Of a stretch of 64,000 nucleotides of DNA, positions 1-64,000 are shown piece after piece. Where the stretch lies: assembly GCA_017467905.1 (NCBI GenBank), contig JAFUKD010000002.1, positions 1 to 64,000 of the forward strand, written 5' to 3'. Every line of letters starts with the position of its first letter. Positions within the stretch are counted from its first letter, which is position 1. The notes beneath the pieces were generated by a model, which was not told the origin of the DNA, did no database searches, and saw nothing but the letters and a program-made list of their open reading frames with translations. Source of the stretch: Phascolarctobacterium sp. (GTDB taxonomy: Bacteria; Bacillota; Negativicutes; Acidaminococcales; Acidaminococcaceae). Made by a program: the position numbers and the translations under genes.

Positions 1-287
1 ACTCTGGTGCTGACTGGCTTCGTTGCTGCAAAGACATCATTATGCCTTTGATTGCTCCGTCCATTATCGCAGGCTGGTTCTTAATCTTTATGCCTTCTTT
101 CTATGAATTGACCATGTCCTTGTTGCTGTACGGCAGCGAAACCAAAACCATTGGTGTATTGCTGTACGAACTGCAAACTTACGCAGATACCCAAAATGCT
201 TCCGTACTTTCTGTAATCATCTTGGGCATCGTGCTTGTAGGCAACTTGATTCTCAATAAACTTTCCAAAGGTAACGTAGGTATTTAA
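1..287 (+). CDS. ABC transporter permease, iron(III)/polyamine-type, C-terminal part
   Basis: The frame is open from the left edge (first full codon at base 3), so the gene begins outside the window. The visible ~94 residues start in an EAA-type loop (SGADWLRCCKDIIMPLI), the segment of binding-protein-dependent permeases that docks on the ATPase. Two hydrophobic segments and a short basic tail follow. The ATPase gene begins 15 bases after the stop, so the two are co-transcribed and this is the membrane partner of that ATPase. The ATPase type points to iron(III), thiamine or a polyamine as substrate, but nothing in the fragment decides which. The family is clear; substrate is inference. Confidence 0.85.
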   Translation, partial: SGADWLRCCKDIIMPLIAPSIIAGWFLIFMPSFYELTMSLLLYGSETKTIGVLLYELQTYADTQNASVLSVIILGIVLVGNLILNKLSKGNVGI

Positions 288-302
288 GAAGGAGTGTAAT
301 AA

Positions 303-1349
303 ATGGCTGAGGTACGTATTGAACATGTATATAAACGTTTCGGCGCGGTAACCGCTGTTAACGATTTTGATTTAGTAGTAAAGGATGGCGAATTCGTTTC
401 CATCCTTGGTCCTTCCGGCTGCGGTAAAACTACTACCCTGCGTATGATTGCAGGCTTTGAACGCGCAACTGAAGGCGAAATTTATATTGGCGAAAAATGC
501 GTAAGCTCCTCTATTAAAGGCAGCTTCGCTCCCCCTGAAAAACGCGACATTGGTATGGTGTTCCAATCCTATGCAGTTTGGCCCCACATGACTGTTGCAG
601 ATAACGTTGGTTATCCCTTGAAAATTCAAAAGGTTGCTAAAGAAGAACGCGCTAAACGCGTACAAGAAATGCTGGAGCTGGTTCACCTTGGTGAATACGG
701 CGAGCGTTATCCCCATCAGCTTTCTGGTGGTCAACAACAACGTGTAGCTTTGGCTCGCGCTTTGGTTGCTCAACCTGGCTTGCTGCTTTTGGACGAACCT
801 CTTTCCAACTTGGATGCTAAGCTGCGTGAAAGCATGCGCTTTGAAATTTTGTCCATTCAAAAGAAATTGGGCATCACCGTTGTTTATGTAACCCATGACC
901 AAGGCGAAGCAATGGCAATGAGTGACCGCGTAGTTGTAATGAGCAAGGGTGTTGTTCAACAAATCGGTGCTCCCCATGACATCTACACCAATCCTGCAAA
1001 CAAAATGGTTGCAGATTTCATTGGCTTGGTTAACTTTATTGAAGGCGAAGCTAAAGGTGACCGCGTATTCATTAAAGGCACCAACGTTTCCTTCCCCAAC
1101 CCCACCGATATTACCGGCGAAGCTACCATTGCAGTTCGTCCGGAAAACATTACCATCTCTGCTTCCGGTGGCCAATTAGAAGGCACCATGGTAGCACGCT
1201 TCTATTTGGGCGATGCTGTTGATTACCGTGTACAATGCGGTAACAATTTGGTTCGCGTAATTGTTAAAGGCGCAGATGTTGATGCTTATCCTGACGGAAG
1301 CACCGTATATCTGGACTTTGACAAGGTTATGGTTTTTAGCCACGATTAA
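303..1349 (+). CDS. ABC transporter ATP-binding protein (FbpC/PotA-like)
   Basis: A 348-residue ATPase that powers import through the upstream permease at the cytoplasmic face. Walker A is GPSGCGKTT near residue 37, the signature is LSGGQQQR, Walker B with D-loop is LLLLDEPLSNLD, and the switch histidine lies in VTHDQ. About 110 residues follow the nucleotide-binding domain and end in a TOBE-like regulatory region (IAVRPENI and after), as in FbpC, PotA and UgpC. Length is normal for that group. The start is set by AAGGAG 8 bases before ATG. A terminator follows directly, so this is the last gene of its operon. A possible binding protein lies 226 bases downstream in its own transcription unit. 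Substrate is not proven. Confidence 0.93.
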   Translation: MAEVRIEHVYKRFGAVTAVNDFDLVVKDGEFVSILGPSGCGKTTTLRMIAGFERATEGEIYIGEKCVSSSIKGSFAPPEKRDIGMVFQSYAVWPHMTVADNVGYPLKIQKVAKEERAKRVQEMLELVHLGEYGERYPHQLSGGQQQRVALARALVAQPGLLLLDEPLSNLDAKLRESMRFEILSIQKKLGITVVYVTHDQGEAMAMSDRVVVMSKGVVQQIGAPHDIYTNPANKMVADFIGLVNFIEGEAKGDRVFIKGTNVSFPNPTDITGEATIAVRPENITISASGGQLEGTMVARFYLGDAVDYRVQCGNNLVRVIVKGADVDAYPDGSTVYLDFDKVMVFSHD

Positions 1350-1360
1350 TTTACTAATTC

Positions 1361-1397
1361 AAGAACGCTGTACTGGTTTGTACGGCGTTCTTTTTCT
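1361..1397 (+). terminator. Rho-independent terminator after the ABC ATPase gene
   Basis: AAGAACGCTGTAC pairs with GTACGGCGTTCTT across a short loop, with one G-T pair, and a T-rich run follows. Confidence 0.85.
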
Positions 1398-1400
1398 TTA

Positions 1401-1519
1401 GGAAAGCCTTAGAAGCAAAGTCTAACTGTGTTGAAACTAAGATTGCTTGCTCGACGTACTACTCGCTTTCGCAGCACAAGCCTCGTTGCTTTGCGTCTGC
1501 TGGTACTTCTAAGGCTTTT
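1401..1519 (+). repeat. Dispersed ~120-bp structured element, copy 1
   Basis: One of three related intergenic elements in the window. The ends pair strongly: AAAGCCTTAGAAG at the left with CTTCTAAGGCTTT at the right. The interior holds the shared words TAACTGTGTTG and TTGCTCGACGTAC. This copy lies between the terminator of the ABC ATPase gene and the next promoter, and no open frame fits it. Compared with copies 2 and 3, the end arms differ in sequence but remain complementary, which suggests a folded RNA or single-stranded DNA. Function unknown. Confidence 0.7.
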
Positions 1520-1575
1520 GTGTAATTTGCATTGTTTATGTTATAATGGTAAGCAGAAAGGAAGATACATATATA

Positions 1576-2607
1576 ATGAAGAAAGTTGTTCAAAATATAT
1601 TTTTAGCACTGCTTCTGCTTGCTGTTTTCGTAGGCAGTGGCTGCATTGCAAGTACAAAAAAAGCTTATGCCGGTGAAGCACCTAAACCGCAGCTGAATGT
1701 GTGCAGCAGTATGAGCAGGGGCGTAACAGAACTTTTAGTTAATGCTTACGCTCAGAAGTATGGCGTGAATGTAAAGATAGAGTACATGCCGGCGGCACCC
1801 TTTAGCGAGCGGATGGACTTTTTGCGAGAGCAGAAGTTTGACTGCTGGCTGGGTGGCACTGCGGAAGAATACTACCTTGCTGACCAGCAAAGCCTGCTTA
1901 GCCCCTATAAGCCCAGGGAATTTTATAAAATGCCTGCGGAGCTGCGCAGCAGACAGGGTCAATGGACAAGCCTGTATTTGGAATACATTGCCTTTATTAG
2001 CAATACCAGCAGGCTGCGTGATTATGGCTTGTACGCTCCTGATACTTGGAAGGAACTGTTGCAGCCGGAATTTAAACACGAAATTGCCATGCCCGATTAC
2101 GTTATTGGTGGGGCAAGCTATAGTATGATTACATCTGTTTGGCAGCTTAAAGGCAAAAAGGCAGCCTTAGACTACGCAAGCAAGCTGAACAGGCAGAACC
2201 TTACCTACACAGATACTATTGCAGAAGCAGTGGAAAAGGTTTACACCGGAGAAAAGATGGTAGCAATAGTGCCCCTGCGTACAGCAATTTTATTAGAAAC
2301 CAAGCACAAGCATTTATTCGCCACCGTCGTGAAGGATGCCAACCGTAACTTGCTAAACTGCGTGGCGGTAATGAACAAGGCAGCTAATCTTAAAGAAGCC
2401 AGAGCCTTTATTGATTACCTGATAAGTGACGAAAGCGAAACCCTATTGCGCAGCAAAGGATATCACTACATTTGGCATGCCAAAAACTATCCCTACAATG
2501 ACGGGCGCAAAGAGCTTATTGGCAATGTAAAGGTACCTGTAGATGACCTGAGCTGGACAGCAGTAGAAAAAAACGAAATCATCAGCCAATGGCTAAAGGC
2601 GTGGTGA
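1576..2607 (+). CDS. ABC transporter substrate-binding protein, iron(III)-type
   Basis: A 343-residue exported protein. The start is the ATG 11 bases after GAAAGGAAG; an in-frame upstream ATG at 1546 would put charged residues before the signal sequence. The first ~35 residues form a signal peptide (MKKVVQNIFLALLLLAVFV). Cleavage may be after AYA (signal peptidase I) or at the Cys of GSGC as a poor lipobox. The mature part has the bilobed binding-protein pattern (LNVCSSMSRGVTELL near its start, later TGEKMVAIVPL and ARAFIDYLISDE) typical of iron(III)-type receptors. It follows the permease and ATPase genes but has its own promoter-like TATAAT (about 1538) and terminator. Pairing with that transporter is inference from position. 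Confidence 0.8.
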   Translation: MKKVVQNIFLALLLLAVFVGSGCIASTKKAYAGEAPKPQLNVCSSMSRGVTELLVNAYAQKYGVNVKIEYMPAAPFSERMDFLREQKFDCWLGGTAEEYYLADQQSLLSPYKPREFYKMPAELRSRQGQWTSLYLEYIAFISNTSRLRDYGLYAPDTWKELLQPEFKHEIAMPDYVIGGASYSMITSVWQLKGKKAALDYASKLNRQNLTYTDTIAEAVEKVYTGEKMVAIVPLRTAILLETKHKHLFATVVKDANRNLLNCVAVMNKAANLKEARAFIDYLISDESETLLRSKGYHYIWHAKNYPYNDGRKELIGNVKVPVDDLSWTAVEKNEIISQWLKAW

Positions 2608-2634
2608 GTAACAATTTTAATTTGTATTAGCACG

Positions 2635-2665
2635 GTGGACATTTTAAAATGTCCACTCTTTTTTT
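2635..2665 (+). terminator. Rho-independent terminator after the binding-protein gene
   Basis: A perfect inverted repeat, GTGGACATTTT pairing with AAAATGTCCAC and no spacer, followed by a run of T. Confidence 0.9.
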
Positions 2666-2923
2666 ATGCTCTTTTGAGCTTTTAGAAAACCCAATTTTTC
2701 ACCCTTTTGTAACGGATGTTACAACTTAATTGGACATTTAAGGAGAACAGGAAAAATAACTAAAAAATTTATCTTGCCTTCATTCCGTCTTTAAGTTTTA
2801 AAAATAAAAAGGGCTTGAACAAATCAAAATACAAATAGATACACGCAAGTTTAAGAGTTTAAGCAAAAACAATAAAAGACATATTTTGCTCTAAAAATTT
2901 GTTATGTATATTGCGTGTGGATA
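2666..2923. other. AT-rich intergenic stretch upstream of the adhesin gene
   Basis: About 260 bases, strongly AT-rich and without a plausible gene on either strand. It separates the terminator at 2635-2665 from the adhesin promoter. I see no clear repeat or operator. Confidence 0.5.
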
Positions 2924-2952
2924 TTGTGAATAATATGTAAAGAATATATAAT
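2924..2952 (+). promoter_or_regulatory. Putative sigma-A promoter of the adhesin gene
   Basis: TTGTGA and TATAAT are separated by 17 bases. The predicted start leaves a ~90-base leader before the ATG at 3051. Confidence 0.55.
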
Positions 2953-3050
2953 TGTAATACAGATAGAAGAAGTATAAAAAATAAAAGTTTTTCAAATTTA
3001 AATTTTCATTAAATAAAACATAATGTGAGTTTCAAAAGGAGTGGTTACAA

Positions 3051-5834
3051 ATGACTAAGAAAAAGAAGACCCTGAGAGCTAAAGTGTTGGCTTCTATTTT
3101 TGCAATGCTTATTTGTGGTTGTTCTAATACAGTGTGGGCGGCTAGCACGCATACGTCAAGTTATGATCCGGATGACTATGATATTAGCAATCAATTGCAT
3201 AGTGCAGCAAAGTGGGATGGAGCTTATGAACCTACGGGTAGTAACCCTCAATATTCTGAAGTGAAACTTATAGAAAGTGAGTTTGCTAAATTTGGTAGTT
3301 ACGATGATACGGGAAATTTTATAATGGCAGAATCCTTAGATACGAATGGTCGGTATGAGATTACATATAACAGTGGCACAATATACGGTACTGTAGTGAA
3401 AGATACTTCCGGAAAGAATAAACTAGTGGTTAATTTTAATACAAATACCCCTGATAATGGGTTGACTAATGTTAATGGTAAAACAGTAAATTTGCCTGCG
3501 GCAGTTAGTGGTAGCTCAGACAAAGCATGGAATAATTTGTTACAAACCTATTTACAAGATTTTGCAGCAACTATGGCAGGATTTGAAGCAGAAAACCGAA
3601 TGGAAGCTGATGAAAAGCTACATAAAGATGATGTAGCCAATGTACAACACAGTAGCGTAGGTAATGATGGTAAGTTTATTACTACTATTACAATGAATGA
3701 TGGTGGTACTCTTGAAACTGAAGCAGATATCTCTACATACGTTAACAATGAGATAAACAATGATGCGGGTAATGCGAAGTATAATAATTCAAGTATAACA
3801 ATAAATCAAGCTATTACTAATAATGTTGGAGATATTGCTGACATAAAGAATGCAACTATTGCAACTGAAGTTAATGACCATAAATGGACAGTAATCAAAA
3901 GTCTAGATAATCAGAATGAAGTTGTTACAATCAATGATACTACTTTAAGTAATAAAGACAGTTCTGGCAATGCTTATGATTCTTTATTTGTAAATGATAA
4001 AGGTGAGTTAACTGTTACTATTTATGATACAGATGGTAACTCCGTTGTTGGCAGTGTTGATATTGGTGAAGCGAAGATTACAATAAATAAAGACAGTGAT
4101 AGTTCTGTTACTGATAGTATTACAAATTTAATAACTAATAATCATAATGAAATAACAGCTATAGAAAATGCATATGTCACCAATATTACGAAAAACGATA
4201 ATAATTCTTGGACAGTTACGCAAAATGTCACAGGAAAACCGAGTACTGTAACAATTACTGATACTGTTACTACTGTTAGTACTAAAGAAGGTGGCAATCT
4301 TACTCTTGAAGAAACTAAGGATTCAGATAATAATACTATAAAGTATTTTGTAGACATCAAAGACGATGTAACTTTTAACAGTGTTACTACTTCAACATTA
4401 AGCGTAACTGACATTGCTAATATTAACATAGCTAAGATTGGAGAGTTAGAAGTTGTAAAGGCAAATATTGGTACTGCGAAGATTGGAAGTCTTTTAGCAG
4501 AAAACGCCCAGATTAACGAGGCAAAGATTAATTCTTTAGAAGCGATTACTGCCAATATTCAGACCACAAACACTGAGGTTGTAAATTTGGGTACTAAAGA
4601 AGGTGGTACTGATATAAGATGGGATAATAGTAAAGGACGTATTACTTATGGTACTGAACAAATTGCTAATCTTAACGATGGACTATATTACACCGGTGAT
4701 GTAACTACTGATGAGAAGCCAAATACTTATGCTAAGCTGAACAAAAACGTTAAAATTTATGGCGGAGCTACTGCATTTACCGAAGATGACAACATTGGCG
4801 TAGAAACTACACAAGATGGTGACAATGTTAAAATGAAAGTAAGATTGGCAAAAGACATAGCTGGCCTTAATTCTGTAGAATCTAACATAGTAAATGTTAA
4901 TAACACACTTACTGTAGGTGATACCACTACTAATATTACAATCACCAAAGACACTATCAACATCAATAATAAAACGAATATTACCGAAAATGGTATAAAC
5001 ATCAATAACAAAGTTGTTGTTGAAGAAAACAAAGTTGACGTTGGTGGAAACCGCATTGAAAATGTAGCTGATGGCATTAACCCCACTGACGCTGTTAACG
5101 TAAGACAACTTAACAAACTGAGTGGTCGCGTTGACAAAGTTGGTGCTGGTGCAGCAGCTCTGGCAGCACTCCATCCTTTGGACTTTGATCCTGATGACAA
5201 ACTTAGCTTTAGCGCAGGCGTGGGCAATTATGGCGGAGAGACCGCTACTGCTTTGGGTATGTTCTACCGTCCGACAGAAAAGGTTATGTTAAGTGCGGCA
5301 GGCACTATGGGCAATGGCGAGAACATGGTTAATATGGGCGTAACCTTTGCGCTTGACAAGACTAACAATGTTTCCAACAGTCGTGTGGCAATGGCTCGCG
5401 AAATTCAAGACTTGCGTGAACAAGTGGCAGCTCTTACTGCTCTTGTAACCCAGCTTGCCGGCAGAAGCAATCCTGCTCTTCAAGATGTGGTTATGTTCCC
5501 GGATGTTCCGGAAAATCATTGGGCATACGATTATATCGAAGGCTTGCAAAAACGTGGCATTGTGGAAGGCTATCCTGATGGCAACTTTGCTGGCGACCGC
5601 AGCATGACCCGTTATGAATATGCTGCAATGCTGTACCGCGCTTTGGAAAAAGGCTTCCCGGTAGATAGCAGACTGCTTGATGAATTTGATGCTGAACTTG
5701 GACGTATTCGTGTTGACCGTATTAAAGGTTTGGACGACGATGCTAATAAGGTTGAACGCGTGCGTGTAAATCAATATGAAGACCGCGATGACTACGGTAG
5801 CAAGTTGATTACTGTGAATGCAGTGAAGCAATAA
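3051..5834 (+). CDS. YadA-like trimeric autotransporter adhesin with C-terminal SLH domain
   Basis: A 927-residue surface protein. AAAAGGAG lies 9 bases before the ATG. Residues 1-31 are a signal peptide ending near VWA. Residues ~35-670 are a long Asn/Asp/Thr-rich head and stalk with repeats such as NITKNDNNSWTV and coiled-coil-like series (IGTAKIGSLLAENAQINEAK). Residues ~674-690 (ADGINPTDAVNVRQL) are the YadA neck motif. Residues ~700-770 are the trimeric beta-barrel anchor. A coiled coil follows (~783-804, EIQDLREQVAALTALV), then one SLH domain (~816-870, from FPDVPENHWAYDYIEGL) and a charged tail. A YadA anchor normally ends the protein with an aromatic residue; here ~155 residues continue, which should lie in the periplasm and bind peptidoglycan. 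That is inference from known Negativicutes SLH tethering. Composition is more AT-rich than its neighbours in the stalk. Confidence 0.92.
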   Translation: MTKKKKTLRAKVLASIFAMLICGCSNTVWAASTHTSSYDPDDYDISNQLHSAAKWDGAYEPTGSNPQYSEVKLIESEFAKFGSYDDTGNFIMAESLDTNGRYEITYNSGTIYGTVVKDTSGKNKLVVNFNTNTPDNGLTNVNGKTVNLPAAVSGSSDKAWNNLLQTYLQDFAATMAGFEAENRMEADEKLHKDDVANVQHSSVGNDGKFITTITMNDGGTLETEADISTYVNNEINNDAGNAKYNNSSITINQAITNNVGDIADIKNATIATEVNDHKWTVIKSLDNQNEVVTINDTTLSNKDSSGNAYDSLFVNDKGELTVTIYDTDGNSVVGSVDIGEAKITINKDSDSSVTDSITNLITNNHNEITAIENAYVTNITKNDNNSWTVTQNVTGKPSTVTITDTVTTVSTKEGGNLTLEETKDSDNNTIKYFVDIKDDVTFNSVTTSTLSVTDIANINIAKIGELEVVKANIGTAKIGSLLAENAQINEAKINSLEAITANIQTTNTEVVNLGTKEGGTDIRWDNSKGRITYGTEQIANLNDGLYYTGDVTTDEKPNTYAKLNKNVKIYGGATAFTEDDNIGVETTQDGDNVKMKVRLAKDIAGLNSVESNIVNVNNTLTVGDTTTNITITKDTININNKTNITENGININNKVVVEENKVDVGGNRIENVADGINPTDAVNVRQLNKLSGRVDKVGAGAAALAALHPLDFDPDDKLSFSAGVGNYGGETATALGMFYRPTEKVMLSAAGTMGNGENMVNMGVTFALDKTNNVSNSRVAMAREIQDLREQVAALTALVTQLAGRSNPALQDVVMFPDVPENHWAYDYIEGLQKRGIVEGYPDGNFAGDRSMTRYEYAAMLYRALEKGFPVDSRLLDEFDAELGRIRVDRIKGLDDDANKVERVRVNQYEDRDDYGSKLITVNAVKQ

Positions 5835-5892
5835 CATAAAATTTGGTGAGAGCTTCATAATTAAATATAGAGAAAGAATTGGAGCGAATTTT

Positions 5893-6228
5893 ATGGCGAA
5901 ATCATTTGATCAAAAGCTGGTAGGCAAAAGAATTAAAGCCTTGCGTTTACAGAACAATGTTTATCAAACAACCTTGGCGAAGGATATAGGCGTGTCCCAA
6001 ACGCATATGAGCAATATTGAAAGTGGCAGGGCGGGCCTGACCATTGATAATTTAGTGAAGATGGCAGAAATCTTTAACTGTACTTTGGATGCAATTATTT
6101 TTGGTGAGGAGGCAAAGCCTAATTTGGTAGAGCATAGGGCTGAGGTGGATCAGGATACTGTTAATTTGGAAGACTGCACCATTGGCGAGTTCATGCGCGC
6201 CTTGCAAATGCTTAGGGTTATGAAGTAA
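5893..6228 (+). CDS. XRE-family helix-turn-helix regulator
   Basis: A 111-residue protein with an N-terminal HTH_3 domain (residues ~9-66). The segment from RIKALRLQNN to YQTTLAKDIGVSQTHMSNIE is the typical recognition helix pair, and the turn continues into LTIDNLVKMAEIFNCTLD. The C-terminal ~40 residues are acidic and end in a short helix. It starts 58 bases after the adhesin stop with no clear terminator between, behind GGAG 9 bases from the ATG. It may therefore be read through from the adhesin promoter and could regulate it; this is inference. A terminator follows. Confidence 0.88.
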   Translation: MAKSFDQKLVGKRIKALRLQNNVYQTTLAKDIGVSQTHMSNIESGRAGLTIDNLVKMAEIFNCTLDAIIFGEEAKPNLVEHRAEVDQDTVNLEDCTIGEFMRALQMLRVMK

Positions 6229-6236
6229 AAGTTAAG

Positions 6237-6277
6237 AAGGCTGTACTGCCAAACTGGCGGTACAGCCTTGCTTGTTT
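6237..6277 (+). terminator. Terminator after the XRE gene
   Basis: AAGGCTGTACTGCCA pairs with TGGCGGTACAGCCTT around an AAC loop with one G-T pair. The following run (TGCTTGTTT) is only moderately T-rich. Confidence 0.75.
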
Positions 6278-6329
6278 CGTACCAATCTTTACAGAAACTA
6301 AGCTTAGAGAAATGACAATTAAAGTGAAG

Positions 6330-6359
6330 TTGACAAGCCTGTGGTGAGGTTAGTATAAT
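6330..6359 (+). promoter_or_regulatory. Consensus sigma-A promoter of leuA
   Basis: A perfect TTGACA and a perfect TATAAT are separated by 18 bases. The predicted start near 6366 gives a ~90-base leader holding the terminator at 6402. Confidence 0.85.
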
Positions 6360-6401
6360 CACATTATAATTGTGTAAGATGTGCATTACAGGGAATTACA
6401 C

Positions 6402-6429
6402 CGCCCTAATTTGGTTGGGGCGTTTTTTT
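6402..6429 (+). terminator. Leader terminator (possible attenuator) ahead of leuA
   Basis: CGCCCTAA pairs with TTGGGGCG around TTTGG and is followed by seven T. It lies between the leuA promoter and ribosome-binding site, so leuA expression requires read-through. GTGTAA (6372) can pair with TTACAC (6396) just before it. The leader is too short for a T-box, and no Leu-rich leader peptide ends before the hairpin, so the controlling signal is unknown. Confidence 0.7.
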
Positions 6430-6455
6430 ATACCTAAGAAATTGGAGGAAAGTAT

Positions 6456-8135
6456 ATGCAACAGGCAAAACAGTATGTGCCTTTTGAACGCGTTAGCCTG
6501 CCTGACCGTCAATGGCCGGATAAAATTATTACTAAAGCACCCATCTGGTGCAGCGTTGACTTGCGCGACGGCAACCAAGCCCTTGTTACCCCCATGGGTA
6601 TTGAAGAAAAACTTACCTTCTTCCACACTTTGGTTGATGTTGGTTTTAAAGAAATTGAAGTAGGGTTCCCCTCTGCTTCTGAAACTGAATATGAAATTTT
6701 GCGTACCTTGATTGAAGGCAACCACATCCCTGATGACGTTACCATTCAAGTTTTGGTGCAAGCCCGCGAAGAACTTATCCGCAAAACCTTTGAAGCAGTC
6801 CGCGGCGCGAAAAACGTAATCATCCACTTCTACAACTCTACTTCTACTTTGCAACGTAAGGTTGTATTTGGCAAGGACATGGATGGTATCGTGGATATTG
6901 CAGTGCAAGGTGCAAGGCTTATTCGCCAGCTGACGGAAGAAGAGATTGCCCGCAGTGGTATGAACATTCGCTACGAATATTCTCCCGAAAGCTTTACCGG
7001 TACTGAAATTGATTTTTCCATCAGAATTTGCGAAGCTGTTATGGAAGAGATGGGTGCTACCAAGGAGAACCCCATTATTCTCAACCTGCCTTCCACTGTG
7101 GAAATGTGTACTGCTAATACCTATGCAGACCAAATTGAATATTTCTGCCGTAATATGAAGAACCGCGAAGCTGCCATTATCAGTATTCATCCCCACAATG
7201 ACCGCGGTACCGGCGTTGCTTCCGCAGAGCTGGCGCTGATGGCTGGTGCTGACCGTATCGAAGGTACTCTCTTTGGCAATGGCGAACGTACCGGTAACTT
7301 GGATATCGTTACCGTTGCGCTGAATATGTTTACCCAGGGCGTTGACCCTGAGCTGGACTTCTCCCATATTCTGGAGATTAAAAAGATTTACGAAGCTTGC
7401 ACCCATATGCACGTTCCAGAACGTCAGCCCTACGCAGGGGAGCTTGCCTTTACTGCCTTCAGTGGTTCCCACCAAGACGCAATCCGCAAAGGCTTTGAAT
7501 ACATGGAAAATACCGGCACTCCTTTCTGGGAAGTTCCCTATCTGCCCATCAACCCTGCAGATTTAAATCGCGAGTACGAACCGGTTATCCGTATCAACAG
7601 CCAATCCGGCAAGGGTGGCGCTGCTTTCGTACTGCAGCACGCTGTGGGCTACAACCTGCCCAAAGAAATGCATCCTGAATTTGGAAACATTGTTAAGGCT
7701 GCGGCAGATGAATTTGGCGACGAGCTGAGCCAAGACCAAATTGTTGACCTGTTCCAACGCGAATACATTGGCTTCCATGGCTTGTACAAGCTGCTCCGTC
7801 ACCGCTTCACCGAGCTCAACGAAGCAGATGGCAGTGTGCATAGCCGCTTTGAAGGCGCTATCAATGTTGGCGAAAAAGAATGTAACATTGTGGGCGTGGG
7901 CAATGGTCCTATCGACTCCTTCTTCCAGGCGTTGGCGAACGCAGGCATTGTAGGCTACGAATTTGTTAACTACCACGAACACGCAGTATCCAGTGGTTCC
8001 AACGCACAAGGTATCTGCTACATTGAATTGAAGAAGCCTGACGGAGAGCATATTTTCGGTGCAGGTATTCATCCGAATATTAACGTGGCGGCGTTGCTTG
8101 GTATTATTTGCGCTATCAACCGCGCAGAGAAATAA
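6456..8135 (+). CDS. leuA: 2-isopropylmalate synthase (type 2, ~560 residues)
   Basis: Condenses acetyl-CoA with 2-ketoisovalerate, the first committed step of leucine synthesis, in the cytoplasm. The 559 residues match the longer LeuA2 group. The TIM-barrel domain shows the catalytic and metal motifs DLRDGNQAL (near residue 37) and HPHNDRGTGVASAELAL (~250), then GTLFGNGERTGN. The last ~150 residues form the LeuA allosteric domain, with FHGLYKLLRHRF preceding it and the glycine-rich NIVGVGNGPIDSFFQAL inside it, so leucine feedback is expected. The start follows GGAGG by 6 bases. No other leu gene is adjacent, so leuA is a single-gene unit. It is controlled by the strong promoter and the leader terminator upstream. 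Confidence 0.96.
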   Translation: MQQAKQYVPFERVSLPDRQWPDKIITKAPIWCSVDLRDGNQALVTPMGIEEKLTFFHTLVDVGFKEIEVGFPSASETEYEILRTLIEGNHIPDDVTIQVLVQAREELIRKTFEAVRGAKNVIIHFYNSTSTLQRKVVFGKDMDGIVDIAVQGARLIRQLTEEEIARSGMNIRYEYSPESFTGTEIDFSIRICEAVMEEMGATKENPIILNLPSTVEMCTANTYADQIEYFCRNMKNREAAIISIHPHNDRGTGVASAELALMAGADRIEGTLFGNGERTGNLDIVTVALNMFTQGVDPELDFSHILEIKKIYEACTHMHVPERQPYAGELAFTAFSGSHQDAIRKGFEYMENTGTPFWEVPYLPINPADLNREYEPVIRINSQSGKGGAAFVLQHAVGYNLPKEMHPEFGNIVKAAADEFGDELSQDQIVDLFQREYIGFHGLYKLLRHRFTELNEADGSVHSRFEGAINVGEKECNIVGVGNGPIDSFFQALANAGIVGYEFVNYHEHAVSSGSNAQGICYIELKKPDGEHIFGAGIHPNINVAALLGIICAINRAEK

Positions 8136-8256
8136 AACTTTCCATAAGCACTGCCTAACTGTGTTGCCGTAAAATTACTTGCTCGACGTACCACTAGTAC
8201 GCCTTCGCGACATAATTTTACGTCGCCTTGTTATCCAGCACTTCTGAAAAGTTTTT
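8136..8256 (+). repeat. Dispersed ~120-bp structured element, copy 2
   Basis: It begins directly at the leuA stop. The outer arms are AAAACTTTCCATAAG and CTTCTGAAAAGTTTT (13 of 15 pair). A middle stem CGTAAAATTA / TAATTTTACG is perfect. The inner CGTAC-CACTA-GTACG is a hairpin with the shared TTGCTCGACGTAC core. It shares TAACTGTGTTG with copy 1. A true terminator follows at 8291, so this element would be transcribed as the leuA 3' end. Confidence 0.75.
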
Positions 8257-8290
8257 AGATTCTATCCATTTAATATTACATAAAGATTAA

Positions 8291-8330
8291 GAGCCACTCA
8301 CTCTATTCCAGAATGAGTAGCTCTAATTTT
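8291..8330. terminator. Terminator between leuA and the convergent AsmA-like gene
   Basis: GAGCCACTCA pairs with TGAGTAGCTC with one mismatch. AATTTTTT follows on the plus strand and a weaker T-run on the minus strand, so it may serve both genes. Confidence 0.7.
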
Positions 8331-10094
8331 TTACTTGAATTTATTTTTTAGACGGTTCAACAGCTCGTCAACAGCTTCCCCTGCATCCTGCACGCTTTCT
8401 TTGAGCGCGCTCTTGAGGCTGTCAATCTCCAAGCCCCAATCGATACGGATGGCGTTCTTTTCCAAGGAGCAGTGAATAGGGATGTTCTTGTTAAAGATTA
8501 ACCAGTAGTTTTCTCCCAGGCCCACGCCCTTTTCGTCCGTAAGGATTCGTCCGTGAATGTTGCTTAAAGGCAGGTTGCGGTACTTAATGTTTTCAATACG
8601 GTAGATACCGTTCACTGCGACACTGCGTTCTTCAATATTGCCGCTAATGGTCGTGTAGAAGAAGGTTTCCCCTTTGATGGGCTGGTCCGTCAGAAGAGCG
8701 ATATCCAGCTGGTTGCCGCTTAGGTGCAGTGTGTAATCACCATTGTTCAAATTGATAAGGCAATCATCTAGGGCAACCTTACTGCCATTAACATAACAGC
8801 TGGCGTGTTTAATGGTAACAATTCCTTCGTCAAGCTCTACCTTGCCGCAGAAGTTTTCTGCAATTATGGAAGCTTGATTGGGAATGTCAAGGCGCAAGGT
8901 TCCTGCCATGGCAAGGTCAATAACAGTTTTGCCTTCTATCCGCTGGGCACTGCCCTGTAAATTGAAGCCATCAAAAATATTGATGTCCACATTGTTCTTC
9001 AAAAAGATTTTGTCGCTGCGTAGCTTTAGCTTAAATTTATAAGCAGGGTCATTGGCTTGCGGGGTAGTAACCATGCCGTCAACACGCAGAGTGTGGTTGT
9101 AAAGCTTTAGCTCCAGCTTCTTGATGTTGAAGGTATCCAAATCAGTACTGCTAAAGCGCCCGTCAATTTCTTCAATGATAATGCCATGGCTGGCAAGCAT
9201 AATGTCATTAAGGTTCCAGCTGATGGACATTATAGACCAGGCATTGTTCTTACGTTCCACCAGCATTTTAAAATCTGTAGCTTCGCCGTCCAGTAAATTG
9301 ATGCGCTCAATTTTAAAAATAGGGGCGAGGATGTTCCACAAGCGTTTAAGAGAAACCTTGGAAGCTCGCAGCAGATAACGGTTAATGCTGTTTTGGTTTT
9401 GGATGCTGATGTTTTCATCTTCCAGCTGGCAGGTAAGGTAGTAGTCAATTACCGGGTCGTTACGCCACACACCGTTGATGTTTTCCAAACGCAAACGCTG
9501 TCCGTTAATTTTTAAATCTACAATGCCACGTTCAAGGTACAGCTTTAAATTAGGAAGCTTTGCTTCCGAAGGGCTGCCTGCCTCGTCTGTAGAGGAGGCT
9601 TGTGTCGTAACGCTTTCCATATATTGGGTCAGGAGCAGCTTGTTTTCCAAGGTGTATTCCATATTGAACATAGGCTGCTTTAAAATAATTTCCTGAACAA
9701 TGCCAAGAAATTTTTCTAAAGGCTCCTTGCGGATTAGGCACAGCAGCACCTGATAAATATTGGTGCGTACTTCAACCTCATGGACATTCAGGCGTTCTTC
9801 ACCTGTAGCATCCTTCCAGCACAAATTGTAGAGGATAATCTTATCCGTTTGGATGGAAGGGTTATCGTCAATGGTAAGGCTTCCGGGTAAGAAGTGCTGC
9901 TTTGCTAAAAGGCGGTTGACAATTTCCTGGGAAATATTCCAGCCCAGGGATTTGCAGGCAAAGGCAATGATGGCTGAAAAGGACAGCCACATCAATTTTA
10001 TGCTGATGTCGATAATGGCAATGCCGCCGAACACAACAAGGAAGGCGCACAGCACAGTAATCAATATAATTACGGCAATAACTTTCTTTAGCAT
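8331..10094 (-). CDS. AsmA/TamB-like membrane-anchored protein
   Basis: A 587-residue protein with an N-terminal hydrophobic stretch (residues ~3-48) and then a long region of alternating beta-type segments. Phrases such as LRVDGMVTTPQANDPAYKFKL, IDLAMAGTLRL and YTLHLSGNQLDI resemble the repeating beta-groove of AsmA, TamB and YhdP proteins. Those proteins span the periplasm and help move lipid or assemble the outer membrane. The C-terminus is a charged helix (VDELLNRLKNKFK). The start follows GAGG by 8 bases. A role in the envelope of this diderm is consistent with the adhesin nearby but is inference. No single diagnostic motif is seen, so the family call is moderate. Confidence 0.55.
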   Translation of the reverse strand: MLKKVIAVIILITVLCAFLVVFGGIAIIDISIKLMWLSFSAIIAFACKSLGWNISQEIVNRLLAKQHFLPGSLTIDDNPSIQTDKIILYNLCWKDATGEERLNVHEVEVRTNIYQVLLCLIRKEPLEKFLGIVQEIILKQPMFNMEYTLENKLLLTQYMESVTTQASSTDEAGSPSEAKLPNLKLYLERGIVDLKINGQRLRLENINGVWRNDPVIDYYLTCQLEDENISIQNQNSINRYLLRASKVSLKRLWNILAPIFKIERINLLDGEATDFKMLVERKNNAWSIMSISWNLNDIMLASHGIIIEEIDGRFSSTDLDTFNIKKLELKLYNHTLRVDGMVTTPQANDPAYKFKLKLRSDKIFLKNNVDINIFDGFNLQGSAQRIEGKTVIDLAMAGTLRLDIPNQASIIAENFCGKVELDEGIVTIKHASCYVNGSKVALDDCLINLNNGDYTLHLSGNQLDIALLTDQPIKGETFFYTTISGNIEERSVAVNGIYRIENIKYRNLPLSNIHGRILTDEKGVGLGENYWLIFNKNIPIHCSLEKNAIRIDWGLEIDSLKSALKESVQDAGEAVDELLNRLKNKFK

Positions 10095-10176
10095 GGGGTT
10101 ACCTCGCTGAAAAGATTTCTTGCTTTCATTATATCATAGTCTGTGTTGTACGCCGTAAAAATTAAATGACAAAAGC

Positions 10177-12795
10177 CTATTTACACAGCTGCTTTCTAAT
10201 TAAATCTACAACCACAATGCTCAGGGCAAAGCCAATGACAACGCACCACTCGCTTGCATCAAGGGGTGCAGTTCTAAGGATGCGACCGCCTAAGAAGGTG
10301 AGGGCAACCTGAATGGCAATGATGAGCGCCATAACATCAATGAAGCCTTTATTTAAATTGATGTTCTTCAAAAGGTTAACACCGTCAACGCGTACATTGA
10401 ACCCGTTGGCAACTGCCATGAAGATGTAGGTGCAGAAGAACCCGGTGTAAAGGTAAATATTATTGGGAGCAGGGCGGAACAGCTCTGCTACAAAGCTGCT
10501 CTTGTAAAAGAAGATGGCAACCATTGTCATGTACGCACCGCCCATAACAATAGTGGTGAGCATTTTTTTATTTACAATGGGAGCGCTTCTATCCTTGGGA
10601 GCTTCTCGCAGATATTTTTCTAGAGCAGGCTCGCCACCAAAGGCAATGGCAGCCAAGGTGTCCATAACCAGGTTAATCCACAAGATTTGGGTAATGGTCA
10701 AGGGTTTATCAATGCCCACGAAGGGAGCGATAAAGTTAATTGCCACCGCAGAAAAGTTAATGGTAAGCTGGAAAACAATGAATTTGCAGATGGAATTGTA
10801 GATGGTACGTCCGTAAAGGATTGCCTTTTTAATACTGAGGAAGTTGTCATCCAAGATAACAATGTCGCCAGCTTCCTTGGCAACTTCCGTGCCGCTACCC
10901 ATGGCGAAGCCAACATCTGCCTTCTTTAAAGCAGGGGAATCGTTAACGCCGTCACCGGTCATGCCAACTACCAAGTTCATTTCCTGGGAAAGACGTACCA
11001 GGCGGGATTTATCCATGGGCAAAGCTCTTGCCACAACTCGCAGTCTGGGCAGAAGCAGCTTGATGTCATCATCACTTAAAGCTGCCAGCTCGCTGCTGGT
11101 TAAAACAATTTCTTCCGGATGCTGCAACAGATGAGCGTCGCGTGCAATGGCAACTGCTGTTTCCTTGCGGTCGCCGGTAATCATTACCACTTGTACGCCA
11201 GCCTCCTGTACGGCAGCAATGGCTTCCACTGCTTCAGGACGAACCTCGTCGCGAATACCCAAGATACCAATCAGGGTTAAGCCGTGTTCCGGCAAGCCAT
11301 TGTCCACCAGCTCGTCCTCGTAGGAGCACAGCGCCAGCATACGGATGGCATCACCGGCAAGCTCTAACATTCTGGCATCAAGGCTTTGTTTCATGGCTTC
11401 GGTTAAAGTTTGGCGCTTGCCTTCCTTATCCCAGTAGTAATCTGCCTGCAGGACTAATTTTTCCGGAGCGCCCTTTACTAAGCAGTAGCTTGTATCTGCA
11501 TCCCTAACCTTTGCCCAAGAATATTTGTTGGCGCTGTTAAAGGGTACGAAGTGCAGGCGCTCACAATTTTGTTTAAGGCGAAAATCGCCAATGTATTTGC
11601 TTAAAGCGGTTTCCGTCATGTTACCGCCAATAATTTTGCCGTCGGTAACAGTGGCAGAGGTGTTGAGAACTACGTTCTGGTAGGTAAGCTCTTTAAGCTT
11701 TTCGGGCAGGGAAGTAAAATCTAAAAACTCTTCCTTGTCGCCGCTAATGAAGCGTACAACTTCCAGCTTGCCTTTAGTGATGGTGCCTGTCTTATCTGTA
11801 AAGAGAATGTTCAGGCTGCCTGCGGTTTCGATACCCACAAGCTTACGCACCAGTACATTGTCGTTAAGCATCTTACGCATATTTAATGAAGAAACAATGG
11901 CAATCATCAGGGGCAAGCCTTCGGGAACAGCCATAACGATAATGATAATACCTAAGATTACGGCTTGCACTAAATCTGCCATAACAGCAGGCATATTGCT
12001 AAAGTACGCGTTGATGCTGCTGGCTTGCAAAACCTTTTGCAGCATAACTGCTCCGGAGATGATAACACCGCCTGCGTAACCAAACTTGCTAATGCTTTTT
12101 GCCAAGCCTTTCAGTTTTAGCTTGAGCGGGCTGTCGCGTTCGTCATCCTTTAATTCTTGGGTCAGCTTGCCGTAAACAGAGTCGTCGCCAATTTTTACAG
12201 CCTGCATAATGCCGGTGCCTTCTACTACCACGCTGCCACGGAACAATTTATTTTTATCGAGGAAGTCGATATTGGCATCGTCCCAGACAAAATTAGGGAG
12301 AGCAATTTTTTTGTGAGCCTCTTCGCTTTCGCCGTTGAGAGCAGCCTGGTCCAGCTTAACGTCACCCTCTAAGAGGATACCGTCTACGGGAATTTTATCC
12401 CCTGCTTCAAGAATGACTGCGTCGCCTACAACGATATCGTCAATGTGAATTTCTACGGGTTCACCGTCGCGCCACACCTTACAACGGATACGGCTGGCTT
12501 CTTCCTGCAATTTTTGGAAGGCGTTTTCGTTGCTATATTCCGAATAGGTAGAAACAAGCGTCGCCAAAAGAATTGCCAGGAAAATACCGCAGGTTTCAAT
12601 CCAATCGCCATGTCCCATAAAAACAAAGACAATGTTTACCAGCAGGGCGAAGATTAGGATGCGGATAATGGGATCCTTAAAATTTTCCAGCAGCTTATCC
12701 CAAAAGGTATCCCGCGGCGGTTGGGATAGAGCGTTGTTGCCGTACCGCTCCAAAGCTTCTTGCACTTGCTGCTTGTTCAAACCATACATTTTCAT
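10177..12795 (-). CDS. Calcium-type P-type cation ATPase (P2 group)
   Basis: An 872-residue membrane pump, probably exporting Ca2+. The order is: N-terminal cation-ATPase domain (LNKQQVQEALERYGNN), two helices, actuator domain with LNGESEE, the helix-4 motif PEGLPL, phosphorylation motif DKTGT near residue 331, nucleotide-binding KGAPE, hinge MTGDGVNDSPALKKADVG, and the C-terminal six-helix region. PEGLPL is the calcium-type signature of the P2B/PMCA-like bacterial group. All catalytic motifs look intact. The ATG follows GGAGGG by 8 bases. The gene is monocistronic, with ~240 bases of possible leader upstream. Calcium rather than manganese is the family expectation, not shown here. Confidence 0.93.
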   Translation of the reverse strand: MKMYGLNKQQVQEALERYGNNALSQPPRDTFWDKLLENFKDPIIRILIFALLVNIVFVFMGHGDWIETCGIFLAILLATLVSTYSEYSNENAFQKLQEEASRIRCKVWRDGEPVEIHIDDIVVGDAVILEAGDKIPVDGILLEGDVKLDQAALNGESEEAHKKIALPNFVWDDANIDFLDKNKLFRGSVVVEGTGIMQAVKIGDDSVYGKLTQELKDDERDSPLKLKLKGLAKSISKFGYAGGVIISGAVMLQKVLQASSINAYFSNMPAVMADLVQAVILGIIIIVMAVPEGLPLMIAIVSSLNMRKMLNDNVLVRKLVGIETAGSLNILFTDKTGTITKGKLEVVRFISGDKEEFLDFTSLPEKLKELTYQNVVLNTSATVTDGKIIGGNMTETALSKYIGDFRLKQNCERLHFVPFNSANKYSWAKVRDADTSYCLVKGAPEKLVLQADYYWDKEGKRQTLTEAMKQSLDARMLELAGDAIRMLALCSYEDELVDNGLPEHGLTLIGILGIRDEVRPEAVEAIAAVQEAGVQVVMITGDRKETAVAIARDAHLLQHPEEIVLTSSELAALSDDDIKLLLPRLRVVARALPMDKSRLVRLSQEMNLVVGMTGDGVNDSPALKKADVGFAMGSGTEVAKEAGDIVILDDNFLSIKKAILYGRTIYNSICKFIVFQLTINFSAVAINFIAPFVGIDKPLTITQILWINLVMDTLAAIAFGGEPALEKYLREAPKDRSAPIVNKKMLTTIVMGGAYMTMVAIFFYKSSFVAELFRPAPNNIYLYTGFFCTYIFMAVANGFNVRVDGVNLLKNINLNKGFIDVMALIIAIQVALTFLGGRILRTAPLDASEWCVVIGFALSIVVVDLIRKQLCK

Positions 12796-13040
12796 AACTT
12801 TTCCCTCCGTGATATTTCAAAAGTAATTAATTAGTTTTCTTATGGTAAAAATACAAGAAAGCTGCATAGCATTACACTACACAGCTTTCGCTTGCGATGC
12901 TTCCCTCATCACAACCTTAGAACAATTCAAGATTTCCCCATCAGTTATATTTCGTTACAGGGGTATTATATACTATTTCAAAAAATATTTCTGCATATTT
13001 TTGCAAAGTTCGCCAATTCTTAACAATTGTAAAAAATTAA
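12796..13040 (-). other. Upstream region of the P-type ATPase gene with a hairpin
   Basis: About 245 bases without a gene. Read on the minus strand, GAAAGCTG and CAGCTTTC (12857-12890) form a hairpin followed by TTGTATTTTT, and CCCC/GGGG pairing is possible further upstream. A TATAAT lies near 12967. I checked the conserved words of Mn2+, Mg2+, NiCo and c-di-AMP riboswitches by eye and found none. An attenuated leader is possible but unproven. Confidence 0.35.
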
Positions 13041-13058
13041 AGACCGGCAAACCGGTCT
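13041..13058 (-). terminator. Terminator of tRNA-Gly
   Basis: AGACCGG and CCGGTCT enclose a CAAA loop, and on the minus strand the stem is followed by TTTAATTTTTT. It sits 9 bases after the tRNA 3' end. Confidence 0.85.
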
Positions 13059-13067
13059 TTTGTTTGC

Positions 13068-13142
13068 TGGAGCGGGTAACGAGACTCGAACTCGCGACAC
13101 TTAGCTTGGGAAGCTAATGTTCTACCACTGAACTATACCCGC
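13068..13142 (-). tRNA. tRNA-Gly (anticodon CCC), CCA encoded
   Basis: A 75-base cloverleaf. The acceptor arm pairs GCGGGTA with TACCCGC, followed by T and an encoded CCA. The anticodon stem TTAGC/GCTAA encloses the loop TTCCCAA, giving anticodon CCC, which reads GGG. The T-arm contains GTTCGAGTC. It is a lone gene with its own promoter and terminator. Confidence 0.96.
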
Positions 13143-13176
13143 AGTTTAAAATTGTAAGGGCAAGCTTACAAAAGAT

Positions 13177-13205
13177 ATTATACACCTGTGCTTGAAGCTT
13201 GGCAA
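13177..13205 (-). promoter_or_regulatory. Promoter of tRNA-Gly
   Basis: On the minus strand TTGCCA and TATAAT are separated by 17 bases, placing the start a short distance before the tRNA. Confidence 0.75.
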
Positions 13206-13294
13206 TAGAGGAGGAGCAGGCAAGTTTTTTTGACATTAATCTATCTTTGTCCTATCATATAAGTTAAGAGATTTTAACGAAGGGTAGAGTGACC

Positions 13295-13942
13295 ATGGAA
13301 CAAGAACTTGTAATTAAAAAGGCTACCTATATAAATGATAGATGCTACATTCCGGTAACAGTGCTGGCAGAAAACCAGCAGCAAAAATATATTGACCTTT
13401 TAGTGGGAAAGGATGCTGCCGTTGCCAATAAGGAGATGGCGGAGCGCCTTATCTCTGAATATTTGCCTTCTGTAGAAAATATCCTTAATTCCTTGGCAGA
13501 GCTAAAGGTTGCCGGCGAAGAGGGCGCTGCTAATTTTAGCGACGAGCTGGAAAAATTATATAAGGCTGGCGAAAAGCTTGCCCGCATTTTACAGGTACGC
13601 TTTGGTACTTTGCTGGACTTCCTTGCCGGAATGGAAAAGGATGGCGCTAAAGTGAATGCCGTTTTGGGACAAACCTTTTACGATTTTCGTAATGCAGTTT
13701 TAGAATTTAACAACCTTTATGAATTTATCAAGAACGGCGAGGGAACCTACAACCTAAACGCAGAAAGCGTGAAGCTTATTCAGGAAGGCATGACCTACTG
13801 GGAAATTGCAGACATTTTGAAAATGCCCTGTTCCACCAACGTACAGGACACTTACTACTGGACAAGCGACGAGCAAAATTTAACATTAGTTGTAAAATTT
13901 GACGATGAGGGCGAAGCCTGCCACGTTCATTACAACGAGTAA
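13295..13942 (+). CDS. Unknown protein with BamE/SmpA-like C-terminal segment
   Basis: About 215 residues, without signal peptide or membrane segment. I start at the ATG 13295, not the GTG two codons upstream. The N-terminal and middle parts are helical and charged (for example DELEKLYKAGEKLARILQV). The last ~55 residues run from VKLIQEGMTYWEIADILKMP to LTLVVKFDDEGEACHVHY. They resemble the small BamE/SmpA fold: a GMT helix, a loop with an aromatic-Trp strand, then two strands. BamE proteins are lipoproteins of outer-membrane assembly, but this protein has no export signal, so only the fold is suggested. It is a single gene ending at a bidirectional terminator. Confidence 0.6.
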   Translation: MEQELVIKKATYINDRCYIPVTVLAENQQQKYIDLLVGKDAAVANKEMAERLISEYLPSVENILNSLAELKVAGEEGAANFSDELEKLYKAGEKLARILQVRFGTLLDFLAGMEKDGAKVNAVLGQTFYDFRNAVLEFNNLYEFIKNGEGTYNLNAESVKLIQEGMTYWEIADILKMPCSTNVQDTYYWTSDEQNLTLVVKFDDEGEACHVHYNE

Positions 13943-13960
13943 AGCCTTCCTAAAAAATAG

Positions 13961-14002
13961 AAGCACTAACTTTTCAAGAAGTATCTCGAAAGGTTAGTGC
14001 TT
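13961..14002. terminator. Bidirectional terminator
   Basis: AAGCACTAACTTTTC pairs with GAAAGGTTAGTGCTT (one G-T). It lies between convergent genes, with T-rich runs on both sides. Confidence 0.85.
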
Positions 14003-14012
14003 GTTTTGTTCT

Positions 14013-15217
14013 TTAGCTGTTCAGTACGAAGGAAGAGAGTACGGAAGCCTTGGTTACGATACCGCAGAACACTCCGTCCTTATCTACAACGGGTAGGGGG
14101 AAGGGAGTATCTGCTGAAAGCTGGGTAATATCTGCAACGGAAGCGTTGATGTCCTCGATGATGGGGACATTGGTAATGAGTACGTCGTTGACGATTGCCT
14201 TACCGGATTGCATACGCAAAGCTCCGTCCAGGGTAATGATGCCTACGAAATGCATGTGCTCATCTACAACATAAGCACTGGAAACACCGCAGTTACGCAT
14301 ATTGCGCAGGGCAATGGCGGCGCCGTCACCCTTACGCACCATACAGGTAGGAGTGCTCATAACATTGCGCACGCTCAAAACCTTACTGGAGTTTACGGTG
14401 TTGATAAAGTTTTGTACATAAGCATCCGCAGGATTGGTCAGCATCTCTTCGGGAGTCGCAATCTGCACCATACGCCCGTCACGCAAAATGCCAACGTGAG
14501 TTCCCAAACGGAAGGCTTCATTTATATCGTGGGTGATAAATACAATGGTCTTACCCATTTTTTCCTGAATACGCAGCAGCTCAAACTGCAGGTCATTTTT
14601 AACTAAGGGGTCAAGGGCAGAGAAGGCTTCGTCCATTAAGAGAATGTCCGGGTCATTGGTCAGGGCGCGGGCAATGCCTACACGTTGCTTCATGCCACCG
14701 CTCAGCTCACTAATTTTTTTGCTTTCCCAGCCTTCCAGTCCAACCATTGCCAGCATTTCCAAGGCTTTTTCGGTACGTTCTTTCAGGGGAACGCCTCTTA
14801 TCTCCAAACCGTAGTAAGTATTTTCCAAAACATTGCGGTTATCCATCAAGCCAAAGTGCTGGAAAACCATGGCTGCCTTGGTGCGGCGAAAGTCCTGTAA
14901 TTGCTTGGAGTTATATTTGGTAATATCCTCACCTTCAAAGAATACTTGCCCGCAGGTGGGAGCGTGCAGCATATTCAGGCAACGGATGAGTGTTGACTTG
15001 CCACTGCCTGAAAGGCCTATAAGCACGAAAGTTTCGCCCTTTTGCACTTCAAAATTAATATCTGCCAAGCCGGCAGTGATACCTGTGGATTGGAGCACTT
15101 CAAAACGCCTTGTCCTGCTTGGAGCATTTCCATTGCTTCTTCCACGTTTTGGGATGCGTCCAGGGGGACAAACAGCTTATAAAGATTTTCAACTTTTAAA
15201 ATAGGTTGTTCTTTCAT
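14013..15217 (-). pseudogene. Glycine betaine/proline ABC importer ATPase, frameshifted
   Basis: This gene encodes the ATPase of the permease gene it follows by one base. The first ~36 codons from ATG 15217 (ILKVENLYKLF, EAMEMLQAGQ) match the OpuAA/ProV N-terminus in one frame. The family continues in another frame as RFEVLQSTGITAGLADINF, then GLSGSGKST (Walker A), LSGGMKQR, DEAFSALDPL and two CBS domains to the end. The switch is near 15107; one missing G in AAGGCG would restore the frame. The rest of the 361-residue frame is intact, and a GTG at 15098 with AAGG upstream could restart translation without the first strand. It is either a sequencing error, a recent mutation or a restart. The CBS pair normally senses ionic strength. 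Confidence 0.85.
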
Positions 15218-15218
15218 G

Positions 15219-17075
15219 TTAGCCCTCCTTCTTGCGTGCCAAGCTTTGGGTAAGCCTGTCGATGATGATAGCGATGATAACGATGGAGATACCTGCGATT
15301 AAGCCACGTCCGGATTCAGTACGGTTGATAGCAATGAGAACTTCCATGCCCAAGCCGTTAGCGCCAATCATTGCGCAGGTTACTACCATGGCAACTGCCA
15401 TCATCATAGTTTGGTTAACGCCGGTCATGATGGTGGGCATTGCCTGGGGAATTTGTACTTTAAAGAGAGTTTGCCAACGGGAAGCACCGTAGGCGAGAGA
15501 AGCTTCTACAATTTCTTCATCTACCTGCTGGATGCCGTGGCTAGTAAGACGGATAACGGGAACCACTGCGTAAACCACAGTTGCCAGTACAGCGGGAACC
15601 TTGCCGGGACCAAGGAGCATTACGGCAGGAATCATGTACACGAAGGTAGGCATTGTTTGCATGGCATCAAGGAAGGGGCGCAGCAATTTGTTTGCTAATT
15701 TGCTGGTGGAAACAAGCACGCCAATGGGTAAGCCTATGAGAAGAGAGATTACTACCGCAGCGATAACAACAGCAAGAGTTTCGTTCATCATACCCCAATA
15801 GCCAAAGATGCCAATGAGGAACAAGCCCAAGCCGTACAAAATACCATTGCTCCATTTCTGGGTAAGCTTTTTGCCGGCGAAGGCAGTCATCAAAATAGTA
15901 AGCCACCAGGGGATAAGGTTCAGTAGTGCTTCAATAGAGCTGATGCACCAGCTGAGGAATGTCTTTATATTATTGAAGAAAGTTGCGTATTTAGCGTTGA
16001 TTTCTTTAACGAAATCGTCAATGGGACCGGTAAAATCTAAGCGCCAATCGGGGAAGTGCAGCAGCCAGTTGGTACTTGCTTCTTCGCCGCCGCGCAGGGA
16101 TTTCTGTACTAAATCCGCTTTGTCAGAAGGTAACCACTGAATCAAAAGCTCCGGATGGTTTTGCAGGAACCATTTGGCGGTAGTGGCATAGTCTGATTTG
16201 GTATCTGCAATGTAAGCTAAAGCCTCTGCGGTCAGGGCGCTGGAGGTTTTGTATTTTTTCAGGAAGGCAGCAAATTCCGGAGATTTTTCCAAAAGCTGTA
16301 CGTTGGCAACCACGCAGACAGGCACGCCTCTGGCTTCGGTTAAGCCTGCGTTGAAGGCTTCCGGTGAATAGGGAGCATCTTGTAAAAGTACCATGTCAAG
16401 CTTGCCGCTAATCCAAGTTGGTTCGTAGCAGTAGCCTACAATTGGCTCGCCTTTTGTATAAGCTGCCATGAAAGCGGTGAAGAGGGCTGCTTCACTGCCG
16501 CTGCGGAAGTAGACAAAATTTCTGTCTAAACCATAGGCAACGTACTTTTTGTACATAATCTCATCAATTGCCCAACCGGGAATAGCACCGTAGATACGTC
16601 CCTTATTTTTATTTTCGTCATCCTTGAACAAATGGGGGTAACGGGACAAATCACGAACAGTTTTCAAATCGGGAGCCATGGGTTCAATATTGCGAGCATT
16701 ATCGCCTTCAATGACGTAGCGGGGAACGTAGAAGCCTTGCTTATCGTCATCAAAATTTATTCCCAGGTTTATCAGCTTGCCGGTTTTCATATCTGCTTCA
16801 AAAGAGGGGATGTTGTCCGTCCAGGTTTCCATGTTTACGTCAATGTCGCCGCGCACCAAGGCTGCTTGGACAATGGGGGTGGAACCGCTGATAACAGAAA
16901 AGTTTAAATCGAAAGCGGTGCGTCCAATATATTCGGCAACTGCGTTATGGAACTTAACGCTGTCCCAACCTGCGTCAGAAAGGATGATGGTAGTTTTATT
17001 TTCTTGGGCTTGTACTACGGAAGAGCAGAAAGCCGCAACTATAAGTAGAACGGAGCATAAAAATCTAATCAACAA
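15219..17075 (-). CDS. Glycine betaine/proline ABC importer: binding protein fused to permease
   Basis: Imports compatible solutes. Residues ~1-22 are a signal peptide (RFLCSVLLIVAAFCSSVVQA). Residues ~25-320 are an OpuAC-type binding domain (SDAGWDSVKFHNAVAEYI, NMETWTDNIPSF). Residues ~375-618 are an OpuAB/ProW permease with at least five helices and the coupling loop EASLAYGASRWQTLFKVQIP. The binding domain precedes the membrane domain, the reverse of the better-known Lactococcus OpuABC order. The start is inferred: an ATG at 17090 overlaps the GGAGG, whereas the TTG at 17075 lies 8 bases after it. The partner ATPase gene follows after one base. Substrate betaine/choline/proline is the family expectation. 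Confidence 0.9.
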   Translation of the reverse strand: MLIRFLCSVLLIVAAFCSSVVQAQENKTTIILSDAGWDSVKFHNAVAEYIGRTAFDLNFSVISGSTPIVQAALVRGDIDVNMETWTDNIPSFEADMKTGKLINLGINFDDDKQGFYVPRYVIEGDNARNIEPMAPDLKTVRDLSRYPHLFKDDENKNKGRIYGAIPGWAIDEIMYKKYVAYGLDRNFVYFRSGSEAALFTAFMAAYTKGEPIVGYCYEPTWISGKLDMVLLQDAPYSPEAFNAGLTEARGVPVCVVANVQLLEKSPEFAAFLKKYKTSSALTAEALAYIADTKSDYATTAKWFLQNHPELLIQWLPSDKADLVQKSLRGGEEASTNWLLHFPDWRLDFTGPIDDFVKEINAKYATFFNNIKTFLSWCISSIEALLNLIPWWLTILMTAFAGKKLTQKWSNGILYGLGLFLIGIFGYWGMMNETLAVVIAAVVISLLIGLPIGVLVSTSKLANKLLRPFLDAMQTMPTFVYMIPAVMLLGPGKVPAVLATVVYAVVPVIRLTSHGIQQVDEEIVEASLAYGASRWQTLFKVQIPQAMPTIMTGVNQTMMMAVAMVVTCAMIGANGLGMEVLIAINRTESGRGLIAGISIVIIAIIIDRLTQSLARKKEG

Positions 17076-17110
17076 ACATAACACCTCCATAAAATTCTGA
17101 TAATTATACT

Positions 17111-17139
17111 ATTATACAAAGGATATCATATGTATGCAA
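17111..17139 (-). promoter_or_regulatory. Putative promoter of the betaine importer operon
   Basis: On the minus strand TTGCAT and TATAAT are separated by 17 bases. They lie 20 bases upstream of the possible ATG. Confidence 0.65.
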
Positions 17140-17263
17140 ATGCGTCGAGTGCAGTGGCAATATTAGAGCTGTTGTTGGCAAAGGAATATCTCTGTAAAAA
17201 TGAAAGTGGCTGTATAAAAATAGATTTTAGTTCTTGGGATGAGTTTTGCTAAAAAAATAAAAT

Positions 17264-17302
17264 AGCACTATGAGAAAGCAGGTGCGCTTTGCTCATAGTG
17301 CT
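17264..17302 (-). terminator. Terminator after the alcohol dehydrogenase gene
   Basis: AGCACTATGAG and CTCATAGTGCT form a perfect 11-base stem. On the minus strand it is followed by ATTTTATTTTTTT. Confidence 0.9.
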
Positions 17303-17317
17303 TTGGCTATTCTTTTG

Positions 17318-18376
17318 TTATTTGTCGAAGATTACCAGAGGTTTAATTAAATCAGCGGGCTTGTCCTTCATCAACATCAAGGCTTTGTCTACGCCTTCCC
17401 AACCGTGGAACACGTGGGTAATCATTTTTTCAGGATGGATTCTGCCTGCGGTGATTAAGCGTGCTAGTTTTTCAGAGCGGAGCCTGCCACCGGGCATTAA
17501 GCCTCCCACAATATGCTTGTGCCCCATGCCTGCGCCCCATTCTATGCGAGGGATTTTTACGAAGTCGCCCACACCAAGGTAGTTGACGTTACCAATCTTT
17601 CCGCCGGGCTTCAGCATACGGATTGCTTGGTCGAAGGTATCCACGTCGCCACCGGCGATAACAATCTTATCAACGGGACCACCGTTCAGCCTCATAATTT
17701 GTTCTACGATATCGCCGTTGCGATAGTTTACGATGTGGGTTGCGCCGTATTCCAGAGCAAGGTCTGCACAATCTTTACGAGAACCTACAGCGTAGATGTT
17801 AGCTGCGCCTCGGATTGCCGCCGCTGCTACTGCCATTAGGCCTACGGGACCAATGCCAATGATTGCTACATTGTCACCGAATTGGATATCTGCCAGCTCA
17901 ACTCCGTGGAAACCGGTGGGAACCATATCGGAAAGCATGCAAGCTGCACCTAAATCCATACCTTCGGGCAAGTGTGCCAGGTTTCCATCTGCATCGTTTA
18001 CGTGGAAGTATTCTGCGAAAACACCGTCCTTGAAGTTAGAGAACTTCCAGCCGGAGAGCATGCCGCCACTGTGCATTGCGTAACCTTCTTGTGCTTCGTG
18101 ACTGTTCCAGTCCGGAGTGATGGCAGAGATGATAACCTTGTCGCCGGGTTTGAAATCTTTTACCAGCTCGCCAACCTTTACCACTTCGCCAACAGCTTCG
18201 TGACCTAAAATCATATCTTCTCTTTCACCGATAGCGCCTTCCCAAACGGTATGTACGTCAGAAGTACAGGGTGCGATAGCAAGCGGTCTGCAAATTGCAT
18301 CCAAGGGACCGCATTCGGGAATATTTTTTTCTACCCAACCGGTAGAGCCAATTTTTAACATTGCATAGCCTTTCAT
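17318..18376 (-). CDS. Zinc-dependent NADP(H) secondary-alcohol dehydrogenase
   Basis: Exactly 352 residues, and from memory very similar to Thermoanaerobacter brockii ADH (MKGYAMLKIG, IAPCTSDVHTVWEGAIGER, GILRGHEA-type zinc region). It reversibly reduces ketones or aldehydes to alcohols in the cytoplasm. The catalytic zinc ligands Cys37, His59 (GHEAVG) and Asp150 (SDMVPTGFHG) are visible. GIGPVGLM is the Rossmann loop, and the following VGSRKD has the Gly-Ser-Arg pattern for NADP(H). The structural four-cysteine zinc site of horse-liver-type enzymes is absent, as expected. AAGGAGG lies 7 bases before the ATG. It is a single gene, with its terminator at 17264. The physiological substrate is not evident. 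Confidence 0.94.
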   Translation of the reverse strand: MKGYAMLKIGSTGWVEKNIPECGPLDAICRPLAIAPCTSDVHTVWEGAIGEREDMILGHEAVGEVVKVGELVKDFKPGDKVIISAITPDWNSHEAQEGYAMHSGGMLSGWKFSNFKDGVFAEYFHVNDADGNLAHLPEGMDLGAACMLSDMVPTGFHGVELADIQFGDNVAIIGIGPVGLMAVAAAAIRGAANIYAVGSRKDCADLALEYGATHIVNYRNGDIVEQIMRLNGGPVDKIVIAGGDVDTFDQAIRMLKPGGKIGNVNYLGVGDFVKIPRIEWGAGMGHKHIVGGLMPGGRLRSEKLARLITAGRIHPEKMITHVFHGWEGVDKALMLMKDKPADLIKPLVIFDK

Positions 18377-18586
18377 TGTTTATGCCTCCTTTTTAAAGAA
18401 CATTATATTAATGTAGGAAATTTTCTTTTTCGTTGTAAGTATAAAATAAATTGATGAGTGTTCTAAGGGAACTGCTCCGTCAAATTTAATTCATATCTTC
18501 TTAATAAGATTTTAACATATTGCTAGTGGTTAGTTGTGTCTAATTGGTGTCCAAGTAGTGAAGAAAAGAAGATGATTATAGATTTA

Positions 18587-18615
18587 TTGTATTCAATGTA
18601 ATTTTAAGATATAAT
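18587..18615 (+). promoter_or_regulatory. Promoter of the MNT/HEPN pair
   Basis: TTGTAT and TATAAT are separated by 17 bases, 32 bases upstream of the start codon. Confidence 0.7.
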
Positions 18616-18647
18616 CAAATTAAAGAAGCACGAAAGGAGGCAACCTC

Positions 18648-18974
18648 ATGGATAAACAAATGGTAGATGAATTGGTAGCCGGTTTTTTGAAAATAATCGA
18701 CGAGCAGCTTGTTAGTGTCATTCTTTACGGTTCTGTTGCAAGAGGTACTGCTTCCACAGAATCTGATGTTGATGTTGCTTTGTTGGTAAGAGGAACACTG
18801 ACTTCTAATACAGAAGATGCTTTGTCTGATTTTATTGTGGATATGAATTTAAAATATGATAAAGTTTTTTCCGTGATTGATATTGATATCGATAACTACG
18901 AAAAATGGAAAGCAGTTACGCCATTTTATAAAAATGTAAAACAGGATGGTATTGTTTTATGGAAGGCAGCGTAA
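18648..18974 (+). CDS. Minimal nucleotidyltransferase antitoxin (MntA-like)
   Basis: A 108-residue protein with the nucleotidyltransferase signature G28-S29 followed by D40-x-D42 (YGSVARG, ESDVDVALLV). In MNT/HEPN pairs this enzyme neutralises the HEPN partner by transferring nucleotides to a tyrosine beside its active site. AAGGAGG lies 7 bases before the ATG. The gene overlaps the HEPN gene by 16 bases, which supports co-translation and a functional pair. Which partner counts as toxin is known from other systems and is inferred here. Confidence 0.92.
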   Translation: MDKQMVDELVAGFLKIIDEQLVSVILYGSVARGTASTESDVDVALLVRGTLTSNTEDALSDFIVDMNLKYDKVFSVIDIDIDNYEKWKAVTPFYKNVKQDGIVLWKAA

Positions 18975-19363
18975 TTGATTTATCAAGATATCGCTTTCAA
19001 AGTGCGGAAGAAGATTTGGCTGCAGCAAAAACTTTGCTAAATGCGGAACAGTATAAAGCTTCTGTTAACCGTTCTTATTATGCATTGTTCCATGCGCTAA
19101 GAGCAGTTACTGCGCTTGATGGTTTTGATTCTAGCAAACATTCTGGCATAATTGCTTTCTTTAACAGAACTTATGTAAAAGAAGGCGTGTTTGATAAAAG
19201 CTTATCTAAATTTATAGACGTATCCTTTAGATTACGTGAGAAGGCAGATTATCAAGATTTTGTGGTGATAACTAAAGAGCAAGCTGAAGAACAGTATCAC
19301 AAAGCTGAACAGCTTATGCTTGCGGTAAAACCTTATTTAGAAGAACAGTGGAAGAAAAAATAA
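18959..19363 (+). CDS. HEPN-domain RNase toxin (HepT-like)
   Basis: A 134-residue all-helical protein with the HEPN catalytic motif R38-x6-H45 (RSYYALFH). The tyrosines inside it are of the kind modified by MntA enzymes. Neighbouring segments (AEEDLAAAKTLLNAEQYKASVNR, HSGIIAFFNRTYV, REKADYQDF) match the HEPN family. It probably cleaves RNA when free of the partner. The start codon lies inside the end of the MNT gene. A terminator begins at the stop codon. Such pairs often act as toxin-antitoxin or anti-phage modules; the activity here is inferred. Confidence 0.9.
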   Translation: MEGSVIDLSRYRFQSAEEDLAAAKTLLNAEQYKASVNRSYYALFHALRAVTALDGFDSSKHSGIIAFFNRTYVKEGVFDKSLSKFIDVSFRLREKADYQDFVVITKEQAEEQYHKAEQLMLAVKPYLEEQWKKK

Positions 19364-19412
19364 AGAGATAAATTTATGGCTATGAGTTAGCTGTAGATTT
19401 ATCTCTTTTTTT
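19364..19412 (+). terminator. Terminator of the MNT/HEPN operon
   Basis: AGAGATAAAT and ATTTATCTCT form the stem, followed by a run of T. Confidence 0.88.
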
Positions 19413-19458
19413 AATATAAGTTTGAGAGGGATTTTTTTACATAAAGCTTAGTTTTGGA

Positions 19459-20424
19459 TTATTTAGCCCAAAATTTTTGGATGTAATTTTTTATTTTGGT
19501 AATAAAACCTTGATTAGTTTTACCATCATCAAGATTTTTAGGGACAACTGATTTAGGGAGTTTGGTTTCAACGTTTACTTTAGAACTATTGCACAATTCT
19601 AAGTTTTTTTCATTTAGCGATTGTGCGATGTCATTCGTCAAAGAGGTATCTTCATCTGGCAATCCTAATTCTTTTCTGATTTTACGAATCAAAAAATTTG
19701 TTGTATGCGTAATAGTATTTAAACTTTCCATTAAAATTTTAGTGGATTGACCACGACTATAACTAGCAATATAACCAAAACTGTAAGAAGAAGTATCTAT
19801 GCCTAAATATGCACAAACAGCAAAAGCAACGCTCTCGGCTTCTACTTCTTGAGTTCTTCTTGAAGTGTTGGAATTATTGTGTAGTATTGCATGTGCAATT
19901 TCGTGGATAAGTGTTTTAAGATTTTGAGCCTCGCTCATTCCTGTATTTATTTTAATTTCTTTTCCCAAAATACATATACCATTTGGTCCATTTAATTCTT
20001 CAAAATAGATTGGCAAAGGAGAAATATTAGATAATGATTTAAACAATATGTCATAATTTTTAATATTACTATTTAATTTATATGCGACAATACCATCATT
20101 AGGAAGAGGGGCACCGTCTGTTTGTGAAATATCAAATACACATACTTCTATAAATCCATAATCTTTATGGGGAGCAATGATTCGAATGGCTTTTTCATCT
20201 TTTTTGACATATCTATTAAAATTTTTTTGCCATTGTCTATAACCTGCTACTTTAGTAGCATGAGGGCATTGGTTAAGGATAAGTCTACAGTTGTTAGCTG
20301 AATAGTTATAAAATCTAGACATAACTTCTAAGTAATGTTTATATTTATCACTTTCAAAAATAGTTCTAACACCATCTTCAAGTTCTTTAAAAATATTATC
20401 AATTTTCTCGTTCACGTTTTTCAC
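19459..20424 (-). CDS. ArdC/ImmA-like zinc metalloprotease-domain protein
   Basis: A 321-residue protein. The N-terminal ~120 residues (SRFYNYSANNCRLILNQCP, VAGYRQWQKNFNRYVKKDEKAI) resemble the ArdC N-terminal domain, which binds single-stranded DNA in plasmid anti-restriction proteins. A metalloprotease-like domain follows, with H174-E-x-x-H178 (LIHEIAHAILHN) and a downstream glutamate in EVEAESVAF as probable third ligand. The last ~90 residues are low in pattern. ArdC-type proteins are carried by conjugative and integrated elements, and no conjugation gene is seen here. The gene is AT-rich. A role in protecting incoming DNA or in stress proteolysis is inference. Confidence 0.75.
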   Translation of the reverse strand: MKNVNEKIDNIFKELEDGVRTIFESDKYKHYLEVMSRFYNYSANNCRLILNQCPHATKVAGYRQWQKNFNRYVKKDEKAIRIIAPHKDYGFIEVCVFDISQTDGAPLPNDGIVAYKLNSNIKNYDILFKSLSNISPLPIYFEELNGPNGICILGKEIKINTGMSEAQNLKTLIHEIAHAILHNNSNTSRRTQEVEAESVAFAVCAYLGIDTSSYSFGYIASYSRGQSTKILMESLNTITHTTNFLIRKIRKELGLPDEDTSLTNDIAQSLNEKNLELCNSSKVNVETKLPKSVVPKNLDDGKTNQGFITKIKNYIQKFWAK

Positions 20425-20473
20425 AGTAACACTTCCCTAAAAGTTATTGGTAAAAATGGATTAAGTAATATAT

Positions 20474-20544
20474 AAAAGAGCCGTCCCACCGTAGCGAAAT
20501 CACCCAATGGGCTATCGCTTCGAACGATGGACAACGGCTCTTTT
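20474..20544. repeat. Large intergenic hairpin
   Basis: AAAAGAGCCGT and ACGGCTCTTTT form a perfect 11-base outer stem. AGCGA/TCGCT forms an inner stem near a CCC/GGG tip. It lies 130 bases past the end of the GGCT-like gene and may end that transcript on the minus strand (CTCTTTTATAT). Its branched shape is more elaborate than a simple terminator, so it may instead be a repeat element. Confidence 0.55.
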
Positions 20545-20673
20545 AAACTGGTGAAATGTATTGTTATGATTGAACCATTATCCTACAATTACATTATAAC
20601 AATATTTTCTGTACTTGTGGGAATAAGAAGTTCATTTTTCAGCCACGGCGTTAAGAGGAGGCGAAGAGTGTGT

Positions 20674-22146
20674 TTAAAGATGACAATTGTCAAGATATGA
20701 TTTAACTGTCACATCAGTTAATCTACACTCTTCGGTTAAAGCTGTTTCGATTAAAGAAAGGTAACTTTGGCAAGGTGCGTTTTCAAATAGTGTTTCACTA
20801 TTGGTTAAAGTGTAAATAGGGTAACCATCATACGCAAAACCCAGAAAATGAATTTTGTTGTACCAAGAGCTACCTTTTCCCTCTTGGCATTGAATTTCTG
20901 CAAGTTGTTCTCTAGAAATTTTATAGAGGCGCATAATGGTTTTGCCTTTAATATTAGGTGTATAGAATGCTACACCACTATTATCCCAACGAGTACTATG
21001 TTGAGCAAAGTACATTGTTCCAGAAATGTTTTGCCAATAAGAATCTTGCCAAAGAGCTTTGTCTTTGCAACCAGTATAGTCTTTTCCTTTATAGTGACCA
21101 CCTTTTATATAGTAGCTAAATCTTTCGGCAGAAAGATTAGAGCCATAACAAGCGTACCAAATTTTATCTTCGCTGGTATGGCGCCAACGTCCTTCTACAA
21201 GATTGCCATTAGATTTTCCATTATAGACATATACGAAGCAATCTAACTCGCCGTGAATTGATTTTGCGGTAACCTTTTTTCGTGAGTATAAGAAGCCTTC
21301 ACCTTCGTAATCGTCTAACGATAAGAGAATTGCGTCATCAACAAACCATACTTCGCCATAAGTAACCTTGTTATGTACAGGTTTTATTGCAGGGTAATTA
21401 CCTAAGTCGTAAATGGCGTAATCTTCTAATGAGAATCCTCCACAGAATTTACTTTCTTCCAGAAACGTTTTGTTTGCTTGGAATGGAGTCATCAATGTAC
21501 CGTAAACGAAGATTGCGTTTGTTTTACCCTCGTAGGCTGCAAGAATTTCTTGGATTTTTGCAGTTGCATTATATGGTTCGAAAGCAAAGACATAGTGGTC
21601 TTTGTTGTGCTCGTGATAATTCTTTGCGATTTCATATAGTGCGGTAATCTCTTGCTTCATAAAATCTGCGAAGTGTTGGCTTATTGGATTTTCGAGGTTG
21701 ATAAATTCCCGCAAGTTTGATTTGCAGAAAAGAAGTAAGTTCTGTAACCTACCTATTTCAGCATCATAACCATGGTCTCTTAACTTAAATGTTAAGCAAG
21801 CGTCCAACAGAGAAGAAAATTTTTTGAGATTTTCTTTACTGTTAAAGAAAGAATTACCCTTTAGGTAGGCGTAGATAGAAATTGACGCCAAAGCATAGGT
21901 AGGTTTCATTGCGATATCAATATAAACATCACGGGGGATTTCCTCTTCAACTAACAGCGTTTGAAAATGTCCTGTAGGTTGAAACTTATCGTAACCAGTT
22001 TCTAGGAAACAGAATAGCTTAGCTTGAGAAAGTTTTTTGTAAGAACAGTTGAGAGTTTCGTCGAAGAATTCGGCGCCGCACAGGCACGCATTTTGGATGT
22101 TGTTTTCGTCAAGCAGGCTGAAAAATTTGATTTCAATGTTAGTCAT
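20674..22146 (-). CDS. Protein with two gamma-glutamylcyclotransferase-like domains
   Basis: 490 residues. The N-terminal ~205 residues are helical and I do not recognise them. A first GGCT/AIG2-like domain begins near residue 212 with IFVYGTLM and continues with YPAIKPVHNKVTYGEVWFVD and LDDYEGEGFLYSRKKV. The second begins near residue 328 with WYACYGSNL, the variant loop of the other GGCT branch. These folds act on gamma-glutamyl-amine or gamma-glutamyl-amino-acid linkages and release 5-oxoproline. The catalytic glutamate of the first domain is probably in DDYEGEG. AAGGAGG precedes the ATG. It sits among AT-rich accessory genes, and the tandem arrangement is unusual. Substrate unknown. Confidence 0.7.
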   Translation of the reverse strand: MTNIEIKFFSLLDENNIQNACLCGAEFFDETLNCSYKKLSQAKLFCFLETGYDKFQPTGHFQTLLVEEEIPRDVYIDIAMKPTYALASISIYAYLKGNSFFNSKENLKKFSSLLDACLTFKLRDHGYDAEIGRLQNLLLFCKSNLREFINLENPISQHFADFMKQEITALYEIAKNYHEHNKDHYVFAFEPYNATAKIQEILAAYEGKTNAIFVYGTLMTPFQANKTFLEESKFCGGFSLEDYAIYDLGNYPAIKPVHNKVTYGEVWFVDDAILLSLDDYEGEGFLYSRKKVTAKSIHGELDCFVYVYNGKSNGNLVEGRWRHTSEDKIWYACYGSNLSAERFSYYIKGGHYKGKDYTGCKDKALWQDSYWQNISGTMYFAQHSTRWDNSGVAFYTPNIKGKTIMRLYKISREQLAEIQCQEGKGSSWYNKIHFLGFAYDGYPIYTLTNSETLFENAPCQSYLSLIETALTEECRLTDVTVKSYLDNCHL

Positions 22147-22213
22147 ATGTATGACCTCCTTATATAATCTTGAGAGCTTGATCTTTAATTAAATAATACA
22201 TCGATAAGAAACG

Positions 22214-22243
22214 AAAAGTGGTAAGGTAACCTTACCACTTTTT
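22214..22243. terminator. Hairpin overlapping the end of the unknown minus-strand gene
   Basis: GTGGTAAGG and CCTTACCAC enclose TAA, flanked by AAAA and TTTTT. The stop codon of the minus-strand gene lies within the stem, and the flanks suit termination on both strands. Confidence 0.75.
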
Positions 22244-23272
22244 CGCGTTAAATATGATAATAACATCTTCTATTTGTTTATTCGATAGGGTTATTTCTAT
22301 TGATCCCTTGGCATCAGACAGATAGTTTACAAGATACAATGGCGTTTCTTCAGTAGATTCATCTGAAATTCTAATTTCGCAATTATTAATAGACAAAAAC
22401 TCATCGTTTAGCTTGACTATAAGGTCTATTCTTGCATCGGTATTACGCTGTTTCACTGCCATTAAAAGGATAGATTCTTTATCAAACTGCTCTTTGGCGA
22501 GTTCGTACTCTTCTTTTTCTGTAACAAATCTCAAGTTGTGATTTGATGATGATTCTTCCAAGAGTTTAACGAATTGGCTCAAATTATTTTTTCTTTGGTA
22601 GAATTTTGGTAAAATAATAGATTTTTGATATTCGGTCAGTTGCACATAAAAATCTAAAGCAATTTTTTTAATGAGGTGCTTATTGTTATACTGTGATGAG
22701 GAAGTATATGCTTGAGAAAGGCAAGAAAATAATTCACCGACTTCAGATGAATTAAATTTAAGTTCGTCAAAAACTTGAATGCGTTCAGGAGTATAGTAAA
22801 GCTTGGAGTTGCCAAGATTTTGTAATCCAGACAAAGTCAAAAAATTGTTTTTTATAGTAGTTCTGCTTTGTCCTGTAATATCTACTAGGTTAGCAGTAGT
22901 TGTTGGTGTATGAGCAAGATTTTCCCATTTAATGGTTCCGCGAGTATTTCTTGGCAGTAAATTACAATTTGGTTGTGAAAGTTTAGACGAAATGTTATTT
23001 AACCATTCTTGGAATGCGTTTCGTTTAATTGCTTTATCTCCAGAAAAACTATCAAGATAACATTCGAAAGCAGAGCTTATAATAGAGATTTTCTTTTGGC
23101 TATCTAAGGGTAGGTTTGGATTAATGTTTTTTTCGATAATGCTACATAGAGATAATGTTGCCTGCTTGTCAATGGCACTAAGGCAAGCACTCTTAAAAGT
23201 TTTGTTACTTGGTATTGTTGAGCTAAGTAAATCAATTAATTCACTGTAAATTACTTTATTATCTTTATACAT
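22232..23272 (-). CDS. Unknown protein of the accessory island, possible HTH
   Basis: 346 residues from the ATG 23272, chosen because GGGAGTG lies 7 bases before it; an upstream in-frame ATG would add a spurious hydrophobic stretch. I do not recognise the family. Residues ~140-190 (TTANLVDITGQSRTTIKNN then YYTPERIQVFDEL) look like a winged or simple helix-turn-helix. The last ~110 residues are acidic with beta-type segments (IDLIVKLNDEFLSINNCEI). Its AT-richness matches the ArdC-like and GGCT-like neighbours on the same strand. It could regulate the island, but this is a guess. Confidence 0.55.
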   Translation of the reverse strand: MYKDNKVIYSELIDLLSSTIPSNKTFKSACLSAIDKQATLSLCSIIEKNINPNLPLDSQKKISIISSAFECYLDSFSGDKAIKRNAFQEWLNNISSKLSQPNCNLLPRNTRGTIKWENLAHTPTTTANLVDITGQSRTTIKNNFLTLSGLQNLGNSKLYYTPERIQVFDELKFNSSEVGELFSCLSQAYTSSSQYNNKHLIKKIALDFYVQLTEYQKSIILPKFYQRKNNLSQFVKLLEESSSNHNLRFVTEKEEYELAKEQFDKESILLMAVKQRNTDARIDLIVKLNDEFLSINNCEIRISDESTEETPLYLVNYLSDAKGSIEITLSNKQIEDVIIIFNAKKW

Positions 23273-23388
23273 AAATATCACTCCCGAGTAAATTATAACA
23301 CATATAAAAATTGATTTAATTTTTGTTTTGCTCAAATCTGTTTATGCCTTATAATATAAATATATTTGCTTTGATAAGGAGAGGTATT

Positions 23389-24195
23389 ATGGCTGATTTA
23401 GAACGCTTAGGACAAATAAAATGTTTTCTTTTTGATATGGACGGAACTATCAACTTAGGTAATGAGCTTATTCCCGGAATGGAAGGCTTCTTTGACAAGC
23501 TGAAGGCTGCTGGAAGAGAGTATTACCTGCTCACCAACAATTCTTCCCGCGACCACCAACACTATGTAAATAAAATGAATGGCTTAGGCGTGCCTGTTAC
23601 CCGCGAAAACGTTTTGATTTCCACCGATGCCTTCACCAATTATATGTGCAAGAACCATCCGGAAGGAAAGTTTTACGTTTTGGGAACTCCCCAGCTGGAA
23701 AAGAACATTGCTGACGCAGGCTTGACCATGACCAAAACCTTGGAAGAAGGGGCGGACTTTGTAGTTGTTGGCTTTGACCAGACTTTGACCTACGAAAAGC
23801 TGACCACTGCTTGCCGTTTGATTGACAAGGGCGTGCCCTACGTAGCAACCCATCCCGACGTGCGCTGCCCCATCGAAGGTGGCGAGTTCATTCCCGATAC
23901 CGGCGCCATGATTGAGCTTATCAAGACTGCTACCGGCAAAAGCCCTTCTATGATTTTTGGCAAACCCTTCCAATATATGGTGGATGTTGTGCTTGGCCAA
24001 ACAGGCTACAAAAAAGAAGAAATCGCCATGGTTGGAGATAGACTTTCCACTGACATTGCCTTTGGCTTGAACAATGGCATCCTTTCCGTAATGGTTTTGA
24101 CTGGCGAAGCCACTATGGAAGATGTGGAAAAGGGTAATATCAAACCGGACATTATCCTGCCCCACGCGAAAGAAATTTTAAACTACATTAAATAA
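23389..24195 (+). CDS. HAD superfamily (NagD-like, class IIA) phosphatase
   Basis: 268 residues from the ATG 23389 after AAGGAGAGG. Motif I is FDMDGTINLG near residue 14, with both aspartates. Motif II is LLTNNSS. A large C2 cap follows (SPSMIFGKPF is the motif III region). Motif IV is MVGDRLSTDI. This architecture is that of NagD and p-nitrophenyl-phosphatase-like enzymes that dephosphorylate nucleotides or sugar phosphates in the cytoplasm. It precedes the peptidase gene by 21 bases and is probably co-transcribed with it. The substrate cannot be read from sequence. Confidence 0.92.
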   Translation: MADLERLGQIKCFLFDMDGTINLGNELIPGMEGFFDKLKAAGREYYLLTNNSSRDHQHYVNKMNGLGVPVTRENVLISTDAFTNYMCKNHPEGKFYVLGTPQLEKNIADAGLTMTKTLEEGADFVVVGFDQTLTYEKLTTACRLIDKGVPYVATHPDVRCPIEGGEFIPDTGAMIELIKTATGKSPSMIFGKPFQYMVDVVLGQTGYKKEEIAMVGDRLSTDIAFGLNNGILSVMVLTGEATMEDVEKGNIKPDIILPHAKEILNYIK

Positions 24196-24216
24196 TGCCC
24201 TAAAGGAGAATTTGCT

Positions 24217-25440
24217 ATGGCGATTTTAGAGCAAACCAATTTAACTGACGCCATCCGTCCCGTTCCTGCTTCTGAACTGGAAGTGCGCTTGGCAAAATTC
24301 CGCCAAGCAATGGATAAGGAGAATCCCGGTTGGGAAATGGCAGTAATCAACCACAAAATAGCAATGTACTATTTTGCAGGAACTATGCAAGATGGCGCTT
24401 TGATTATTCGTCCGCAGGATGCAATTCTGTGGGTGCGCCGTATGTACGACAGAGCGGTGAAGGAATCCCAATTTGCAGATATCCGTCCCATGCGTAGCTT
24501 CCGCGAGGTTGCCGCAGAATACGGCGGCTGCCCTGCCACTGTTTATATGGAAACTAAAAAGCTTACTTGGGACTGGCAGCAAATGTTCCATAAATACTTT
24601 GCCTTTGAAGAAATCGCTTCCCTTGACCATGTGCTCAGTGACCTGCGTGCGGTGAAGAGTGCTTACGAGCTGGAAATGATGGAGCGTAGCGGTAAGATTC
24701 ACGAAACCGTACTGGACGTTGTCGCTCCCCAGCTGATTGTTCCCGGTATCAGCGAAACCCAGCTGGCAGTAAATGTTTATAGCGAGATGCTTAGTCGTGG
24801 CAGCTATGGTATTGTACGTTTTAACCTGCCCTTGGGCGAAGAGGTTATTGGTATCGCTGCTTTTGGCAAGAGCGGGTTGGAGCGTTGTGCCTTTGATGGA
24901 CCTGGTGGCACTCCCGGTACCTGCGTTGCTTTGCAGTCCATTGGTAATGCTTTCCGCAAATTAGCGCCTAACCAGCTGGTTTATCTGGATATTCCCTGTG
25001 GCTTTGATGGCTACAATACTGATAAAACCGTTGTGTACTACTATGGCGATATCAACAAGGACCCCAACAAGGATGTAATCCTTGACGCTCAAAAGCGTTG
25101 CTTGGAATTGGAGCAAAATGTGGTGAATATGATGAAGCCCGGCACTCCCATCCAAGATTTGTACACTGTTACTATGGATAATTTTGATAATATCTACGGG
25201 GACAATTTTATGAACGGCGGCAAGTTCCTTGGTCACAGCATTGGCCTGGTGATGGACGAAGCGCCTGCCATCGCTAAAGGTTTTAAAGAAGGCTTGCAGG
25301 TTGGCATGAACTTTGCTGTTGAACCGAAGATTGCCCTGCCCGGCATTGGTCTTGTTGGTACGGAAAACACCTACGTTGTTACAGAAAAGGGTGCCCGTTG
25401 CCTGACAGGCAAATCCTACGAGCTGCGCTGTGTAGAATAA
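24217..25440 (+). CDS. M24 family metallopeptidase (Xaa-Pro peptidase-like)
   Basis: A 407-residue cytoplasmic protein. The N-terminal ~150 residues form a creatinase-like domain, and the rest is the pita-bread catalytic domain. Likely metal ligands are Asp in YLDIPCGFDGYNTDKT (two), His in FLGHSIGLVMDE, Glu in FAVEPKI and Glu in VGTENTYVV. All five are present. The spacing fits the aminopeptidase P/prolidase group, although the active-site wording (LDIPCG rather than IDIG) is unusual, so a non-prolyl substrate is possible. AAAGGAG lies 7 bases before the ATG. The gene ends at a strong terminator. Confidence 0.88.
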   Translation: MAILEQTNLTDAIRPVPASELEVRLAKFRQAMDKENPGWEMAVINHKIAMYYFAGTMQDGALIIRPQDAILWVRRMYDRAVKESQFADIRPMRSFREVAAEYGGCPATVYMETKKLTWDWQQMFHKYFAFEEIASLDHVLSDLRAVKSAYELEMMERSGKIHETVLDVVAPQLIVPGISETQLAVNVYSEMLSRGSYGIVRFNLPLGEEVIGIAAFGKSGLERCAFDGPGGTPGTCVALQSIGNAFRKLAPNQLVYLDIPCGFDGYNTDKTVVYYYGDINKDPNKDVILDAQKRCLELEQNVVNMMKPGTPIQDLYTVTMDNFDNIYGDNFMNGGKFLGHSIGLVMDEAPAIAKGFKEGLQVGMNFAVEPKIALPGIGLVGTENTYVVTEKGARCLTGKSYELRCVE

Positions 25441-25445
25441 AAATT

Positions 25446-25483
25446 AAACTCCTGATGATTGTAAAAATCGTCAGGAGTTTTTG
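25446..25483 (+). terminator. Terminator after the M24 peptidase gene
   Basis: AAACTCCTGATGATT pairs with AATCGTCAGGAGTTT (one G-T), followed by TTTTT. Confidence 0.92.
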
Positions 25484-25491
25484 CTTGCCAA

Positions 25492-25507
25492 TGTTTCACG
25501 TGAAACA
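25492..25507. other. parS, ParB-binding centromere site (perfect)
   Basis: TGTTTCACGTGAAACA, the perfect 16-base palindrome known as the Firmicutes consensus for ParB/Spo0J. It lies between two convergent genes. The following bases (TTTGCAGA and GGGACATG, two bases apart) recur after the second perfect site at 40979. Such sites cluster near oriC. Confidence 0.93.
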
Positions 25508-25548
25508 ATTTGCAGAGGGGGACATGTTTTTTTAAATTTTTTTGTGAA

Positions 25549-27714
25549 TTATTTTTTCTTCTGCTCTAAGCGTTTCAGGCTCAAGCCAATGCGGTTACGA
25601 GCTTCGTCAATGCTGATAATTTCTGCTTCCACAATGTCGCCAACAGCAACTACGTCTAAGGGATGACGGAAGTATTTAAGGCTTAGTTCGCTTTTGTGGA
25701 TAAGACCGCTCACTTTCAAGCCAATGTCTACGAAAGCGCCAAAGTCTACTACGTTTTGTACCTTGCCTTTGACAACGCTGCCAATGGCCAAATCGCTCAG
25801 CTTGGTAACTTGCTTGCGGGTCATGGGCGCAGGCGCGTCTTCGCGGGGGTCACGTCCGGGACGGGCGAGAGCGGCGAGGATGTCCGTAACAGTGGGAACG
25901 CCGGCGTTCAGCTTTTTGGCGAGCTGTTCCGGCTTGGCTTTGTGAGCTGCTTCTTGCAGAGCGGTGGTGCTGCAGTCTTTCAGGCTAAAGCCTAATTCAG
26001 TAACGATGCTTTCAGCTAGGGCATAGCTTTCCGGATGGACGGAGGTGTTATCTAAAGGATTGGCAGTGCCTGCGATGCGGAGGAAGCCTGCGCATTGAGT
26101 AAAGGCGGCGGGACCAAGACGAGCAACTTTCAAAAGCTCCTTACGGCTGGTGAAGGCGCCCTTCTCGTCACGATAAGCAATGATGTTTTTAGCAACAGTG
26201 CTGGAAATGCCAGCCACATAGTTCAAAAGAGAGGGAGAAGCGGTGTTCAGCTCCACGCCAACGTGGTTAACGCAGCTTTCCACAACGCTGCCCAAGGTTT
26301 GGGTAAGCTCCTTTTGGTTTACGTCGTGCTGGTACTGGCCAACACCAATAGCTTTCGGTTCAATCTTAACAAGCTCTGCCAAGGGGTCTTGCACGCGACG
26401 GGCAATGGACACTGCACCGCGCAGGGAAACGTCCAAATCGGGAAGCTCCTCGCGAGCCAGCTTGGAAGCAGAATAAACAGAAGCGCCTGCTTCGCTGACA
26501 ATGATGTAAGCGGCGTCGACGCCGTATTTTTCCAGCATTTGGGAGGTGAACTGCTCCGTTTCGTAGGAGGCAGTACCGTTGCCAATGGCGATAAGGGTAA
26601 TTTTAAATTTGCGCATCAGCTCCACGAATTGCTTTTCTGCTTGCTCCTGCTGGTGCTTGCTGCCGGTAATATACATGGCGGTAGTAGCAAGGATGCGTCC
26701 GTTGGCATCAATAACTGCGGTTTTGCAGCCGGTACGATAACCGGGGTCCAGTCCGAGAACAGTGTGCCCGCTGATGGGCTGGGTAAGGAGCAGTTGGCGC
26801 AGGTTGGCGGCGAAGACGGAAATAGCCTGCTTCTCTGCCTTTTCCGTCAGCTCGTTGCGCAGTTCACGCTCTAAAGAGGGAAGCAGTAAGCGCTTGTAGC
26901 TATCGGTCAAGGCTTCGTGGTAATAATTATAGAAGGGGCTTTGCTCGTTTAATTTCAGCTTTTGGGCAACCTTGGCAATAAGCTTCTCGTCAGGACAGCG
27001 CAGGTTAATTTTCAAAGCCTTCTTGTCCTCGCCACGATTCATTGCCAGAATGCGGTGGGGAGGCAGCTGACGGACAGGCTCGCTGTATTCGCGGTATTGC
27101 AAAAATTCAGGAGCGTCCTTTTCGTCAATGATAAGCTCGGAAACAAGCTCCCCTGCGTTCCACAGCTCGCGACGCAAAAGCTTGCGCACATCCGCGCTGT
27201 CACTAATGTTTTCTGCAACAATATCCTGGGCGCCTTGCCAAGCGTCTTCTGCTGTAGCAATGCCTTTTTCCTCGTCAATGTGCATAGCGGCAAGCTGTTC
27301 CAAAGAAATTAGGGGTTTGCCCTGTTCTTCAATAAGCTGTGCCAAAGGCTCCAAGCCATTTTCGCGGGCAATTTGGGCGCGAGTACGACGCTTGGGGCGG
27401 TAGGGCAGATACAAATCTTCCAAGGCTTGCATCTTTTCTGCGGAGTTAATGGCAGCTTCCAGTTCGGGAGTAAGCTTTTCCTGCGCGCTGATGGCGGTTA
27501 GGATTTCTTGGCGGCGTTGTTCAAGATTGCGTAGATACGCCAGTCGTTCTTCAATGGTACGGATCTGCTCCTCATCCAAAGAACCGGTTGCTTCCTTACG
27601 ATAGCGAGCAATGAAGGGAACGGTATTACCTTCGTCTAAAAGCTGGACGGTAGCTTCTGCCTGCTTGGGTTTAATATTTAATTCGCGGGCGAGTGCGTTA
27701 ATAATTTTTTCCAT
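25549..27714 (-). CDS. tex: Tex-like RNA-binding transcription accessory protein
   Basis: 721 residues from the ATG 27714, which follows GTGAGG by 6 bases. The order matches Tex: N-terminal HTH-like helical region (ARELNIKPKQAEATVQLLDEG), central YqgF/RNase H-like domain (VLGLDPGYRTGCKTAVID, IGNGTASYET), helix-hairpin-helix motifs (NTASPSLLNYVAGIS, FTSRKELLKVARLGPAAF), and a C-terminal S1 domain (VVKGKVQNVVDFGAFVDIG). Tex is a conserved cytoplasmic nucleic-acid-binding protein linked to transcription. It is a single gene with no partner here. Confidence 0.95.
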   Translation of the reverse strand: MEKIINALARELNIKPKQAEATVQLLDEGNTVPFIARYRKEATGSLDEEQIRTIEERLAYLRNLEQRRQEILTAISAQEKLTPELEAAINSAEKMQALEDLYLPYRPKRRTRAQIARENGLEPLAQLIEEQGKPLISLEQLAAMHIDEEKGIATAEDAWQGAQDIVAENISDSADVRKLLRRELWNAGELVSELIIDEKDAPEFLQYREYSEPVRQLPPHRILAMNRGEDKKALKINLRCPDEKLIAKVAQKLKLNEQSPFYNYYHEALTDSYKRLLLPSLERELRNELTEKAEKQAISVFAANLRQLLLTQPISGHTVLGLDPGYRTGCKTAVIDANGRILATTAMYITGSKHQQEQAEKQFVELMRKFKITLIAIGNGTASYETEQFTSQMLEKYGVDAAYIIVSEAGASVYSASKLAREELPDLDVSLRGAVSIARRVQDPLAELVKIEPKAIGVGQYQHDVNQKELTQTLGSVVESCVNHVGVELNTASPSLLNYVAGISSTVAKNIIAYRDEKGAFTSRKELLKVARLGPAAFTQCAGFLRIAGTANPLDNTSVHPESYALAESIVTELGFSLKDCSTTALQEAAHKAKPEQLAKKLNAGVPTVTDILAALARPGRDPREDAPAPMTRKQVTKLSDLAIGSVVKGKVQNVVDFGAFVDIGLKVSGLIHKSELSLKYFRHPLDVVAVGDIVEAEIISIDEARNRIGLSLKRLEQKKK

Positions 27715-27783
27715 AAAAGACCTCACTTAAAATTTTTCGTAGCTATATTATAACAGAAAATAAAAGTCTGGAATAATTATTTA

Positions 27784-27813
27784 TTGACAGAAAAGGAACG
27801 CTTGCGGTAGAAT
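27784..27813 (+). promoter_or_regulatory. Promoter and possible operator of the PerR-like gene
   Basis: TTGACA and TAGAAT are separated by 18 bases. Downstream, GATTATT and GATAATC (about 27824-27847) form an AT-rich inverted repeat. Its position and composition would suit autoregulation by a Fur-family protein; that role is inference. Confidence 0.55.
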
Positions 27814-27866
27814 AAATAATAAAGATTATTAAAATGTTATGATAATCTAATGAAGGAGGGAAGAAG

Positions 27867-28298
27867 ATGCTTACTAGTCAACAATTGAGTGATGTGTTGC
27901 GTGCGAATGGTTACAAGGTTACTCCGCAGCGCTTGGCTGTTTACGAAGCCTTGGCAGCAACTAAAAGCCATCCCAATGCTGAGATGCTCTTTAGCACTTT
28001 GCAGCCTAAGTATCCTTCCATGAGTTTTGCTACTGTTTACAAGACCGTGGAGATTTTAGACAAAATTAATGTTATCAAAATCTTGAACACAGGTGAGGAC
28101 AGCATGCGTTATGATGCTGATACCAGCATTCACCATCATATTCAATGTGCAGTATGTGGCTGCGTTGAAGATTTGATGAACGTGGATAGCAGTGGCTTGG
28201 TTAAAGAAGCAGAAAAATTAAGTGGTTACGATATTAAAGGACACCAGTTCTATTTCTTTGGAGTGTGCCCGCACTGCAGGGAAGCTCGTCAAAATTAA
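27867..28298 (+). CDS. perR: Fur-family regulator, PerR-like
   Basis: A 143-residue metal-dependent repressor. The winged-helix domain covers residues ~1-85, with VTPQRLAVYEAL and SFATVYKTVEIL as HTH parts. The regulatory metal residues follow the PerR pattern: His in SHPNAE, then RYDADTSIHHH, where Asp, His and His have the spacing of Asp85, His91 and His93 of Bacillus PerR. Fur proteins usually carry Glu at the Asp position. The structural zinc site is CAVC and CPHC. It probably senses peroxide through metal-catalysed histidine oxidation, but distinguishing PerR from Fur by sequence is not certain. GAAGGAGGG precedes the ATG. It is monocistronic. Confidence 0.8.
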   Translation: MLTSQQLSDVLRANGYKVTPQRLAVYEALAATKSHPNAEMLFSTLQPKYPSMSFATVYKTVEILDKINVIKILNTGEDSMRYDADTSIHHHIQCAVCGCVEDLMNVDSSGLVKEAEKLSGYDIKGHQFYFFGVCPHCREARQN

Positions 28299-28317
28299 AG
28301 TGTGTTATAAAAAATTA

Positions 28318-28345
28318 AGAGCGTGCGTAAGCACGCTCTGTTTTT
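28318..28345 (+). terminator. Terminator after the PerR-like gene
   Basis: AGAGCGTGC and GCACGCTCT enclose GTAA, followed by GTTTTT. Confidence 0.92.
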
Positions 28346-28378
28346 ATTTTAAATGATAACTATTTTTCAAAAAAAGTA

Positions 28379-28401
28379 GGCGCCGCTTGGCGAACGGCGC
28401 C
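28379..28401. terminator. Terminator after the thioredoxin-like gene
   Basis: GGCGCCG and CGGCGCC flank CTTGGCGAA. On the minus strand TACTTTTTTT follows, suiting the minus-strand gene; on the plus strand CTTTTT follows. Confidence 0.8.
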
Positions 28402-28439
28402 CTTTTTAAAGGAGAGGTGTATGATGAAAAGATGTTGTT

Positions 28440-28679
28440 CTATTGCAGCTGCTCTATCAGAGTTGCAACCTCTTCGACGTTTAACACATCGCCTGCGCTA
28501 ACTAATTTTTCGTTAATTACCAGTGCGGGGAAGGATGCCACTCCGTAAGCTACTACTTTGCGGAAATCGTAAACTTTTTCAAAGGTAGCGCGGACTTTCA
28601 GCTTTTTCAAAGCAATGGCGGTATTTTGCATCAGCAGCTCGGCCTGCTTAGTCATTGGTCCCAAAATTTTGACGTGCAT
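28440..28679 (-). CDS. Small thioredoxin-fold protein lacking the CXXC
   Basis: A 79-residue protein of the small redox-active disulfide (thioredoxin_3) family by overall pattern: MHVKILGP, then a helix, FEKVYDFRKVVAYGVASFPALVIN, and GDVLNVEEVATLI. The cis-proline segment SFPAL is kept. The family normally has two cysteines after KILGPG; here that place reads GPMTKQAE and the protein has no cysteine at all. A thiol-disulfide role is therefore unlikely, and a binding or scaffold role is possible. The neighbouring PerR-like gene is divergent from its terminator side, so no operon is evident. The small size is normal for the family. Confidence 0.8.
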   Translation of the reverse strand: MHVKILGPMTKQAELLMQNTAIALKKLKVRATFEKVYDFRKVVAYGVASFPALVINEKLVSAGDVLNVEEVATLIEQLQ

Positions 28680-28786
28680 TTTATCACCTGTCTTTACTAG
28701 ATTTGAGGAAGTTTATTTTTCCTTGGTTATATAATAGCAAATAGGTTTGTCTAAAGTAGGGACGAGAGGTAACAAGTTTGTGAAAT

Positions 28787-28817
28787 AAAAACAGGACTGC
28801 GATTACAGTCCTGTTTT
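28787..28817 (-). terminator. Terminator after the PFOR gene
   Basis: AAAACAGGACTG and CAGTCCTGTTTT form the stem. On the minus strand the run TTTTTATTT follows. Confidence 0.9.
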
Positions 28818-28830
28818 ATTTTAAGTTGGA

Positions 28831-32412
<3,582 letters not shown>

Positions 32413-32494
32413 CTATATTTTACATTATTACTTGCTCTTTGTAAAATAATATGCGTGTATATGGTATTGGGTTTTACAAAATGAACATAAATGT

Positions 32495-32531
32495 AAAATC
32501 ACCTGCACAGACTTTGCTGACAGGTGATTTT
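32495..32531 (-). terminator. Terminator of the universal stress gene pair
   Basis: AAAATCACCTG and CAGGTGATTTT form the stem. On the minus strand the sequence continues as TTTTACATTT. Confidence 0.8.
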
Positions 32532-32540
32532 AATATAAAA

Positions 32541-32957
32541 TTATTTTACGATAATTACAGGAACATCCGCGTTTTCTACGATGACCTGGCTGACGCTGTT
32601 TTTAAGCAGTCCTTCCAAAGTGCCAAAGCCACGGCTGCCTAAGACAATGGCATCGCAGTCTTCTGCCTTTTCGGCTTGCAGGATGTGTTCAGCAACGCTA
32701 CCGCCACGCTCCAACAAATAAGAGCAGTTAATGTTTTGCTTACGCATTACAGAGCGCGCCGCATCCAAAACCTCATCGCCAATTTGCGCCGTCATGCAGT
32801 CCCCATCAGCAAACAAGACGGGCACAGGCTTGTTCTTAGGAGCAACGGTCATAATAACCATCTCGCCGCCGCTTAGCTTTACCAAGGAGCAGGCGTATTC
32901 AAGAGCTCGCCAAGAACGTTCAGTACCATCAATCGCAACGAGTACTCGCTTCAGCAT
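32541..32957 (-). CDS. Universal stress protein (UspA family)
   Basis: A 138-residue alpha/beta protein starting MLKRVLVAIDGTERSWRALEYA. The ATP-binding loop near residue 108 reads GSRGFGTLEGLLKNSVSQ, close to the G-x2-G-x9-G-S pattern, but with Asn where the last Gly is usual. That may reduce nucleotide binding. The final strand is DVPVIIVK. It lies 3 bases downstream of a second Usp gene and is surely co-transcribed with it. Such proteins are induced by starvation or stress; the specific role is unknown. Confidence 0.93.
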   Translation of the reverse strand: MLKRVLVAIDGTERSWRALEYACSLVKLSGGEMVIMTVAPKNKPVPVLFADGDCMTAQIGDEVLDAARSVMRKQNINCSYLLERGGSVAEHILQAEKAEDCDAIVLGSRGFGTLEGLLKNSVSQVIVENADVPVIIVK

Positions 32958-32960
32958 AAT

Positions 32961-33398
32961 TTATTTTACAATCAGAACAGGCACGCCTGCGTATTGCGCA
33001 ACCTTGGAGCTTACGCTGCCCAGGAAGAATTCTGCAATACCGGAAAGACCACGGCTGCCTAAAACGATGGCATCACATTGTGCATTTTTAGCAAAAGCAA
33101 TGATGCGTTCAGAAGGATGGCCAAGCTCAATAGAGTATTCAACCTTGTGGGGATAGTTAGCCATTTTCTCTTCTGCCATTTCTAAAACTTTATCGCCTAT
33201 TTTTTCCATTTCGCTGTTGTTTTGTCTGTAGGTGCTTTGATCCAAAGGCACAGCCAGCAAAGCAACATTGTTGTAGGGTTGGATTACGTTGATAACGTCA
33301 ATTTCACTTTCAAACTTTTCGCCCAGAGCAACTGCGTGCTCCAATGCGCGCCAGCTACCTTCGCTACCGTCAACGGGGACAAGAATTTTTTTAAACAT
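32961..33398 (-). CDS. Universal stress protein (UspA family)
   Basis: 145 residues from the ATG 33398, which follows GGAGG by 9 bases; a TTG two codons earlier is less likely. It begins MFKKILVPVDGSEGSWRALEHAV. The ATP loop GSRGLSGIAEFFLGSVSSKV is complete, so this copy should bind ATP, unlike the weaker loop in the downstream paralogue. It ends with VPVLIVK. The tandem pair may form heterodimers; that is inference. Confidence 0.94.
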   Translation of the reverse strand: MFKKILVPVDGSEGSWRALEHAVALGEKFESEIDVINVIQPYNNVALLAVPLDQSTYRQNNSEMEKIGDKVLEMAEEKMANYPHKVEYSIELGHPSERIIAFAKNAQCDAIVLGSRGLSGIAEFFLGSVSSKVAQYAGVPVLIVK

Positions 33399-33504
33399 AT
33401 TCAAACACCTCCGCGTGTTTAGATTTCAAATCATAGCTTGAGCGAACCCCAACCTACTTCCATATTTAGTATATTCTTTTTCGCTTGGCGAAAATCCTGC
33501 CTGA

Positions 33505-33891
33505 TTATCTGCCACCACGTTTTTTTCTTGCTTCGTGGATACGTTGAGATTTTTTGCTGAACTTTTTAGGTTCGAGCACCTGGTTCTTCGCTGCCATTTG
33601 AGAGGGAGATTCTTCGCCCCAAACGCTTTCGCCTTTGAAGAAGTAGTAGTATAAAAGCACGATACCGATGAGAGCAATGGGAATGCTGCCTACAATATAC
33701 TTATCTTCGCCGGAAGCGATGGTGATAAAATCAAAAAAGATTACGCAAGCGGGAACGCAGATGATTTGTGTCCAACGGCTTAAAGTGCTTTCTTTACCCA
33801 TGAAGCGTACTACCATTGCGTAAGCCAAGAATGCTACTGCAAAGGAAATGATGGACATAAAAATCAGAAACAGGAAAAATTCAAAATTCAT
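33505..33891 (-). CDS. Small membrane protein of unknown function
   Basis: A 128-residue protein with three hydrophobic helices (~4-28, ~42-60, ~66-86). A cytoplasmic, highly basic tail follows (KKFSKKSQRIHEARKKRGGR), and the tail may contact RNA or the membrane surface. I do not recognise the family. It is preceded 42 bases upstream by the DUF190 gene on the same strand and is probably co-transcribed with it. Confidence 0.7.
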   Translation of the reverse strand: MNFEFFLFLIFMSIISFAVAFLAYAMVVRFMGKESTLSRWTQIICVPACVIFFDFITIASGEDKYIVGSIPIALIGIVLLYYYFFKGESVWGEESPSQMAAKNQVLEPKKFSKKSQRIHEARKKRGGR

Positions 33892-33933
33892 CTAAAATAC
33901 AGCCTCCTAAAAATTTATCAAGCCTTGGTAAAA

Positions 33934-34332
33934 TTATTGTTCCTTGGCTTGTTGTGCCAAGACAGCAGCGCGTTCTGCTTCTCTTTGGCGAGTGTAATCG
34001 GTTACAAGGTATTCACTGTCTTCCAGCAGTACCAAGCCGTGATGTACGTTTTTTTCCAACCACGGAAGAATCTTGTCAAGGTTTTCGCGGGAATCAACAA
34101 TTTCTACGATTATAGGATAGTTGGCGTTGCCGCTTACAAAATAATTGATGGCTCTGCCAACACCGCGCAGCTTAGTTGCATAGCCTTCGATACCTTTTAA
34201 AACCGTACCGCCTGCCAAGCCTAAACGACGTGCTTCTTCAATGACAGCTTTATATAAAGGTCTATCGTCAAGCATAACATCTTCGCCGGTGTAGATTTTC
34301 AAGAAAGTAATTTTTTTAAATTCCAATGCCAT
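33934..34332 (-). CDS. DUF190 (PII-like) protein
   Basis: 132 residues from the ATG 34332, which follows AGGGG by about 8 bases. The pattern LKIYTGEDVMLDDRPLYKAV, then AGGTVLKGIEGY and YPIIVEIVDSRENLDKILPWL, is that of DUF190, a family with the ferredoxin-like PII trimer fold. In many genomes it is encoded beside the CrcB fluoride channel. Here the neighbour is a three-helix membrane protein that does not look like CrcB, and no fluoride-riboswitch words are seen upstream. The C-terminal ~20 residues are a charged, Ala/Gln-rich helix. Ligand unknown. Confidence 0.85.
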   Translation of the reverse strand: MALEFKKITFLKIYTGEDVMLDDRPLYKAVIEEARRLGLAGGTVLKGIEGYATKLRGVGRAINYFVSGNANYPIIVEIVDSRENLDKILPWLEKNVHHGLVLLEDSEYLVTDYTRQREAERAAVLAQQAKEQ

Positions 34333-34494
34333 ATATGTCACCCCTATCTTGTAAATCGATACAATTTACGATTTTATTATAGCAGTTTTATATGGTAGTT
34401 GTAAGCAAAATTTTTGTAGAACATTTAAAATTTTTTGGTTACGAAATTATATGGCAGCAGGATATTTTCCGGTAGCGTAGAATATTATAAACAA

Positions 34495-34635
34495 GAAAAG
34501 AGATAGACGTTTTGGAAGGTTGATTTTGGACGCAATCAACTCACCCCCCATCCCATACAACAGCTGCTGTGTCCGTCTGCAGCAGCGAAAGGAAGAGGCT
34601 CCCTGCTCGCTGGAAGTAGGGAGCCTTCTACTTTT
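34495..34635 (+). ncRNA. Candidate C-rich small RNA
   Basis: An intergenic stretch with three ordered hairpins. The first is GTTGATT/AATCAAC (34519-34540). The second is GCTGCTG/CAGCAGC (34563-34586). The third is AGGCTCCCT/AGGGAGCCT (34596-34626), followed by TCTACTTTTATTTT, and looks like a terminator. Between hairpins one and two lies an unpaired CACCCCCCATCCC, complementary to G-rich ribosome-binding sites, as in RsaE/RoxS-type Firmicutes sRNAs. Loop 1 has GGAC and loop 2 has GTCC, which could kiss. The upstream TAGAATATTATAAAC gives only a weak promoter. The reverse strand could instead be a leader of the DUF190 gene. Confidence 0.45.
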
Positions 34636-35440
34636 ATTTTACGTTTACATTCATGCTTCCGCTTCTAAAGCCTTCAAGGTCAAGGGTTGCGTAGGAAAAG
34701 CCTGCTGCCTTGACGGAGCTGACGATTTCATCTTTCAGTTTGGTGGCGGCAAGCTCTATCTGCTGCGGAGCAACTTCAATGCGCGCAATATTATTATGGC
34801 AACGCACACGCACATCCGTCAAGCCCAAGGACTTTAGTTTTTCTTCTGCCTGTTCTACGGAAGCAAGCTTTTCCAGGGTTATTACTTCGCCATAGGCAAT
34901 GCGGGAGGCAAGGCAGGCGTAAGCCGGCTTGCCTGCTACGGAAAGCTTGTACCTTTTGGCGAGAGCACGCACGTCTGCTTTGGTAAAGCCACATTCCAAA
35001 AGAGGACTGATGACATGTAATTCCTTAGTCGCCTGCATGCCGGGGCGGTAGTCCCCTATATCGTCAAGGTTGGCTCCATCCAACAGGCAGGAGCAGCCTA
35101 AGCGTTTTGCTTCTGTAAGGATGGCGGTAAAAAGCAGCTTCTTGCAATGGTAACACCGCTTGCTTTCGTTGGCGCAAAACTCCGGCAGAGTAAGAGGGTT
35201 TAAATTTAAAAGGCTCTGCTCCGCATTCCACTCCTTGGCAATGCGCAGTGCATCTTCACGCTCGAAGGCAGGGACAAGGGGCGTAACCGCAGTAATCGCC
35301 TTCACCGGTACCTTGGCAATTTTGCAGGCAGCCAAGAGCAGGGCAGAATCCACGCCACCGCTAAAGGCGAGAGCGGGTTTAGGTAACTGCTGTAAAAATT
35401 TGAGCAGTGCAGTTTCCTTCATTAATAACGTAGCTTCCAT
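34634..35440 (-). CDS. larE: LarE, ATP-dependent sacrificial sulfur transferase
   Basis: 268 residues. LarE adds sulfur to the pyridinium precursor of the nickel-pincer cofactor of lactate racemase. The PP-loop SGGVDS is at residues 27-32, and NESKRCYHCKKLLF is typical. The sacrificial cysteine near residue 175 is kept in KPAYACLASRIAYGE, so this is the Cys-donor rather than the cluster-type enzyme. AAGGAG lies 9 bases before the ATG. No larA, larB or larC is adjacent, so the cofactor pathway, if present, is split or serves another LarA-like enzyme. Confidence 0.93.
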   Translation of the reverse strand: MEATLLMKETALLKFLQQLPKPALAFSGGVDSALLLAACKIAKVPVKAITAVTPLVPAFEREDALRIAKEWNAEQSLLNLNPLTLPEFCANESKRCYHCKKLLFTAILTEAKRLGCSCLLDGANLDDIGDYRPGMQATKELHVISPLLECGFTKADVRALAKRYKLSVAGKPAYACLASRIAYGEVITLEKLASVEQAEEKLKSLGLTDVRVRCHNNIARIEVAPQQIELAATKLKDEIVSSVKAAGFSYATLDLEGFRSGSMNVNVK

Positions 35441-35582
35441 TATAAAAACTCCTTAGTATAGGAAAAAATTTCTTCTTTTGTTTAATTATAACTCATTTGC
35501 ACTTGCCATAAAACAATTTTTGAATTATTATGGTTATTGTTGAATTTCAATGGGACTAAAAAGGGAAGAAGGAATAGATATT

Positions 35583-35975
35583 ATGGCAAATTTACAAGCA
35601 GGGCTCACCGGTACTGCGATGACTATTGTTTCTGATAAAAATACTGCGCAAACCATGCGTAGTGGTTCTTTGCCGGTGTTCGCAACTCCGTCCATGTGCG
35701 CGTTAATGGAAGAAGCTGCCTGCGCCGCTTTGGTTGGCTGTCTTGACCCCGGAACAGGAAGCGTAGGCGTAAGCTTGAACATTACTCACAACGCACCCAC
35801 TGCTTTGGGAGTAGAGGTTACTGCTACCGCACTTTTAACCGGAATCGAAGGACGCAAGCTGACTTTCGCCGTAGTGGCAAACGATGAGCATGGCATCATC
35901 GGTAAAGGCAGTCATGAACGCTTTATCATTGATAACGAAAAGTTCATGACTAAATTAGCAGAGCTGGGCAAATAA
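35583..35975 (+). CDS. Hotdog-fold thioesterase, FlK-like
   Basis: 130 residues from the ATG 35583; GAAGAAGGAA precedes it, and an upstream ATG at 35550 lacks a ribosome site. The hotdog pattern includes FATPSMCALMEEAACAAL with the glutamate at ~43/44, and SLNITHNAPTALG with His69. These match the Glu and His positions of the fluoroacetyl-CoA thioesterase group. It presumably hydrolyses a small acyl-CoA in the cytoplasm. The true substrate is unknown, since FlK-like proteins are widespread in anaerobes that never meet fluoroacetate. It is a single gene. Confidence 0.85.
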   Translation: MANLQAGLTGTAMTIVSDKNTAQTMRSGSLPVFATPSMCALMEEAACAALVGCLDPGTGSVGVSLNITHNAPTALGVEVTATALLTGIEGRKLTFAVVANDEHGIIGKGSHERFIIDNEKFMTKLAELGK

Positions 35976-35990
35976 TTGATAACCAAGAAG

Positions 35991-36035
35991 AAAGACGTAA
36001 ATGCTTCAAATGAAACGTTTACGTCTTTTTGTTTT
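35991..36035. terminator. Bidirectional terminator
   Basis: AAAGACGTAAA and TTTACGTCTTT form the stem, followed by TTGTTTTG on the plus strand. It separates convergent genes. Confidence 0.85.
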
Positions 36036-36041
36036 GCGTTA

Positions 36042-36800
36042 TTATTTTTTGATAACGTTCAGGAAAGCCTTTAAGCGTTCGTTGGTGGGGTTCTCGAAAA
36101 TTTCTTCCGGAGTACCGCAGGCTTGAACGTGACCATCTGCCATAAAGACAACTTTGGTAGCAACCTCACGGGCAAAACCCATTTCGTGGGTAACAACAAC
36201 CATGGTCATCTTCTCTTCGGCAAGCTCGCGCATGGTACGCAGTACTTCGCCGGTCAGCTCCGGGTCGAGAGAAGAAGTGGGTTCGTCAAAAAGCATAATG
36301 GCAGGCTTCATGGCAAGGGCGCGGGCGATGGCAACGCGTTGCTGTTGACCGCCACTTAATTTGCGGGGGTAAACGTCACGTTTTTCAGAAAGACCAACCT
36401 TCGCCAAAAGCACTTCTGCTTCTTTAATAACCTCTTCTTTATTACGCTTCTGCACTTGTACGGGGGCTTCGATTAAATTTTCCAGAACAGTCATATGGGG
36501 GAACAGGTTAAACTGTTGGAACACCATACCCATTTTGCAGGCAATGCGTCTTGCTTCTTCGGCAGAAGGGTATTCCGTACCATTGCCGTTATCCTTTGCC
36601 AAGACTTCGCCGTCAATAATGATGGTGCCTTGCTCAATGGTTTCTAATTTGTTCAGGCAACGGAGCAGGGTACTCTTGCCACCGCCGGAAGGGCCTATGA
36701 CTGCCACAACCTCGCCTTCGCTTACTTCAAGGTCAATGCCTTTAAGAACTTCAAGGTTCTGAAATTTTTTATAAATATTACGTGCTTCAATCTTTTTCAT
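36042..36800 (-). CDS. Polar amino-acid ABC transporter ATPase (GlnQ-like)
   Basis: 252 residues. Walker A is GPSGGGKST near residue 36, the signature is LSGGQQQR, Walker B is [14 protein letters not shown], and the H-loop is VTHEMGFA. The length and closing words ([16 protein letters not shown]) are those of GlnQ/HisP-type amino-acid importers. It is the last gene of the SBP-permease-ATPase operon and begins 11 bases after the permease stop. Substrate is unknown; the binding protein suggests a polar or basic amino acid. Confidence 0.95.
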
Positions 36801-36811
36801 GACAAATCTCC

Positions 36812-37456
36812 TTATTGGTCGTATCTGGAGAAATGTTTTTCCAGATTTTCAAACAGCACAGTCAAGATCAAGGTTGCCAGCAAATAGAATACGCCTGCAA
36901 CTAAGAAGGGGGTAATGTCAAAATCTCTTTGTACTAAATTGCGGGTGGTGCGCATTAAATCGTTCATTGCCAGTACATAAACTAAGGAAGTATCCTTAAC
37001 CAGAGTAATGGTTTCGTTACTAACGGGAGGCAGAACGATGCGGAATACTTGGGGCAGGACAATGCGGCGCATGGTTTGTACATAGCTCATGCCCAAGGTG
37101 TGGGCAGCTTCGTACTGGCCTTTGGGAATAGCTTGAATGCCTGCGCGGAAAATTTCGCAGAAGTAAGCAGCGTAGTTCAGCACAAAGGCAATCATTGCCG
37201 CGGTGAAATCATCAAAGCGGATACCGACGGAGGGTAAAGCAAAATAGAAGAACAGCAATTGCAGCATTAAGGGAGTGCCACGCATTACCCAAACATAAAA
37301 GGCGATAAAATGCTTAACCAAGCTTAAATTGGAAACCCTGCCGAAAGCCAGCAAAAGTCCCAAGGGAACGCTTAATATAATAGTAAGAAAAAATACTTGG
37401 GCGGTGACTGCGCAGCCGTCCAACATCTGGGGAATAATACTAATAATGTAATCCAT
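36812..37456 (-). CDS. Polar amino-acid ABC transporter permease
   Basis: 214 residues with five helices (first [20 protein letters not shown]). The HisM/GlnP family motif is present as [26 protein letters not shown], in which the EAA-type loop contacts the ATPase. It is the only permease in the operon, so it should work as a homodimer. It lies between the binding-protein gene (65-base gap with a hairpin) and the ATPase gene. Confidence 0.95.
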
Positions 37457-37482
37457 AATAATCTCCGTTTAAACGCAACTAA

Positions 37483-37506
37483 TGGGGCGAAGTATTCTCC
37501 GCCCCA
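37483..37506 (-). terminator. Intercistronic hairpin after the binding-protein gene
   Basis: TGGGGCG and CGCCCCA form a 7-base GC stem in the gap before the permease gene, without a T-run. It probably lowers read-through or protects the upstream mRNA, giving more binding protein than permease. Confidence 0.6.
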
Positions 37507-37520
37507 GAGTTATCGCAATT

Positions 37521-38291
37521 TTAATATTTGGTAATGTCGGCGCCCATCCATTTTTCAGAAATCTTCTTGCAGGTGCCGTCTTTTTTCATTTCGTCAAGAA
37601 CTTTGTCAATCTTGTCGCGCAGTGCGGTGTCATCTTTGCGGAATGCAACTGCTACAACTTCATCGCCCATGGTTTCGTCAAGAACTTCGTATTTGCCAGG
37701 GTTCTTGGTGTTGTAGTAACGAGCGAGAACTGCGTCAACAATCATAGCATCAACGCGGCCAGCGTCCATATCCATGTAAACTGCTGCGAAGTCAGGATAT
37801 TTTCTGAAATCCTTTAAGGAATCTTTCAAAGCCTTGTTTTCCGGAAGGTTGAACAGGTAATCGCCGGTAGCATCGTCTTGAACAGCAACAACCTTGCCAG
37901 CCAAATCAGAAATCTTTTTAATGCTGGAACCAACGGGTACAACTACCAATTGAGAGTTGGTGATGTAAGGCTTGGACAAGCCATAAACCTTTTCGCGTTC
38001 CGGGTTAACGGTGAAGCAGTTCCAAATTGCATCAATACGTTTGCTCTTAATTTCTGCTTCTTTAGCACCCCAATCAATGGGTTTGAATTCTACGTCCATG
38101 TTCAAACGTTTGCAAGCTTCGCGAGCCAAGTCAATGTCGAAGCCAACGATTTCATTTTTTTCGTTACGGAAGCCCATGGGAGCAAAGTTATCATCCAAGC
38201 CGATAACAACTTTTTTCGGAGCGTCGTTGCCGCAAGCGGTCAACATCATAACCATAACCATGCTCATCAATACCAGTAATAACTTTTTCAT
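37521..38291 (-). CDS. Amino-acid ABC transporter substrate-binding lipoprotein
   Basis: 256 residues from the ATG 38291, which follows GAGAGGGG by 8 bases; the frame extends upstream but only there does a signal sequence begin. The signal MKKLLLVLMSMVMVMMLTAC ends in a clear lipobox (LTAC). The mature protein is a family-3 bilobed receptor (VVIGLDDNFAPMGFRNEKNEIVGFDIDLA, FKPIDWGAKEAEIKSKRIDAIWN). The FxPIxW segment and DAIW pattern resemble polar amino-acid and cystine receptors. It is the first gene of the operon. Confidence 0.95.
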   Translation of the reverse strand: MKKLLLVLMSMVMVMMLTACGNDAPKKVVIGLDDNFAPMGFRNEKNEIVGFDIDLAREACKRLNMDVEFKPIDWGAKEAEIKSKRIDAIWNCFTVNPEREKVYGLSKPYITNSQLVVVPVGSSIKKISDLAGKVVAVQDDATGDYLFNLPENKALKDSLKDFRKYPDFAAVYMDMDAGRVDAMIVDAVLARYYNTKNPGKYEVLDETMGDEVVAVAFRKDDTALRDKIDKVLDEMKKDGTCKKISEKWMGADITKY

Positions 38292-38469
38292 AATTACAAC
38301 CCCTCTCCATATTTTGCCTGTCTCTTTTGCGGACAAGTAGTTTCTTTGTGGTATGTGCCTATTATACTTTAGTTCGCTAAATTTGTAAAGCATTAAAAAT
38401 AAAAAAATTCACAACTTTGTTGAAAAAGATGGTTTATAATAAGTTTAAAGAGGCAAAGGAGGGGCTTAA

Positions 38470-38820
38470 ATGCTTTATACTAATAAAAAGACTAACATTG
38501 TCAGCAATCGTTTTGGTGGCAAGGGTGACGTAATTATTAAACATTATATTGACGAAGAGATGATTAACGATACCATCGTTATGTATGCAGAGGTAATTTT
38601 AAAGCCTGGCTGCAGCTTAGGTTATCATCAACATAGCGGCAACAGCGAAACCATTGTTGTTTTGAAGGGCACCGCTGATTATTGTGACAATGGAACTACC
38701 CTGACCCTGAAGCCTGGCGATACAGTTCATTGTCCGGATGGAGATTGGCACAGCATTGGTAACAATGTTAATGCCACAGAAGATTTGCATTTGCAAGCGC
38801 TTATCGCAAAAAGTAAATAA
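38470..38820 (+). CDS. Small cupin-domain protein
   Basis: A 116-residue single cupin barrel. Motif 1 is GYHQHSGNSETIVVLKG, with His53, His55 and Glu60 as probable metal ligands, and motif 2 is LKPGDTVHCPDGDWHSI. Such proteins include isomerases, dioxygenases and ligand sensors, so function is open. AAAGGAGGGG lies 6 bases before the ATG. It is a single gene, divergent from the amino-acid transporter, with a terminator after it. Confidence 0.9.
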   Translation: MLYTNKKTNIVSNRFGGKGDVIIKHYIDEEMINDTIVMYAEVILKPGCSLGYHQHSGNSETIVVLKGTADYCDNGTTLTLKPGDTVHCPDGDWHSIGNNVNATEDLHLQALIAKSK

Positions 38821-38834
38821 AGATTAAATTTTAG

Positions 38835-38866
38835 AAGGCAGCTTTTTAAAGGCTGCTTTTCTTTTT
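38835..38866 (+). terminator. Terminator after the cupin gene
   Basis: GCAGC and GCTGC flank TTTTTAAAG, followed by TTTTCTTTTT. Confidence 0.75.
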
Positions 38867-38963
38867 GGGAAAAGACTTCACAAAATGTTCATTTGCAAAT
38901 GCGTTGGCAATGCTTTATGCTAAAACTGACGAAGCAATTTAAAATATAAGTGAGGTATAGATT

Positions 38964-39272
38964 ATGAGAGAATTTAAATTTGAAGGCAGTGGGTTTGGTT
39001 ATTGTTGGCTAATGATTTGGACAACCTTGGCAAGCGTTCTGACCTTGGGCTTGTTTTTTCCTTGGGCGTATTCTGCGCAGCAACGCTGGATTTGCGCTAA
39101 CACCTATGTAGAAGGAAGACAATTAGAATTTACCGGAACAGGCTTGGGATTCTTCTTCCAGTGGTTAATGATTATGGTTCTTACTACCATTACCTTCGGC
39201 TTGTACGCACCTTGGGGTTATTGCCAGTTTAAACGCTGGGAAACTGAAAACACCCGCTTTGCCAGATGGTGA
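38964..39272 (+). CDS. DUF898-like (YjgN-like) membrane protein
   Basis: 102 residues with two hydrophobic segments. The words FKFEGSGFGYCWLMIW, LTLGLFFPWAYSAQQRW, FTGTGLGFFFQWLMI and ITFGLYAPWGYCQFKRW are the twofold repeat of DUF898. It is one unit of a family that often has two or three. It lies 6 bases before the Cys-rich small membrane protein gene. Function unknown. Confidence 0.82.
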   Translation: MREFKFEGSGFGYCWLMIWTTLASVLTLGLFFPWAYSAQQRWICANTYVEGRQLEFTGTGLGFFFQWLMIMVLTTITFGLYAPWGYCQFKRWETENTRFARW

Positions 39273-39278
39273 TATATT

Positions 39279-39425
39279 ATGGAAGATTTAATCATCGGTC
39301 TGGGAATTTTAATTGTGGCGGTGATGGCAGCGCGCTATTATTTTGGCAGGCAATTTGCTGACGAATGTGACAGCTGCGAAGGCTGCCCTCTTTCCAATAA
39401 GTGCCAAGCCAAGAAGGAAAAGTAA
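39279..39425 (+). CDS. FeoB-associated-type Cys-rich small membrane protein
   Basis: A 48-residue protein. It has one N-terminal helix (LIIGLGILIVAVMAARYYF) and a short cytoplasmic tail with four cysteines in the order CDSCEGCPLSNKC. This is the FeoB-associated Cys-rich family pattern. Some members sit beside feoB, but none is in this window. It follows the DUF898-like gene closely and ends before a terminator at 39488. The cysteines may bind iron or a metal cluster; that is inference. Confidence 0.75.
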   Translation: MEDLIIGLGILIVAVMAARYYFGRQFADECDSCEGCPLSNKCQAKKEK

Positions 39426-39487
39426 TATTGACAAAAATTCTGAATGGTTATATGCTAAACACGGTTGTAGCCTTTAGAAAATTTAAA

Positions 39488-39520
39488 GCCGCAGTGGCTA
39501 TGGCTTGCTGCGGTTTATTT
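39488..39520 (+). terminator. Terminator before alr
   Basis: GCCGCAG and CTGCGGT flank a 13-base loop, followed by TTATTTTATT. Confidence 0.8.
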
Positions 39521-39542
39521 TATTATTATGGAGGAAGCTGGC

Positions 39543-40661
39543 GTGCATATAGAACGAGGCGCTTGGGCAGAAATCAATTTAGATGCCATTGCCCACAACG
39601 TGCAGGTGGCAAAAGCAAATTTAAAATCTTCTACCAAGCTGTGCGCAGTGGTCAAGGCTGATGCTTACGGTCATGGTGCAGTGCGCGTGGCACAGGAAGC
39701 TGCCCGTAATGGAGCAGACTTTTTGGCTGTGGCTTTGCTCCAGGAAGCAGTAAAGCTGCGCGAAGCAGGTATCGGTATGCCAATTTTAATTTTAGGCTCC
39801 ATGCTGCCGGAGGTTGCAGATTTAGTTGTGCGCTACGATATTAGCCAGGCGGTTTTTGACGAAGAGCGTTTATTTGCACTTAACGAAGCTGCCCTTAAAC
39901 AAAATACCAAGGCAAAAATTCACATTAAGATAGATACAGGCATGCACCGTATTGGCGTGCATGTGCGTGAGGCGGGGCGTTTTGCCAAGCTGGCGGCGAG
40001 CCTGCCGGGAATTATAATTGAAGGAGTGTTCTCTCACTTTGCCACTGCTGATGCAGATGACAAGGGTTACGCTGCGTATCAGTTTGGGCGTTTTCAAGAA
40101 GCGCTTGCCGCTATCGAAGCAGAGGGCGTAAAACCGGGAATTCGTCACATTGCCAACAGTGCGGCGTTGACGGAGCTGCAGGAATACCAAATGGATATGG
40201 TGCGCCAAGGCATTACCTTGTACGGTTTGCACCCTGCCCATATGATTGATTGCTACCAGGGCTTTGAACCGGTTATGACTGTAAAAACAAAAATTTCTTT
40301 CATTAAAGAACTACCTGCAGAAGCAACCATTGGTTACGGCAGAACCTATACCTTAAACAGAAAAAGTGTTATCGCCACCTTGCCCATTGGTTATGCCGAT
40401 GGAATTAGCCGCCGCCTTTCCAACAAGGGCTATATGCTCATCAACGGGGAGAAGGCTCCCATTGTAGGTAGAGTGTGTATGGATCAGGTAATGCTGGACG
40501 TGACGGATATTCCTGACCTGAAAGTTGGGGACGAGGTTATCGTTTTTGGTGGACGTGATTTACCCATGGAGCTTGTGGCTGAATGGGCAGATACTATTTG
40601 CTACGAAGTGGTTTGTGCGGTAAGCCCAAGAGTTCCGCGCCACTATGTAAGGGGTAATTAA
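39543..40661 (+). CDS. alr: Alanine racemase
   Basis: Interconverts L- and D-alanine with PLP, supplying peptidoglycan. 372 residues from GTG 39543. An in-frame ATG at 39528 overlaps the GGAGG that serves the GTG, so the GTG is chosen. Lys38 in VVKADAYGHG is the PLP lysine, and the opposite catalytic tyrosine lies in IGYGRTY. The phosphate-binding and barrel motifs (HIKIDTGMHRIG, RHIANSAAL, PIGYADGI, GRVCMDQVMLDVTD) are complete. Length is usual. The gene follows a terminator and ends at another. Confidence 0.96.
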   Translation: MHIERGAWAEINLDAIAHNVQVAKANLKSSTKLCAVVKADAYGHGAVRVAQEAARNGADFLAVALLQEAVKLREAGIGMPILILGSMLPEVADLVVRYDISQAVFDEERLFALNEAALKQNTKAKIHIKIDTGMHRIGVHVREAGRFAKLAASLPGIIIEGVFSHFATADADDKGYAAYQFGRFQEALAAIEAEGVKPGIRHIANSAALTELQEYQMDMVRQGITLYGLHPAHMIDCYQGFEPVMTVKTKISFIKELPAEATIGYGRTYTLNRKSVIATLPIGYADGISRRLSNKGYMLINGEKAPIVGRVCMDQVMLDVTDIPDLKVGDEVIVFGGRDLPMELVAEWADTICYEVVCAVSPRVPRHYVRGN

Positions 40662-40683
40662 GAAAATATACTACAAAGCTAAG

Positions 40684-40713
40684 GAGACAGGCATAGCTGC
40701 TTGTCTCTTTTTT
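40684..40713 (+). terminator. Terminator after alr
   Basis: GAGACA and TGTCTC plus an inner GC/GC pair form the stem, followed by TTTTTT. Confidence 0.82.
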
Positions 40714-40843
40714 AGTGTGAGGGTAGTAGTAACTACATAATTCTAAAGTTACTGCAATTTCTTTAGAACAAGGAGCAAAACTTACAGTTTTGTTGGAAGG
40801 CATGGCAGAAGAAAAAAAGAAAAAGAAAAAAAGAAGATTCACC

Positions 40844-40942
40844 CTTATAGTTGTCATCGAGATTGGGAAAGTGACGTAAAAATTTTTTTTGCAAAAACAA
40901 AAAATTTTACGTCACTTTTGGCTTGCTAATGTCAACTATAAG
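40844..40942. repeat. 99-bp nested inverted repeat (MITE-like)
   Basis: Outer arms are CTTATAGTTGTCAT and ATGTCAACTATAAG, complementary except at one position. Inner arms AAAGTGACGTAAAA and TTTTACGTCACTTT are perfectly complementary and enclose an A/T-rich core. The whole ~99 bases can fold into one long hairpin. No gene is seen inside. A reading frame rich in lysine (MAEEKKKKKKRR) runs into its left arm but is probably chance. It could be a small non-autonomous element or a strong structured terminator. Confidence 0.6.
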
Positions 40943-40978
40943 AGCGAGAGGAAGATTTTTGATATTTCAAGATTAAAA

Positions 40979-40994
40979 TGTTTCACGTGAAACA
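40979..40994. other. parS, ParB-binding centromere site (perfect)
   Basis: TGTTTCACGTGAAACA again, 15.5 kb from the first copy. The following 24 bases share TTTGCAGA and GGGACATG at the same spacing as the site at 25492. It lies between the two inverted repeats upstream of the McrBC genes. Confidence 0.93.
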
Positions 40995-41049
40995 TTTTGC
41001 AGATCGGGACATGGTTTTAGAAAAATTTTTGAGAAAATATTGGTTTTTG

Positions 41050-41244
41050 CCCACACAAATACTTCCGTTCAACAGTGACTCGCGACGCAACATTTTAGTA
41101 AAAAATATCGTTGCCCACATATTCGCTTCGTAGTGTTTCGTGAAAATTTAGAAGGTACAGCTCAGGATGTGGACTTAACGATATTTTTCTCGATTCAGTT
41201 GTTGCTGCTCGTCACAATCGTTTCACTAAAAGTAGTTGTGTGGG
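41050..41244. repeat. 195-bp imperfect inverted repeat (MITE-like or structured RNA)
   Basis: The ends are CCCACACAA and TTGTGTGGG. Read inward, the arms share further matched blocks: TACTT, GTGAC with a CGAGC-like word, GCAACA, AAAAATATCGTT and CCACAT. So most of the 195 bases folds back on itself around a ~40-base centre. No open frame exists. It sits just before the McrB gene and fills most of the remaining gap. It may be a degraded small transposable element or a long hairpin in the defence operon leader. Confidence 0.65.
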
Positions 41245-41330
41245 GTTCGTTAGATCAAAATGCAGGAGATTTATTTTGCATGAAGAATTTATGATGTAAT
41301 TAAATTCATAAAATGATTGGTGGGAAAGTT

Positions 41331-43772
41331 ATGAAAGTTGATGATGAATTTAGAGACGCTTTTAAAAACATTTTAATTGGTACAGTTTTTTCAGCTAAAG
41401 AAATAGAACGTATGATAAAAGAAAAATATGGTAGAACAAGTGGAAGTATAATGCCATATTCTTATTGTTATAATAGATGGTGTACTGGCATCAGTGAAAT
41501 GGATAGGTTGTGCATTTTTGAATATATTTATGATAGTGATAATGATAAAACATATAAATATTTAGGTGAAGGTTATAATTATAACGGAAAGGTATATCAT
41601 TTTCCTAAGAGTGGTTCTACGAAATGTATTGGCGAATGGCTAAATGGCAAATATCATAAATATGAAAATCCAATCGAGGTCGAGGGAAGAGTTATGTTTA
41701 ATATAGACTTGTTAAAAAAATATGTAGCAGAATATAAATCTGATTTTTATAATATTCGATTTGGAAAAGATCATAATGAAATTTATAAATGGCAGGCAGT
41801 TAAGTGTTTCCAAGATAATTGGAATATAGATGCACTGAATTTTTCTGGTATGTTAAAAACTTCCTTGTCCAAGACTTATAATTTATTAACCGCATCATAT
41901 TTCTTTGCTTATGATATGATTAGCAAGTTTGTTGACGCAGACCCAGAAAAAGTTAGAGCTATGTTTAGAAATCTATATGATGAAGACAAAGATTTGGCAC
42001 AACGTATTATTGATTTTGGGGAAAGAGCAAAAGAATTGAATGAGGGTTTTCCTGATTCTAAAAAAGATTATCAAAATACAAGAGCCGCAAGTGTATATCT
42101 TTGGTTGAAATATCCAGAAAAATATTATGTTTATCAATGGGGAATTTACGATGTAAATGTTAAAGCATTAAATGCTGCTTATGACATCAAAGGTGATGGT
42201 ACGCCAGATAGTATGATAGAGGGCTTTAAGTTCTATGATGAGATTCGTAAAGAATTAGCAAAGGATGAGGAATTAGTAAAGTTGCATTTAGAAAATGGAA
42301 TAGAAGGCTATGATGATAGAACATTGCATACTTTAACAATTGATTTGGGTTTCTATATTTACAGAAGAAATGAAGAATGGGAACCTTCGTTGAATGCCTA
42401 TTTCCCTCGAATTGATGTAGCGAAGTGGAAGGAACTGTTGGAAAACAAAGAAGTTTTTGATAATAACTCATTAAAAGTAGTACACAGGATTTTGGCTGTG
42501 GGAGGACAAGCTACCTGTAAACAATTGGCTGAAAAGTTTGGTGAAACTTATAACTTTTACAACAATGTATCTATTGCCTTGGCAAAGAGGGTTCAAGCCA
42601 TAACAAATTGTCAACTGCCTCCGAAACGGAAAGATGGTACTGAAAGAATATGGCCTATATTATATGTTGGTAAAGAAGCGAAAGATGAAGGAGCAGGTGT
42701 GTTTATTTGGAAGTTGCGTAATGAATTGAAGGAAGCACTGATAGAAATTAGATTACCAATTGAAGATAACACACAATCGACTGGCGGGGAGGCTATGCCT
42801 AAACATCCTAAAAACTTAATCTTATATGGACCGCCTGGTACTGGTAAAACTTATAATACAGTAAATTATGCGGTGGCAATTATAGAAAATAAAACTATTG
42901 AGGAAATTGCCCAAGAAGAACGAAGGGCAATACTTGATAGATATAACAAATACAAGAATGATGGACAAATTGAGTTCTGTACTTTCCATCAGTCTTTTGG
43001 ATATGAAGAGTTTATTGAAGGTATTAAGCCAGTAGTAGAAAATGGCAATGTGGTTTATAAAGTGCAGGATGGTGTGTTTAAAGACTTTTGTGAGAAAGAA
43101 GTAAGCGATGTGTCAGTGAATAAAGTTTTCATCATCGACGAAATCAATCGTGGTAATATCTCCAAAATTTTTGGTGAACTGATTACTTTGATTGAAGACA
43201 CCAAGCGCATTGGTGCTGACGAAGAAATGCGTGCTCGCCTGCCCTATTCTGGTAAAGAGTTTGGCGTGCCCAACAATGTTTATCTGCTAGGGACAATGAA
43301 TACTGCTGACCGTTCTATTGCCTTGATTGATACAGCGTTAAGACGCAGGTTTAAATTTGTGGAAATGCAACCTGATGTTGAGTTGCTGAACGGAATTGAA
43401 GTAGAAGGCGTTAAAATCAAAGAGCTTCTTGAAATGATTAACAAAAGAATTGAAGTTTTGTATGACCGCGAGCATACTATCGGACATTCTTTCTTTATGG
43501 GATTGAACAATGCTTCTACCATTGCAGATTTGGCAGAGGTTTTTGAATGTAATGTTATTCCCTTGCTGAAAGAATACTTCTACAACGACTTTGGGAGAAT
43601 TGCTGCGGTGTTGGGAGATAACGGCAAGTCACCTTTTAATTTCTTTGACGAACAGGATAACGTAGCAACTTGCTTAAAAAATAGTAATATTGAAGTTGAT
43701 GTCCCAACTTCTTATAAATTCCAAAAGGATGCGTTAACAAAACCAGAAGCCTACAAAAAGATTTATGAATAA
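41331..43772 (+). CDS. mcrB: McrB-like AAA+ GTPase of a type IV restriction system
   Basis: 813 residues from the ATG 41331, which follows GGTGGG by about 6 bases. The first ~440 residues are poorly known. They start with a region (SAKEIERMIKEKYG) that may bind DNA, followed by a helical part (KDYQNTRAASVYLWLKYPEKYY) common in McrB-like proteins. The AAA+ motor has Walker A GPPGTGKT near residue 500, Walker B VFIIDEINRGNISKIFGEL near 597, and the McrB hallmark GTMNTADRS near 653 with arginines in RRRFKF. McrB assembles on modified DNA and moves with GTP while McrC cuts. The gene is more AT-rich than its flanks in the first half. The modification recognised is unknown. Confidence 0.9.
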   Translation: MKVDDEFRDAFKNILIGTVFSAKEIERMIKEKYGRTSGSIMPYSYCYNRWCTGISEMDRLCIFEYIYDSDNDKTYKYLGEGYNYNGKVYHFPKSGSTKCIGEWLNGKYHKYENPIEVEGRVMFNIDLLKKYVAEYKSDFYNIRFGKDHNEIYKWQAVKCFQDNWNIDALNFSGMLKTSLSKTYNLLTASYFFAYDMISKFVDADPEKVRAMFRNLYDEDKDLAQRIIDFGERAKELNEGFPDSKKDYQNTRAASVYLWLKYPEKYYVYQWGIYDVNVKALNAAYDIKGDGTPDSMIEGFKFYDEIRKELAKDEELVKLHLENGIEGYDDRTLHTLTIDLGFYIYRRNEEWEPSLNAYFPRIDVAKWKELLENKEVFDNNSLKVVHRILAVGGQATCKQLAEKFGETYNFYNNVSIALAKRVQAITNCQLPPKRKDGTERIWPILYVGKEAKDEGAGVFIWKLRNELKEALIEIRLPIEDNTQSTGGEAMPKHPKNLILYGPPGTGKTYNTVNYAVAIIENKTIEEIAQEERRAILDRYNKYKNDGQIEFCTFHQSFGYEEFIEGIKPVVENGNVVYKVQDGVFKDFCEKEVSDVSVNKVFIIDEINRGNISKIFGELITLIEDTKRIGADEEMRARLPYSGKEFGVPNNVYLLGTMNTADRSIALIDTALRRRFKFVEMQPDVELLNGIEVEGVKIKELLEMINKRIEVLYDREHTIGHSFFMGLNNASTIADLAEVFECNVIPLLKEYFYNDFGRIAAVLGDNGKSPFNFFDEQDNVATCLKNSNIEVDVPTSYKFQKDALTKPEAYKKIYE

Positions 43773-43788
43773 GCGGTGAGGCGTATGT

Positions 43789-45069
43789 ATGGAACCTTAT
43801 GTTATTCGTGAATATCAAAGTTTTACTTGTGATAAAGGATATCTTAGCGATAATTATGTTGATATAAAATCAGAAGATACCTTCAGAAAATTAAAGCAGT
43901 TTATTGTTGAAAGCAATGGACGTAATGAAACTGACGCCTTAGATTTGATGTCTTACTCTTATCGTAAGGGTGTTGGTGAAATCATTACAGCCAAAAATTA
44001 CGTTGGCTTGATTGCCATGTGTGATGGAACTGTTATAGAAATTCTGCCTAAGATTACCAATACAAGTACTGCGGATGCAAAGAAATTACTTGTTGAAATG
44101 TTGAAGACGGTGCGTGATGTACCTTTTAAATCTTTTAACACAACCAAGATAGATTTTGCGAAAGTTCCCCTGTTTGAAATCTTCATTACTATGTTTATCA
44201 ACGAAGTGAAGCCTTTGTTGCAACAAGGTTTAAAATCTGATTACCTTTTACGTCAAGATAACGAGAAGTTTTTGAAAGGCAAGCTGCTTTTTGAAAATCA
44301 TATTAAACAAAATTTGGTGCGTAAGGATAGATTTTTTGTTGAGTATCATCTATACAATATTGACCGAGTAGAAAACAGATTGCTGAAAACTACTTTGTGC
44401 TTTCTTCTAAAATTTTGTAAGACGGCAAAAAACAAACGTGAGCTACAGATTTTGTTAGATTCTTTTGATGAGGTTAAGCTTTCGCAGAATGTTGATGTGG
44501 ATTTTACATTATGCTCTAAAAGTAGGGATATGAAGGCCTACGAAAAGGTTTTGCAGTGGTGCGAGATTTTTCTGAAAGGGAATAGTTTTACCAATTCACA
44601 GGGCAAGCATCTTGCCACAGCATTACTTTTCCCGATGGAAAAACTTTTTGAAAGCTACGTTGCGGAAAAGTTAAGCAAGAAATTGTCTTATGACGTCTTT
44701 AATGTGTGTAAGCAAGATGGCAAACATCACTTGTTTGAAAAGAAATTTGCTTTGCGCCCAGATATCGTAGTTGAGAAAAAGGAAGAAGATTTTACCGTAG
44801 TTTTAGATACGAAATGGAAGCTACTTTGCGCCGACAGCAGAATTAACTACGGTATCGCTCAAAGTGATATGTACCAGATGTATGCTTACGGCAAAAAGTA
44901 TGAGACCGAAAAAGTAGTACTGCTTTATCCCTTGAACGAAAAGGTAACAAATTTGGGAGCTTCCATCAATTTTCCTTCGCCTGAAAATGATAACGTAAAT
45001 GTTCATGTGCGTTTCTTGGATTTATCGCGAAACGATTTCCTTGATGAAGTAGTAGCAGAATTTTTCTGA
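43789..45069 (+). CDS. mcrC: McrC-like endonuclease subunit
   Basis: 426 residues, starting 16 bases after mcrB, with GAGG 9 bases before the ATG. The N-terminal part (VGEIITAKNYVGLIAMCDGTVIEILPKI) is the McrC arm that contacts McrB. The C-terminal PD-(D/E)xK nuclease shows RPDIVV near residue 322 and VVLDTKWK near 336, with a conserved QMYAYGKKY region. Nuclease residues look complete. Together with McrB it should cut DNA carrying methylated or otherwise modified bases. The macro-domain gene follows after 14 bases, so one operon is likely. Confidence 0.9.
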   Translation: MEPYVIREYQSFTCDKGYLSDNYVDIKSEDTFRKLKQFIVESNGRNETDALDLMSYSYRKGVGEIITAKNYVGLIAMCDGTVIEILPKITNTSTADAKKLLVEMLKTVRDVPFKSFNTTKIDFAKVPLFEIFITMFINEVKPLLQQGLKSDYLLRQDNEKFLKGKLLFENHIKQNLVRKDRFFVEYHLYNIDRVENRLLKTTLCFLLKFCKTAKNKRELQILLDSFDEVKLSQNVDVDFTLCSKSRDMKAYEKVLQWCEIFLKGNSFTNSQGKHLATALLFPMEKLFESYVAEKLSKKLSYDVFNVCKQDGKHHLFEKKFALRPDIVVEKKEEDFTVVLDTKWKLLCADSRINYGIAQSDMYQMYAYGKKYETEKVVLLYPLNEKVTNLGASINFPSPENDNVNVHVRFLDLSRNDFLDEVVAEFF

Positions 45070-45083
45070 TGTAGGAGAGGAAC

Positions 45084-46127
45084 ATGCCATTTTTAATTAT
45101 TCGTAATGATATTACAAAAATGAATACGGATGCCATCGTGAATACTGCTAACCCCAAACCAGTGGTTGGTACCGGTCTTGATAAGGCCATTTACCAAAAA
45201 GCAGGCTGGGATGAGCTGCTTATGGCGCGTAAAAAAATTGGTGTTCTCGAAGTTGGCGAGGTTGCAATCACTCCTGCTTTTGCTCTTGATGCCAAGTACA
45301 TCATCCACACTGCTGGTCCCATTTGGCAAGGTGGAAAGCACGATGAAGAAAATTTACTGCGTGCTTGTTATAAAAATGCTTTGTCCTTGGCGCAGGAGAA
45401 GAAGTGCAAATCCATTGCTCTGCCTTTGATTTCCACAGGCAACTATGGTTTTCCAAAAGAGAGAGCTTTTAAAATTGCTGTTGACGCGATCAAGGCATTC
45501 CTTTTAGAAAATGAAATGCTTGTGTATTTGGTGGTCTTTGATAAAGATTCCGCACATGTTTCGCAAAAGCTATTTGCTGATGTCAAAAGCTATGTTGACG
45601 AAAAATACGTAAAGGCTTCTTTGGAAGATGAATACTGTTATGCAAAATCTGAGCGTACCAATTTTAGTGTAAGAAGCTTTGATAGAAGTATAAAAAGCTA
45701 TTCTGCCAAGGCTTATTCTTTGCCAACGGGGACTCTTGCTTGTAATAAGGCAGTGGAAAGAAAATTAGAGGATTTATTGGCAAATCTTGATGACACTTTT
45801 TCTGAAGCCTTGCTAAAATGGATTGATACTAAAAAATTAAGCGATCCCGAAGTTTATAAGCGTGCTAACGTGGATAGAAAGCTGTTCTCCAAAATCAAGA
45901 ACAACAAAAATTACAAGCCAAGCAAGAATACGGCAATCGCCTTTGCCTTGGCGTTAGAGCTTAATTTGGACGAAACAAAGGATTTGATAGGTAGAGCAGG
46001 CTATACCCTGAACCGTTGTTATAAATTTGATGTTATCGTGGAATATTTCATCCGCAACAAAAATTATGATATTATGGAACTGAACGAGGTGCTGTTTGCC
46101 TTTGATGAGCAGCTCATCGGTGCGTAA
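45084..46127 (+). CDS. Macro-domain protein with C-terminal helical/HTH-like domain
   Basis: 347 residues. Residues ~1-165 are a macro domain (DAIVNTANPKPVVGTGLDKAIY, PAFALDAKYIIHTAGP, SIALPLISTGNYGFPKERA), the fold that binds or removes ADP-ribose. A variable linker follows. Residues ~235-345 form a helical domain (WIDTKKLSDPEVYKRANVDRK, PSKNTAIAFALALELNLDETKDLI) that resembles an XRE-like or death-fold bundle and is commonly joined to macro domains in Firmicutes. AGGAGAGG precedes the ATG. Its place 14 bases after mcrC suggests co-regulation with restriction, perhaps handling ADP-ribose made during infection; that is inference. Confidence 0.88.
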   Translation: MPFLIIRNDITKMNTDAIVNTANPKPVVGTGLDKAIYQKAGWDELLMARKKIGVLEVGEVAITPAFALDAKYIIHTAGPIWQGGKHDEENLLRACYKNALSLAQEKKCKSIALPLISTGNYGFPKERAFKIAVDAIKAFLLENEMLVYLVVFDKDSAHVSQKLFADVKSYVDEKYVKASLEDEYCYAKSERTNFSVRSFDRSIKSYSAKAYSLPTGTLACNKAVERKLEDLLANLDDTFSEALLKWIDTKKLSDPEVYKRANVDRKLFSKIKNNKNYKPSKNTAIAFALALELNLDETKDLIGRAGYTLNRCYKFDVIVEYFIRNKNYDIMELNEVLFAFDEQLIGA

Positions 46128-46204
46128 ATGTCGCTTGCCATGCGACCACTCCTTTGCTGCAAAGACTTATACTAAAGTCAACAAAGCAAAGGAGGTTTCT
46201 TTTT

Positions 46205-46849
46205 ATGAAACAATTAACAGAAGTAGTATTTATTTTAGACCGCAGCGGTTCCATGCATGGTTTGGAAAAAGATACCATTGGTGGCTTCAACAGTATGCTT
46301 GCCAAGCAAAAGGAGATTGAAGGGGAGGTGCTGGTTTCCACAGTTCTTTTTGATGACAAGTGCGAGGTTTTGCACGACAGAAAGCAAATCAAAGATATGC
46401 AACCCATCACCGAAAAGGAATATTATGTGCGTGGTTGTACTGCTCTGCTTGACGCTGTTGGTGGAGCCATTCATCATATTGGCAACGTTCACAAGTACGC
46501 TCGCGAGGAAGATAGACCTGGCAAGACCTTGTTCGTTATCATTACTGACGGTATGGAAATCGCAAGCAAGCACTACACCTATCCCAAGGTGAAAGAAATG
46601 ATTGAACGTCAGCAAAAACGTTACGGCTGGGAATTTATGTTTCTTGGCGCGAATATGGATGCTATGGCGGAAGCACGTCGTTACGGCATTAGACCGGAGC
46701 TGGCTACTAACTACGTTTGCGATGAAGAAGGTACTGCTCTGAACTATGAAGCAGTTAGCGAAGCTATTTGCAGTATTCGTGCTTGCAGACCGATGACTGC
46801 GGCATGGAAAGAGAAAATTGAAAAGGACTATGCCAAACGTGGAAGATGA
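46205..46849 (+). CDS. von Willebrand factor type A domain protein
   Basis: 214 residues from the ATG 46205, which follows AAAGGAGG by 9 bases. The MIDAS metal site is complete: DRSGSM near residue 12, a Thr in GCTALLDAV, and Asp in ITDGME. The vWA fold covers ~1-180. There is no signal or membrane segment, so it acts in the cytoplasm. It follows the macro-domain gene by 77 bases; I see no terminator between them, only a small GTCGC/GCGAC hairpin. Cytoplasmic vWA proteins often join AAA+ or macro-domain systems as metal-dependent adapters. Function here unknown. Confidence 0.9.
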   Translation: MKQLTEVVFILDRSGSMHGLEKDTIGGFNSMLAKQKEIEGEVLVSTVLFDDKCEVLHDRKQIKDMQPITEKEYYVRGCTALLDAVGGAIHHIGNVHKYAREEDRPGKTLFVIITDGMEIASKHYTYPKVKEMIERQQKRYGWEFMFLGANMDAMAEARRYGIRPELATNYVCDEEGTALNYEAVSEAICSIRACRPMTAAWKEKIEKDYAKRGR

Positions 46850-46886
46850 TGAGTTAAGATTTCTTCTAAGCTAATACTCACAAACT

Positions 46887-46920
46887 AAAAACCGTTCCCC
46901 AAATGAGGAACGGTTTTATT
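46887..46920 (+). terminator. Terminator of the McrBC-macro-vWA region
   Basis: AAAACCGTTCC and GGAACGGTTTT form an 11-base stem around CCAAATGA or similar, then ATTA. Confidence 0.85.
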
Positions 46921-46928
46921 ACTTTACA

Positions 46929-46944
46929 TACGTAATGTTACGTA
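46929..46944. promoter_or_regulatory. Probable HicAB operator
   Basis: TACGTAA and TTACGTA form a perfect palindrome around TG, with flanking TTTAC and GTAAA extending it by one-base offset. It lies 28 bases before hicA, the usual place for a HicB binding site. Confidence 0.6.
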
Positions 46945-46971
46945 GTAAAATCGTCTTAAGGAGGGATGAAG

Positions 46972-47166
46972 ATGCCACTAACTCCCAAAGAGATGATTAG
47001 GTTGTTAGAGAAAAATGGATTCATCCATATAAAAAGCAATAATGGATCGCATCAAAAATATTTTAATCCCAAGACGAATGTAACTGTCATCATACCATTA
47101 CATTCACGTGAATTAGGAAAAGGCTTAGAGCAAGCTATCTTAAAGCTTGCAGGGTTGAAACGTTGA
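46972..47166 (+). CDS. hicA: HicA mRNA interferase toxin
   Basis: 64 residues from the ATG 46972; an ATG at 46966 touches the GGAGGG and is too close to be used. The double-stranded RNA-binding-like fold shows KEMIRLLEKNGF, the catalytic histidine in NGSHQKYFN, and IIPLHSRELGKGLEQAILK. It cleaves mRNA when free of HicB. The antitoxin gene follows after 20 bases. Confidence 0.93.
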   Translation: MPLTPKEMIRLLEKNGFIHIKSNNGSHQKYFNPKTNVTVIIPLHSRELGKGLEQAILKLAGLKR

Positions 47167-47186
47167 GGCTTGAGAGGTAGTTAATT

Positions 47187-47582
47187 ATGAAGAAGTATTT
47201 TTATCCAGTTATTTTTGAACCGGAAGAAGTGGGGGTTTCCGTATACGTACCTGACCTTCCCGGTTGTTTTACGCAAGGCGATTCTTTAGAAGAAGCATTG
47301 GATAATGTGCAGGAAGCCATGGGTTTATTTTTAGAGGATATTGATCCCAAAGATTATCCTAAGGCTACGAAACCTAACGAAGTGGATTTAGAAGGACAAC
47401 AATTTATAATGATGGTCGCTTTCGATAAGTTGGCTTACGATAGGAAATATAATGCTAAAGCTGTGAAAAAGACCTTGTCTATTCCTGCATGGCTTAATAA
47501 TATGGCACAAGAAAGAAATATCAACTTCTCTAATTTGTTGCAAAAGGCATTACTTAATGAATTAGGTGTTACCCAACAATAA
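47187..47582 (+). CDS. hicB: HicB antitoxin
   Basis: 131 residues. The N-terminal partial RNase H fold is typical (YFYPVIFEPEEVGVSVYVPDLPGCFTQGDSLEEALDNVQEAM). The C-terminal part (TLSIPAWLNNMAQERNINFSNLLQKAL) is a ribbon-helix-helix DNA-binding domain. It should neutralise HicA and repress the operon through the palindrome upstream. It is the last gene of the island. Confidence 0.93.
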   Translation: MKKYFYPVIFEPEEVGVSVYVPDLPGCFTQGDSLEEALDNVQEAMGLFLEDIDPKDYPKATKPNEVDLEGQQFIMMVAFDKLAYDRKYNAKAVKKTLSIPAWLNNMAQERNINFSNLLQKALLNELGVTQQ

Positions 47583-47597
47583 TATGTTCAGCAAAAA

Positions 47598-47630
47598 AAC
47601 TCCGTCCCTCGTATGAGGAACGGAGTTAAG
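47598..47630. terminator. Bidirectional terminator between hicB and metQ
   Basis: AACTCCGTCCCTC pairs with GAGGAACGGAGTT (one mismatch). On the minus strand seven T follow, ending the met operon. Confidence 0.9.
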
Positions 47631-47643
47631 TTTTATGAGCTTC

Positions 47644-48471
47644 TTACCACGCCGGAGTAATGGTGCCTTTGAAGTATTCGTTTACGAATTTTTTGTTTTC
47701 AGCAGATTGGTAAACCTCTTGCAATTGTTTAATGCGCGGGTCGTTTACGTTAGCTTTGCGGGTAACAAAAATATTCAAGAACGGGTTATCTGCATTTTCC
47801 AACAGGATGGAATCGTTGGTGGGGTTAAGGCCTGCGGGCAGAGCGTAGTTGCAGTTGATAACAGCAACGGTCAGGTCAGGCAAGCTGTTGGGGATAATTG
47901 CTGCGTCCAATTCACGGATAACCAAGTTTTTCGGGTTAGCAGTGATGTCTTTAACATTGGTAACAACATTATTTTTGTCTTTAATTTCAATCAAGCCTTT
48001 ATCTGCCAAAAGGAGCAGTGCGCGACCGCCATTGGAGGGGTCGTTAGGAATACCAACGATTGCGCCTTCGGGAATCTCTTCACCCTTTTTAACTTTTTGG
48101 GAATATACTGCCATGGGGAAGTTTACGGTTTTGAAAACTTCAACCAATTCAAAGGAAGGCTCTTTTTCCAGAGTTGCTTTCAGGTAGGGAGCGTGTTGCA
48201 TGGAGTTTGCAAAGAGTTCGCCTTGGTGGAGAGCAACGTTAGGAGTTACATAATCGGAGAATTCTACAACTTCAATTTTCAAGCCTTTCTTTTCTGCCAA
48301 TTTTTTTACATTATCCATAATTTCAGCGTGGGGACCTGCGGTTACGCCAATTTTAATGGGAGCAGAGGTGTCTGCCTTCTTTTCTTCTTTCTTATCGCCG
48401 CCACAACCTGCTGCGAAGGCGGTAAATGCACAAAGTGCTGCGATGCTTAAAACTTTAGCTAATTTCTTCAT
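47644..48471 (-). CDS. metQ: Methionine ABC transporter binding lipoprotein
   Basis: 275 residues. The signal MKKLAKVLSIAALCAFTAFA ends at a lipobox (AAGC). The NlpA/MetQ family pattern is clear: IKIGVTAGPHAEIMDNVKKLAEKKGLKIEVVEFSDYVTPNVALHQGELFANSMQH (in order), then VGIPNDPSNGGRALLLL. It captures D- or L-methionine in the periplasm. It is the last gene of metNIQ and controlled by the SAM-I riboswitch at 50.5 kb. Confidence 0.96.
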   Translation of the reverse strand: MKKLAKVLSIAALCAFTAFAAGCGGDKKEEKKADTSAPIKIGVTAGPHAEIMDNVKKLAEKKGLKIEVVEFSDYVTPNVALHQGELFANSMQHAPYLKATLEKEPSFELVEVFKTVNFPMAVYSQKVKKGEEIPEGAIVGIPNDPSNGGRALLLLADKGLIEIKDKNNVVTNVKDITANPKNLVIRELDAAIIPNSLPDLTVAVINCNYALPAGLNPTNDSILLENADNPFLNIFVTRKANVNDPRIKQLQEVYQSAENKKFVNEYFKGTITPAW

Positions 48472-48549
48472 AATGAATTCCTCCTTAATATTTTAGGATA
48501 CTTTATTTTAAATAGAAAGGCGCGCTATCCTTCTATTTAAAGACTGGAA

Positions 48550-49209
48550 TTACAGTTTGTTTTTGTTGAGCTTCTTACTCATCCAATCACCGAAGGATTG
48601 CATAACCTGAACCATTACGATGAGGACAACAACGGTAACAATCATAACGTCCATTTGGAAGCGTTGGTAACCGTAGCGGATTGCCAAGTCACCTAAGCCG
48701 CCACCGCCAAGGGCGCCAGCCATTGCAGAGTAACCAATCAAGCTGATGATGGCAAGGGTTACACCTAATACGATGGAGTGGAGTGCTTCCGGCAGTAAAA
48801 CCTTGGTGATGATTTGCATGGGGCTTGCGCCCATTGCTTGAGCTGCTTCAATGATACCGGGGTTGATTTCCAGCAAGGAAGATTCAATGATGCGGGCGAT
48901 GAAGGGCGCTGCAGAAATTGTCAGCGGTACGATTGCCGCGGTGGTGCCAATGGAAGAGCCTACAATCATACGGGTTACAGGGATGATTGCAACCATGAGA
49001 ATGATAAAGGGAGTGGAACGGGTTGCATTAACAATTGCGCCTAACACTGAGTTGATGGCTGCATTGGGAAGGATATGGTCTTTACGAGTTACAGTTAAGA
49101 TTACACCCAAGGGCATACCTACTGCGGTCGCGAGAGCTGCAGAAGCGAAAACCATATAGCAGGTTTCCCAGAAAGACTTTATCAAAAGATCAATCATATC
49201 AGGACTCAT
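48550..49209 (-). CDS. metI: Methionine ABC transporter permease
   Basis: 219 residues with five helices and the coupling loop EAAQAMGASPMQIITKVLLPEAL. I start at ATG 49209, 9 bases after GGAGG, rather than a TTG two codons earlier. The gene overlaps the end of metN by 11 bases, and its ribosome site lies within metN. It forms the transmembrane homodimer of the importer. Confidence 0.95.
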   Translation of the reverse strand: MSPDMIDLLIKSFWETCYMVFASAALATAVGMPLGVILTVTRKDHILPNAAINSVLGAIVNATRSTPFIILMVAIIPVTRMIVGSSIGTTAAIVPLTISAAPFIARIIESSLLEINPGIIEAAQAMGASPMQIITKVLLPEALHSIVLGVTLAIISLIGYSAMAGALGGGGLGDLAIRYGYQRFQMDVMIVTVVVLIVMVQVMQSFGDWMSKKLNKNKL

Positions 49210-50236
49210 AACCAATTACCTCCGTTTTCAGATTTTGGTTGTGCAAGTAAGCCAAAGCATTGTCAATACCTTCGTGAGTACCGGAGATTTCAACAATCAA
49301 TGTGCCGAAGGGAACATCTTTCAGTTGAGCGATGTTGCCAAACAGAATACTTACATCTACGTCAAACTTCTTAACCATGCCGGAAACAATGGGTTCGCCT
49401 GCAGAATCACCTAAGAAGGAAAGGCGCACGATAAGCTTGCTGCCATTCACATAGGTATCGGTCAGGTTCATATTCTGGATGATTTCAGGAAGTTCTGCGT
49501 TCATAACGCTCTTAGTAAATTCTTTAGTGGTTTCGTGCTGCGGGTTGGTGAACACTTCTACCATTTCGCCTTGCTCAATGATGGTGCCATTGTCGATTAC
49601 GGCAACGCGGTCGCAAATTTCAGTTACTACTTCCATCTGGTGAGTGATGAGGACGATGGTAAGCTGCATTTTTTTGTTAATGTCCTTGAGCAAATCCAAA
49701 ATAGATTTGGTGGTTTGTGGGTCAAGAGCGCTGGTTGCTTCGTCACACAGCAAAACTTTAGGGTTGCTTGCCAAGGCACGGGCGATGCCTACGCGTTGCT
49801 TTTGACCACCGGAAAGCTGGCTGGGATAATAGTTGGCTCTGGTTTCCAGTTGCACCAGTTCCAGAAGAGGACGCACGCGTTTATCAATCTCTGCCTTGCT
49901 AAGACCTTGGATTTCCAGAGGGAAGGCGATGTTGTCATAAACAGTGCGGGATGCCAACAGATTAAAGTGTTGGAAAATCATGCCAATGCTTTGACGGGTT
50001 TTACGCAGCTGGGAATCGTTCATGGAAGTAAGCTCTGCTCCGTCAACAAATACTTGACCGGCAGTGGGGCGTTCCAACATGTTGATGCAGCGAACCAGAG
50101 TTGATTTACCTGCACCGGACAAACCAATGATACCGAAGATTTCGCCGGCATTGATAGACAGGTTGGTAGTCTTTAAAGCGTGGATGTCGCCAGCTTTGCT
50201 GTAATATGTTTTTTCTACATTTACTAGTTCTATCAT
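49199..50236 (-). CDS. metN: Methionine ABC transporter ATPase
   Basis: 345 residues. Walker A is GLSGAGKST, the signature is LSGGQKQR, Walker B is LLCDEATSALDPQ, and the H-loop is ITHQM. The C-terminal ~95 residues are the NIL domain (LTDTYVNGSKLIVRLSFLGDSAGEPI) that binds methionine and blocks transport when it is abundant. AAGGAAAT precedes the ATG. It is first in metNIQ, 27-170 bases after a dispersed element and a SAM-I riboswitch. Confidence 0.96.
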   Translation of the reverse strand: MIELVNVEKTYYSKAGDIHALKTTNLSINAGEIFGIIGLSGAGKSTLVRCINMLERPTAGQVFVDGAELTSMNDSQLRKTRQSIGMIFQHFNLLASRTVYDNIAFPLEIQGLSKAEIDKRVRPLLELVQLETRANYYPSQLSGGQKQRVGIARALASNPKVLLCDEATSALDPQTTKSILDLLKDINKKMQLTIVLITHQMEVVTEICDRVAVIDNGTIIEQGEMVEVFTNPQHETTKEFTKSVMNAELPEIIQNMNLTDTYVNGSKLIVRLSFLGDSAGEPIVSGMVKKFDVDVSILFGNIAQLKDVPFGTLIVEISGTHEGIDNALAYLHNQNLKTEVIGYES

Positions 50237-50252
50237 TTTTTTATTTCCTTTC

Positions 50253-50376
50253 GAAAAGCTGTATAAGCACCATTATGCTGTGTCACAGCTCATTTACTTG
50301 CTCGACGTACGCTAAGTACGCCAGCGCTTCATAAATTTTGCTGTTCCTTACCTTCTGGCACTTCTCCAGCTTTTAA
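50253..50376 (+). repeat. Dispersed ~120-bp structured element, copy 3
   Basis: The end arms AAAGCTGTATAAG and CTTCTCCAGCTTT pair at 11 of 13 positions. The core TTACTTGCTCGACGTAC is shared with copy 2 and is followed by GCTAAGTACG as a hairpin. Relative to the met operon the element is antisense and lies between the riboswitch terminator and metN, so it is part of the metN leader RNA in reverse. Copies 1 and 2 lie downstream of genes instead. Confidence 0.75.
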
Positions 50377-50403
50377 TTTCTACAAGTTAAATTAAAAACC
50401 ACA

Positions 50404-50560
50404 AAAAACCCTTCAATCCAGTCTCCACCAGATGAAGGGTACATATCTTGCGTTTGCACTTCTTCATCTGCCGGAATGTTCCGTTGGATTTGGCACCGTT
50501 CACCAAAAGTGTGGTTGCCGTAGCTTCATTGGGCCAGTCCCTCAGCTACTCTTGATGAAT
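50404..50560 (-). promoter_or_regulatory. SAM-I riboswitch (S-box) with terminator, controlling metNIQ
   Basis: On the minus strand the aptamer (50462-50560) begins ATTCATCAAGAG, then has the conserved GAGGGACTGGCCC, ATGAAGC, CGGCAACC and GGTGCCAAATCC, and closes with GATGAA pairing to TTCATC (P1). A terminator at 50409-50439 (CCCTTCATC.../...GATTGAAGGG) is followed by TTTTTT. SAM binding stabilises the aptamer and allows termination, shutting metNIQ when SAM is plentiful. Confidence 0.96.
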
Positions 50561-50584
50561 TTTTTGTTAACTTAACGACTTAAT

Positions 50585-50611
50585 GTTATAATATCTTTCA
50601 AAAAATGTCAA
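50585..50611 (-). promoter_or_regulatory. Promoter of the metNIQ leader
   Basis: A perfect TTGACA and TATAAC on the minus strand are separated by 15 bases, shorter than ideal. It diverges from the his promoter. Confidence 0.55.
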
Positions 50612-50642
50612 CAAAAATATTTCCTAAGTCACAAAATTTTCC

Positions 50643-50671
50643 TTGACTTTCACAAACTAAAGCGATAAAGT
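50643..50671 (+). promoter_or_regulatory. Putative promoter of the his operon
   Basis: TTGACT and TAAAGT are separated by 17 bases. The -10 is weak (4 of 6). The predicted start near 50678 is just ahead of the leader hairpin. Confidence 0.5.
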
Positions 50672-50693
50672 AATAGGCAAGCAAGTAAACAGA

Positions 50694-50723
50694 TGCGCCA
50701 AATGAAGGGGCGCAGTATTTTTT
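50694..50723 (+). terminator. Leader terminator ahead of the his operon
   Basis: TGCGCC and GGCGCA enclose AAATGAAGG, followed by GTATTTTTT. It lies between promoter and first gene, so read-through must be regulated or partial. No His-codon run and no T-box elements are visible. Confidence 0.65.
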
Positions 50724-50779
50724 AGGAAGCTTCGTTAAAATTTGAAAGCATGCCAGCTTTGTGGAAGGAGTTAGAAGAG

Positions 50780-51088
50780 ATGACTGCTAAGCTTAAAGAC
50801 CATTTAACGGATCAACTTTTTGAAGCCATTTTAAGTTTGAAAGATAAAGAACAATGCTACAACTTTTTTGAGGATATCTGCACTATTAGCGAGCTGAAGG
50901 CTTTGGCGCAACGCTTGGAGGTTGCCCGTATGCTGGATGAAGGCTGTATATATGAAGCAATTGTAGAAAAGACAGGAGCCAGTACGGCAACCATTTCCCG
51001 CGTGAAGCGCTGCCTTGTTTATGGTGCGGATGGTTACAATTCTGTAATGCCTGTGCTGAGGAAGGGGAAGGGAAGCGATGCTGAATAA
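50780..51088 (+). CDS. YerC/YecD-family TrpR-like regulator
   Basis: 102 residues from the ATG 50780; GGAG lies 9 bases before it, and the longer frame (ATG 50750) has no ribosome site. The TrpR-like fold shows SELKALAQRLEVARML and the recognition segment VEKTGASTATISRVKRCLVYG. The family is a paralogue of the Trp repressor in Firmicutes, without a proven ligand. It overlaps hisZG by 11 bases and heads the operon, so it may regulate histidine genes. Inference from position only. Confidence 0.9.
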   Translation: MTAKLKDHLTDQLFEAILSLKDKEQCYNFFEDICTISELKALAQRLEVARMLDEGCIYEAIVEKTGASTATISRVKRCLVYGADGYNSVMPVLRKGKGSDAE

Positions 51089-52700
51089 GGTTTACCAGGT
51101 ACCCTACGGTACCAAGGATATTTTACCCGGAGAGATGAAAAGACGTCGCACTATTGAGAACGCCATCTTAGACGTTTTTGACAGGTGGGGCTACGAAGAG
51201 GTAAAGACTCCCGGTTTTGAATATGCTGATACTTTTGGCAGTGGCTTGAAGGAAAATGACTTCCGCTTTTTTGATCGTAACAATAATTTACTGGTGTTAC
51301 GCAATGATATGACTGCTCCCATCGCCCGCTTGGCGGCAACCCGCTTGCAGCAAGGGGAAGGCGTGAAGCGCTTATGCTATCTTGCCAATTTGTACCGCTA
51401 TGAAGAAATCCAAATGGGTCGCCAATGCGAGTTCGAGCAGGCTGGCGTAGAGCTCCTTGGCGCTTACGGGGCAGAAGCTGATGCGGAAGTAATCGTTCTG
51501 GCTGCCCAAGCCTTGCAGGCTGCGGGGATGCAGGAGTTTGCCTTTAGCGTGGGGCACGTTGGCTTCATCAACGGTTTGGCAGAAGAAGCAGGCTTCACCG
51601 CTGAACAGGTTTTGCAGCTGAAAGACTGCCTGCGCCGTCATGATGCAGTTGGCTTGGAAGAGCTTGCTTCTACAGCCTATATTAATGAAGAAATTAAACA
51701 GCTATTTAGAGATTTCCTGTTCCTGCAAGGTGGAGTAGAACTGCTGGAACAGCTTAGTGCTGTTGTGAAAAACGAAACCTGTCTTGCGGCGCTTCAAGAC
51801 CTGCGCCAAATTTACGCTTTGGTTGAACAGCACAATGCAGGTAAATTTGTAAGCTTCAATTTGGGCTTGTATCGCTCCTTGGATTATTACACGGGAATGC
51901 TTTTTGAAGTGTACGTTCCGGAGATGGGTTATCCCGTTGCCGGTGGCGGTCGTTACGATAAAATGATGCGTGGTTTTGGGATGGATTGTCCCGCTACGGG
52001 CTTTGCCATTGGTGTTGATCGTGTTATTCTTGCTTTGGAACGTGACACCAGCGATGAATACATTACTATCGCTATGCCCAAGGGCAAGCTGTTCAAGAAA
52101 AGCCTTGCCTATTTGGAGCAGGTTGGCTACTATGCGGAAAACGTTACGGAAGACAGCCGCAAGCTGGTAATTACTAATGAAGAAACCAAAGTACGCTTCA
52201 TCATTGCCAAAACAGTAGACGTGCCTACTTATGTTGAGTATGGCGCTGCGGATATAGGTATCATTGGCAAGGATGTATTACTGGAAGAAAACAAGGATGT
52301 TGTGGAGCTAGTGGACTTGGGCTTTGGCAAATGTCACCTTATGCTGGCAGTGCCTGAAAAGAATGTGCGCTCCAAGCTGACGGATTACGCGCATTTGCGT
52401 GTGGCAACCAAGTATCCTAACTGCGCCAAGGCTTATTTTAATAAATTGGGTATCCAAAATGAAATTGTCAAGCTGAACGGTTCCATTGAGCTTGGTCCGT
52501 TGATTGGATTAAGTGAAGTTATTGTAGATATTGTAGAAACAGGTACTACTCTGCGCGAGAACAAATTGGTAGAGGTTGATTCCATCTTTACTGCAACCGC
52601 TCGCCTGATTGCCAATCGTGCCAGCTTTAAATTGAAATTTGCCCGTTTGCACAAATTAGTAGAAGATTTACGAGCTGTTTTGAATGAGGGGGATAAATAA
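51078..52700 (+). CDS. hisZG: Fused HisZ-HisG ATP phosphoribosyltransferase
   Basis: 540 residues in one frame. Residues ~1-320 are HisZ, the catalytically silent histidyl-tRNA-synthetase-like regulatory subunit (VPYGTKDILPGEMKRRRTIE, LRNDMTAPIARL, GRYDKMM). Residues ~328-540 are short-form HisG (ITIAMPKGKLFKKSL, DVPTYVEYGAADIGIIGKD, GSIELGPLIGLSEVIVDIVETGTTL, the last being the PRPP loop). It catalyses the first step of histidine synthesis. In most bacteria with short HisG the two are separate proteins; here the stop is lost and the linker is only ~8 residues. The frame is continuous and has no slippery site. Confidence 0.96.
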   Translation: MLNKVYQVPYGTKDILPGEMKRRRTIENAILDVFDRWGYEEVKTPGFEYADTFGSGLKENDFRFFDRNNNLLVLRNDMTAPIARLAATRLQQGEGVKRLCYLANLYRYEEIQMGRQCEFEQAGVELLGAYGAEADAEVIVLAAQALQAAGMQEFAFSVGHVGFINGLAEEAGFTAEQVLQLKDCLRRHDAVGLEELASTAYINEEIKQLFRDFLFLQGGVELLEQLSAVVKNETCLAALQDLRQIYALVEQHNAGKFVSFNLGLYRSLDYYTGMLFEVYVPEMGYPVAGGGRYDKMMRGFGMDCPATGFAIGVDRVILALERDTSDEYITIAMPKGKLFKKSLAYLEQVGYYAENVTEDSRKLVITNEETKVRFIIAKTVDVPTYVEYGAADIGIIGKDVLLEENKDVVELVDLGFGKCHLMLAVPEKNVRSKLTDYAHLRVATKYPNCAKAYFNKLGIQNEIVKLNGSIELGPLIGLSEVIVDIVETGTTLRENKLVEVDSIFTATARLIANRASFKLKFARLHKLVEDLRAVLNEGDK

Positions 52701-52701
52701 A

Positions 52702-54048
52702 ATGTTAGTAACTGATGCAAGAGCCATGAACGCTCAACAAATTGCAGATTTAATGAAGAAAAAAGCTTTTGACGAATGTGTGCTTTCTCCCGGAGTGCAG
52801 GCTGGTGTTAATGCTATGTTCGGCGCACCCCTGACTGCGGCGCAGGTAGTGGACCGCATCGTTGCAGACGTGCGTGCCGAAGGCGACACCAAATTATTTT
52901 ACTACACTAATTTGATTGACAAGGTAGAGCTGAACCCGGAGAACATTCGCGTTAGCGAAGAAGAGTTTGCAGAAGCAGAAGCCCTGACTAAACCGGAAGT
53001 TGTGGCTGCTATTAAACGCGCCATTGCCAATGTTACCAAGTTCCACGAGGAGCAAATGCCTAAGACTTGGCTGACCAACCGCCCTTATGGCTCCATGCTG
53101 GGACAAAAGGTTACTCCTGTTGATTCCGTTGGTATTTACGTACCCGGTGGTACTGCAGCGTATCCTTCCTCTGTAATTATGAATGCTTGCCCTGCGAAGG
53201 TGGCAGGTGTGCCCCGTATCGTTATGGCAGTGCCTCCCGGAAAGGATGGCAAGGTCAACCCCTATGTGCTGGTAACTGCTAAAGCCATTGGCGTTACGGA
53301 AATCTACAAAATGGGCGGTGCTCAAGCGGTAGCGGCTCTTGCCTTTGGTACTGCAACCGTTCCTAAAGTAGAAAAGATTACCGGCCCCGGCAACATCTTC
53401 GTAACTTTGGCGAAGAAGGCAGTGTACGGACACTGTGATATTGATATGCTGGCTGGTCCCAGTGAAATCTTAATTGTTGCTGATGAAAGCGCTAATCCTA
53501 CTTACCTTGCGGCGGACCTTTTGAGCCAAGCAGAGCATGACCCCTTGGCAAGTGCCATCCTCGTAACTGATAGCGAGGCTGTGGCAAAGGCTGTGGCAGA
53601 AGAGATTGAAGTGCAGCTGGAGCAATTACCCCGTAAGGAAATTGCCGGCACTGCTCTTGCCAACTACGGACAAATTATTCTCGCAAGCGATATGAATACC
53701 GTAATTGAAATGGCGAACATCTCTGCTCCGGAACATATGGAGATTATGACCAAGGCTCCCTTTGAAATTTTGCCCTACATCCGCAATGCAGGTGCAATCT
53801 TCCTGGGACAATATTCCCCTGAGCCTTTAGGTGACTACTACGCAGGACCTAACCACATCTTACCGACAGGTGGTACTGCAAAATTCTATTCCGTTTTGAA
53901 CGTAGAAACCTTTATGAAAAAGACCAGTATCATTTCTTATACAGGCGCAGCTCTGGCAGAAGTTGCAGATGACGTTATTGCCATGGCAGAAGCGGAAGGC
54001 CTGCGTGCTCACGCCAACGCTATCCGTAAACGCGTGGAAGGGAAGTGA
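52702..54048 (+). CDS. hisD: Histidinol dehydrogenase
   Basis: 448 residues from the ATG 52702. It oxidises L-histidinol to histidine in two NAD-dependent steps. The family words [27 protein letters not shown] (in order), [17 protein letters not shown] and PEHMEIM are present, and the zinc and catalytic residues (Gln and His in SQAEHD; Glu and His in SAPEH) are visible. GGGGGAT precedes the start. It follows hisZG with a 1-base gap. Confidence 0.97.
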
Positions 54049-54052
54049 GCCT

Positions 54053-55252
54053 ATGGCAGAGTTTGAAATTCGCAAAGGCTTGGAAGCAATGGAGGAATAT
54101 TCCGTTGAGCATGTGGCGGCGGACATTATCGTAAACGCTAACGAAAGTAATTACGATATGCCCGAAGCGGTGCGCCAAGCTGTACTTGATAGAACGAGCG
54201 CTTTCCCTTTTAACCGTTATCCCCCTATTAAATCTGAAAACCTGTGCGAAGCTATCGCAAAGGAGTTGGATTTGGACATTGCCAATGTAAAAATTGGTAA
54301 TGGCTCCAGCGAGCTGCTACAGGTTGCCTGCTATGTCTTTGGTGGTTACGGCAAGAAGATTGCCATTCCCACGCCTTCCTTTTCTATGTACGGGGAGTAC
54401 GCAACTTTAAGCGATAGTGTTGCAGCGCCTTACCCTCTGACGGAAGAAGGCTATGTGGATGCGGATGTAGTGATTGAGTTCTGTGAGAGAGAACGTCCTG
54501 CGCTCCTCATTGTGTGCAATCCTAATAACCCCACTGGCAACTACAACCAATTGGCGGTGATGGAAAGGATTATTGCCAATGTGGATTGCCCCGTAATTAT
54601 GGACGAAGCATATATGGAATTTGCCGACGGCAAGGATGTGCCGCCCACGGATATGCGTCCCTTGAACAAGCTGTGGCTGGTGGCAGGCTCCACCCTTAGT
54701 TTGGTGGGCAAGTACAGTAATTTGATGGTGTTCCGTACTTTTTCCAAGGCTTATGGCTTGGCAGGCTTGCGTTGCGGTTACGCAGTAGGTTCTGCCGGAA
54801 TTATGCGTTTGTTGGGCAAGGCATTGCTTCCTTACCACGTTAACGCTTACACTTTAATGGTGGCAAAGACCTTGTACGAGAACAAAGACCTTTATAAAGA
54901 GCAAATCAAGCTTGTCCGCAATGAACGTGATAAAATGGCGGCATATCTTGCGAAGTTAGGCTTTAAGGTTTGGGATACTGCTACTAATTTTGTAACCTTC
55001 CGAGCAGAAGGAGAGCTGGCGGTAAGCTTGGCGCGTGCTTATGAAATGAAGTACCGCGACCGTAGCCTTGCTCTCCAAGTTTCCAGCGGCAAGATGATGT
55101 TTAAATATTTGATGGAAAACAGCATCCTTGTCCGTGATTATAGCGGACATCCCAAGCTGACAGGTTGCTTGCGCGTTACCGTAGGCAAGCCGGAAGAAAA
55201 TTTAATTATCCTACAAAAACTTACTGCCTTGTGTACGGAGGTACAATTATGA
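54053..55252 (+). CDS. hisC: Histidinol-phosphate aminotransferase
   Basis: 399 residues from ATG 54053, 5 bases after hisD. The enzyme is PLP-dependent. The cofactor-binding words are GNGSSELLQ, CNPNNPTGNY and FSKAYGLAGLRCGY, with the Schiff-base lysine in TFSKAYGL. It transfers an amino group from glutamate to imidazole-acetol phosphate. Length is slightly above the usual ~360 residues, due to a longer C-terminus and an insert. It overlaps hisB by 4 bases. Confidence 0.96.
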   Translation: MAEFEIRKGLEAMEEYSVEHVAADIIVNANESNYDMPEAVRQAVLDRTSAFPFNRYPPIKSENLCEAIAKELDLDIANVKIGNGSSELLQVACYVFGGYGKKIAIPTPSFSMYGEYATLSDSVAAPYPLTEEGYVDADVVIEFCERERPALLIVCNPNNPTGNYNQLAVMERIIANVDCPVIMDEAYMEFADGKDVPPTDMRPLNKLWLVAGSTLSLVGKYSNLMVFRTFSKAYGLAGLRCGYAVGSAGIMRLLGKALLPYHVNAYTLMVAKTLYENKDLYKEQIKLVRNERDKMAAYLAKLGFKVWDTATNFVTFRAEGELAVSLARAYEMKYRDRSLALQVSSGKMMFKYLMENSILVRDYSGHPKLTGCLRVTVGKPEENLIILQKLTALCTEVQL

Positions 55253-55833
55253 GATGTGGCAGCGTGGAACGCAAAACTTTAGAAACTGAAATTTTTGCAG
55301 AACTGAATTTAGATGGCAATGGCATTTGCCAAGTTAATACGGGCATTGGCTTCTTTGACCATATGCTGACCCTGTTCACCAAGCACAGCTTTAGCGATTT
55401 GACTTTGAAGGCTGTTGGTGATTTGGATGTGGATAGTCACCACACTGTGGAAGACTGCGGTATCGTGCTTGGGCAACTGCTGAAAGAAGCTGTGGGCGAT
55501 AAGGCAGGTATGCACCGCTATGGTAACTGCTTCCTGCCCATGGATGAAGCCTTGGTGCAAGTAGTGCTGGATTTCTCCGGTCGTCCGTACCTTGTGTTTG
55601 ATGGAGATATCCCCAAAGTGCAGCTTGGCATTTACGAAGCAGAAATGACCGAAGAATTCTTCCGCGCCGTTGCCATGAATGCAGGGATGACCTTGCACAT
55701 CAGAGTTTTGTACGGCAAGAACACTCATCATATTATTGAAGCCATGTTTAAGGGCTTCGCTCGTGCTTTGGCAGAAGCGGTTGCTTACGATAATCGCGTG
55801 CAAGGCGTAATGAGCAGTAAAGGATTGTTATGA
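55249..55833 (+). CDS. hisB: Imidazoleglycerol-phosphate dehydratase
   Basis: 194 residues from ATG 55249, whose ATGA overlaps the hisC stop; a ribosome site GGAGG lies 8 bases upstream. The manganese-binding motifs DVDSHHTVEDCGIVLG and KNTHHIIEAMFKGFARAL are intact, and GFFDHMLTLF is also typical. This is the stand-alone dehydratase without a fused phosphatase, so histidinol-phosphatase must be encoded elsewhere. Confidence 0.97.
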   Translation: MRCGSVERKTLETEIFAELNLDGNGICQVNTGIGFFDHMLTLFTKHSFSDLTLKAVGDLDVDSHHTVEDCGIVLGQLLKEAVGDKAGMHRYGNCFLPMDEALVQVVLDFSGRPYLVFDGDIPKVQLGIYEAEMTEEFFRAVAMNAGMTLHIRVLYGKNTHHIIEAMFKGFARALAEAVAYDNRVQGVMSSKGLL

Positions 55834-56435
55834 GCAAGCAAGTTGTTATTATAGATTATGGTATGGGTAATCTCCATAGCGTGACCAAGGCTATCGCTGC
55901 TGTTGGCGGCGAGCCCGTCATCACCAATGACAAGGACATTATCGCTGCTGCAGAAAAAATTATTCTGCCGGGGGTTGGTGCCTTTGGCGATTGTATGGCC
56001 AATTTGCATAAGTCCGGCTTGGTTCCCCTGATTATGGAGCTTTTAAATAGTGGCAAACCATTTTTGGGCATTTGTCTTGGTATGCAAGTGCTCTTTGAAG
56101 GTAGTGACGAAGCTCCCGGTGTGGAAGGCTTGGGCTATTTCAAAGGTCAGGTTAAATATTTAAAAACCAATCATAAAATTCCCCACATGGGTTGGAATAA
56201 ATTGGCTTTGAAAAATGCTTCTTCCTTGTTGGAGGAGGCAGAGGGTGAATTTGTCTACTTCGTCCACAGCTTCCATTGCGAGCCTGAGGATAAAGGCATT
56301 ATTACTTCCGTCTGTGATTATGGTATGGAAGTTACTGCTTCTGTTGGCAAGGGGAGCGTGCATGCTTTCCAATTCCATCCGGAAAAATCCAGTCGTGCCG
56401 GCTTGGCGTTGTTGAAGAAATTTGTTGAGCTGTAA
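55830..56435 (+). CDS. hisH: Imidazole glycerol phosphate synthase, glutaminase subunit
   Basis: 201 residues, with a 4-base overlap with hisB. It is a class I glutamine amidotransferase. The nucleophile cysteine lies in LGICLGMQVLFEGS, and the catalytic His and Glu lie in AFQFHPEKS. It feeds ammonia to HisF. The order hisH-hisA-hisF is standard. Confidence 0.97.
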   Translation: MSKQVVIIDYGMGNLHSVTKAIAAVGGEPVITNDKDIIAAAEKIILPGVGAFGDCMANLHKSGLVPLIMELLNSGKPFLGICLGMQVLFEGSDEAPGVEGLGYFKGQVKYLKTNHKIPHMGWNKLALKNASSLLEEAEGEFVYFVHSFHCEPEDKGIITSVCDYGMEVTASVGKGSVHAFQFHPEKSSRAGLALLKKFVEL

Positions 56436-56447
56436 GGAGTGAGCGTC

Positions 56448-57176
56448 ATGATTATTTATCCTGCAATAGATATCCGCGGCGGTCGCTGCGTGCGTTTAAC
56501 AGAAGGTCGCTTTGATGCGGAAACAGTTTTTGCTGATGACCCTGCGGAAATGGCTTTGAAGTGGATGGCATGCGGTGCAGAATACTTGCACCTTGTGGAC
56601 CTTGACGGCGCGTTGGCTGGTGAAGGGAAGAATATTCCTGTTATCAAACGCATTTTGGAAGCTGTCAATATTCCTGTTCAGCTGGGCGGTGGCATCCGCA
56701 ATATGCAGGCTGTGGAAAAACTTTTGGAGCTGGGCGTAACCCGTTTAATTTTGGGAAGTGCCGCTGTAAAGAACCCACAATTAGTTGAAGAGGCTTGTAA
56801 AAATTTCCCGGGACATATTGCTGTGGGCATTGATGCTAAAAATGGCGAGGTTGCCATTGAAGGCTGGGGCAAGGGTAGCGGAGTTGCAGCCACTGAACTT
56901 GCCAAACAAATGGCACAATATGGTGTGGACAAAATTATTTATACTGACATTAGCCGTGACGGTATGCTTAGCGGCGTGAACGTGGAAGCTACGGCAGAGA
57001 TTGCCCGCGCTGGCGGTATTGAGGTTATTGCCAGCGGTGGTGTCGCTTCTATAAATGATATTAAGAATTTACTGCCTTACCAAAAGGATGGGGTAACTGG
57101 CTGTATTATTGGGAAGGCTATTTATACTGGCGCAGTTGATCTGCACGAAGCACTCGCTTTAGCGAAGGAGGGTTAG
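56448..57176 (+). CDS. hisA: ProFAR isomerase
   Basis: 242 residues from ATG 56448 rather than the GTG 9 bases earlier, because AAGGAG lies 8 bases before the ATG. It has an (alpha/beta)8 barrel. Catalytic Asp in [11 protein letters not shown] and Asp in [10 protein letters not shown] are present, as are the phosphate-binding words QLGGGIRN and ASGGVAS. It opens the ribose ring in histidine synthesis. Confidence 0.97.
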
Positions 57177-57177
57177 G

Positions 57178-57936
57178 ATGCACACGAAAAGAATTATCCC
57201 TTGCTTGGACGTTAAGGCGGGACGCGTGGTGAAGGGTACCAATTTCGTAGGCCTGCGTGATGCCGGAGACCCTGTGGAGCTGGCGGCGACTTACGATATT
57301 GAAGGCGCAGACGAATTAGTATTTTTAGATATCACTGCTTCCGTTGAAGAACGCAAGGCAATGCTTGACGTTATCAATAAAACTGCAGGCGAGGTGTTCA
57401 TGCCCTTGACTGTTGGTGGTGGCATTAGCACTGTGGACGATATCCGTAATGCTTTGCGCGCAGGAGCAGATAAAACTTCTGTAAACTCTGCGGCGGTGAA
57501 GAACCCCCAATTGATTGCAGAAGGTGCGAAGCTTTTTGGCAGCCAATGTATCGTACTCGCCATTGATGCGCGTCGCTGTGGCGAAAATAAGTGGGAGGTT
57601 TATGTTCATGGCGGGCGCACTCCCACCGGTATTGATGCCATTGAATGGGCAAAGCAGGGCGTAGCCCTTGGCGCAGGAGAAATTTTGCTGACAAGTATGG
57701 ATGCAGACGGAACTAAAAATGGCTATGACATTCCTCTGACAAAAGCCGTGAGCGAGGCGGTTAATGTTCCTGTAATTGCCAGTGGCGGTGCTGGTAAATT
57801 AGAAGACTTTTATGAAGTGCTTACAGAAGGCGGTGCTGACGCAGTGCTGGCAGCTTCCGTCTTTCACTATAAAACCTTTACCATCCAACAGGTGAAGGAG
57901 TATCTGCGTGATAGAGGTATCGAGGTGAGAATATAA
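57178..57936 (+). CDS. hisF: Imidazole glycerol phosphate synthase, cyclase subunit
   Basis: 252 residues, 1 base after hisA. The HisF hallmarks are the catalytic Asp in [12 protein letters not shown] and Asp in [12 protein letters not shown], with ASGGAGK and LTVGGGIST phosphate loops. It uses ammonia from HisH to make IGP and AICAR. Its stop overlaps the hisIE start by one base. Confidence 0.97.
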
Positions 57937-58595
57937 TGCAGATTGATTTCTCTAAAATTAAATTTGACGAAAAGGGCTTGGTGCCTGCAGTCGTACAAGA
58001 TGTGCGTACCAATGCCGTAGTGATGCTTGCCTATATGAATGGGGAAAGCTTGGCGCGTACTGTGGAAACCGGTTACACCTGGTTCTGGAGCCGTAGCCGC
58101 CAAGAGCTGTGGAACAAGGGTGCGACCAGTGGCAATTTGCAAAAGGTTGTAGATATTAGCTACGATTGTGACGGCGATAGCCTGCTGGTACAAGTTGAAC
58201 AAACCGGAGTGGCTTGTCATACCGGCGCATATTCCTGCTTCCATAATTTGCTGTGGAAACGTGACAACCTGCCTGTTCCCGAAATGGAGGGCATTCCCGG
58301 TGTATTGAGCGAACTGTACCGTGTTATCCAAGAGAAGAAGGAAAATGGTGGAGAGAAATCCTACACTAAGTACTTGTTCACTTCAGGGCAGGACAAGATT
58401 CTTAAAAAAGTTGGCGAGGAAGCAGCAGAAACTATTATTGCTTCCAAGAACCATTCTAAAGATGAAGTGCTTTATGAAATGTCCGACCTGTGGTATCACT
58501 GCTTAGTGCTTCTTGCGTACCACAACATCACTCCGTCTGAACTGTTGGCAGAGCTGGGTGGACGTAGGGCAAAAGAAAATAATAGTAAGTATTAA
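57936..58595 (+). CDS. hisIE: Bifunctional phosphoribosyl-AMP cyclohydrolase / PR-ATP pyrophosphatase
   Basis: 219 residues with two domains. HisI (residues ~1-110) has the zinc and magnesium residues in [32 protein letters not shown] and TGVACHTG. HisE (~120-219) has [25 protein letters not shown] and [13 protein letters not shown]. It carries out steps 2 and 3. It is the last gene of the operon; hisN/hisK-type phosphatase is not seen nearby. Confidence 0.97.
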
Positions 58596-58602
58596 AAGTA
58601 GA

Positions 58603-58645
58603 AAACCCGTAATTGTTTCATGTGAAACAATTGCGGGTTTTGTGT
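58603..58645 (+). terminator. his operon terminator containing a near-parS palindrome
   Basis: AAACCCGTAATTGTTTCA and TGAAACAATTGCGGGTTT form an 18-base stem followed by TGTGTTTT. The tip (58614-58629) reads TGTTTCATGTGAAACA, which differs from parS at one base (C to T). It could be a low-affinity ParB site or a coincidence of palindromes. Confidence 0.85.
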
Positions 58646-58768
58646 TTTATTTTGTGTTTATAAAAATTTTTCTGCAGATTTCACGTGGATTTCACAACTA
58701 TCCGATAAAAATACAGGCAAAGCAAATCTTTTACAGAATAATAGTTTTAACGAAGGGAGGGGGTGACG

Positions 58769-59977
58769 GTGCAAGAATTTTCTTGGCGGGCACGCACTCG
58801 TAACGGCAAGGTGCTACGAGGGAAAATACGGGCAAGCTCTACTACGGAAGCAGCTGCTTTGGTGAGGAATAATTATGGCTGCGTAGTAAGGTTAAAGGCA
58901 ACAGGTAAAAGCTTGGCGGCGGGCTGGAAACACAGGCTGTTTGGCGAAGCGGTACTTACAGATAAGCAAAGGATTATCTTTTTCAAGCAGCTGGCAGTAA
59001 TTTTAAATAGCGGTGTTCCTTTGCTCAAAGGTCTTGCCCTATTGCAACAGCGTACAGATTTTACCATTGCTTCTATTTGCGAAAGGCTTATCAGTAATTT
59101 ACAGGCAGGTATGTCTTTGGCAAGTGCCATGCAGGAATGTGGCAAGGTTTTTCCAAATTTGACGCTGACCTTGGTGGCAGCAGGAGAACGTAGCGGCGAG
59201 CTGAACAATGTGTTTTTGGAGATTGCCTCCTATTATAGTAAGCAGCAGGCTTTAAAACAATTTTTACTCAAGGCTACCTTGTATCCTCTGTTCCTGTTAT
59301 TTGCATCCTTGTGTGTGCTGTGCTTCTTTTTGGTGTATGTTCTGCCCATGCTGGCGATGGTATATCAAAGCTTGGGTGCGCGTCCCAATGGATTTTTGCA
59401 GTTTGCGGTAGCAGTAAGCGAATTTTTGCTTGCCCATGGGGTGGCGGTAGGCTTGCTTTTGGCGATAGGCGTTTTTATGGCTTATCTAAGCAGGGATTTT
59501 TTACTAAAGCTTTGCTTGGACTTGCCTTTGGTGCGGAATCTGTACGCTATGGTTTTAGAAATACGCTTTTGCAAATTAGTAAGCCTGCTTTTGGATAAGG
59601 GTATTAGCATTACGGAGGCTGTGGACCTAGCTGCATCTACCATTAACCATCAGGAACGGCTGCGCCAGTTGAAAATTTTTAATGCTGCCTTGCGACGTGG
59701 CGATGCTATTAGTACGGCAGCAGGCACTGTTACAGAAAGCTTTTCCCCTTTAACTGCGGAGCTGCTTAGTATTGGGGCGGAAACAGGCTATTTGCCACAA
59801 ATGTTAAGTGAAGCGGCTGGAATAGTGGAGCAGGATTTACGTGGACGTTTGGAAAAGGCTCGTGAAATTTTGGCACCCTTACTGCTTTTGGTGGCAGCAC
59901 TGTTGACGGCACTGGTGGTTTGCTCCGTAGTTAGCCCTTTGTTTGAGCTGTTTACAGCATTACCAGAATATAATTAA
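58769..59977 (+). CDS. Type IV pilus/type II secretion inner-membrane protein (PilC/GspF)
   Basis: 402 residues from the GTG 58769, which follows the long GGGAGGGGG better than a GTG two codons earlier. It has two T2SF domains (~65-185 and ~265-390), with three hydrophobic helices (around 165-190, 215-240, 375-400). Typical words are FFKQLAVILNSGVPLLKGLALLQQ (N-terminal repeat) and FCKLVSLLLDKGISITEAVDLAA (C-terminal repeat). It organises the assembly platform. No PilB/GspE ATPase or secretin is nearby; those must be elsewhere. Five pilin-like genes follow, in overlapping arrangement. Confidence 0.92.
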   Translation: MQEFSWRARTRNGKVLRGKIRASSTTEAAALVRNNYGCVVRLKATGKSLAAGWKHRLFGEAVLTDKQRIIFFKQLAVILNSGVPLLKGLALLQQRTDFTIASICERLISNLQAGMSLASAMQECGKVFPNLTLTLVAAGERSGELNNVFLEIASYYSKQQALKQFLLKATLYPLFLLFASLCVLCFFLVYVLPMLAMVYQSLGARPNGFLQFAVAVSEFLLAHGVAVGLLLAIGVFMAYLSRDFLLKLCLDLPLVRNLYAMVLEIRFCKLVSLLLDKGISITEAVDLAASTINHQERLRQLKIFNAALRRGDAISTAAGTVTESFSPLTAELLSIGAETGYLPQMLSEAAGIVEQDLRGRLEKAREILAPLLLLVAALLTALVVCSVVSPLFELFTALPEYN

Positions 59978-59989
59978 GGAGGTTTTTCT

Positions 59990-60355
59990 ATGAAAAACAA
60001 GCAAGCAGGATTTACTTTAATTGAAGTTGTGGCGGTTGCCGCTCTTTTGGGAGTTTTGGTAACTATGGTGATGCCTTCCTTGGATGGCGCCAATACCAAG
60101 GTGAAAAATGCCAAGCTGCGCAATGACTTGGCAACGGTTGACCAGGCTATTCAGCTTTACAAAATGGAAAAGGGCAGTGTGCCCGATAGCTTGGATGTTT
60201 TGCAGACAGAATATATTTCTGGAAGCAGTGAGTTCAAGGATGCTAAAGGAGAAGCTTTAACCTATACTGCCAGCGATAACACCTATGTTCTTAGTGGCAA
60301 GGATGCTTCCGGCATATTGGTAACTTCTGGTGGTAGCAAGTCTGAAACCGAATAG
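59990..60355 (+). CDS. Type II pseudopilin/major prepilin (GspG/PilA-like)
   Basis: 121 residues. The prepilin peptidase site is QAGFTLIEVVAVAALLG, with the conserved Gly, Phe and Glu+5, then a single long helix (~9-30) as spine. The remaining part is a small GspG-like globular domain (AKLRNDLATVDQAIQLYKMEKG, AKGEALTYTASDNTYVL). GGAGG lies 7 bases before the ATG. It is the likely major subunit, as the only one with a strong ribosome site and classical FTLIE. Confidence 0.9.
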   Translation: MKNKQAGFTLIEVVAVAALLGVLVTMVMPSLDGANTKVKNAKLRNDLATVDQAIQLYKMEKGSVPDSLDVLQTEYISGSSEFKDAKGEALTYTASDNTYVLSGKDASGILVTSGGSKSETE

Positions 60356-60803
60356 GCAGAGTGGCTTTCTTTTAGTGGAAGTGTTGGCTGTGGCGGCAGT
60401 GCTTGTTCTGGCAGCGGGAATGTTGTTACCTCAAAGCCTTGCTTACCGTAAATATTTTGCCAAGCTGGAAGTGAGGACCGCGGCAAATTTATTGGCAGCA
60501 GATATGCGTAAGCTGCAGCAGCAAGCACTTTTTGGTGAAGGAGAGCAAAGGTATTTACGTTCCCAGGTCAATGGCTATGATTTTATTGTGCAGGGAAAAA
60601 AGGTGAAGCAGGTTCGCTTTGCTGATAATGGTTGGAACGTGACTCTTTCGTGGCCCAAACGCTTTAATGTGCAGTTTGGCGTGAGCGGTAGCCCTGCGGC
60701 AAGTGGAACTTGGGTGCTAAAGCATGACGAGCTACAGAATTTTAGCTGTACTGTGGCGGTGCAACCGGTAACGGGAAGGATTGTTGTAAGTGAAAGCGAG
60801 TAA
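60330..60803 (+). CDS. Minor pseudopilin (GspH-like)
   Basis: 157 residues, GTG start overlapping the previous gene by 26 bases. The prepilin site is SGFLLVEVLAVAAVLVLAAG: Gly, then Phe and Glu at +5. The C-terminal part (LLAADMRKLQQQALFGEGEQ) has the GspH-like layout. No strong ribosome site is visible, so translational coupling is probable. Start is uncertain by a few codons. Confidence 0.78.
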   Translation: MVASLKPNRQSGFLLVEVLAVAAVLVLAAGMLLPQSLAYRKYFAKLEVRTAANLLAADMRKLQQQALFGEGEQRYLRSQVNGYDFIVQGKKVKQVRFADNGWNVTLSWPKRFNVQFGVSGSPAASGTWVLKHDELQNFSCTVAVQPVTGRIVVSESE

Positions 60804-61095
60804 AGGATTTTTATTGGTAGAAGTTGCAGTGGTGTTTTTGGTTGTAGGTATATTGCTGCTTTTTGTGAGCAGCAGCTTTACTGGATGCGTAGGCAATTTG
60901 GCGTACAGCAAAAATGTGAGGAGGGCGCAGGCCTTGGCGGAGCAGGCTTTCCTCAGTGAAGAGGAGCTTGCTGTGCCGGAAGGTTGGCAACTGCAAAAAT
61001 TAGAGCGTAAGCTACAGGGCATAACATTGACGGAGGTACAAGTTCTTGAAACAGAAAGTGGTAAGCCTATTTTCAATTTGTTTGTGGCGCAGTAA
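60790..61095 (+). CDS. Minor pseudopilin (GspI-like)
   Basis: 101 residues with GTG start overlapping by 14 bases. The leader is very short (MKASKGFLLVEVAVVFLVVG), cleaved after the Gly before FLLVE. The following globular part is small. GspI-type position is suggested by order (G-H-I-J), not by a diagnostic motif. Confidence 0.75.
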   Translation: MKASKGFLLVEVAVVFLVVGILLLFVSSSFTGCVGNLAYSKNVRRAQALAEQAFLSEEELAVPEGWQLQKLERKLQGITLTEVQVLETESGKPIFNLFVAQ

Positions 61096-61600
61096 GGCAA
61101 GCAGGCTCCGTACTGAAAAAGGCTTCCTTTTAGGGGAACTACAAATTACCGTCGCTGTGATGGCGTTGGTTACCGCCCTGCTTTACGGAGATTTTTATCA
61201 ATTAGTACAAGGCTGGCACAAAATGTTTATCGACGTGCAGCTGCGAGATGCCAGTAGATATATGTATAGCATTTTAGAGAAAGACTTGTGCTATGAGAGT
61301 AAGCTTCTTACATTAAGCGATGATTATCGGGGAAACGCCAAACTGCTATGCCAGACGGGACACGCAGGTAAAACCTATACCTACACCTGGGAAGGGAAAA
61401 GCCTTTATAAAACTACTAAGACAACTAATACCAGCGGTAAGAATCCTTTGTTTGTACCAGACTGTTCTGTTGTGGAATGGCAGGTACAGAAATTAAATGA
61501 CAAGTTTCTTCTAATAAAATTTGCCTTGGAAAAGCAGGGGCGTAGGCAAAACTTCGAGCAGGTTATGCACTGCTTCAACGGAAGTGTGGTTTATGAATAG
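61046..61600 (+). CDS. Minor pseudopilin (GspJ-like)
   Basis: 184 residues. The start is a TTG 9 bases after GGAGG, which overlaps the previous gene by 50 bases. A long basic leader (RSKASRLRTEKG) precedes the cleavage site GFLLGELQITVAVMALVTALL. The Glu+5 of the pilin motif is kept. The remaining domain has a GspJ-like beta layout (EKDLCYESKLLTL, YTYTWEGKSLYKT). Order and length fit GspJ. Confidence 0.72.
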   Translation: MKQKVVSLFSICLWRSKASRLRTEKGFLLGELQITVAVMALVTALLYGDFYQLVQGWHKMFIDVQLRDASRYMYSILEKDLCYESKLLTLSDDYRGNAKLLCQTGHAGKTYTYTWEGKSLYKTTKTTNTSGKNPLFVPDCSVVEWQVQKLNDKFLLIKFALEKQGRRQNFEQVMHCFNGSVVYE

Positions 61601-62501
61601 GGAACGGGGTAGTATTAGTATAGCTTTTTTGTTGGTGGGTTTGTTTTTGGCGGCGCTTGCCCAAATGGCAATGATTTTCATAAGCAGGAATGTGCAGTTT
61701 GAAGAAGATTATTGGCGTGGCAGGCAGCTGCGTTTGCTCTGCAGTTCTGTTATAGAGCATTTGGTGACGCAGGAGTTAGAAGCAGGAGAGGATATATTAT
61801 TGGAAGCAAACTTGCAGCCGGGTAATGTTCCCGTCAAACTTATCCGTAAAGTTTATTACAGTGACGACGCCTGCTTTCGTAATTTGGAGCTGCGAGCCGA
61901 GACAACAGAAGCGAGCCAAAGTATAAGACATTTACAGTTCAGTCTGGATGAGGTAAAGCTGGCACAAGCTCAAAGGTATATGCTTATCAGCGGTAAAGAT
62001 TTGTTGGGAACGGAGTTTTTGCCTGACGAGGGAATACATACAAGCGCAGAAGAAGTAATTATACCGCAGATAAGCTTTTTGAAAAATACCGGCGAGTTTA
62101 AGCGGAGTATTTCTGCTTTAGGCATGGACGATGTACGGCAATATGGCTTGGACAAGCGCTTTTACTACTTAACTAATACCGGTAGCCCCACAACCTTCAC
62201 TAAAAATTTAAAGGTGTACGGGACAGCGGTTATCGCTACGGAAGGAAGCATCATTATTGAAAGCGGCTGCCAGTTTTTTGATAGGGTTATCTTCCTTGTG
62301 AAAGGTACGCTCACTATTAAAAATGATGTGAAGCTACCCCAAGTGTTGGTAGTATCCTACGGCAGGGTTACCATTGGAACAGGTTGCCAAATTGGTGGCG
62401 TGATTTTTAGCGGTAGCAATATTGAGTTACAAGGCTCTTCTGAGCTAACCTACGATGAGAATGTTGTAGCGCCGTTCTCATCTGCGTTTTACATATTGTA
62501 A
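61593..62501 (+). CDS. Pilus-associated protein, possible PilX/GspK-like
   Basis: 302 residues from ATG 61593, overlapping the previous stop by 8 bases. The N-terminal helix (ISIAFLLVGLFLAALAQMAMIFI) is preceded by NRERGS, similar to PilX/GspK N-termini but without the glycine-FTLIE cleavage motif. The middle is helical. The C-terminal ~100 residues (YGTAVIATEGSIIIESGCQFFDRVIFLVKGTLTIKN, then IGTGCQIGGVIFSGSNIELQG) look like a short right-handed beta-helix, as in polymer-forming or cell-surface proteins. It is last in the operon. A tip-complex role is inference. Confidence 0.65.
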   Translation: MNRERGSISIAFLLVGLFLAALAQMAMIFISRNVQFEEDYWRGRQLRLLCSSVIEHLVTQELEAGEDILLEANLQPGNVPVKLIRKVYYSDDACFRNLELRAETTEASQSIRHLQFSLDEVKLAQAQRYMLISGKDLLGTEFLPDEGIHTSAEEVIIPQISFLKNTGEFKRSISALGMDDVRQYGLDKRFYYLTNTGSPTTFTKNLKVYGTAVIATEGSIIIESGCQFFDRVIFLVKGTLTIKNDVKLPQVLVVSYGRVTIGTGCQIGGVIFSGSNIELQGSSELTYDENVVAPFSSAFYIL

Positions 62502-62512
62502 TCTCCAAAAGG

Positions 62513-62544
62513 AAAGGGAATGTTCGCGTGGAACATTCCCTTTT
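62513..62544. terminator. Bidirectional terminator after the pilin operon
   Basis: AAAGGGAATGTTC and GAACATTCCCTTT form the stem around GCGTG, followed by TTTT. It serves convergent genes. Confidence 0.88.
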
Positions 62545-62564
62545 GTCATGCTTGTTATAAAATT

Positions 62565-63257
62565 TCAGATAAGGCGATATAATTGAAAGTTCTGGGTATC
62601 GCAGGAGACAAGCTTGTACTGCACTCCGTTTCTTTCTTCTTCAAAGACCGCCAGATGATTTTCGCCATGAATGTGTCCGTAAACACAGTCCTTAACTTGG
62701 AAGCGTTCCATTAAATCGGTAAAGATGGTTCGTTCTGCAGGAGAAAAGAGGGGCGGGTAGTGAAGTGCTACGATAATACGCTTGGCATTTTGCGCTTGGG
62801 CGGCTTGCAAGGATAGTTCCAGACGGATACCTTCCCGCTGGTAAATTTTATTGTCATCTTCATTAAAATTATCTGAAGAGGGAAGAATCCAGCCACGAGT
62901 CCCACAGATGGCAACATCACCAATCATAAGGCAGTTGTTTTGTAAGAACTGGAAGTGTTCGCCGTAAAGAGCTTGCATTTTTTTGAGGCTTGTCCACCAG
63001 TAATCGTGGTTGCCACGCAGTAAAATTTTTTTACCGGGAAGCTGTGCAAGCCAAATTAAATCTTCTTCTGCTTCTCGTAGCTGCATTGCCCAGGAAATAT
63101 CACCGCATATGATTACAGTATCTTCTTCCTTGACAGTAGCGAGCCAGTTGCTTTTGACTTTTTCTTTATGATTTAACCAGTGCTCGCCAAAAATTTCCAT
63201 AGGCTTTTTGGCAGGCGTACCGGATAAATGTAAATCGCCAATGGCGTAGATGTGCAT
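62565..63257 (-). CDS. Metallophosphoesterase (calcineurin-like)
   Basis: 230 residues from ATG 63257, 6 bases after AAGGAG; the frame extends 13 codons upstream without a ribosome site. The two-metal centre is complete: GDLHLSG (Asp-x-His), CGDISWA (Asp), GNHDYWWT (Asn-His), ALHYPP (His) and YGHIHGEN (His-x-His). This is the DHH-independent, YkuE-unrelated, UDP-sugar-like group of small phosphoesterases; the actual substrate is unknown. It is single and cytoplasmic. Confidence 0.9.
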   Translation of the reverse strand: MHIYAIGDLHLSGTPAKKPMEIFGEHWLNHKEKVKSNWLATVKEEDTVIICGDISWAMQLREAEEDLIWLAQLPGKKILLRGNHDYWWTSLKKMQALYGEHFQFLQNNCLMIGDVAICGTRGWILPSSDNFNEDDNKIYQREGIRLELSLQAAQAQNAKRIIVALHYPPLFSPAERTIFTDLMERFQVKDCVYGHIHGENHLAVFEEERNGVQYKLVSCDTQNFQLYRLI

Positions 63258-63366
63258 AATGAACTCCTTATGTTTTTCTTGATTTAAGTATAGCATAGAA
63301 TGGGGTTATAGGTAATCAGTTACTAAAGGAGAGTTTACAGAAATAAAACTTTTGACATAGAAATAG

Positions 63367-63415
63367 AAAAGGCAGACGAATTATCGGTGTAAAACTAATT
63401 CAGCGTCTGCCTTTT
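63367..63415. terminator. Terminator after the PutP-like gene
   Basis: AAAAGGCAGACG and CGTCTGCCTTTT form a 12-base stem around a ~25-base loop. On the minus strand it is followed by TATTTC; on the plus strand by AATTT. Confidence 0.75.
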
Positions 63416-63450
63416 AATTTAGAATTTTTGTCGAAGCCTCTTTGCTTCAA

Positions 63451-64000
63451 TTAATCTTTGTAATTAACCGCTTTGTCGAACAGCTCTTCAACTTCTTTAG
63501 AGGGAGCGGGGCTGCACAGAGTTGCAATCACTGCTGCTACTAAGCTTGCGAAGAAACCGGGGATGATTTCGTAAATACCAAGGTGAGCCAGGTTGGTGAA
63601 CCAGTAAATGTCAACAACTGCGCCGACGATGATACCAACCAGTGCGCCGGTATAGTTAAAGCGTTTCCAGAACAAGCTGAGCATGATGGAAGGACCAAAG
63701 GCTGCACCGAACACGCCCCAAGCGTTTGCTACCAAGCTCATGATGGAGCCGGAGTTGGGACTTGCTGCGATGAATACGGAGATAACGGAGATTACCATTA
63801 CAACTGCGCGACCAACCCACAGCATTTCGTTGTCGGAAACTTTGTTTTTACGGATGATGGGTCTGTAAACGTCGCTGGCGAAGGAAGAAGCTGCTGCCAA
63901 AAGCTGGCTGTCAGCAGTACTGAGGGATGCTGCTAATACTGCGGAAAGCAGGAGACCGGACAGAAGCGCAGGGAAGATGGTACGAACCATAGTTATGAAT
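63451..64000 (-). CDS. Sodium/solute symporter, PutP-like (C-terminal part)
   Basis: The frame continues past the right edge, so only ~183 residues of the C-terminal third are seen. The words FPALLSGLLLSAVLAASLSTADSQLLAAASSFASDVYR (in order) are the sodium-site helix of the SSS family, followed by WVGRAVVMVISVISVFIAA and a GALVGIIVGAVVDIYW helix. The acidic C-terminus (EVEELFDKAV) is usual. Proline or another amino acid or acid is likely carried with Na+. Terminator at 63367. Confidence 0.88.
   Translation of the reverse strand, partial: FITMVRTIFPALLSGLLLSAVLAASLSTADSQLLAAASSFASDVYRPIIRKNKVSDNEMLWVGRAVVMVISVISVFIAASPNSGSIMSLVANAWGVFGAAFGPSIMLSLFWKRFNYTGALVGIIVGAVVDIYWFTNLAHLGIYEIIPGFFASLVAAVIATLCSPAPSKEVEELFDKAVNYKD

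Follow-up and report, generated by a model that had tools for sequence, protein, structure and literature searches.

The window analyzed here is a 64,000-nt stretch of a Phascolarctobacterium sp. genome, and it carries three copies of a non-coding, palindromic element (Table 1). Copy 1 lies about 50 nt 3' of an ABC-transporter ATPase gene (303-1349), beyond that gene's own terminator (1361-1392). The left end of copy 2 falls within the stop codon (8133-8135) that closes an isopropylmalate-synthase-like gene (6456-8135). Copy 3 lies within the leader of a minus-strand gene (49199-50236) for a metN-like ABC ATPase, where positions 50237-50561 hold a SAM riboswitch (50461-50561, minus strand), the riboswitch terminator, copy 3, and the start of the metN-like gene, in this order. 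Placed between the riboswitch and the ribosome-binding site, copy 3 could alter the switch. Riboswitch leaders carry copies more than once, since an FMN riboswitch in a second locus (L040) also lies about 50 nt from a copy of the element (1332-1448 and 1501-1623). Elsewhere in the window, a 587-amino-acid open frame on the minus strand (8331-10094) gave no Pfam match at E 0.001.

The three copies, which had been predicted from the window's letters, were recovered by a covariance model and are related along their full length. All three contain the exact 14-mer CTTGCTCGACGTAC. The word CTGTGT, also proposed as shared, is indeed common to the three, but it marks a subfamily only, and most copies of the element read CTTTGT. 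The left and right ends pair in each window copy, as the original prediction stated. Copy 1 is atypical and partly decayed: the GTAC half of its central hairpin is deleted, and its left half belongs to one subfamily while its right half resembles another.

Table 1. Element copies in the window, with their outer arms and conserved cores
Feature	Sequence	Positions	Strand	Remarks
Copy 1		1401-1520	+	120 nt, 94.5 bits
Copy 1, left outer arm	AAAGCCTTAGAAG	1403-1415	+	pairs with 1506-1518
Copy 1, conserved core	CTTGCTCGACGTAC	1446-1459	+	
Copy 1, right outer arm	CTTCTAAGGCTTT	1506-1518	+	
Copy 2		8134-8255	+	122 nt, typical member, 114.4 bits
Copy 2, left outer arm	AAAACTTTCCA	8134-8144	+	pairs with 8245-8255, one mismatch
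Copy 2, conserved core		8178-8191	+	
Copy 2, right outer arm	TGAAAAGTTTT	8245-8255	+	
Copy 3		50253-50375	+	123 nt, 115.5 bits
Copy 3, left outer arm	AAAAGCTG	50254-50261	+	pairs with 50367-50374
Copy 3, conserved core		50297-50310	+	
Copy 3, right outer arm	CAGCTTTT	50367-50374	+	

Fold, covariation and strand polarity

The pairing of the ends is only part of the fold, as the whole element is an imperfect palindrome of about 40 pairs. Its outer arms are variable and mutually complementary and are followed inward by a second variable complementary stretch; the apex is a conserved hairpin that reads GGCGTAC-N5-GTACGTC on the folded strand. About 41 pairs hold across 130 distinct copies from the genus, many of them with two or three frequent pair types (one example is A-T in 61 copies and G-C in 55). 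In a set of 29 genus copies, 88.4% of the cells are paired, versus 80.8% when partners are shuffled (0 of 500 shuffles reached the observed value) and 29-43% when the two sides are slid by 1-3 columns. Both sides have changed in 23 pairs of this set and in 33 of the 40 pairs of a second set, 34 copies from diverse genomes, whose covariation score was reached by none of 500 shuffles. The compensatory change first noticed between the window copies is thereby confirmed.

Palindromes are known to be corrected by intrastrand template switching, and the copying of one arm onto the other could by itself produce many pairs with both sides changed, without selection on the fold. We consider this origin very improbable. 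Complementarity extends from end to end of the element and breaks off sharply beyond the outermost pair, without extension into the flanks; the element therefore has defined ends, and such an abrupt stop argues against template switching. Moreover, that process acts equally on both strands and would lead to neither a G-U bias nor fixed wobbles, both of which are found here.

The two strands differ markedly in their folding. The complement of the written strand is the more stable one in 129 of the 130 genus copies with RNA parameters and in 128 with DNA parameters, and the same holds for 61 and 66, respectively, of 68 copies from other genomes. In the window, copy 1 included, the better-folding strand is thus the minus strand, not the strand on which the original prediction described the element. 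The ratio of G-U to A-C cells in the genus copies is 380:37 on the complement versus 67:105 on the written strand; outside the genus it is 165:36 versus 125:132. Four fixed columns contribute about 280 of the 380 G-U cells, and without these columns the ratio is about 97:34. Twelve tRNAs at the element loci, a small control, gave 13:0. Two mismatches are fixed on the written strand (T opposite C in 84 of 87 copies, C opposite A in 79 of 87), and they correspond to G-A and a wobble on the folding strand. Copies from other genomes often have CATCTG opposite CATCTG on the written strand, equivalent to a tandem G-A motif (CAGATG/CAGATG) on the folding strand. An argument that the element lacks a G-U preference and is hence not RNA-type was discarded: it had scored the written strand with Watson-Crick pairs only, and the complement shows the G-U excess.

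A G-U excess on one strand is a classical RNA signature and counts against a single-stranded DNA reading. The folding strand might be transcribed, as a leader, an antisense or a small RNA, with the fold selected in the RNA. Covariation in which G-U outnumbers A-C by 10:1 on one strand, comparable in kind to that of the tRNAs, speaks for this possibility, and so do some copies whose folding strand is the sense one in a leader, such as copy 3 at the metN-like gene. Against it, the mRNA of the adjacent upstream gene would carry the poorly folding strand in most copies, and we detected on the folding strand neither a conserved promoter nor an excess of -10 motifs next to the right end. Because of these two observations we favor hairpin DNA over RNA and regard a structured RNA as possible but doubtful. 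The original prediction, a folded RNA or hairpin DNA under selection, thus stands as to a folded nucleic acid and narrows, short of proof, toward hairpin DNA.

The core TTGCTCGACGTAC-N5-GTACGCC is nearly invariant and the length, near 122 nt, is constant in very different genomes. Both features would also suit a double-stranded site or cruciform that is bound by a chromosomal protein with a nucleoid or regulatory role, spread by transposition and selected for binding. However, such a site is symmetric and gives no reason for a strand-specific G-U excess or for strand-specific fixed mismatches, and we judge it improbable.

Distribution and placement at gene ends

The original prediction spoke of three dispersed copies. 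The element is indeed dispersed, but its number in the genome is far higher. Searching the window's own genome for the 14-mer and its near matches gave 62 occurrences, versus 19 for a reversed control. A covariance model built from 29 copies, with full-length copies counted at E < 1e-8, finds about 65 in this Phascolarctobacterium-type genome and 57, 31, and 58 in three sister species; all genus genomes are draft metagenome-assembled genomes (MAGs), E-values are rough, and the alignment used (A5) was fitted to the model. Two of the 65 (L041 and L042, on contigs C33 and C35 of G000) are identical in element and flanks, and likely represent an assembly duplicate. A lack of further copies or of covariation had been named as what would speak against the element; both further copies and covariation were found.

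In most other genera of the same family, no copy is detectable with the genus model, and the lack of the element from so many of them argues further against a double-stranded chromosomal site. Related loci in Formimonas, in a Syntrophobacterales MAG, and in several Negativicutes follow the same plan, with arms that are quite different yet complementary. R2, a broader model based on 34 copies of diverse genomic origin, finds the element in at least 69 of 150 Negativicutes genomes (38 of 71 genera, a lower bound) and in at least 26 of 249 genomes drawn from the phylum, with a capped number of candidates scored per genome. By eye, the core flanked by complementary sequence was also recognized in Pseudomonas and an uncultured proteobacterium, but a search there gave no above-threshold match. 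Roughly half of the Negativicutes sampled thus carry one family of constant length and fold, which also occurs in scattered genomes outside the class. In two genomes (G044, loci L261-L268, and G041, L233), the copies share longer conserved flanks (gacagataggc... and ...cctatcttcgtacta), and the repeated unit there therefore exceeds 122 nt.

Copies are placed directionally with respect to genes. The left neighbor points in the same direction in 94 of 124 usable copies, with open reading frames called mechanically, and for 79 of these 94 upstream genes the stop codon ends within a span that reaches from 14 nt inside the element to 7 nt beyond its left end. For the right end and converging genes, such closeness to a stop codon was seen in only 2 of 36 cases. 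In other genomes, 33 of 68 left ends versus 5 of 68 right ends are near a stop. The same stop codon can be occupied by different subfamilies in sister species (e.g., ...SVTVE*). The genes next to the copies are unrelated to one another, which speaks against a structured RNA. A role as intrinsic terminator was rejected, as genes retain their own terminators beside the element in the flanks that were read.

In 47 of 58 copies the written strand coincides with the strand of positive GC skew, which places the folded strand on the leading-strand template; this share is no higher than that of genes. The influences of genes and of replication on orientation could not be told apart (81% versus 78%), and since orientation follows both, the replication argument is confounded.

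Mobility and relation to known elements

Comparison of flanks between species revealed sites filled in one species and empty in another, showing that copies are mobile on the scale of species. We thus describe a family of dispersed, non-coding, palindromic elements of about 122 nt with this mobility. Mobility, stop-codon placement, and wide distribution go beyond the original prediction. At many orthologous sites, two or three species each have a copy, but of different subfamilies with different arms. Short repeats, AGCAC among them, have served as endpoints of internal deletions, and what looks like an empty site is in some cases the remnant of a deletion; exact insertion boundaries are uncertain because most empty sites come from genomes that are 10-20% diverged. 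This gain and loss between species counts against a structured RNA.

Resident copies evolve under weak constraint, since in eight close orthologous pairs the differences amount to 2.8% at paired positions, 4.7% at unpaired positions, and 6.0% in the flanks. The closest pairs show almost only one-sided changes, and we infer that covariation accumulated mainly in moving lineages. Furthermore, 8 of about 111 typed copies (about 7%) are chimeras joined at the conserved core, in which inner pairing falls from 0.95 to about 0.5-0.66. The divergence figures, the one-sided changes, and the chimeras, which stay unpaired, all argue against template switching; the chimeras with their much poorer inner pairing count against a structured RNA as well.

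No target-site duplication was found at the element copies, and a TA target duplication as in ERIC or RUP was accordingly rejected. In three loci (L075 1177-1299, L077 5454-5576, and L036 1501-1623), the left arm equals a pre-existing gene end and the right arm complements the left; for L075 and L077, the C terminus is conserved in the empty ortholog. Copying of the right arm from the target end is suggested by L075, L036/L078, L077, and L059. As a general rule, a left arm that is always the target, with the right arm as its inverted copy, was rejected, since arms are mostly inherited with the subfamily.

The family resembles ERIC in size and REP in position, yet fails the defining features of each. 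ERIC/IRU elements are 127-bp imperfect palindromes found in intergenic regions of enterobacteria in tens of copies (PMC2229807, PMC10969869). They are nearly the same size as our element, are often located at 3' ends, and are likewise elements for which orientation matters; however, they have TA termini and a target duplication (PMC2229807), whereas the present family lacks the duplication and its arms vary between copies. REP/REPIN sequences are short palindromes, mobile on the species scale and close to gene 3' ends (PMC3733652), as are the copies described here, but REPs measure 20-40 nt and bear a GTAG or CGTC tag. Our element is a single palindrome of about 122 nt, and no unpaired tag of this type was seen at its ends. 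REP/REPIN are associated with RAYT (Y1) transposases, while no Y1 transposase was found in the three sister species (G001, G002, and G003) or in G019 and G034, all of which bear copies; the window's own genome has two matches. Like MITEs of the ERIC, RUP, or Correia type, the element is short, non-coding, and dispersed, with terminal inverted repeats. Unlike in MITEs, these repeats vary between copies, target-site duplication is lacking, and the G047 and Formimonas loci examined hold no resident insertion sequence with matching ends.

Integron attC sites are located after a stop codon. They are also imperfect palindromes of variable sequence and maintained pairing whose bottom strand folds, and in sedentary integrons these bottom strands lie on the leading-strand template (PMC5371416). 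The present family shares the single-strand fold with bottom-strand polarity, and its matching orientation is a further point for single-stranded DNA over RNA, but attC sites have a variable center and conserved ends, the reverse of what we observe, and our copies are isolated among housekeeping genes. Instead of RYYYAAC on the left and GTTRRRY on the right, the element has a left arm GTT... and a right arm ...AAC, in reversed order and without agreement with the consensus letters. Moreover, for the integron integrase IntI, none of 13 genomes has a match above the TIGR02249 cut-off. Three of the four genus genomes lack a reverse transcriptase. Mobilization by Y1/RAYT, integron integrase, or reverse transcriptase is not supported, as none of these enzymes is common to the carriers, a negative result that counts against a single-stranded DNA element moved by a protein. 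Xer-type recombinases below the integron cut-off are ubiquitous, control genomes included; their role as mobilizer is neither supported nor excluded.

In Geobacter metallireducens, 24 copies of predicted short RNA elements have been reported (Aklujkar et al. 2009, PMC2700814), multi-copy and intergenic with a central palindrome, GRCGTAGCGCTGCTACGCC, and present also in other Geobacter and in Desulfotalea. As far as their core in the figure legend allows comparison, they share the core GRCGTAS-N5-STACGCC with the present family, and the name given to elements of the same core layout favors the structured-RNA possibility. The relevant part of that report (PMC2700814) does not describe covariation, strand polarity, stop-codon placement, or the wider distribution. 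For element copies, no Rfam 15 family reached the gathering score, in line with the original statement that no named RNA family is recognized and counting against a structured RNA. A literature search by sequence words returned nothing relevant. With no name, Rfam entry, or described mobilizing enzyme found, the family appears to be unnamed; among dispersed repeats of palindromic form, its strand polarity is unusual, its ends covary, and its distribution is very wide.

The strand-specific fold, the covarying arms, the placement at stop codons, and the lack of target duplication point to a movement of DNA that the tested enzymes do not account for. Our preferred explanation, to which we give a probability of about one-half, is a non-autonomous mobile element that acts as a single-stranded DNA hairpin, combining a REP/ERIC-like anatomy with an attC-like strand logic. 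Single-stranded DNA would be the form under selection. A trans-acting protein may read the folded strand by its shape, fixed mismatches, and apical hairpin, not by arm sequence, and insertion by this protein would leave no target duplication; the arms would covary because they are free to change provided that both change together. Once resident, copies would decay, be deleted, or recombine with each other via the core they share. The preferred orientation would exclude the strong hairpin from mRNA and place it on the leading-strand template, much as for integron attC sites. A wider proposal, which we advance only tentatively, is that of an ancient and widespread class of single-stranded DNA hairpin elements in Bacillota and Desulfobacterota, inserted in a set direction at the ends of genes by a recombinase, either the host's or an unknown one, as free-living attC-like sites outside integrons.

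For annotation, the family accounts for many unexplained intergenic palindromes, and it alters the last few codons and the 3' untranslated regions of dozens of genes per genome. Two variants were observed along the way. In G047 (L251, about 1477-1540), the arm sequence CAGGCTGTTGAAAAAGG...CCTTTTTCAACAGCCTG also occurs free-standing, as a hairpin of about 40 nt without the element's center. A Formimonas locus (L242) carries a variant element with the center GGCGTATTCACGATACGCC and a duplicated left arm, apparently another subfamily.
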